IMG/VR virus record: IMGVR_UViG_3300023442_000023
Coordinates: 1-26,208 of that record
Length of the DNA: 26,208 nt
Strand: one strand, 5' to 3'
Origin: a virus
Part shown: piece after piece, positions 1 to 26,208 of the stretch
Numbering within the stretch: the first letter of the stretch is position 1
Layout: each line of letters starts with the position of its first letter
The notes under the pieces: model-generated
Database searches by the model: none
Seen by the model: the letters and a program-made list of their open reading frames with translations, nothing else
What the model was told of the DNA's origin: nothing
Made by a program: the position numbers and the translations under genes

Positions 1-1
1 A

Positions 2-298
2 GAGGAAATGATTTCTGCCGATATTATTTTTGGGTCTTATAAGAAAATTAAAGATGGTGAGAACATTCCACAAATTGACACATTAATATTTTGTACACCT
101 GTGTCAAGTGCTGTTACAGTTGAACAAATAAAAGGCAGAATAGAAAGAGAATATAAAGGGAAACAATTTCCGCTTGTTATAGATATTATTGATAACGGAA
201 GTTCATTGACTGAGGGGATGTATAATAAAAGAAAATCTTTATACAATTCTTTTAATATGGAATATATTGACTTATCTAAAAAGTGGTTAATTGAATGA
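2..298 (+). CDS. SF2 DNA helicase, C-terminal end (partial, 5' end outside window)
   Basis: The reading frame is open to the left edge, so the ATG at 8 is probably an internal methionine. The visible 98 residues carry the end of the second RecA-like lobe of a superfamily 2 helicase. A motif V-like stretch (G-x-N-I-P-Q-I-D) leads into a strand ending in CTP, and a motif VI signature Q-x2-G-R-x2-R (QIKGRIER) follows; its arginines normally act as the ATP arginine finger. A short D-rich strand (VIDIIDNG) closes the lobe. T4 UvsW-type and other phage repair or replication helicases end this way. Its place upstream of SSB, RecA, resolvase and ligase genes suggests a role in replication, fork remodelling or recombination. 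The exact subfamily cannot be given without the N-terminal ATPase lobe. Confidence 0.75.
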   Translation, partial: EEMISADIIFGSYKKIKDGENIPQIDTLIFCTPVSSAVTVEQIKGRIEREYKGKQFPLVIDIIDNGSSLTEGMYNKRKSLYNSFNMEYIDLSKKWLIE

Positions 299-357
299 AA
301 TTAGAATTATTTTTGATTTTTATCAAAATATTTTGTATATTTGATTATTAAAATATT

Positions 358-366
358 TGTTATAAT
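358..366 (+). promoter_or_regulatory. possible extended -10 promoter
   Basis: TGTTATAAT matches an extended -10 element (TG-n-TATAAT) in the gap after the helicase gene. No well-spaced -35 is seen: TTGATT at 341 is 14 nt away and TTGTAT at 334 is 21 nt away. Extended -10 promoters can work without a good -35, but TATAAT occurs easily by chance in DNA this AT-rich. The predicted RNA start would fall close to the ribosome binding site at 373-376. Confidence 0.3.
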
Positions 367-382
367 TTATTTGGAGAACAAA

Positions 383-901
383 ATGAGAAGTAAACCTACC
401 ACAACGGTTAAAAATTTAGCCGTTCTATTACCAAAAGAACAGTTAGAAATTTCAAAAAGCGATTTGACTAAAGTTGTTAAAGCAACAGAGTCAAATGAGT
501 TGCATATTAATTATACTAAGGTAAAAGGCTTTATGGATTTATTTATTAGTATAGTTAAAGAAGAATTTATAAAGAGAAGCAAAAAATTAAAAAAGAAGGG
601 TGAAAGACTTACCACTGATGTTGGAGTTATTAGTTATGCAGAAAGACATAACTATGTATTTGATTCCGAAGCTATTGCGAAGTTTATTAAAAAACACAAG
701 ATACCTGAAGATTCAGTTTATGATTATGGGTATAAACTTGTAACTAAAAATGCCAAAATTTTATCTTCGTTAAAAGATAAGGGAATTATTACAATGGAAG
801 AAAAAATTAGTGCTAAGAAGATTGAAAAGTTGGCAGAAAAATATCCATCAATATTAAAATATGTTAAAGACGATGTTACAGAATACGTTAGAGGGTTATG
901 A
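383..901 (+). CDS. hypothetical basic helical protein
   Basis: I do not recognise this 172-residue protein. The ATG at 383 is chosen because GGAG at 373-376 lies 6 nt upstream; a TTG at 341 in the same frame has no such site and would add an AT-rich leader. The protein is lysine-rich, predicted mostly helical, and has no cysteine cluster, signal peptide or membrane segment. A central basic run (KRSKKLKKKGERL) and a C-terminal lysine/glutamate helix would suit nucleic acid or protein binding. Its stop overlaps the start of the next gene (ATGA at 898-901), so the two are translationally coupled. It sits between a helicase and DNA-binding proteins, and a replication accessory role is only an inference. 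Confidence 0.7.
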   Translation: MRSKPTTTVKNLAVLLPKEQLEISKSDLTKVVKATESNELHINYTKVKGFMDLFISIVKEEFIKRSKKLKKKGERLTTDVGVISYAERHNYVFDSEAIAKFIKKHKIPEDSVYDYGYKLVTKNAKILSSLKDKGIITMEEKISAKKIEKLAEKYPSILKYVKDDVTEYVRGL

Positions 902-1332
902 AAACAACGTACTACCAGAGGCATAGAGAAAAGATTTTAGAGAAGCAAAAGTTACTATATAATACGGATAAAGAATACAGGAAAAGAAGGATAGAACTTG
1001 CTTCCGCTTACCAAAAAAGAAAAGCAAAAGAAAGAAAATTAGCTAAGGCTAAAATAAAACGAGAAAAGAAAATTTGGAAAAATTTTAGAATGGGCAATAA
1101 TATAATTAAATGTTGCCGAATAGGTTATGTTGCTTTTTCTATTGAAAGAACTTCGCAGACTATTAGAAAGTGGCATAAAATGGGGTATTTACCAGAGACA
1201 TTTAAGTATAATGGAATTAGGTATTACACTTATAAACATTATAATTTAATTACAACAATGTTTAATAGGTATGGAAGTAAAAATACTTTGAAATTATTTT
1301 TTAAGAAAGTTAGAGATAATTGGAATAACTAA
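898..1332 (+). CDS. MerR-type helix-turn-helix protein with basic coiled N-terminus
   Basis: Residues 1-65 form a very basic, tyrosine-containing helix (RHREK, YRKRR, KRKAKERK) like the charged leaders found on phage HNH and other DNA-binding proteins. Residues about 75-118 match the winged-helix DNA-binding domain of the MerR/HTH_17 class. IGYVAFSIERTSQTIRKW is the helix-turn-helix, GYLPE the turn before the wing, and YNGIRYYTYKHYNL the wing and following helix. No effector-binding dimerisation domain follows, so this is a small DNA-binding protein of the kind seen in excisionases and phage regulators rather than a classical MerR metal sensor. The start overlaps the upstream stop by 4 nt. 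Its target and role are unknown. Confidence 0.7.
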   Translation: MKTTYYQRHREKILEKQKLLYNTDKEYRKRRIELASAYQKRKAKERKLAKAKIKREKKIWKNFRMGNNIIKCCRIGYVAFSIERTSQTIRKWHKMGYLPETFKYNGIRYYTYKHYNLITTMFNRYGSKNTLKLFFKKVRDNWNN

Positions 1333-1345
1333 ATAGGAGAATAAT

Positions 1346-1651
1346 ATGAGTGGAAAAAAGGCAACAAGAATAAAGCCTAAACCAAAACAATCCAAACAAC
1401 CAAAATCTAAACCTGAGTTAAAAGTGATTAGTGTAAATGGATACCTTGACAGAGTGTGGGTATCTTATGGACAAACCATTCAGGTAAGAGATTTTGAACC
1501 TGCTAAGGTTGATGTTGGTATGGCATCTGATGTTCAACCTGGTGAAAGTGTTGAGGATGCTTATGATAGGGTTGCAAAAATTATAACTAAAAAAATTAAA
1601 GTGGAAATGAAAGCTTTAATACAAGAAAAATCTAAACAAAGGAGAAAGTAA
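1346..1651 (+). CDS. small conserved-type phage protein of unknown function
   Basis: The protein has 101 residues and is preceded by AGGAG at 1336-1340. Residues 1-25 are a lysine/proline-rich disordered tail. Residues 26-95 look like a compact alpha/beta domain: a strand pair (VWVSYGQTIQVRDFEPAKVDVGMAS), an acidic turn (PGESVEDAYD) and a long helix ending in KQRRK. The pattern YGQTIQ-x3-FEP-x-KV-x-VG, then a G-E-x-x-E-D-A-Y helix, resembles small phage proteins I have seen in replication modules, but I cannot assign a family name. It lies 14 nt after the HTH gene and 2 nt before the SSB-like gene, so a shared mRNA and a replication-linked role are likely. Confidence 0.65.
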   Translation: MSGKKATRIKPKPKQSKQPKSKPELKVISVNGYLDRVWVSYGQTIQVRDFEPAKVDVGMASDVQPGESVEDAYDRVAKIITKKIKVEMKALIQEKSKQRRK

Positions 1652-1652
1652 T

Positions 1653-2729
1653 ATGAAAAAGAAAGCAGCAACAAAGAAGAAAAAGGATACTAAACCTGTT
1701 TTTTCTGTAGGTCAAGATGTGGTAGTATATTCAGAGGATGATGAATGTTACTATTGTGCTACAGTACTTAAAGTACTAAAAAATAAGAAACTCAAAGTTG
1801 AATACGAGGTTGAAGATGGGGAGGAAGCAGATATTGATATTGTTTCACCTGATATTGTTATGGATTTAAAGGAGTATGAAAAGAAGAATAAAAAGAATGT
1901 AACAGTTGAAGATGTAGATGATATTGATGATGATATTGACGATGATATTGATGATGATTTAGGCGATGATGACGTTGATGATGTTGATGATGTTGATGAA
2001 ACTGATGAAGGTGATGATGAAGGTGATGATGAAACCGAAAATGATGAAGATGATGAAGACGACGAATCAAGTAGTAATGATGAGGATGAAGATGGTGAAT
2101 CCGATGATGAGGAAGATGAAGATGATGAATCAAATAGTTGGTTCTATAGAGGTGATGATGCAGATGAAGAATTTATTGATAAAAGAGGAACATATAGATT
2201 TTGGATTCCAAAAGGAGAGACTGCCTCAATTACTTTCTTAACTGAAAAAGCTTTTTCATTCAAAGAGCATCAGGTTAAAATTGGCGGTAGTTGGAATAAT
2301 TATTTTACTTGTATTGCATCTATGGGTAAAAGGTGCCCATTATGTGAAGCTAATAATTCTGCTTATGTTGGAAAAGCTTTTTATATTGTTGACCATAGTG
2401 AATATGTTAATAAGCAGGGCGAAAAAATTAAGAATCAAGTTAAACTTTTAGTATTCAAACAAAAATCTTACGGGATATTTAAAAAATCAATTGATTCTTT
2501 CTTTGAAGGTGAGAAGAAAAAGAAAATACTTGGATTAAAGGTATCTGTTTCTCGTTCTTCTACTGCTGGAAGTCCCCAAACAGGAGATATATTTATTCCT
2601 AAAAAACATATAAAGATAAAAGAAGAATGGGTTGTTGATGATGATAAATTTATAGAGGAGTTTAAACCTAGGAGTCGAAAAGAGCTTCTTAAGAAATGCT
2701 CATTAATTGATGACAGTGATTATGAATAA
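1653..2729 (+). CDS. ssDNA-binding protein, gp32-like zinc core with internal acidic linker
   Basis: This 358-residue protein has three parts. Residues about 15-68 look like a small SH3/Tudor-type barrel (VGQDVVVYSEDDECYYCATV and following strands). Residues 86-174 are almost entirely Asp/Glu, encoded by GAT-rich repeats. Residues 178-340 resemble the core of phage SSBs, with H206, C220, C228 and C231 spaced H-x13-C-x7-C-x2-C, close to the H-x12-C-x9-C-x2-C zinc site of T4 gp32. A short acidic tail (DDSDYE) ends the protein. The expected role is coating single-stranded DNA during replication and recombination, consistent with the recombinase gene immediately downstream. AGGAGAAAG 10 nt upstream supports the ATG at 1653. 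Having the long acidic segment in the middle rather than at the C-terminus is unusual. Confidence 0.7.
   Translation: MKKKAATKKKKDTKPVFSVGQDVVVYSEDDECYYCATVLKVLKNKKLKVEYEVEDGEEADIDIVSPDIVMDLKEYEKKNKKNVTVEDVDDIDDDIDDDIDDDLGDDDVDDVDDVDETDEGDDEGDDETENDEDDEDDESSSNDEDEDGESDDEEDEDDESNSWFYRGDDADEEFIDKRGTYRFWIPKGETASITFLTEKAFSFKEHQVKIGGSWNNYFTCIASMGKRCPLCEANNSAYVGKAFYIVDHSEYVNKQGEKIKNQVKLLVFKQKSYGIFKKSIDSFFEGEKKKKILGLKVSVSRSSTAGSPQTGDIFIPKKHIKIKEEWVVDDDKFIEEFKPRSRKELLKKCSLIDDSDYE
1908..2174 (+). repeat. GAT/GAA-rich low-complexity tract encoding poly-acidic linker
   Basis: About 265 nt consist mainly of GAT, GAC, GAA and GAG codons with occasional ATT, GTT or GGT, in irregular repeats such as GATGATATTGAT. 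It lies inside the SSB-like gene, stays in frame, and encodes residues 86-174. The repeat units vary, so it reads as protein-level selection for acidity rather than a recent microsatellite. Confidence 0.85.
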
Positions 2730-2735
2730 ACATTG

Positions 2736-2762
2736 TGCAGGGCATTACGCCCTGCATTTTTA
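2736..2762 (+). terminator. Rho-independent terminator after the SSB-like gene
   Basis: A perfect 8-bp GC-rich stem, TGCAGGGC at 2736-2743 with GCCCTGCA at 2749-2756, closes a 5-nt loop (ATTAC) and is followed by five T residues. It sits 6 nt after the SSB-like stop and 12 nt before the RecA-like start, with no room for a full promoter in between. It probably acts as a partial terminator that makes SSB mRNA more abundant than recombinase mRNA. Confidence 0.9.
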
Positions 2763-2774
2763 TAAGGAATTATA

Positions 2775-4109
2775 ATGGCAAAAATTAAAAATGAAAAAGA
2801 TAGTAGTCTTTCTCCAAGAGATGTTTTGAATAGTTTTGTTCAAAATATAAATTCGCATTACCAGAAAAATGTTATGTCTTTGGGTAGCGATAAACTTGAT
2901 GTTGAAAAGTATCCAACTGGGATTTTGTCATTAGATATTGCTACAGAAGGTGGAATACCACGAGGTAGAACTATTATATATGTAGGGGATGAATCAACAT
3001 TTAAGTCTACTGCTATGTATATGACTGCTGGAGCATTCCAAAGAATTTGCGGAAATTGTATGAAGGGGCATATTACTGAAGTGAATTTTAAAAAGACTAA
3101 GGTTGCTCTAACAGAGAATAAATCAAATGATGTTTTTACTGTAGTTAAAGAGGGGAATAAATTAAATAAATATTCTAAATTATTTTTAGCCGATAGAAGT
3201 AAGAGGAATGTTTATTGTCCTGGTGAGATAATTACTCATACAAAAGATTTAACTTTATACAGATACGAGCTTGAATGTAGTGAATGCACAACACCTCAGT
3301 ATTCTATATTTTTGTTAATTGATGCAGAAAAGAATTACACAAAAAATTGGGCGAGAAGATTTGGAGTAATCCATTATTATACAATATTAGGTGGTACTGA
3401 ATATTCACAAATGACTGGGGATATTTTAAGAGAGGGGTTGAAAATGCACAATTTTTCTTTTTTCGGTGTTGACTCTGTTGATGCACTCGGTCCAAAAGAA
3501 GAAGACGAATCATCTATTGAGGAGTGGCAAATAAGTGTACAAGCAAGGGTGTGGAATAAAAATATTAGAATAATAACTGGCAAATTAAATAGCACTCAAA
3601 TTTATTCTTACACTAATAAAGAGGGTAAAAAGATTAAAGAAGAAAGGCGAGCCGAACCTACTATTTGTTTAATACAACAGTGGAGAGAAAAAATTGGAGC
3701 TTATGGAGATAATAGAGTAATGGGTGGCGGTAGAGGTAAAACATTTGCTTCGTCATTAACAATCGCTTTTTCAGAAGGTAAGAAAGATTGGATTACCATA
3801 GATAAAAAGAAAACGGATGTAAAGGGTATGGAATTTAATTTCTTTATTAAAAAGCATAAGACTGGGAGACCTTATAGAAAGGGGTCTTTTTATTACGATG
3901 TTGAACGTAAAAAATTATTAAACGAAGCTACTGTTATTGACTATGGTGTTAAATATAGCTTGGTTAATAAAAAGGGTGCGTGGTTTATGTACGGAGATTT
4001 GAAGTTTCAAGGATTAAGCAAATTCACTCAGGCATTAGAAAAGGATAAAAAATTATTTAGTAAGTTAAAAAATGAGGTGATGGAAATTGCGGAAGCCGAA
4101 AAAAATTAA
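2775..4109 (+). CDS. RecA/UvsX-family recombinase with inserted Cys-rich (zinc-type) module
   Basis: This 444-residue ATPase should form filaments on single-stranded DNA and catalyse strand exchange. The Walker A motif is GDESTFKS (71-78); the F before K resembles the T4 UvsX P-loop more than bacterial RecA. The next helix ends AGAFQR, as in RecA. The catalytic-Glu strand is LLIDAEK (E185), Walker B is FFGVDSVDAL (229-238), and the L2-like region is VMGGGRGKTFAS (315-326). Between the P-loop helix and the IDAE strand, where RecA has only a few residues, about 85 extra residues carry C92-x2-C95 and C168-x2-C171, plus C148. This is probably a zinc ribbon. The start follows AAGGAA at 2764-2769. 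Neighbouring SSB, resolvase and ligase genes fit a recombination-dependent replication module. Confidence 0.88.
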   Translation: MAKIKNEKDSSLSPRDVLNSFVQNINSHYQKNVMSLGSDKLDVEKYPTGILSLDIATEGGIPRGRTIIYVGDESTFKSTAMYMTAGAFQRICGNCMKGHITEVNFKKTKVALTENKSNDVFTVVKEGNKLNKYSKLFLADRSKRNVYCPGEIITHTKDLTLYRYELECSECTTPQYSIFLLIDAEKNYTKNWARRFGVIHYYTILGGTEYSQMTGDILREGLKMHNFSFFGVDSVDALGPKEEDESSIEEWQISVQARVWNKNIRIITGKLNSTQIYSYTNKEGKKIKEERRAEPTICLIQQWREKIGAYGDNRVMGGGRGKTFASSLTIAFSEGKKDWITIDKKKTDVKGMEFNFFIKKHKTGRPYRKGSFYYDVERKKLLNEATVIDYGVKYSLVNKKGAWFMYGDLKFQGLSKFTQALEKDKKLFSKLKNEVMEIAEAEKN

Positions 4110-4461
4110 GAAAACTTTTTCATTGGGGGAGTCAAAAGAATCCATAAAAAAATACGCTAATAAACAGGAGAAAGAAATTAGCAATCAATTAGGTGCAAAG
4201 TTAATGCCAGCTAGTGGTGCCACGCCTTTTATGAAAGGTGATATGATATTGAATACTGTAGATTTAATTGATGTTAAATCTACAAAAAGTAAAAGAATAA
4301 TTGTTGACGAAGGTATGTTAAAGAAGTTAGAAGATGACGCATTTAGAGGTTCTAAAAGACCTTTATTAATTTTGAATTTTAGCAATAAACAATTTAAAGC
4401 AAAAAATAAAAGATGGGTGTTAATGCCTATTTCGGAGTATAATAATGAAAAGAATAATTAG
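4087..4461 (+). CDS. PD-(D/E)xK nuclease, Holliday-junction-resolvase-like
   Basis: The protein has 124 residues and starts at TTG, with GAGGTGA at 4074-4080 placed 6 nt upstream; the start lies 23 nt inside the recombinase gene. The order of motifs fits an archaeal Hjc-like or phage resolvase fold: a glutamate in the first helix (KQEKEI, about residues 27-31), GD at 51-52, then a strand ending D62-V-K64 as the D-x-K metal-binding and catalytic core. A later strand (RPLLILNF) and the turn before WVLMPISEY complete the small alpha/beta domain. Such enzymes cleave branched DNA intermediates. Being directly downstream of a RecA-like gene and near a ligase supports this role. Another small PD-(D/E)xK nuclease type cannot be excluded. 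Confidence 0.7.
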   Translation: MRKPKKIKKTFSLGESKESIKKYANKQEKEISNQLGAKLMPASGATPFMKGDMILNTVDLIDVKSTKSKRIIVDEGMLKKLEDDAFRGSKRPLLILNFSNKQFKAKNKRWVLMPISEYNNEKNN

Positions 4462-4663
4462 GGATGATATACATAGGAGTTTAGTTAACATAGGTAATGA
4501 ATTAGTATGTATTAGAGATAATATTAATAAGTTGCTTCAAGAAATGTATGGGGAAGAAGATGAAGTGAAAAGATTAAATTTACAAGCTGATGTTAATTTA
4601 CTTGAAGACTATATTACTGTTGTTAAAGTAACTACAGACAATTGTAAAAGGCAAATATTATGA
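4445..4663 (+). CDS. small helical hypothetical protein
   Basis: This 72-residue protein starts within the last 17 nt of the nuclease gene. TCGGAGTAT provides GGAG at 4434-4437, 7 nt before the ATG. The sequence is a single or paired amphipathic helix pattern (IHRSLVNIGNELVCIRDNINKLLQEM, then a second helix after EEDEVKRLNL), suggesting a small coiled-coil or accessory protein. There is no recognisable domain, and no function is assigned. Confidence 0.6.
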   Translation: MKRIIRDDIHRSLVNIGNELVCIRDNINKLLQEMYGEEDEVKRLNLQADVNLLEDYITVVKVTTDNCKRQIL

Positions 4664-4770
4664 AATTTTGGCTGATTAAAAATATAATTATATCCTTAGC
4701 TACATTTCAATTTAAGGAGTTGTTGCTTTGTTGTATATTAATTAAAATGGAAATATTTAATAGAAAATAG
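4660..4770 (+). CDS. possible 36-residue hydrophobic micro-protein
   Basis: An ATG at 4660 overlaps the preceding stop (ATGA), and the frame runs 36 codons to TAG at 4768-4770. The peptide is mostly hydrophobic with basic ends (MKFWLIKNIIISLATF, then KELLLCCILIKMEIF) and could be a membrane-associated helix. Its stop codon lies in the AGGA ribosome binding site of the next gene, a tight fit typical of this window. The ATGA overlap and the lack of other content in the gap support it; the short length and biased composition argue for caution. Confidence 0.4.
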   Translation: MKFWLIKNIIISLATFQFKELLLCCILIKMEIFNRK

Positions 4771-4777
4771 GAATGAA

Positions 4778-5062
4778 ATGAAATCAATTGAAGATTTAAA
4801 AGTAGATGAAACACTTGCAGTTAAATTTATTGAGCAAGTTGTTATTGGAGCGGAAGAGTTAAAAAAATATGGAGTAGATAGATACTATATTGGAATTGAA
4901 ACGCCACAGGGATTAGTCGGCATACCTGTTGATGAAGTTTATAATGATGGATTTTATTCAGACGGTGTGTTTTATTCGTTTGTTCCATTTAGGGCTGTTA
5001 CTGATAAATTAGCAAAAGGTATTAAAAAGAAACTGGATGAGATTAGGACTAAAGTAAATTAA
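4778..5062 (+). CDS. hypothetical protein
   Basis: This protein has 94 residues. The ATG at 4778 is preferred because AGGA at 4769-4772 is 5 nt upstream. It reads as a small soluble alpha/beta protein: an N-terminal acidic helix (KSIEDLKVDETLAVKFIEQVV), a strand-rich centre (YYIGIETPQGLVGIPVDEV) and a C-terminal basic helix (KLAKGIKKKLDEIRTKVN). No motif is recognised. It lies 21 nt before the DNA ligase gene in the same orientation. Confidence 0.6.
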   Translation: MKSIEDLKVDETLAVKFIEQVVIGAEELKKYGVDRYYIGIETPQGLVGIPVDEVYNDGFYSDGVFYSFVPFRAVTDKLAKGIKKKLDEIRTKVN

Positions 5063-5083
5063 AATATATTAGGAGTATTATTT

Positions 5084-6106
5084 ATGAAAGTAAGACAAAT
5101 TACCAGTGGTGATGTTAGTGGGTTAGACTATATACACGGTGATGTTATTGGACAGTTAAAGTACGATGGCACTTTACATCATTTGCATATAAAAAATTAT
5201 AAGGCTTATGCACTAACTTCAAAAAGAGTTAGTGTTAAAACTGGGCTGCTATCCGAAAAATTAGACAATTTCCCATTGTTAAAAAAATATAAATTTCCTT
5301 TTAAAAAGGAAACAATAGTTGTTGTTGAAACTGCGGCAGAACATTTAGATTATGTTCCTCCTAATAAAAGGGTTAATTATGTTGCTGGAATATGTAATTC
5401 AAAAGCTGATAAGGTTCAAGATAATGAGTTGAGATTTTACGCTCACTCATTTTTGTATCTTGAGGGGAAATATGTTGGTGATTATATAAATAGCGAACAG
5501 ATAAAAATGATAAAGAAATATTTTCCATCGGCGGGTAAATATGGAGAGAAAGTATCATTAAAAGATAGGCACGTTGTGTATGGAATTGAATCTTTAACTA
5601 TACAGGAAATTGCTGGTGTTAATGCTGATAGATGTACCATTGAAAAATTGCAGAAGATTGTAAACAAAAAGAGCTTTAAATTTGAGGGATATGTATTTAA
5701 AGAATTGCATAGTTTAAATATGTTGAAGATAAAAAAGATAAGAACTTCGGACTGTATAATTATTGGATATACTGAACCAACACCTAATACAAAGTATAGT
5801 TTGAATGATTGGATAGGTGCTATAAAAGTTGGTGTATTAAATAAAGCATATCCATATAAAACAAATTATCTTTGTAAAAGGGAAGTAGATGAATTATTAG
5901 CACAAAATAAAATTATTGATGTTGGTGCTGTTAGTGGTATAACCGAAGAAATAAGAAGTGAAATTTCATTGAATAAGGATGACCATATAGGTGAAATAAT
6001 TGAGGTTGCTTATATGCAGTGGACTGGAAGTAGAATGTTTCAACCTAGATTTAAAAGATTTAGAGATGATAAGCAAGTTGGGAAGTGTACAATTAAACAG
6101 TTTTAA
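5084..6106 (+). CDS. ATP-dependent DNA ligase
   Basis: At 340 residues it has the compact adenylation-domain plus OB-fold layout of phage and viral ligases. Motif I is KYDG (26-29), with K26 the expected AMP-accepting lysine. Motif III-like VVVETAAE includes E82. Motif IV is EGYVFK (201-206) and motif V is LKIKK (214-218). The remaining C-terminal part, including IGEIIEVAYMQWTGS and RFKRFRDDK, fits the OB fold with its motif VI-type basic end. The enzyme seals nicks using ATP through a ligase-AMP intermediate, here presumably for lagging-strand and recombination-intermediate repair. GGAG at 5071-5074 precedes the ATG. It belongs to the replication and recombination group of this window. Confidence 0.88.
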   Translation: MKVRQITSGDVSGLDYIHGDVIGQLKYDGTLHHLHIKNYKAYALTSKRVSVKTGLLSEKLDNFPLLKKYKFPFKKETIVVVETAAEHLDYVPPNKRVNYVAGICNSKADKVQDNELRFYAHSFLYLEGKYVGDYINSEQIKMIKKYFPSAGKYGEKVSLKDRHVVYGIESLTIQEIAGVNADRCTIEKLQKIVNKKSFKFEGYVFKELHSLNMLKIKKIRTSDCIIIGYTEPTPNTKYSLNDWIGAIKVGVLNKAYPYKTNYLCKREVDELLAQNKIIDVGAVSGITEEIRSEISLNKDDHIGEIIEVAYMQWTGSRMFQPRFKRFRDDKQVGKCTIKQF

Positions 6107-6120
6107 ATTTGGGGTGTATA

Positions 6121-6480
6121 ATGGCTGTTTTGAAATATATAAGAAAAAGCGGAAAATACTTAGGTACTAGAAAGGTTATTAAGTATTATACTGTTGACAA
6201 CAAGAGAATTAAATATATTATAACTATAAGAAAATACGAAAAATTAAAACCAGGATGGATTATTTGTATTGATGGTATTTTGTATAAAGTATTACTTGTT
6301 AATTCTATGGGTGCCAGGTTATTTCCATTGTCAATTATATTAAAGAGTAGATGTAAAACAAGAAAGCAGGAAATTAAAAGATTTAAATATTCGTCGTACT
6401 GTTTTACTATTAGCAGTAGTGCTGAGGTGGATATTTATGGCAGGCATATTTATTCGTTGGATAAAAAAATTGTAAAATAA
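6121..6480 (+). CDS. hypothetical basic protein
   Basis: This protein has 119 residues. The ATG at 6121 is chosen because GGGGTG at 6111-6116 lies just upstream; the TTG at 6109 in the same frame would overlap that site. The protein is basic and beta-rich (RKSGKYLGTRKVIKYYTV, then GWIICIDGILYKVLLV), with a possible small barrel: the phrase LKPGWIICIDGILYKVL resembles an SH3-like turn and strand. It has no catalytic motif and no signal peptide. It follows the ligase gene by 14 nt, so it is probably cotranscribed. Function unknown. Confidence 0.6.
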   Translation: MAVLKYIRKSGKYLGTRKVIKYYTVDNKRIKYIITIRKYEKLKPGWIICIDGILYKVLLVNSMGARLFPLSIILKSRCKTRKQEIKRFKYSSYCFTISSSAEVDIYGRHIYSLDKKIVK

Positions 6481-6522
6481 CTATAAATTGATTATATTTT
6501 AATTGACTATAAGGAGTATAAT

Positions 6523-7386
6523 TTGAGTTTAGCCGATTTAATTAAAGAACAAAAGAAAGAGCAAAAGGTTAAAAAGAAAACCGTTAAAAAAAGCAACGGA
6601 ATTAAACCGTCTTTTTGTGGTATTATAGACGCTTACCTTTCAAATAGAAATAAATTTAAACCATTTAAAGCAGTAATAAAACGTAATTCCGTTTTAGGAT
6701 TTCATCCAAGTTCAATGTATAATACTTGTGCAAGGAAAATTGCTTTTCAATATTTATTTGAAAAAAGATTATTGACTAATGAAATCTTACAGGAAGAAGT
6801 TGAAATTATAAGCAACAATTCCAGGTTAGAAAGAATATTTGATACAGGGCATATTATTCACATGTTAGTACAGTATGGATATTTACCTGGATATAAAGAT
6901 ATGATAAAACCATCGAAGTTTTATTTTGAGGTTGAAAAAAGTGTAACCTCTTTATTTGAAAAATATTTTATTTCAGGTACTGCTGATGTTGTTATAAGGT
7001 TGCAAGATAATAAAAAGTATGTTTTAGATATTAAAACTGCTAGGTCGAGTGTATTTTATTCAATAAAAAGTATAAAGGATATTCAAAAAAGCTATCTTGT
7101 TCAATTAAATTTATATATGTTGGGATTGAATATAGGTAGAGGGTTGTTTTATTTTTGGAATAAAGATACTGGAGAACATAAGGAAATATTTGTAAAATTA
7201 GACAGAGAATTAATTAAGGGTGCATTAAATAATGCAATAAATGGGAAGGCATTTTTAGATGGTAAAAAAGTGCCATATATTTTAAGGGAATGTATAAATA
7301 CCAAAGGTAAATATTTAACTTGCGGATTTAGTTCTTTATGTTTTAAATGCGGAAATAAACCATTGGATAGCATAGTTAAAGTATAA
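6523..7386 (+). CDS. Cas4/RecB-like PD-(D/E)xK exonuclease with Fe-S-type cysteines
   Basis: The protein has 287 residues and starts at TTG with AAGGAG 6 nt upstream (6511-6516). The RecB-nuclease order is visible: C69 in YNTCARK, H110 and H113 in DTGHIIH, D155 in SGTADVV, D169-I-K171 in YVLDIKTA, and Q194 in YLVQLNLYML (the QxxxY motif). The C-terminal C257, C267, C273 and C276, with C69 at the N-terminal side, resemble the Fe-S cluster ligands of Cas4 and AddB nucleases. It is likely a DNA end-processing exonuclease that feeds single strands to the RecA-like protein. No Cas1, Cas2 or CRISPR repeats are present, so a CRISPR adaptation role is not supported. The first 30 residues are a lysine-rich leader. 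Confidence 0.82.
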   Translation: MSLADLIKEQKKEQKVKKKTVKKSNGIKPSFCGIIDAYLSNRNKFKPFKAVIKRNSVLGFHPSSMYNTCARKIAFQYLFEKRLLTNEILQEEVEIISNNSRLERIFDTGHIIHMLVQYGYLPGYKDMIKPSKFYFEVEKSVTSLFEKYFISGTADVVIRLQDNKKYVLDIKTARSSVFYSIKSIKDIQKSYLVQLNLYMLGLNIGRGLFYFWNKDTGEHKEIFVKLDRELIKGALNNAINGKAFLDGKKVPYILRECINTKGKYLTCGFSSLCFKCGNKPLDSIVKV

Positions 7387-7405
7387 CATAATTTGGAGTA
7401 ATAGT

Positions 7406-7873
7406 TTGAAAAAGGTTAAAACTTTTGAGCAATTAAAAGAAGATGATAGGTTAAAAAAAGCGGTAGACAATTTATTAGGGTTAAATAAACCCAAATATGA
7501 CATTGTAAAGTATCTTAATAATATGGATAATGTGTATAAAAAAGATACTACGATATTGGAAAAATATTTAGCCGTGTTTACTGTTTGGCAAAACTACTTC
7601 GGAGAACAATTAGTTATAGCAGACGCATTAAGGGCTGTTGCAACCAGTCAAGTTAATTATTACTATTCTGTAGCCGTAGATAATTCTATAGGTAGCATAA
7701 ATCAAAAAAAGGAGCTTGCTCGTTCTAATTCTGAATATATTTCTGCAATGGAAGTTTTAGATAGAACTAATATATTGAATAAGTCTTTGCAGATGAAGTT
7801 TGAGAATTGTGATAGAGCGTATAAGCTTGTGAGTAGGATATTAACAAAGAGGCTTAACATTAAAGAATATTAG
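7406..7873 (+). CDS. hypothetical helical protein
   Basis: The protein has 155 residues and starts at TTG; GGAG at 7395-7398 lies 7 nt upstream. It appears entirely alpha-helical. The middle helix (VWQNYFGEQLVIADALRAVATSQVNYYYSV) is moderately hydrophobic but not a clear membrane span. Charged helices with leucine spacing flank it, ending LVSRILTKRLNIKEY. There is no cysteine motif or recognised domain. It lies between the nuclease and the SpoVS-like gene, with 20 nt gaps on either side. Function unknown. Confidence 0.6.
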   Translation: MKKVKTFEQLKEDDRLKKAVDNLLGLNKPKYDIVKYLNNMDNVYKKDTTILEKYLAVFTVWQNYFGEQLVIADALRAVATSQVNYYYSVAVDNSIGSINQKKELARSNSEYISAMEVLDRTNILNKSLQMKFENCDRAYKLVSRILTKRLNIKEY

Positions 7874-7893
7874 GTCATAATGGAGTAGTAAAT

Positions 7894-8169
7894 ATGAGTG
7901 AAAAAATGTTGAGAGTTGCTAAGTCTACAAATGCTAAGTCATTAGGTAGTGCTATTGCAAACGAATTTGAAAAATTCGATACCATTGTTTTAAGAGCTAT
8001 TGGAGTACAAGCTGTTAATCAAACAGTTAAAGCTATAGCAATAGCAAATGGATTTTTAGGGCAACGAGGTTCTATAATTCATACTGTTATAGGATTTCAA
8101 AATGTTGTTGTAGAAGATAGAGCAGATACGACGGTTACTGCATTAAATTTTATGTGTAAATTACATTAA
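7894..8169 (+). CDS. SpoVS-family (stage V sporulation protein S-like) protein
   Basis: This 91-residue protein aligns by eye along its full length with SpoVS (about 86 residues). It has the opening strand LRVAKSTNAKSLGSAIA, the helix-strand FDTIVLRAIGVQAVNQTVKAIAIANGF with the hallmark AIG-x-x-A-x-N-Q-x-x-K-A-x-A-I-A, and the final strands to its end. SpoVS is a small Alba-like nucleic-acid-binding dimer known in sporulating Firmicutes, where it affects sporulation and septation, and in non-sporulating groups such as Thermus. In a phage it could bind nucleic acid or alter host development; neither is shown here. GGAG precedes the ATG. The downstream gene encodes another small nucleic-acid-binding-like fold. 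Confidence 0.85.
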   Translation: MSEKMLRVAKSTNAKSLGSAIANEFEKFDTIVLRAIGVQAVNQTVKAIAIANGFLGQRGSIIHTVIGFQNVVVEDRADTTVTALNFMCKLH

Positions 8170-8180
8170 AGGAGAACATT

Positions 8181-8489
8181 ATGTGGAATGAATATAATAC
8201 CAATACGTATTATAATATTGGCGATAAAGTAAAAATATTTTTAAACACCGATTACGTTGTTGAAGGATTTATTAGTGATATTAACAATGAAAGTATAGAG
8301 TTGTTATGTCCTTCTGAATGCAAAGGTCATATTATGGAAGCTAGAGTTATGTTTGAAGATATTAACTTTATCGGAAAAGAAACTACTAATAGTGTTAAGA
8401 TAAAAAGAAATGAAGTTGTTGAAGATGACGATACTGATGATAAAGAAGTTGATATTGATGAGGATACTTTATTATCAATGCTTGGATAA
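8181..8489 (+). CDS. small Sm/SH3-like protein with acidic tail
   Basis: This 102-residue protein is preceded by AAAGGAG. Residues 13-65 read as a five-stranded small barrel (GDKVKIFLNTDYVVEGFISDI, then ESIELLCP, EARVMFEDINFIGK). The spacing of a hydrophobic strand, G and a second strand resembles an Sm1-type or KOW/SH3-type motif. Residues 75-98 are strongly acidic (VVEDDDTDDKEVDIDEDTL), recalling the acidic tails that compete with nucleic acid in SSB-type proteins. It lies 11 nt after the SpoVS-like gene and 2 nt before queD. A nucleic-acid-binding or adaptor role is an inference; the fold assignment is tentative. Confidence 0.6.
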   Translation: MWNEYNTNTYYNIGDKVKIFLNTDYVVEGFISDINNESIELLCPSECKGHIMEARVMFEDINFIGKETTNSVKIKRNEVVEDDDTDDKEVDIDEDTLLSMLG

Positions 8490-8491
8490 CT

Positions 8492-8974
8492 ATGGTTATA
8501 TCAAAACGTATAGAGATTGATTACGGTCATACATTACCTGGGCACTATTCTTTTTGTAACCAGGTACACGGACATAGGGCTGTAGTTATTGCATATTTTA
8601 GTGGTTGTATAAATCAAGATTACGGTTCTTCATCGGAAGGGATGGTTATAGATTTTAGTGTGTGTAAAGATATTATGATGAATGTTATTCATGATAAATT
8701 AGACCACGGTTTTGCTGTATGGAAAAAAGATAATAGAACTGTTAGTATTAGGTATAACGAAATTGCTTATGTTGAAGTTTCAACACTTGAATTTATTAGA
8801 CAAAGAAATTCAAAGGTATTGATTACGGATAGTCCTCCTACTGCGGAATATTTAGCAGAATGGGCACTTGAAGAAATTAGTAAGAAACTCAAATCTATTA
8901 ATAACAATATTAAAGTTGTTAAAGTTAAATGGTATGAAACCCCAAATAATTGTGCTGTAGCTGTATATGAATAA
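8492..8974 (+). CDS. queD: 6-carboxy-5,6,7,8-tetrahydropterin synthase QueD
   Basis: QueD converts 7,8-dihydroneopterin triphosphate to 6-carboxytetrahydropterin (CPH4), the second step to 7-deazaguanines. The 160-residue T-fold protein shows zinc ligands H13 (DYGH), H26 and H28 (VHGH), the catalytic cysteine C22 in C-x3-H-G-H, and the catalytic histidine in LDHGF (D71-H72). PPTAEYLAEW (115-124) is the usual PT-x-E helix, and E149 is the substrate-anchoring glutamate near the C-terminus. About 30 residues of extra sequence lie between the catalytic histidine and PPTAE, so it is longer than typical bacterial QueD. It opens the continuous overlapping gene chain that runs to dpdA. The start lies 2 nt after the upstream stop and overlaps folE by 8 nt at the end. 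Confidence 0.92.
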   Translation: MVISKRIEIDYGHTLPGHYSFCNQVHGHRAVVIAYFSGCINQDYGSSSEGMVIDFSVCKDIMMNVIHDKLDHGFAVWKKDNRTVSIRYNEIAYVEVSTLEFIRQRNSKVLITDSPPTAEYLAEWALEEISKKLKSINNNIKVVKVKWYETPNNCAVAVYE

Positions 8975-9506
8975 ACCGAATATTAAGGATGGTGAAAGGA
9001 TAGTAACTGACTTATTGAATTGGTTAAAAGTGCCAATGGATGAATCGGTAAAAAATACCCCACGTAGAGTTGCAAAAATGTACCTTGAATTATTCAAAGG
9101 GTTGTATTGCACTCCTCCTAAAATTACTATGTTTAAGGCTGAAGATAGTTACGTGTGTATTTCTGACATTTATTTTAATTCAATTTGTGAACATCACTTG
9201 TTACCATTTATGGGTAAGTGTAGTGTTGTGTATCATACAAATAATGGGGTTGTTATTGGGCTTTCAAAAATTCCAAGAATTGTTGATTATTGGAGTTCAA
9301 GACCGCAGCTTCAAGAAAGGTTAACCGAACAAATTGCAGAAGATTTAATGAGGCGGTTGAATCCTTTAGGAGTGTATGTTTTTATGAGTGCCGAACATTC
9401 GTGTGTAAATATAAGGGGTATTAAATCAAGAGGGTGCAGAACAAATACTGCTGTAATTAGGGGTGATATTGATAAGCAGGAAGCAATTAGGTTGTTAAAA
9501 ATTTAG
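8967..9506 (+). CDS. folE: GTP cyclohydrolase I FolE
   Basis: FolE converts GTP to 7,8-dihydroneopterin triphosphate, which feeds QueD. At 179 residues it is a standard-length short FolE. Visible hallmarks are TPRRVAKMYLELFKG (31-45), the zinc and catalytic site SICEHHLLPF (C74, H76, H77), GLSKIPRIVDYWSSRPQLQERLTEQIA (98-124) and the second zinc cysteine in AEHSCV (C146), followed by RGIKSRG. All key residues are present, so it should be active. Phages with DNA 7-deazaguanines often carry folE to raise precursor supply. It overlaps queD by 8 nt and abuts queE (TAGATG), showing translational coupling. Confidence 0.95.
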   Translation: MNKPNIKDGERIVTDLLNWLKVPMDESVKNTPRRVAKMYLELFKGLYCTPPKITMFKAEDSYVCISDIYFNSICEHHLLPFMGKCSVVYHTNNGVVIGLSKIPRIVDYWSSRPQLQERLTEQIAEDLMRRLNPLGVYVFMSAEHSCVNIRGIKSRGCRTNTAVIRGDIDKQEAIRLLKI

Positions 9507-10232
9507 ATGGGTGTTGAAAGATTATATATTGCCGAAATTTTTGAGTCCATCCAGGGTGAAGGGGCTTTAACTGGATTTAGAACTTTGTTTGTTAGATTGG
9601 GTGGTTGTAGAGTTGGATGTATTTGGTGCGATACCAAATATAGCTGGAAGCAGAAAAAGAAAAATTTATATAGTGCTTACAATCTTGCTGCCACAATTAG
9701 TAAGAAAATAGTTGATGGAACTTGGTTATGTATAACTGGCGGTGAGCCTTTAGAGCAATTGAAATCGGTATTGTGGGTATTTGAAAAACTTAAAAAAGCT
9801 GGCTTGACCAGATTTAGTTTAGAAACTTGCGGGGTAATAAAATATGATAGAAAAAAAGTTATTTTGCCTGACCAAAAAGAAATTGTAGATTTATTTAATA
9901 CAGATGTATTTTTTAGTGTAAGCCCAAAATTAAAATCGGCAATAAATAATAGATTTACAATAGAGGGGTTAAGAAAGATTGTTGATTTTTGGGCAAGTAA
10001 TATTTTAATGCCTTATCGGTTACAATTTAAGTTTGTTGTTTCGTGTGTGGATGATTTAAATATTTTATACGAATTATTTAATAATTATAAACTGTTAAAT
10101 ATTATGTATCTACAAATTGAAGCATCAAAGGTTAATGATAAAGATTTTGTATCTAAGTGTTTTATATTTACAAGAATACATCCAGAGTTTAGACTAACTA
10201 TTCAACAACATAAGGTATTGGATTTATTATGA
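9507..10232 (+). CDS. queE: 7-carboxy-7-deazaguanine synthase QueE (radical SAM)
   Basis: QueE is a radical S-adenosylmethionine enzyme that rearranges CPH4 into 7-carboxy-7-deazaguanine (CDG). The protein has 241 residues. SIQGEGALTGFRTLFVRLGG leads to the 4Fe-4S motif C34-x3-C38-x2-C41 followed by DTKYSW, the QueE signature. ITGGEPLEQ (76-84) is the SAM-binding GGEP motif, and SLETCG and SVSPKLKSA are typical QueE later motifs. The start codon directly follows the folE stop with no ribosome binding site of its own, so expression depends on coupling. It overlaps the next gene by 4 nt. All expected catalytic residues are visible. Confidence 0.94.
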   Translation: MGVERLYIAEIFESIQGEGALTGFRTLFVRLGGCRVGCIWCDTKYSWKQKKKNLYSAYNLAATISKKIVDGTWLCITGGEPLEQLKSVLWVFEKLKKAGLTRFSLETCGVIKYDRKKVILPDQKEIVDLFNTDVFFSVSPKLKSAINNRFTIEGLRKIVDFWASNILMPYRLQFKFVVSCVDDLNILYELFNNYKLLNIMYLQIEASKVNDKDFVSKCFIFTRIHPEFRLTIQQHKVLDLL

Positions 10233-11134
10233 GGGAATTAAAAATTAAGTATTTAAAATATGATTGTTGGGCTGTTCATATAGGGGATGCTAAACGGTTA
10301 TTATTATTAAAAAATTGCGATGTAATAAATAGTTGTATCGCATTTTCTATTATAAGATATAATAATTTTAATATTAGTTTAGAATGTGATGTAGTTTTTT
10401 GGAAAAGGTGGATAGACTTTTATTCAGAAATATCGGGTATTAAGAAAAATATTTCATTTAAAAACTCGTCTCAAAAAGCTGTTTTTTCTAATAAGCAAAT
10501 TGGTGAACATTTATTTTATTCAAGTGGTAAGGATAGTTATTTATCATTTGAAATGAGACCGTCATTATTTAGAACATTTTTAATTGATGGCGGTGAAACA
10601 TTCGTTCCAGATATTGGGTTTCATTCTACTTTTATGCACACTAATGTATTTGATATTTTAGTTAATGAACTTGAAACATCGGAAGGTTTTGCAAAGGTTG
10701 GTGCTAAGTATGAATTATTGTTGCCATTGATGAGTAGATATAATACTATCTATTTGGGGTTGGAAAAAGAAAATTGGAGTAACAGTTTTTCTGATATTGG
10801 ATTTAATGTATCTGATTACGCAGAAATATTAAGTGAAGGGCATATTTATTTGGATTCGATAGTTAAAGATTATAATTCTTTAGATATATTAAAAAAATTA
10901 AAGGGGAAACCTTTTTTGAAATGTAATACTTCAGTGGAAGATTTTTGTTATTTATGCTATAAGTGTTTGGTGGCATATTATTTTGGTGCAAATATGGATA
11001 ATGCAAATTTTGATAGAAAGAAGGTGGAAGAAAATATATTTAGAAATAGAGGGTTTTCTTTTTACACAAATAATGTTTTAATAAAAGATAGAATTGGATA
11101 TTTATATATTAAAAGTTTGGAGAAATACAGATGA
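10229..11134 (+). CDS. QueC-like PP-loop ATPase (candidate 7-cyano-7-deazaguanine synthase)
   Basis: QueC uses ATP and ammonia to convert CDG through an amide (ADG) to preQ0. This 301-residue protein has a PP-loop SSGKDS (98-103) in place of the usual SGGxDS. Near the C-terminus it has C232-x7-C240-x2-C243-x2-C246, matching the spacing of the QueC zinc site. Its place directly after queD-folE-queE supports a QueC role. It is divergent: about 90 residues precede the PP-loop, which in QueC lies near the N-terminus. The region between loop and zinc site shows no close match to QueC that I can recognise. An amidotransferase-like enzyme stopping at ADG, or a PP-loop enzyme of the MurL type, are alternatives. 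It has 4-nt overlaps on both sides. Confidence 0.7.
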   Translation: MRELKIKYLKYDCWAVHIGDAKRLLLLKNCDVINSCIAFSIIRYNNFNISLECDVVFWKRWIDFYSEISGIKKNISFKNSSQKAVFSNKQIGEHLFYSSGKDSYLSFEMRPSLFRTFLIDGGETFVPDIGFHSTFMHTNVFDILVNELETSEGFAKVGAKYELLLPLMSRYNTIYLGLEKENWSNSFSDIGFNVSDYAEILSEGHIYLDSIVKDYNSLDILKKLKGKPFLKCNTSVEDFCYLCYKCLVAYYFGANMDNANFDRKKVEENIFRNRGFSFYTNNVLIKDRIGYLYIKSLEKYR

Positions 11135-11472
11135 TAAATTTAATTATAAGAACTCGAATTGAGGGATTTCATTCGTATGAAGAAGCTCCGTTTGAGGTTA
11201 ATTTTTTAAGCAACCCTCATAGACATTTATTTTATGTAACATTAAAAATTGAGGTTTTTACTGCTGAAAGGCAATTTGAATTTTTCCTATTGCAAAGGGA
11301 ATTAGACACTGTTTGTGTTTCCGTATTTAAAGAAAATTGCAGTTGTGAAGAATACGCTATTAACATATTAAATTACTTTAAACAGAAATATGGATACTCA
11401 AGGAGTTATTCTGTTTCTGTATATGAGGATAACGAAAATGGAGCAGAGGTAATTTTTAAAGGAGAGGAATAA
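11131..11472 (+). CDS. QueD/PTPS-like T-fold protein lacking the catalytic cysteine
   Basis: This 113-residue protein has the layout of a small T-fold (6-pyruvoyl-tetrahydropterin synthase) domain. H14 in GFHSY and H30/H32 in PHRHLF match the three zinc histidines. The strands LFYVTLKIEV and REFEFF-type region follow, then ELDTV where QueD has LDH, SCEEYAINIL in place of the PT-x-E helix, and E99 near the C-terminus. The C-x3-H-G-H cysteine and the catalytic histidine are absent, so the normal QueD reaction is unlikely. It may bind a pterin or deazaguanine, act as an inactive partner of another enzyme, or do new chemistry on the base. It lies between the QueC-like gene (4-nt overlap) and the first glycosyltransferase (1-nt overlap). 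Confidence 0.6.
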   Translation: MINLIIRTRIEGFHSYEEAPFEVNFLSNPHRHLFYVTLKIEVFTAERQFEFFLLQRELDTVCVSVFKENCSCEEYAINILNYFKQKYGYSRSYSVSVYEDNENGAEVIFKGEE

Positions 11473-12473
11473 TGCTTTACTATTTACCGATAGAAAAACT
11501 AAACATTAGGTACACAGAACATTTACACAATGATATTGTTTCTTTCTTAGATTCAAAACCAATTGATTATATTACTCTTAGTCCAGAGATAGAACAATAT
11601 GATATTAGGGTGGGGAGTTTTTTGGATGCTGGGTTTACTTCTAGATTTAAAATGTTGCAGTTAGAAATGCTTGCCAATTATTATTCTAAACATTCAATTA
11701 CAAGTGATGATGTAATATTTTTTAGCGATTTGTGGTTTCCTGGAATTGAGATAATTCCTTATATGAATTTCTTTTTTAGAGTTAAACCAAAAATAAGGGG
11801 TATTATACACGCTGGGAGTTTTACTGATACTGATTTTTGCAGAAGAATGGAACGATGGGCTAAAAGTTTTGAAGAGATTGTATTTGATATTACGGATAAA
11901 ATATTTGTTGGAAGTGAATTTATTAAAAATCAAATTATAGAAAGACGGTATGTTGATGCTAATAAAATAATTGTTACTGGGCTGCCTTTGGATTCCACTA
12001 TTAGAAAAGAAGTTGCCAAAGATTCTATTCAAGCTTTACTTAATAGTAAAGAAGACATTGTTGTTTTTAATGGCAGAAATGTTGCAGAGAAACAACCAGA
12101 TTTATTTAATAGCTTAAAATTCCGCTTAGCTAATAAAGGAATTAAATTTGTTAATACACAACTAGAGGGGTTTTCTAAAGAAGAATATTACAATATTCTA
12201 AAAAAAGCGAAGGTAGTTGTATCGTTTGCTTTACAGGAAAATTTTGGCTTTGGAATAAATGAAGCTGTTATGTTTGGGTGCATACCTGTATTACCGAATA
12301 GATTAGTGTATCCAGAATTTTATGGCTCGGATTATTTGTATGGAACTTTTGATGAATGCGTTTATATGGTAGAAGATGCTGTTAAAAATTATATTAAATA
12401 TTTACCTGTATTAACATCGGTGAATAAATTTTCAAACACTATAATAGATAGGTGGTTTAATGATTTATATTAA
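11472..12473 (+). CDS. GT-B glycosyltransferase (GT4-like), copy 1
   Basis: This 333-residue protein has a two-lobe GT-B pattern. The C-terminal lobe begins IVVFNGRNVAEKQPDLF (about 196-212), with R202 and K207 at the positions used by GT4 enzymes to hold the donor phosphates. It then has the E-x7-E motif E256-NFGFGIN-E264, followed by AVMFGCIPVLPNRLVYPEFY. The N-terminal lobe shows an IIHAGSFTDTDF loop expected near the acceptor. It should transfer a sugar from a nucleotide donor, but the sequence alone does not name sugar or acceptor. Location inside the deazaguanine operon, sharing one nucleotide with the T-fold gene, makes modified DNA base the most attractive acceptor. Glycosylation of a phage structural protein or host polysaccharide is the main alternative. 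Confidence 0.8.
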   Translation: MLYYLPIEKLNIRYTEHLHNDIVSFLDSKPIDYITLSPEIEQYDIRVGSFLDAGFTSRFKMLQLEMLANYYSKHSITSDDVIFFSDLWFPGIEIIPYMNFFFRVKPKIRGIIHAGSFTDTDFCRRMERWAKSFEEIVFDITDKIFVGSEFIKNQIIERRYVDANKIIVTGLPLDSTIRKEVAKDSIQALLNSKEDIVVFNGRNVAEKQPDLFNSLKFRLANKGIKFVNTQLEGFSKEEYYNILKKAKVVVSFALQENFGFGINEAVMFGCIPVLPNRLVYPEFYGSDYLYGTFDECVYMVEDAVKNYIKYLPVLTSVNKFSNTIIDRWFNDLY

Positions 12474-13371
12474 TAGAATGTATGAAACTTTGAGGAGTCA
12501 TTCGGTACTAACGAATAGATATGTTGAAGAAGGGGTAAAAAATATGGATGATGTTATTTTGTACCCAGATAAAGTGGTAGATGATTCATTAGCTTTTTTA
12601 GATAAAAAAGAAATAGAATGCAGGTTGGCTGAATACGGAATTAAAAGTATGAAATATTTAATTAATTCCGATATAAAAGAAAGTGATTCATTGATATTTT
12701 TAGATTCGAGGCAATTGGTTTATGAACAATACCACGTATCTAATATAGGTACTGTTCCTAGGGTATTTATTAGGGCTGTAAATTTTCAATATATATCACA
12801 TAAAAAATCCACTTTTTATCAGGATATTGATAATACTTTTTTACCTATTGTTCATACAAAGTTTACTTCAGATTTTTATAAATACAATAGATATATAGCT
12901 GTGGGTGGATTTGCGGATAAATTTCAACCGAAAGATAACAAAGAAGATTTTGCTATGTGGGCTGGTAGAAAAGGTAAAGGGTATGATAAGGCTAAAATGA
13001 TTTCTAATTATATTAACTTAAAAATGTACCCTGTAGAAAGTTCTAATTTGACTGCGGATGAATTATTTTCTAAATTTGACAAAGCTAAGGTTATAATATC
13101 GGTCGCCGATAGTGAGGAGACTTTTGGAAACGTAATTATGCAGGGTATTAGTAGGGGTTGTATTCCTTTGTTGCCTAATAAATTGTGTTACCCATATATG
13201 TACCCAGAAGAATTTTTATATAACTCAATGGATGAGTGTATAAATAAAGCTAATTTATATATTAATAATTATGATTTATATTGGAAAAAATTTGGCGTTA
13301 TATTGGAACAAATAGTAGATTATTATCAACCAGAAAGAACAATGAATAGGATGCTGTTTTTAATAAGATGA
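12460..13371 (+). CDS. GT-B glycosyltransferase-like protein, copy 2 (divergent paralogue)
   Basis: This 303-residue protein is clearly related to the preceding glycosyltransferase in its C-terminal lobe. FAMWAGRKGKGYDKA (164-178) occupies the donor-phosphate position, and SEETFGNVIMQGISRGCIPLLPNKLCYPYMYPEEFLY (218 on) parallels the other copy's final motif through GCIP and LPN. The E-x7-E motif is altered to E220-x7-Q228, so donor binding may differ or be lost. The N-terminal lobe is shorter and little like the first copy. It overlaps copy 1 by 14 nt and the methyltransferase by 4 nt. The pair could add two sugars in turn, form a heterodimer, or use different donors. Assignment to GT-B fold is sound; activity is uncertain. 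Confidence 0.7.
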   Translation: MIYINRMYETLRSHSVLTNRYVEEGVKNMDDVILYPDKVVDDSLAFLDKKEIECRLAEYGIKSMKYLINSDIKESDSLIFLDSRQLVYEQYHVSNIGTVPRVFIRAVNFQYISHKKSTFYQDIDNTFLPIVHTKFTSDFYKYNRYIAVGGFADKFQPKDNKEDFAMWAGRKGKGYDKAKMISNYINLKMYPVESSNLTADELFSKFDKAKVIISVADSEETFGNVIMQGISRGCIPLLPNKLCYPYMYPEEFLYNSMDECINKANLYINNYDLYWKKFGVILEQIVDYYQPERTMNRMLFLIR

Positions 13372-13937
13372 AGTTAAATGAAACAGAAAACGGACTTCTA
13401 ATGCCATTAAATGTTGTTAGACCAGAAAGATGGCTGAACAATGGGTCGTTCCTTGAGGGCGAAGATGACTTATACCCGTTGTTAACTGCTATTGTCCGTA
13501 TGTTGAAACCTGTGTTTATTGTTGAAACTGGAACTTGTAGGGGATTAAGCACATTAGCATTTGCAGAAGGATTGGAATGTAATAAAGAAGGGAAGATTGT
13601 TACACTTGAAATTAGCAAAGAATTTTATAGTGTTGCCGAAAAGAATTTTTCAAAGAGTAAATTTGAAAAAAGAATTGTATTAAAAACAATGTCAAGTTTT
13701 AAATATTTGCCAGAGCAAAATATTGATTTATTATTTTTAGATGCTTGGGATAGGGAAGAAGAGTTTTTCCATTTTTTACCTTTTTTATCAGTTAATGGGG
13801 TTGTGTTATTACACGATGCGTATGTACCAGAATTTAAAAAATTCATTGAAAATATTAATGGAACTATTTTACCTACACCAAGAGGGTTAGGATTATGGGT
13901 TTGTTCTCCTGAAAAAAAATTGGATTTGTTAAAATGA
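13368..13937 (+). CDS. class I SAM-dependent methyltransferase
   Basis: This 189-residue protein has a Rossmann methyltransferase core. Motif I is FIVETGTCRGLSTLAFAEGL (50-69), the acidic end of strand 2 is VTLEISKEF (E81, ribose binding), strand 4 is DLLFLDAWDREEEFFHFLPFL (120-140, D125), and strand 5 is GVVLLHDAY (144-152). The LLHDAY end and the ETGTxxG loop resemble small-molecule and sugar O-methyltransferases of the Methyltransf_24 type. The NPPY/DPPY motif of DNA adenine or cytosine-N4 methyltransferases and the PC motif of cytosine-C5 enzymes are absent. Substrate unknown; position between two glycosyltransferases and dpdA suggests methylation of the base side chain or its sugar. It has 4-nt overlaps on both sides. 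Confidence 0.82.
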   Translation: MKLNETENGLLMPLNVVRPERWLNNGSFLEGEDDLYPLLTAIVRMLKPVFIVETGTCRGLSTLAFAEGLECNKEGKIVTLEISKEFYSVAEKNFSKSKFEKRIVLKTMSSFKYLPEQNIDLLFLDAWDREEEFFHFLPFLSVNGVVLLHDAYVPEFKKFIENINGTILPTPRGLGLWVCSPEKKLDLLK

Positions 13938-14845
13938 GAATGTTTTTTGCAGGTGCAGAAAATAAAAGCCACATGCGAGCTTTATATGATTGCGGTGTAG
14001 AAAAAGTACTGATGTCATACTTTTATATAAGAAGAAGGAGTATTGACATAGATGAAATACTTGATAAATTTCCGCAGGTGGTTGTGGATTCTGGAGCTTT
14101 TACAATGATGGGGCACGGTGAAAATGTTAAGAAAGTCACTCTACAACAACACGAAGATTATTTATATGATTATCTAAAATTTTTAGTTAAATATAGTGGA
14201 CGATTTATTTGGGCTGCAAATTATGATGTTGATTTGGTTATTGGGCATAATAAAGTTGTTGAATGGAATAAGCTGTTTGAACAGCTTGAAGAAGAATATG
14301 GGCAAACAGTTTGTTATGTAGCCCACGATTATGCAAATAAATTTGATGTTACTAAGGAATATTTAGATAGATATTCTTATATTGGAGCATCAAGTATTTC
14401 CGACGCTCAACATATTAACCATACAGAAAGGTTTTATATTGAAGCAACGAAAAGAAAAGTTAGAACTCACGGATTTGGGTTCACTGCTTTTGTAACTGAA
14501 CAAAGGTTTCCTTATTATACTTGTGATTCAACCACTTATTTAGGTGGTGAAAAATATGGAACTACATACGTTTATAATGGTGCTTATTTTGAAACTTGGG
14601 ATTATAAACATAAACATTATAGAAAATGGTTAAAAAGACAGTGTGATGAATGGGGCTTAGATTTTAATAAAATATTAAAAGATGACTCTCACGAAATAAC
14701 CAGGTTTAATATTAAGAGTTGGATATTAAATGAGGAGTTGTTTGATAGAAGAACAAAGAATAGACAATGGTGGATGAAGTATGACGAAGATTTCTTCAGA
14801 AAAATCGAAAGAGAAAAAATCCTTGCAAGAAAAAATCAAAGATAG
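13934..14845 (+). CDS. dpdA: DpdA-type DNA 7-deazaguanine transglycosylase (TGT family)
   Basis: DpdA proteins exchange guanine in DNA for a 7-deazaguanine base, by analogy with tRNA-guanine transglycosylase. This 303-residue protein shows the TGT-barrel pattern of phage DpdA: VVVDSGAFT (50-57, D52 matching the first TGT aspartate), WAANYDVDLV (93-102), CYVAHDY (127-133), YIGASSIS (149-156), THGFGFTAF (178-186) and YYTCDSTTYLGGEKYGTTYVY (194-214). D198 sits where TGT has its nucleophile. The TGT C-terminal zinc motif is absent, and a charged C-terminal tail (RRTKNRQWW, FFRKIEREK) may contact DNA. It is the last step of the queD-folE-queE-queC-like pathway and overlaps the methyltransferase by 4 nt. 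Which base it inserts, and at which sequence, cannot be read from here. Confidence 0.88.
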   Translation: MRMFFAGAENKSHMRALYDCGVEKVLMSYFYIRRRSIDIDEILDKFPQVVVDSGAFTMMGHGENVKKVTLQQHEDYLYDYLKFLVKYSGRFIWAANYDVDLVIGHNKVVEWNKLFEQLEEEYGQTVCYVAHDYANKFDVTKEYLDRYSYIGASSISDAQHINHTERFYIEATKRKVRTHGFGFTAFVTEQRFPYYTCDSTTYLGGEKYGTTYVYNGAYFETWDYKHKHYRKWLKRQCDEWGLDFNKILKDDSHEITRFNIKSWILNEELFDRRTKNRQWWMKYDEDFFRKIEREKILARKNQR

Positions 14846-15920
14846 GGATTTGTTAAAAGAATCCCATCTTATGAATGCAGAGGAAAAAGACATTGAACAT
14901 AAAAGACGTAAGAAGCTTAGAAATGAGATTACTCATAAGTTACGTTTTGATGTTTTAGAAAGAGATGGATTTAAGTGTGGTTATTGTGGTGCATCACCTA
15001 AAGATGACCCTTCGGTTGAATTAACAGTAGACCATATAAAACCGATTGATAAGGGTGGTGATAATGAAATGTCCAATCTTATTACTGCTTGTTATAGTTG
15101 TAACGAGGGTAAAAAAAGCCGCTTGCTAAAAGAAAAGATTGGTGTTGGTATTGATTATTATAGTGTTCTGGATAGGATATTAAAGGTTAATACTGATGAA
15201 GAAATAAAAGAGTTTTTATTATCGGAAGATAATAAAGACATTGTTAAGTGGATGTATGATAGATATAGGGAATTAAATTGGACTGCTTGTTTAGAAAATT
15301 GTAAAGACTGCTTGAGTAATGGGTTAAATTTTTATACCAGGTGCTGGTATAACATATCAAATAAAGTTCGCAAGGAAACAAAAACTTTACAATTGTATTC
15401 AAAGGATGAATTAAAAACAAAAGAGGAAACACAACCATTACTTACTATTGATACTGAAAAAGGATTGAATCCTATAGTTTCGGATTCTGCCAAATTAAAA
15501 TGCGATAGCTGTTATTTAGTTGGTAGGTGTCCAGCATATAAAGTTGGTGCGTTGTGTGAATTTGATTTTTCAATCGGCACTGATTTTTCTGATATTAAAA
15601 ATGCTTTAAGAATAATTGTTAATATTCAAAAAGAAAGAGTTGTTAGAAGTGTTTTATTTGAAAAGATAGATGGTGGTGCCGTAGATAAAAATGTATCAAG
15701 TGAAATTATGATGTTGTCTAAGTTATTAGACCAAATTTCAGATTCAAATATGCCGTCAGCATCTTTTACATTTACTGCAAAGCAACAGGGTAATAGTGGA
15801 AGTGATGTTTTAAGTAATTTGTTTTCAAAATTTCTTGGTGGTAAGTCTAAAGACACCGAAGAAGTTTCCACTGAGGAAGTTCCCGCCGAAAAAGCCTCTG
15901 ATGAGGTCTCACCTAAGTAG
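14781..15920 (+). CDS. HNH-domain protein with two extra Cys clusters and disordered tail
   Basis: This 379-residue protein begins 65 nt inside dpdA, with GGTGGA at 14768-14773 upstream of the ATG. Residues 62-113 are an HNH nuclease domain of the C4 type: C66-x2-C69, VDHIKPID (D84-H85), N99, C104-x2-C107-N and GKKSR. A second cluster, CLENCKDC near residues 168-176, and a third, C-x2-C-x5-C-P-x7-C in LKCDSCYLVGRCPAYKVGALC, suggest further zinc sites. The following DIKNALRIIVNIQKERVVRS helix and SSEIMMLSKLLDQI helix recall oligomeric DNA-binding phage proteins. The last 60 residues are Ser/Glu/Lys-rich and disordered. It may be a packaging-associated nuclease, a homing-type endonuclease or a defence-related nuclease; I cannot choose. 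Confidence 0.75.
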   Translation: MTKISSEKSKEKKSLQEKIKDRDLLKESHLMNAEEKDIEHKRRKKLRNEITHKLRFDVLERDGFKCGYCGASPKDDPSVELTVDHIKPIDKGGDNEMSNLITACYSCNEGKKSRLLKEKIGVGIDYYSVLDRILKVNTDEEIKEFLLSEDNKDIVKWMYDRYRELNWTACLENCKDCLSNGLNFYTRCWYNISNKVRKETKTLQLYSKDELKTKEETQPLLTIDTEKGLNPIVSDSAKLKCDSCYLVGRCPAYKVGALCEFDFSIGTDFSDIKNALRIIVNIQKERVVRSVLFEKIDGGAVDKNVSSEIMMLSKLLDQISDSNMPSASFTFTAKQQGNSGSDVLSNLFSKFLGGKSKDTEEVSTEEVPAEKASDEVSPK

Positions 15921-15945
15921 AATAATTATTAATAAAATATTGATT

Positions 15946-15975
15946 TTTACATAAGTCGTGTATTATTTTTATAAT
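15946..15975 (+). promoter_or_regulatory. sigma70-type promoter for tail genes
   Basis: TTTACA (15946-15951, 5 of 6 to consensus) is followed by an 18-nt spacer and TATAAT (15970-15975, perfect). It lies in one of the few gaps of any size (15921-15994), between the HNH gene and the tail block. The start of transcription should be near 15982, leaving a leader of only about 13 nt before the ATG at 15995. Confidence 0.65.
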
Positions 15976-15994
15976 AAAATTTATAAATAATAGT

Positions 15995-16507
15995 ATGTCT
16001 CGAACTGTAAATACAAAACCCTTAGACGATGCGTTGGATTACGCAGAGGAAAAAATATTTGCATTAGCAAATAGGGTGGGTAAAATTGTTGTAAAGGAAA
16101 TAAAGTCAGTATTAAAGGAAAAAAAGATAATTGCTACTAAATTATTATATAAAAATGTAAAATATAGGGTTGTTGGTAGTATTGCAAAAGAAATTGTGCT
16201 TATTGCTGGAATTAATGATAAAAAAGTTGTTAGTAGTACTGGGTATCCTTACGCTGGTGTCTTGCAATATGGTAGAAAAGGTGGTAGAGTACCATATTCC
16301 ACTATACAAAAGTGGATTGAATTAAAAATTAAAAAAGGAAGTCTTAAATTGAGTGATAAACAAACTGTTGAACAAGCTACTTATTTAATTACACAGCATA
16401 TAAAACGTAAGGGTATAAAGGCAACTAAGTTTTTTGATGTTGCTATATTAAAAGCTTTGCCTAAAATAAAAGCTGAAATTATTTCTGCGGGAATGAAGTA
16501 CACATAA
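15995..16507 (+). CDS. HK97 gp10-like head-tail connector / tail component
   Basis: This 170-residue protein resembles the HK97 gp10 group: an N-terminal helical segment (LDDALDYAEEKIFALANRVGKIVVKEIKSVL), a beta section with YAGVLQYGRKGGRVP (the common Y-A-x-x-x-E/Q-Y-G turn), and C-terminal helices ending VAILKALPKIKAEI. Such proteins link the head connector to the tail or help terminate the tail tube. The gene is the first after the promoter at 15946. No Shine-Dalgarno sequence is evident before the ATG at 15995 (AATAATAGT), which is exceptional in this window; translation may rely on the short leader. It is followed 9 nt later by the next tail gene. Confidence 0.72.
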   Translation: MSRTVNTKPLDDALDYAEEKIFALANRVGKIVVKEIKSVLKEKKIIATKLLYKNVKYRVVGSIAKEIVLIAGINDKKVVSSTGYPYAGVLQYGRKGGRVPYSTIQKWIELKIKKGSLKLSDKQTVEQATYLITQHIKRKGIKATKFFDVAILKALPKIKAEIISAGMKYT

Positions 16508-16516
16508 GGAATTAAT

Positions 16517-17050
16517 ATGAGTATCCAAACAGAAGCCGACGTACTGCAATATATTGAAACAGTTATACAAAATTATATTAATACTTGTATTACTACTGTT
16601 GCGGGTTGGAGTCAACCTGTGGATGAAAATACTTTAACGGATGAAGATAAGGTTATATATTATTTATCTAGATGCAGAGTGTTGACTGACCCAGATATAG
16701 AATGGGAGTTAGTGGATATTAATGGAAATCCAACACCTGTAATATTATTAGAATTAGATGGTGAGGTTCCTACTCAGAGTTCTGTTCAAGGTACTATTGT
16801 AAATTCAGAACAGAATTTTAGTTTGTCAGTATTTATAAATAGGGAGAATAGAGATTTTTACACTTATAAAAAAGAAAAGTGTTTAATAAAATATGGGTTG
16901 TTAAATAACATATTTGCTGTACAAACACAAAGAAGGTTATTGATTAGAGATTCTGCTTTTGATGATTTTGCATTAGGTGAAATAAAAGCTGGCGGATTTG
17001 CGTTATCAATAACAACAAATTTAAATAATTATGATTATACTGTAACTTAA
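16517..17050 (+). CDS. probable tail completion / tail terminator protein
   Basis: This 177-residue protein follows AAGGAA and lies between the gp10-like and tube-protein genes, the usual place for the tail terminator that caps the tube and joins it to the head. An N-terminal helix (EADVLQYIETVIQNYINTCI) is followed by strands with a pattern of sequence plausible for the terminator fold (TPVILLELDGEVP, SLSVFINRENRDFYTYKKEKCLIKYGL, then AGGFALSITTNLNNYDYTVT). I do not see a diagnostic motif; the call rests mainly on size, predicted secondary structure and gene order. Confidence 0.55.
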   Translation: MSIQTEADVLQYIETVIQNYINTCITTVAGWSQPVDENTLTDEDKVIYYLSRCRVLTDPDIEWELVDINGNPTPVILLELDGEVPTQSSVQGTIVNSEQNFSLSVFINRENRDFYTYKKEKCLIKYGLLNNIFAVQTQRRLLIRDSAFDDFALGEIKAGGFALSITTNLNNYDYTVT

Positions 17051-17067
17051 AAAAAGAGGTTTGAATT

Positions 17068-18054
17068 ATGGGACAAGTAAAAGCGGGTATTAAAGAATTG
17101 TATTTTGGATTAGGTACGTTGGATATACCAGCATTAACCGCATTTCCTACTGATGAAACAGACCCTAATACATATTTATATGGAATGGGAATACGTCAAG
17201 AGGGAAGTTTGGTAGTTGAGCATAAGGAACAATTATCAGATAAAGATGGGAGGGAATTTCCTAACTTATTAAATTTCAAAGCTGAAATGTCTACTATGCA
17301 GGTAGACTTGAATATACTAAATGCTGTTATGCAGTATGCTGGAGTTAGTGAAACGTCTGTGGCAGTTTTAGCTTCGGGTGTTTATAATGATGGTGGAATA
17401 CCTCCTTATGTAGCACCTTCATTAACTTTAACTCCTGGTGGTATTTATATATTTGATGGTGCTGATGCTATGGGCGTTGATTTTGAATTAAGCATTGGGA
17501 TGAAAGAAAGATTGTTAAAATTAACTTTTGAAAGAGCTTATAAATATTCTTATGGTTTAACATTAATAGACAATGCAGATGCAGCTACAAATAAAATTCC
17601 ATTCGGAGCTGGTGTATTACCAATGATAAAAACCGCTGATGTATTGGCGGGATTTATTTCTCCAACCTGGGCTACTTCATTAACAGGTTTAACCAATGGA
17701 TTTGAAGATGCAAGGTTAGTAGATTTTAATATGGTAATAAAAAGTAAATCAGATAAAAATGCTTTTGGTGTTTCTTTAGTTAGAGGTGTTGAAGTAGAAT
17801 TAACTGCTACAGCATCGGGTCCAAGTGTACCAGAGATAAAAAGTGCAATCTCACACGAATTTGTCAGTGATGTTACAATAGGACTTAGAACTGGACAAGA
17901 TATTATTCTTAAAGCTGATGGAATAAGCAAAATAGGTAGTGCAGAAATAGGCGATGCAAAAAGAGAAATAACTGTTAGTGTGAAAGGATACTATGATATG
18001 GAGTTTGTTACCTCCACTGCAAGTGCAATTACATTTAATACTTATTTACAATAA
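17068..18054 (+). CDS. major tail tube protein
   Basis: This 328-residue protein is rich in beta strands, Gly, Thr and Ala, has no cysteine, and lies directly upstream of the tail assembly chaperone pair, where the tube gene normally sits. It begins GQVKAGIKELYFGLGTLDIPALTAF, a typical tube-protein opening. The middle (DGADAMGVDFELSIGMKERLLKLTFERAYKY) and end (ISHEFVSDVTIGLRTGQDI, then GSAEIGDAKREITVSVKGYYDMEFV) alternate strands as expected for a tube beta-barrel. AAGAGG upstream supports the ATG. At 328 residues it may carry an extra surface domain beyond the core tube fold. It should polymerise around the tape measure to form the tail. Confidence 0.72.
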   Translation: MGQVKAGIKELYFGLGTLDIPALTAFPTDETDPNTYLYGMGIRQEGSLVVEHKEQLSDKDGREFPNLLNFKAEMSTMQVDLNILNAVMQYAGVSETSVAVLASGVYNDGGIPPYVAPSLTLTPGGIYIFDGADAMGVDFELSIGMKERLLKLTFERAYKYSYGLTLIDNADAATNKIPFGAGVLPMIKTADVLAGFISPTWATSLTGLTNGFEDARLVDFNMVIKSKSDKNAFGVSLVRGVEVELTATASGPSVPEIKSAISHEFVSDVTIGLRTGQDIILKADGISKIGSAEIGDAKREITVSVKGYYDMEFVTSTASAITFNTYLQ

Positions 18055-18123
18055 TATTTGAATATATGTAAAATATTTTTATATTATATTGTATTTAGAA
18101 TAAAAATTGGGAGAATAAGTATA

Positions 18124-18579
18124 ATGTATAAAGTATCTATTGATTCTGAAACTTTTTTCGTTCCTGATGAGGTTTCTTATAAACAGTACTATAAGATTAA
18201 CAAGCTGTTTTCTGAATTAAAAGTAAAGAGTTCTGATTTTGCCAATATTGAGGACAATAATGGATTAGAATTTACTTTTAAAATAGGGAGTGTTCTTAAA
18301 ACTCTTTTTGACACTGGTAAAATCCCTGAATTTTTCGCTACTATCCTTATACCTGAAGGGCAGAAAAAGTGGGATGAAAGTGTTATGTTATCTTCGGACA
18401 CATTGGAAGTTATGGAGAATTTAACAGACACTCAAATGATAGGGATAGCTGAAGATTTTTTATCTGGAAGGGGGAGTTTGATAGGAAGTATTTTGAACTC
18501 CTTAGAAATCTTGATGAAAAAGAACGGGTTGTCAGAGCCGAAATTAAAAAGCGAGAAAAAAGAGTTAGTGGAAAATTAA
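18124..18579 (+). CDS. tail assembly chaperone, short form (gpG-like)
   Basis: This 151-residue protein lies between the tube and tape measure genes, the fixed place of lambda gpG-type chaperones. The ATG at 18124 is chosen over an in-frame TTG at 18058 because GGGAG (18109-18113) precedes it by 10 nt and the added residues would be hydrophobic and unlike the rest. The protein is mainly helical after an N-terminal strand pair (YKVSIDSETFFVPDEVSY). It ends at TAA 18577-18579 after a charged helix (PKLKSEKKELVEN). A -1 frameshift at 18456-18462 makes the longer form. These chaperones hold the tape measure protein before tail assembly and are not part of the finished tail. Confidence 0.75.
   Translation: MYKVSIDSETFFVPDEVSYKQYYKINKLFSELKVKSSDFANIEDNNGLEFTFKIGSVLKTLFDTGKIPEFFATILIPEGQKKWDESVMLSSDTLEVMENLTDTQMIGIAEDFLSGRGSLIGSILNSLEILMKKNGLSEPKLKSEKKELVEN
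18456..18503 (+). promoter_or_regulatory. programmed -1 ribosomal frameshift signal
   Basis: T TTT TTA at 18456-18462 is a classical X XXY YYZ heptamer in the correct phase (TTT, TTA read as Phe-Leu in the zero frame). It is followed by an 8-10 nt spacer and a stem-loop: GGAGTT (18473-18478) pairs with AACTCC (18496-18501), extended by G-T pairs on both ends, around a loop of about 15 nt. The -1 frame is closed by TGA at 18450-18452 and then open to 18773, so the heptamer sits just inside the open stretch. Confidence 0.85.
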
Positions 18580-18776
18580 CCTATTTTGAATCGGAATTAG
18601 ATAGTAGTGTTTATGACATTGCTGTGTATATTTCTAAGGTAAACTTAGTAGATTACGATACAATAGTTGATAGTTCTGTAAGTAAAGTTTATAGTACTTA
18701 TTATACAGAAAAAGTTAGAGTTCTTAATGAGGCAATTTCGCATGTAAATTCTTTAATTGAGTTAGATAGTAAATAA
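18462..18776 (+). CDS. tail assembly chaperone extension, -1 frame (gpT-like part of GT fusion)
   Basis: From the slippery site the -1 frame runs 104 codons to TAA at 18774-18776. There is no ATG or TTG start in it, and the first GTG comes about 60 codons in, so independent translation is unlikely. The fused product would have 113 zero-frame residues plus these 104, 217 in all. The extension begins IWKGEFDRKYFELLRNL, continues with charged helices, and ends VLNEAISHVNSLIELDSK; it is predicted helical, as lambda gpT is expected to recruit the tape measure. It would otherwise appear as a 200-nt non-coding gap between the short chaperone and the terminator at 18775. Confidence 0.82.
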   Translation: MWKGEFDRKYFELLRNLDEKERVVRAEIKKREKRVSGKLTYFESELDSSVYDIAVYISKVNLVDYDTIVDSSVSKVYSTYYTEKVRVLNEAISHVNSLIELDSK

Positions 18777-18813
18777 ACAGCATTTATTCTAAATAAATAA
18801 GTGCTGTTTTTTT
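18775..18813 (+). terminator. Rho-independent terminator before the tape measure gene
   Basis: ACAGCATTTATT at 18777-18788 pairs with AATAAGTGCTGT at 18796-18807 (one T-G pair) around a 7-nt loop, followed by a run of seven T residues. It directly follows the stop of the chaperone extension and ends 18 nt before the tape measure start. There is no room for a promoter, so it probably lowers tape measure mRNA relative to tube and chaperone mRNA. Confidence 0.88.
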
Positions 18814-18831
18814 ATTTAAAGGATTAATATT

Positions 18832-21800
18832 GTGGGTAAAAGAAAATATGATGACCTCGAATTTACTGTAACCTTTAAGGATGGTCAGGCTCAGGTTGCA
18901 ATAAATGACTTAAAAAAAGGTGTTAAGGGGGTTGGGGATGAAATAGATAAAGCTAAGAAAAAATCAAAACGATTATTTTCTTCGTGGCAGAAGGGAATAA
19001 TTGTAATGAACCAAGCCTGGGAATTATCAAGAAAACTGCGTTACGCATTACAAGCATTATCAAAGCCAGCGTTAGAAGCTGGACAATTTGAACAGTTTAG
19101 GACTACATTATTAAACCTACTGGGGGATGTCGAAGAAGCGGATAAAAGGTTTAGAGCTTTAGTTAGATTTGCTGCTGTAACTCCTTTTAATGTACCTGGT
19201 GTCATAGAAGCCGGTAATAGATTAGAATCATTGGGAAGATTCTCAATGAAAACAATTAGAAATTTAGGTGATTTAGCAGCAGCGTCTGGAAAAGATGTTA
19301 TGCAGGCTGTTGAAGCTTACACTAATTTAGTTACAGGCAGAACTGGATTTGCCGTAAAACAATTTAGGGCGTTATTAATTTCCACTAATGACTGGGTTAG
19401 AGCTACTGGAAAACAAGTTTTACAATCTGTATCTGGAGTAAAAGCTTCCGTTCAAGATATGGTTAGTGCATTACCCAGAATAATTGCGTCTAAGAATTTT
19501 TCGGGGTTAATGGAAGCTCAATCTCAAACATTACTTGGAAAAATATCAAACTTAGAAGATGCTTTTCAACAGTTACAGGCAGCCATTGGTGATTTAATTT
19601 TGCCACAGGCTAAGCAATTCATAACTGACTTATCAGATTCTTTTATGGAGTTGAAAGACAGTATTGGATTTTATTACAGAAGGGTAAAATTATTAATACC
19701 GTTAGCTAAAACTCTTGGGTACGCATTTATTTTTTGGAATGCTAGGGCAGTTTTATTACATAAAGTATTAGGTACACAATTAGGATTAATACAATTATTA
19801 CAAAAAGGGTATAAAGCTTTAGTTGCACGAACTGTAGCAGCTAGTAGAGCTACACGTGTTTTATCCACGTCTTTAATAATGGGGCAGGGTAGGTTAAAAA
19901 GATTTGGAATGGCAGCTAAGTTATCGTTTAATTCTTTTTTCAAATTAAAAAAAGGAGTTGCATTAACAGGTGGTGCCGTAACTGGATTTATAAGTGTTTT
20001 ATTTGGTGCAATATATGGTTTGAAGTTACTTAGAGATGCGTTAAAAATAACTTATAAAGATAAACTGGATAATGCAAGGGCTACAGTAGAACTTACGAAA
20101 AAACAAGTCGCCGATATAGAAGCAACTGTTGAAAATGCAAAGGCTAAGGTAAAATTATTAGAAACTTTTAATAGATTAAAAAAAGTTGAACAAAATGCAG
20201 CAACTCATTCCAAAGAATACACAAGTACTTTGGAAGCTTTAAAATGGTTATACCCTGAATTAGTAGATAGAAATAATAATTTTAACAAATTTATTGACAA
20301 CAGTGCCACTTTATTTGAAAAAGCTAAGGAAGAATTGCGTAAGTATAATAAGGAGCTTCAAGATTTTTCTTATGTATTGTTTGCTAATAATTTAGATGTT
20401 GCTAAAAGTGAAATAGGTGCTGTACTTGAAGATATGAGTGCTGTTGTTGAGGATTCAAAAGAGTGGTGGGCTAAGTTTTTACAGTTTCCAATAAATACTA
20501 TTTTTGGGGATGAGATAAATGATATATTTAATATGTATGTTGGGAATATTGATGATATAACTCAAAAATTATCTAAGGTGTGGAGTAAGGAAGAAGCCGA
20601 TAAGATATTAAACCCACTTAAAGATTCTTTAAAGTTTTTAAGAAATTACACTAAGGACGGAGAAGAAGGTGTAAAAGTTACCAATAAACAATATGTAAAA
20701 TTAATAAAGCTTTTGGATTTATTGGAAAAGAAAACTTTAAGGAATATTGAATTAAAGAAGAAAGGTATCCTTGAAACTGAAACTGAAAAATTCAGAAAAG
20801 CCATTAAGCTAGATATAAAAGATAAAAATATTGGGGATGATAAAAAGAAATTATTAGAATACTATAAAAAGTTATCCGATGTAGTTAACACGAGTGGGTT
20901 TGCAAAAATTGGAGGTATGTTATTTGATTTTAGGAAATATTTTAATGACCCATCTAAAGGTAAAGGCGGTATTGAAGATAGACTTAGAGCTGGATTTAGC
21001 AGAGTCCTTGATAAAGAAAAGAATTTAATATTAGAGGCAGAAAAAGCTAAGGAAAAAGAACTTTCTGATATTAAGAAGAAAAATGAGAAAAAACGGAATG
21101 CTTTATATACTACTTGGAGGGAAAAATTTGAAAGGTTAAAATTAACGGCTGACAAAAAAAGTATTGACGGATATAAGAAATACTATAATGATTTATTAAT
21201 ACTTGCCGAAAAATTTAATAAAGCTTTAGCTAAGGAAATAGGGAGTGGAGAAAAAAGCAACAAAGAAATTCAATTGCAGAAATCTATTAGTGGTGAAATA
21301 AATAATATATTAAAAAATAAAGTAGGAGTAATAAGAAAACAAAAAGAAGGAGAATTATTTACGAGTGCTTTTAAAGGGGAGGTGTTACTTAAAAGATTAG
21401 AAATATATAAAAGTTATAAGGAGGAATTGAAAAAAATATTCCCGAAGAAAGATGATGGGAGTATTAATTTTGATGTTATTTCCACCGATATATTAGGTGT
21501 GTTTAATACTATAAATAAGAATATAGATAAAACTATTGCAAAGATTAGGCAGAATAAGTTTAATGAGATATTAGCTAAAATCTTTAAGGTTGGCAGTATT
21601 AAAGATTTTAGTTTTATTAAAGATTTAAAAGCTACCCCAGAAGAATTAAGGGCATATTATGAAAGCATTAGTAATATGAATGAAGATTTCCTTAATCAGG
21701 AATTAGCTTTGAATGAAAAGAATGTTAGAGATAGGCAAGAAAGACGAAAAGCGGATGCAAAGTCTAAAATAAAATTCTATACTAATTTGAAATCAATACA

Positions 21801-22782
21801 GGAAGCATTTATTGGTTTAACTACAAAGGGCGATGTAAATGAAACTTCCAAACAAAAATTGATAAGGGAGTCTTTTCATAGATGGCTTCTTAACAATAAA
21901 ATTGAAACAGACAATAGTTTAACTGCCGAAGGGGAGAAACAAGTTACGGCAGAACAAAGACAATGGGAGAGAAAGGTTGAAGCTGCAAGTAACGCATTAA
22001 ATAGAATATCGAGTGTATTGGATAAAATTACTAATGCAAAAAAAGACAGTATAAGAAAAGAAGTAGAAGATTGGAAAAAAGGCGAATTGGAAAAGATTAG
22101 CAGTGAAGAAAAAAATCTACTTCAATTCGCAAGAACAGAGCAACAAAAAAATAAATTAAAAGAAAAATTTGACAAAGAGAGGGAAGATTTAGATAAAGCT
22201 GCTGAAAAGAAAAGGCAGGAAAAAGCTGCTTCTTTATTTGCTGCACAAAAGGCAGTGTCTATTGCACAGGCTACTATATCAACATACACTGGTGCAGCAA
22301 ACGCATTAAAGGATTATCCATATCCATTTAGTGCTATAATTGCTGGTCTTATAATTGCCACGGGTCTTGCTGATGTTGCAGTTATTTCATCACAACAACC
22401 TCCTTCATTTGATACTGGTGGTTTTACTGGAGTGGGTAGAAAAGATGAACCAGCTGGCGTTGTTCATAAAGGTGAATATGTTGTTAAAGCTTCTGAGGTT
22501 CCAAAATATATATCTATATTGGAATTGATGAATAAAGGTCAATTTGGAGATGGTGGTATTGTAGGAAAAAATACAATTATAAATGTGCCGAATGATTTAT
22601 CGTTATATAGATTTTCGCAGCAAAGCAGTAGTGGTAATGTAGAGAAAAAATTAGATAAGCTAATTAACATTATGAGTCATTATATGCAGAATCCAGTACC
22701 ACCTAATTTATATATTGATAAAAATGCAAGCAAGAAAATAACGGTACTTGGATTAAGTACAATTAAAAGGAGTGTTGGTTAA
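18832..22782 (+). CDS. tape measure protein
   Basis: This 1316-residue protein starts at GTG with AAAGGA 8 nt upstream. Residues about 80-190 match the conserved tape measure N-terminal domain (FEQFRTTLLNLLGDVEEADK, then AAVTPFNVPGVIEAGNRLESLG). Hydrophobic segments lie near 376-400 (TGFISVLFGAIYGLKLL) and 1166-1186 (SAIIAGLIIATGLADVAVI). The long centre is lysine/glutamate-rich coiled coil. The end has the usual DTGGFTGVG and VHKGEYVVKASE motifs. The protein sets tail length, and the membrane-like segments may help DNA cross the host membrane. At about 1.5 angstrom per residue the tail would be near 200 nm. I see no peptidoglycan-cleaving domain. Confidence 0.92.
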   Translation: MGKRKYDDLEFTVTFKDGQAQVAINDLKKGVKGVGDEIDKAKKKSKRLFSSWQKGIIVMNQAWELSRKLRYALQALSKPALEAGQFEQFRTTLLNLLGDVEEADKRFRALVRFAAVTPFNVPGVIEAGNRLESLGRFSMKTIRNLGDLAAASGKDVMQAVEAYTNLVTGRTGFAVKQFRALLISTNDWVRATGKQVLQSVSGVKASVQDMVSALPRIIASKNFSGLMEAQSQTLLGKISNLEDAFQQLQAAIGDLILPQAKQFITDLSDSFMELKDSIGFYYRRVKLLIPLAKTLGYAFIFWNARAVLLHKVLGTQLGLIQLLQKGYKALVARTVAASRATRVLSTSLIMGQGRLKRFGMAAKLSFNSFFKLKKGVALTGGAVTGFISVLFGAIYGLKLLRDALKITYKDKLDNARATVELTKKQVADIEATVENAKAKVKLLETFNRLKKVEQNAATHSKEYTSTLEALKWLYPELVDRNNNFNKFIDNSATLFEKAKEELRKYNKELQDFSYVLFANNLDVAKSEIGAVLEDMSAVVEDSKEWWAKFLQFPINTIFGDEINDIFNMYVGNIDDITQKLSKVWSKEEADKILNPLKDSLKFLRNYTKDGEEGVKVTNKQYVKLIKLLDLLEKKTLRNIELKKKGILETETEKFRKAIKLDIKDKNIGDDKKKLLEYYKKLSDVVNTSGFAKIGGMLFDFRKYFNDPSKGKGGIEDRLRAGFSRVLDKEKNLILEAEKAKEKELSDIKKKNEKKRNALYTTWREKFERLKLTADKKSIDGYKKYYNDLLILAEKFNKALAKEIGSGEKSNKEIQLQKSISGEINNILKNKVGVIRKQKEGELFTSAFKGEVLLKRLEIYKSYKEELKKIFPKKDDGSINFDVISTDILGVFNTINKNIDKTIAKIRQNKFNEILAKIFKVGSIKDFSFIKDLKATPEELRAYYESISNMNEDFLNQELALNEKNVRDRQERRKADAKSKIKFYTNLKSIQEAFIGLTTKGDVNETSKQKLIRESFHRWLLNNKIETDNSLTAEGEKQVTAEQRQWERKVEAASNALNRISSVLDKITNAKKDSIRKEVEDWKKGELEKISSEEKNLLQFARTEQQKNKLKEKFDKEREDLDKAAEKKRQEKAASLFAAQKAVSIAQATISTYTGAANALKDYPYPFSAIIAGLIIATGLADVAVISSQQPPSFDTGGFTGVGRKDEPAGVVHKGEYVVKASEVPKYISILELMNKGQFGDGGIVGKNTIINVPNDLSLYRFSQQSSSGNVEKKLDKLINIMSHYMQNPVPPNLYIDKNASKKITVLGLSTIKRSVG

Positions 22783-25700
22783 TGACATTAACTGTATGGT
22801 TCAAAAAATATGGAGTAACTCCTGCTGATACTTGGCATGATTGGACATCATTATTATTAAATGTAGATTCATTAAGAAAACAGGTTGAATCCGACAGTGA
22901 TGGAGAAGCAGGTGTTATTGTTTTTGATAATGTTAATCTTACATTTAGAAATGAGGATGATACTGCTAATGGAAAAGATGCTAAAGTTCTCACCGAACTA
23001 ACTAATGCGAATTTAACTTCTGTAAAAAGGTATTTAATAAAAATTGTAGTAGCACAGGACGAAACTGTTACATCAGCCACTATATTAGATGGTAGTGCGG
23101 AAACTGCTGGAAAAGCTGTTCAAGTATATGAAGGTATGATAGATTTTGGTAGTATATCATATCCGTATTATAGAGACCAAACAAGTGGTGAGCATATACC
23201 AGCAATTTCTTTTGATGTAATTGATAAATTATCGGCTTTGGATAGTGTTAATTCAGTTACTTTATCGAGAACCACTGTTGATATTGCTGTAAGAGCTGGG
23301 TTAGGTTCTGGAGCTAATTCAATATTGCAAATAGAAAATGCTACAGTTCCTGGAGTTAATGGGGTAACAAAATATTTGCATTTGACAACTTGGGATGATG
23401 TTAATGGAGAGTATGTTTATGCTGATGTTACTTCTGCTATTGTGCAGCCTGGGGAGATAATAATACACCCAGATGATAATGATATATTGAAGTATTATTT
23501 AGTTGTAGATTCTGGAATTGTTTTATTTAATTTAGGACAGATACAAATATATACCACTTGGGTAAAGACATTACCTAGTGGTATGCCTATTTATGCTCCA
23601 CCTAGTACTACTGTTAATCCTCCTGTGTGTTATTCAAAAGTTATTAGTTATGGTACGTCAACATTAGACCCGTATGTATGGAAAATTGCTACCGATACGG
23701 GTAATTCGGTTCCAGATTATATTGATGGTATTGTTTTAATTGATGGAATATTAAAAACTGTATGGGGTAATATTAATATAATTAATAACTTGGGTGTATC
23801 ACAGTATTTGATGCCTTTGGATTATTATATTCAAACAATAGGAGAGAGTTTATTTGATAAAACACCTGTTGAGGCTTTAAAATATTTAGCTAATACAATG
23901 AATGCCTATATTTATTTTAATAGAAAAGGTGAACTTGTATTGGAGAGATGGAAAGTATTTGGAACAAAGGCTGTTACTTATCCAAATGTTTTTCCTTCAA
24001 TGTTTAAGAGATTAAAAAGCGGTGAAAAGAAATTCTTTTGGGATAAGCTTGTTGATGGTGTTGAGGTATATGTTAAGAGTTTTTTACCTTCACACGATAT
24101 TAATGGAAATGTTGTTTCTGGACAGTACTTAGATGGTGGTGGTTCTTGGACTAGGTATCCAAATATTAAGGCAAGAAATTCGCTGCAAAAAGAGATTGTT
24201 ATTGATTCTCAAACTTTAACGGAATATTATAATGCTAATCCTGGTGCTAATCAGTTAGATAGAAATCAAACTGATGATTATAATTATGCAGTGTTAAATG
24301 CTTTTGGTGCTTGGGTTGCTCAAATATACGCAGATTTTTATGGTAAAAGGCATTATTCGTATCCACTGACATTGGATTTAATTTATTCAATGTTGTACTG
24401 GGATTTAACGGATATATTTACCATAGATGGAGTTGGGTATTTTATTACCCAAATGGAAATAGATTTAGTTTCTGCCGAAGTACAATTAGAATATGTTTCC
24501 GTTCCTGGATATGATTATGATAGTGATAGTGCAAGGGTTATAAATAAAGATGCTTTATCATCTACAAGTCAGATAAGTAGTGGTAATTCTTATTTTAACA
24601 CTACAATAAATGGTGGTGGATTATTATGGAGTGGAACTTCACAGCAATTAGACAAAGCATTAGGAAGACAATCATTGGAATTAGACCCATCGTCATCACC
24701 TACATTTGCTGGGTTAAAGTTGACAGGGATGAATGGAATTATTAAAGCTACTAATGGAGTTTTTTCTGATAGTGCTGTAACCGATGATTTACCTGAAAGT
24801 GGAACTCCAACAAATAAATGGTTTACTGATGCAAGAGCTAGGGGTGCTATAAGCGAAAATATTGTTGGTATAGATTATAATTCTTCTACTGGCGTTTTTT
24901 CAATGACAAGTGGTTATTCGATTGCCACTGATGCACAAATAACTCAATGGAGTGATGCTTATGTAAAAAGAGTTGATAGTTGGAATGCTCCAATTGTATA
25001 TAATGCTAATGTTGTAAGTTTGGATTACAACACTACAAACTTGAAATTAACTTCTAATAAATTAAACACTATTCAAAATATTGACACTGGTGCTACTCCA
25101 CAGTTTACTGGACTATACGTTACTACCGATATTACTGTTGATGGCGATATATTTATTGGTGGACAGGTTAATCAAGTAAACGTAACACAGTTAAATGTTG
25201 CCGATAAAAATATTAGATTAAACGATGGGGGTACTAATACGTCTGCAATTGGTTCTGGTCTTATTATAGAAGGAACGAGTAATACTGATTTATCATCATT
25301 GTTATTTGACGGGGTTAAATGGGATTTAGATAAACCATTGTCCGTAACTGGAACTGTAAGTGCCACTGTTCAAGCTACAACTACATCACATTTAGTAAGG
25401 GCTGATAGATTATTAACTTTTACTTCCGATACAAATGTAACTATTACTAATTCTGGAGTTGGGCAAAATTTAACCGCTAATAGAGGGTGGACTTTGGGAT
25501 GGAGTGGAAATCTTGCAGTTAGCAGAGGAGGTACAGGTAAGGGTACATTTACAAAAGGTGTATTAGTTTCGCCTGGAACAACATCGGCTTTTACTACTAT
25601 TGCTTTATCGGATAATGTAATACCAAAGTTTAGCGGAAGTTATTTAACTAATTCGAGTTTGATTGATTCTGGTACTGTTATTTCTATTCAACCTAGTGCT

Positions 25701-26208
25701 GCACTTCAAACAAATAACTATGTAAGTCAGTTGACTGGATGGGGTGTAACGTATAGTGGTGATGCAGACTTTAGATATTTATACGCTGATGAGTTACACG
25801 TTAAAGCTTTTATTGCAGATTTAGAGCAGGCTTTTGCTGGTGGACAAATAATTGCAAAGTCTGTTGCTAAATTAGCTGCCGATATAACTATTAGTACTTC
25901 TGGAACTATAACTGTTAGTTCTTATGCAGGGTATCCAAGTACTGATGTATTTGCTGCTGGAGATTTATTGAGATTAAGAAACTATAGTAGAGTAAATGGT
26001 GGATTAACTGTTACGGATAGTTGGATTACTATATCTGGAACACCTACATACAATGGTGATGGAACAGAGCAAACTTGGAGTTATACAAAAACAAGTGGTG
26101 CATTAAGCACTATAAAATCTGGTGCATTGGTAATTGATTACGGAACTGTTAGTAATAATTTTGGAATTATAGAACAAACCACTGCTGATGGTTCTTGGGG
26201 TGCAAATA
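22782..26208 (+). CDS. tail hub / fibre fusion protein (partial, 3' end outside window)
   Basis: The ATG at 22782 overlaps the tape measure stop (TAATG), with AAGGAG at 22767-22772. Reading it through, I find no stop before the right edge, giving at least 1142 residues. Residues 1 to about 580 look like a tail-tip or baseplate hub: strand-rich start (DWTSLLLNVDSL), then SLFDKTPVEALKYLANTMNAYIYFNRKGELVLERW, a phrase common in hub proteins. From about 620 on the sequence is fibre-like: SPTFAGLKLTG, TNKWFTDARARGAISEN, VTQLNVADKNIRLNDGG (a frequent fibre motif) and SRGGTGKGTFTKGVLVSPGT. It probably forms the tail tip and reaches toward the host receptor. Distal-tail (Dit) function may be included in its N-terminus, since no separate gene follows the tape measure. 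Confidence 0.8.
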   Translation, partial: MTLTVWFKKYGVTPADTWHDWTSLLLNVDSLRKQVESDSDGEAGVIVFDNVNLTFRNEDDTANGKDAKVLTELTNANLTSVKRYLIKIVVAQDETVTSATILDGSAETAGKAVQVYEGMIDFGSISYPYYRDQTSGEHIPAISFDVIDKLSALDSVNSVTLSRTTVDIAVRAGLGSGANSILQIENATVPGVNGVTKYLHLTTWDDVNGEYVYADVTSAIVQPGEIIIHPDDNDILKYYLVVDSGIVLFNLGQIQIYTTWVKTLPSGMPIYAPPSTTVNPPVCYSKVISYGTSTLDPYVWKIATDTGNSVPDYIDGIVLIDGILKTVWGNINIINNLGVSQYLMPLDYYIQTIGESLFDKTPVEALKYLANTMNAYIYFNRKGELVLERWKVFGTKAVTYPNVFPSMFKRLKSGEKKFFWDKLVDGVEVYVKSFLPSHDINGNVVSGQYLDGGGSWTRYPNIKARNSLQKEIVIDSQTLTEYYNANPGANQLDRNQTDDYNYAVLNAFGAWVAQIYADFYGKRHYSYPLTLDLIYSMLYWDLTDIFTIDGVGYFITQMEIDLVSAEVQLEYVSVPGYDYDSDSARVINKDALSSTSQISSGNSYFNTTINGGGLLWSGTSQQLDKALGRQSLELDPSSSPTFAGLKLTGMNGIIKATNGVFSDSAVTDDLPESGTPTNKWFTDARARGAISENIVGIDYNSSTGVFSMTSGYSIATDAQITQWSDAYVKRVDSWNAPIVYNANVVSLDYNTTNLKLTSNKLNTIQNIDTGATPQFTGLYVTTDITVDGDIFIGGQVNQVNVTQLNVADKNIRLNDGGTNTSAIGSGLIIEGTSNTDLSSLLFDGVKWDLDKPLSVTGTVSATVQATTTSHLVRADRLLTFTSDTNVTITNSGVGQNLTANRGWTLGWSGNLAVSRGGTGKGTFTKGVLVSPGTTSAFTTIALSDNVIPKFSGSYLTNSSLIDSGTVISIQPSAALQTNNYVSQLTGWGVTYSGDADFRYLYADELHVKAFIADLEQAFAGGQIIAKSVAKLAADITISTSGTITVSSYAGYPSTDVFAAGDLLRLRNYSRVNGGLTVTDSWITISGTPTYNGDGTEQTWSYTKTSGALSTIKSGALVIDYGTVSNNFGIIEQTTADGSWGAN

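Follow-up and report, generated by a model that had tools for sequence, protein, structure and literature searches.

We propose that an operon in the IMG/VR virus record IMGVR_UViG_3300023442_000023 makes a 7-deazaguanine, inserts it into phage DNA and glycosylates it, a reading that we consider probable from the sequence (probability about 0.72). The whole 26,208-base record was studied and is referred to below as the window. In a wider reading, which we regard as evenly balanced between true and false, the operon would represent a widespread, so far unnamed phage hypermodification, in which a QueC-independent 7-deazaguanine is tailored by a T-fold protein and glycosylated by a glycosyltransferase (GT) sharing an ancestor with QTMAN.

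Gene organization of the operon

An ORF check of the window found nine ORFs, all on the plus strand, from 8492 to 14845, and a tenth beyond this chain that overlaps dpdA by 65 nt:

8492-8974, plus strand: queD, 6-carboxytetrahydropterin synthase (PF01242, 2.5e-23; phrog_2389, 1.9e-28; motif CNQVHGH)
8967-9506, plus strand: folE, GTP cyclohydrolase I (PF01227, 2e-52)
9507-10232, plus strand: queE, radical-SAM 7-carboxy-7-deazaguanine synthase (phrog_2076, 4.7e-32; CxxxCxxC at residue 34)
10229-11134, plus strand: PP-loop protein, possibly QueC-like (SSGKDS and C-x7-CxxCxxC; no PF06508)
11131-11472, plus strand: QueD-like T-fold protein of 113 aa (phrog_17812, 4.7e-16), a conserved companion of the GT
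11472-12473, plus strand: GT1, retaining GT-B (GT4-type) glycosyltransferase, putative sister family of QTMAN (60 viral loci)
12460-13371, plus strand: GT2, a paralogue diverged from GT1 (aligned by hhalign with the GT1 family over residues 154-273, E 1.4e-15)
13368-13937, plus strand: class I SAM methyltransferase, O-methyltransferase-like (PF13578, 4.8e-12; PF01596, 1.1e-7)
13934-14845, plus strand: dpdA, DNA guanine transglycosylase (phrog_887, 4.5e-32)
14781-15920, plus strand: HNH and Cys-rich ORF overlapping dpdA (PF01844, 6e-13; phrog_887 positions 288-486)

The queD and folE genes overlap by 8 nt, and folE directly abuts queE. Overlaps of 4 nt were found at queE/PP-loop, PP-loop/T-fold, GT2/methyltransferase and methyltransferase/dpdA, one of 1 nt at T-fold/GT1 and one of 14 nt at GT1/GT2. 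The unbroken nine-gene chain with 1-14 nt overlaps or abutment described in the initial annotation was thus reproduced, ORFs and junctions alike. Recombinase, ligase and exonuclease genes lie directly upstream, and the window showed no recognisable sugar-nucleotide gene.

The identities previously given to FolE, QueD, QueE and DpdA are solid, all four having Pfam or PHROG profile matches. FolE, QueD and QueE convert GTP to 7-carboxy-7-deazaguanine (CDG) by an established pathway, and all three are present together with a DpdA-type transglycosylase that has the conserved Asp and His residues. Across 12 aligned DpdA rows, including phage 9g DpdA, the DSG motif is invariant, as are another Asp, two His residues and one C-terminal Asp. 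A Bacteroides phage and a faecal scaffold each have, following dpdA, an ORF matched by the C-terminal part of the HNH ORF. Single-protein patterns gave no confirmed relatives in viral contigs for the window dpdA, the PP-loop protein, GT2 or the methyltransferase.

GT1 and its kinship with QTMAN

The PF00534 score of GT1 (0.0015) is below the curated cut-off; the assignment is backed by homologues, a model and a tree. The model (pLDDT 88.9) matches GT4 folds, with MshA and BshA at Z about 24, and both Glu residues of the EX7E motif (E256 and E264) are invariant in 24 rows, so that GT1 has the fold and the motif of a retaining GT-B enzyme of the GT4 type. Its fold matches include the BGluT structures 5zes and 9v0l (Z about 21), pterin glucosyltransferases sharing the GT4 fold, and a distant match (rank 35) to a protein named DNA alpha-GT from cyanophage S-TIM5. 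The 50 PDB fold matches listed include neither a QTMAN structure nor a T4 glucosyltransferase, which proves nothing.

QTMAN, the tRNA-queuosine mannosyltransferase (PF12038), modifies animal tRNA, its substrate being a 7-deazaguanine nucleoside (PMC12518689). The best match of the phage GT1 proteins was QTMAN in all six QTMAN genomes (1e-17 to 1e-21), with the next GT4 at 7.6e-4 or higher; across three of these genomes, PF00534 matches number 71, QTMAN included. Because the patterns of this first scan favoured QTMAN, two further sets of bacterial genomes, 148 and 99, were surveyed. The top 19 cellular matches classified all belong to the QTMAN family, the centre genomes of the surveys having come from the first scan and one match (L147) being a centre genome's own, already known QTMAN. 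Any match at all was obtained in 55 of the 148 and 25 of the 99 genomes, and the top ones were classified. In the tree, phage GTs and QTMANs were split from 24 ordinary GT4s with support of 100/99, the bootstrap being not fully settled. These GT4s came from 30 loci in three genomes, among which L121 is itself a QTMAN; L111 (227 aa), L116 (493 aa), L120 (494 aa), L123 (645 aa) and L130 (1447 aa) were left out by ORF length. The GT4 domain of GT1 is closer to QTMAN than to other GT4s.

Searches with PF12038 (QTMAN_N) matched none of 10 phage records, the window included, in which the controls were silent, and nine of 10 bacterial genomes; an HMM of the QTMAN N-domain matched none of 36 phage GT rows. 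Because this domain is absent, GT1 was rejected as a member of QTMAN, its family being claimed here as a predicted sister with common ancestry in the GT4 domain, and the acceptor site would not be conserved.

Linkage of the GT1 family to deazaguanine genes

The GT1 family was found in 60 IMG/VR viral loci and in 20 records of isolates. Of the 60 viral loci, 57 carry folE, queE, queD or the T-fold gene, or several of these (the T-fold gene in 56). Where the sequence extends 6 kb to either side, as in 32 loci, the QueD-like T-fold gene occurs in 32, folE in 31 and queE in 30. The exceptions are a GT at a contig end (L062), a 6.9-kb locus with dpdA present (L073) and a GT 0.9 kb from the end of a 33-kb record without FolE or PTPS (L075); a 58-kb record (L068) also gave no FolE or PTPS match. 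The same linkage was seen in four of four MAG loci (L078-L081). GT1 homologues are thus not consistently found without deazaguanine genes, a pattern that the initial annotation had named as contrary to its reading of the transferases and for which GT1 was checked.

FolE is encoded in all six representative isolate genomes carrying the family (Pfam profile, large phages), compared with 392 of 50,697 phage records overall (tblastn with the window FolE, all phage sizes), a contrast that is rough because search sensitivity and genome size differ. FolE lies tens of kb or more from the GT in Paride and PhiXhv-12, and no T-fold match was found near the GT of the latter. A transglycosylase was recognised in 29 of the 60 loci, nine of these on weak scores, and none in the other 31; those recognised are of the DpdA (phrog_887) or DpdA2 types, and phrog_10773, found in GT1 relatives, includes nt-1 DpdA2. 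A count of 49 loci from a single-linkage cluster was dropped because most of its unlabelled members lack profile support. Sugar-nucleotide genes lie beside the GT in at least one third of relatives: an epimerase family accompanies it in 22 of 69 loci (one tested; PF01370, 3e-51), and 13 of 60 loci have a PMI-type cupin there (one tested; PF01050, 5.1e-28).

T-fold protein, PP-loop protein and the sugar acceptor

Invariant residues of the T-fold protein in nine aligned proteins are H14, H30, H32, S71-C72-E73 and E99. Relative to the QueD/PTPS signature, a Zn-binding His triad plus a catalytic Cys before HGH, the triad (H14/H30/H32) is kept, the catalytic Cys is gone and a new SCE motif is present. 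A profile built without QueD rows scored at best only 0.088 in the PDB (2dj6); a score of 8.6e-7 was discarded, as the alignment behind it included QueD rows. The T-fold protein could be DpdL, which we take to be a predicted CDG decarboxylase. If it decarboxylates CDG, the sugar could be placed on carbon 7 as a C-glycoside.

QueC is marked by the motifs SGGxDS and C(x)8CxxCxxC (PMC13329287). The earlier label "QueC-like" for the PP-loop protein retains two short motifs, SSGKDS and C-x7-CxxCxxC, the Cys spacing of the latter being that of 9g Gat-QueC; family matches are lacking, with nothing in Pfam or PHROGs at E 0.1 and no PF06508 match anywhere in the window (control profiles matched in 12 of 14). 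There was also no signal against three QueC sequences (hmmsearch, hhalign), one chance-level match in the PDB (phmmer) and no relative in phages by tblastn; the AlphaFold model made without an alignment (pLDDT 31) was unusable. PF06508 matched nothing in 28 of 30 GT or T-fold records, many of which are fragments, and since QueC did not turn up in these, the sugar acceptor is probably something other than preQ0.

GT2 and the methyltransferase

NCBIfam yielded no match for GT2, and its matches in Pfam and PHROGs were weak and at chance level. The HAG loop and EKxP are missing from GT2, as is the second Glu of EX7E, which aligns with Gln, and its place in the tree is unsure because of its long branch. 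The methyltransferase scored 0.0012, below cut-off, against PF04989 (rhamnosyl O-MT/CmcI), and its one phage relative lies on a 5.3-kb scaffold without any other profiled gene. The initial annotation had the operon build a possibly glycosylated deazaguanine with both GTs and the methyltransferase; linkage and QTMAN kinship strengthen this considerably for GT1, while for GT2 and the methyltransferase it is their position that suggests a part in base modification.

Proposed pathway and alternative explanations

In the proposed pathway, FolE, QueD and QueE would produce CDG from GTP, and the T-fold protein may tailor its 7-substituent, joined in the present phage only by the PP-loop protein. DpdA, by homology to 9g DpdA, would then exchange guanine in DNA for the deazaguanine. 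GT1 would transfer a sugar from a nucleotide sugar to the base, probably after insertion, by analogy with QTMAN. Judging from position, GT2 may extend the sugar or assist, and the methyltransferase may act on the sugar by O-methylation or else modify the base. In the wider reading given at the outset, the sugar of the window's variant would be extended, methylated or both. The product is expected to shield DNA from restriction enzymes, as known deazaguanine phages suggest.

The kinship of GT1 with a tRNA-queuosine enzyme would also suit a GT that glycosylates deazaguanine-modified tRNA, as QTMAN does, rather than DNA. We consider this unlikely, as the operon transglycosylases are of the DpdA and DpdA2 types tied to DNA in 9g and nt-1, the QTMAN N-domain is missing from the phage GTs, and the genes directly upstream in the window encode a recombinase, a ligase and an exonuclease. 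FolE and PTPS-type enzymes serve pterin synthesis too, and with the BGluT structures among the GT1 fold matches, the cluster might be taken to make a glycosylated pterin by FolE, QueD/T-fold and a GT akin to tetrahydrobiopterin glucosyltransferase; this is highly improbable, because QueE (30 of 32 well-covered loci) and the transglycosylase (29 of 60 loci and the window) are foreign to pterin synthesis and the sequence affinity of GT1 is to QTMAN.

Sugar clusters of jumbo cyanophages, with cupin isomerases, nucleotidyltransferases and GTs, have been interpreted as serving surface or virion glycosylation (PMC7824862), and the sugar genes here, of which GT2 and the methyltransferase have no linkage evidence, might likewise merely adjoin the base genes. 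GT1, however, lies inside the operon with deazaguanine glycosyltransferases as its closest family, and this single family accompanies folE, queE and the T-fold gene across unrelated phages, which makes such a role very unlikely. A more limited departure, that GT1 glycosylates DNA while GT2 and the methyltransferase have other roles or are decayed, is doubtful but conceivable: it agrees with the motifs missing from GT2 and the near absence of methyltransferase relatives, whereas GT2 and the methyltransferase are both encoded by uninterrupted ORFs that overlap the adjacent operon genes, and the BUCT-ZZ01 cluster also has a second GT-like gene (weak PF13692, 3.4e-5).

Relation to known systems and implications

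Phage 9g DpdA has been demonstrated to insert deazaguanine into DNA, and nt-1, with DpdA2, has modified DNA (PMC6884629). Their system (FolE, QueD, QueE, QueC or Gat-QueC, and DpdA/DpdA2) shares FolE, QueD, QueE and a DNA transglycosylase with the operon glycosylating a deazaguanine that we propose; the window DpdA positions match 9g, and GT relatives carry the DpdA2 family. It differs from the GT or T-fold records in QueC, for which most of these gave no PF06508 match, and in the T-fold protein and glycosyltransferase that they add. The main text of PMC6884629 contains no word beginning "glycosyl", and the passage of PMC7824862 on PA5oct reports a deazaguanine system and draws no GT link. QTMAN is the nearest cellular relative of the phage GTs in the GT4 domain, the bacterial QTMAN-type proteins compared being predicted only; unlike it, the phage proteins lack PF12038 and their substrate would be DNA. 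The T4 alpha- and beta-glucosyltransferases are GT-B enzymes like GT1 but glycosylate 5-hydroxymethylcytosine in phage DNA. Cellulophaga phage phiST, whose deazaguanine cluster was reportedly described by Cui et al. in NAR in 2023, resembles the window in having a T-fold homologue beside folE, queD and queE and no PF06508, but no GT1-family match was found in it.

The known phage deazaguanines covered in PMC6884629 bear small substituents. Searches of the open-licence literature turned up no description of phage DNA bearing a glycosylated 7-deazaguanine, which is no proof of absence. To our knowledge, the other known phage deazaguanines bear small substituents as well. The prediction is directly testable, since GT1-family members occur in isolated phages such as Synechococcus phage BUCT-ZZ01, whose record gives Synechococcus elongatus PCC 7942, a laboratory strain, as host; a single cluster of this phage contains folE, queD, queE, a DpdA2-type protein, the T-fold gene and the GT. 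If true, the glycosylated deazaguanine would add a new chemical class to the DNA bases, uniting glycosylation of the T4 type with substitution by deazaguanine, two anti-restriction strategies that are otherwise separate; it would also tie phage DNA modification by descent to the animal tRNA queuosine glycosyltransferase.

Organization of the operon

The initial annotation had described nine genes in an unbroken chain (8492-14845), and this layout was confirmed on the + strand, with successive junctions of 8, 0, 4, 4, 1, 14, 4 and 4 nt. The window, an IMG/VR virus record of 26,208 bases, has a G+C content of 30.8%. Pfam and PHROG profiles gave clear family assignments for QueD, FolE, QueE, the methyltransferase and DpdA, the Pfam match of GT1 was weak only, and that of GT2 was at chance level; the enzyme activities assigned to all operon proteins here are predicted. 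Behind queD, folE and queE lie the following features:

10229-11134, +, PP-loop protein
11131-11472, +, T-fold protein
11472-12473, +, glycosyltransferase GT1
12460-13371, +, glycosyltransferase GT2
13368-13937, +, methyltransferase
13934-14845, +, dpdA
14781-15920, tenth ORF with HNH and a Cys-rich stretch, sharing 65 nt with dpdA in a different frame

The C-terminal part of the tenth ORF matches the ORF behind dpdA both in a Bacteroides phage and in a faecal scaffold, and a single profile (PHROG 887) covers DpdA plus this part. Elsewhere in the window, the protein encoded at 1653-2729 is rich in Asp and Glu over a long part of its first half and matches PHROG 17226 downstream of this stretch.

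GT1 and the queuosine mannosyltransferase family

The AlphaFold model of GT1, built from 24 aligned sequences and confident (pLDDT 88.9), shows a GT-B fold of the retaining GT4 type. The GT1 family was compared by sequence with ordinary GT4 enzymes and with tRNA-queuosine mannosyltransferases (QTMAN), the function of the bacterial QTMAN-type proteins being putative. A bacterial genome scan yielded four loci of phage type, a single ordinary GT4 and ten QTMAN-like loci, among them near-copies and fragments. The QTMAN N-domain (PF12038) was present in nine of the ten bacterial genomes tested, in eight of them within the matched ORF itself or a listed equivalent. In all six such genomes searched with the phage GT profile, a QTMAN protein was the top match (1e-17 to 1e-21), with 7.6e-4 or worse for the GT4 ranked next; in three of the six there were 71 PF00534 matches, QTMAN included. 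In surveys of 148 and 99 genomes from two phyla, classification covered the best 11 and best 8 cellular matches retrieved, and all were QTMAN by the N-domain profile, one of these 19 being the already known QTMAN of a centre genome. Conversely, the QTMAN profile matched 35 of 36 phage GT rows (5.5e-22 to 6.3e-9), missing the second GT of viral locus L021, and none of 24 ordinary GT4 proteins scored better than 2.2e-5. In a 68-row tree, whose bootstrap was not fully settled, the 24 GT4 proteins stood apart from phage and QTMAN sequences (support 100/99), and phage stood apart from QTMAN (99/97). A PxLPNRLxYPE-like run downstream of the QENFG motif is common to the phage GT and QTMAN families and was absent from the six GT4 rows shown in the alignment.

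The known activity of QTMAN is transfer of mannose to the allylic hydroxyl of queuosine in tRNA (PMC12518689). The identification of GT1 as a QTMAN itself was rejected, because neither PF12038 nor N-domain profile searches found this domain in the phage GT proteins. By sequence comparison, GT1 is thus placed as kin to QTMAN, as a sister of that family.

Association with deazaguanine genes

Four related GT1 proteins, used as queries, recovered 60 viral loci, which are not 60 independent cases, since their 58 long GT ORFs (in 57 loci) collapse to 24 groups at 85% identity. Profile searches found the T-fold gene in 56, folE in 48, queE in 45 and a transglycosylase in 29 (nine by weak scores only), and in 57 of the 60 one or more of folE, queE, queD and T-fold was present. 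For the 32 loci in which the GT is flanked by at least 6 kb on both sides, the counts were 32 (T-fold), 31 (folE) and 30 (queE). None of the four genes was matched in L062 (GT at the contig end), L073 (6.9 kb, dpdA present) or L075 (GT 0.9 kb from the contig end); neither FolE nor PTPS was found in the 33-kb record of L075, nor in the 58-kb record of L068, which does have the T-fold gene and a weak dpdA. Four MAG contigs carry the same kind of module, three titled as Bacteroidota genera or Bacteroidetes and one as 'bacterium'.

Relatives of GT1 were also detected by tblastn in 20 phage records, and six isolates, one per kind, were examined (Paride, ACP17, X1, BUCT-ZZ01, Phosso and PhiXhv-12). 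All six encode FolE, whereas a FolE match was obtained for 392 of 50,697 phage records; the contrast is rough, as the six are large phages and the searches were not identical. In ACP17, X1, BUCT-ZZ01 and Phosso, the distance between FolE and the GT is at most a few kilobases; it is about 56 kb in Paride and greater still in PhiXhv-12. The T-fold gene adjoins or is near the GT in five isolates; none was found by profile search within 8 kb in PhiXhv-12.

L006 has two queE-like genes (5183 and 12883) in one phage contig. Second glycosyltransferase-like genes occur at L021:15847, about 9.5 kb downstream of the GT, and within the BUCT-ZZ01 cluster (L010:5001-6344; weak PF13692).

Proposed acceptor base and its insertion

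PF06508 (QueC) was absent from 28 of the 30 records with GT or T-fold, a set that includes many fragments; the isolate genomes among the 28 are Paride, ACP17, BUCT-ZZ01, Phosso and phiST; PhiXhv-12 had one match, and that of X1 fell below the cut-off. Annotated as glutamine-fructose-6-phosphate aminotransferase, the PhiXhv-12 protein at L012:5618-7141 has a QueC domain (2.7e-51), adjoins a deacetylase and a distant GT1 relative, and is probably a Gat-QueC. In the window, two motifs of the PP-loop protein loosely fit the QueC signature (PMC13329287), and no profile supported it as QueC; from its sequence, it may contribute a step of the QueC kind.

In the alignment, the zinc triad of the QueD type and a Glu are retained in the T-fold protein, the QueD catalytic Cys is not, and an invariant SCE is present. 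It also occurs in phages in which no GT1 relative was found, with folE nearby (phiST, Rhizobium phage RHph_I1_18, Vibrio phages Bakedbeans and D479) or adjoining dpdA (Roos); therefore, a role in making the base is more likely than one in the sugar link. For deazaguanine phages, a putative decarboxylase of CDG (DpdL) has been proposed, and the T-fold protein could be this enzyme. A phosphoribosyltransferase-like gene is present in 40 of the 60 GT loci (among L002-L006 and L021-L075), in some by weak scores, and could point to a route at the nucleotide level for the base in certain phages.

For insertion, the window DpdA has the same conserved Asp/His positions as 9g DpdA: DSG, a second Asp, two His and a C-terminal Asp are common to these and ten other phage proteins (12/12 rows). 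Other GT relatives carry phrog_10773, which matches nt-1 YP_008125322, a published DpdA2 (PMC6884629). In one scaffold of a faecal phage (L014:7905-10145), dpdA encodes 747 aa; about 420 additional residues, possibly an intein, separate the halves of the match to DpdA at around query residue 200.

Candidate sugar-donor genes and the proposed modification

An epimerase family occurs in 22 of 69 loci right behind the GT (median start 986 nt after the GT start), and in 13 of 60 a cupin family is encoded upstream of it; the single member tested of each matched PF01370 (3e-51) and PF01050 (mannose-6-phosphate isomerase type, 5.1e-28), respectively. No epimerase- or cupin-type sugar gene was recognised within the window, and the nucleotide sugar for its GT would be supplied by the host.

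GT2 is a diverged GT1 paralogue in which the HAG loop, the EKxP motif and the second Glu are missing. The methyltransferase is O-methyltransferase-like, with a faint likeness to rhamnosyl O-methyltransferase; its one phage relative is in a 5.3-kb scaffold in which none of the other profiled genes was found. The initial proposal of possible sugar transfer onto a phage 7-deazaguanine is well supported for GT1, which travels with deazaguanine genes and is QTMAN kin, and for GT2 and the methyltransferase only their position suggests roles in the pathway. The operon is predicted to be a variant of phage 7-deazaguanine DNA modification, its novelty being a predicted glycosylated deazaguanine.
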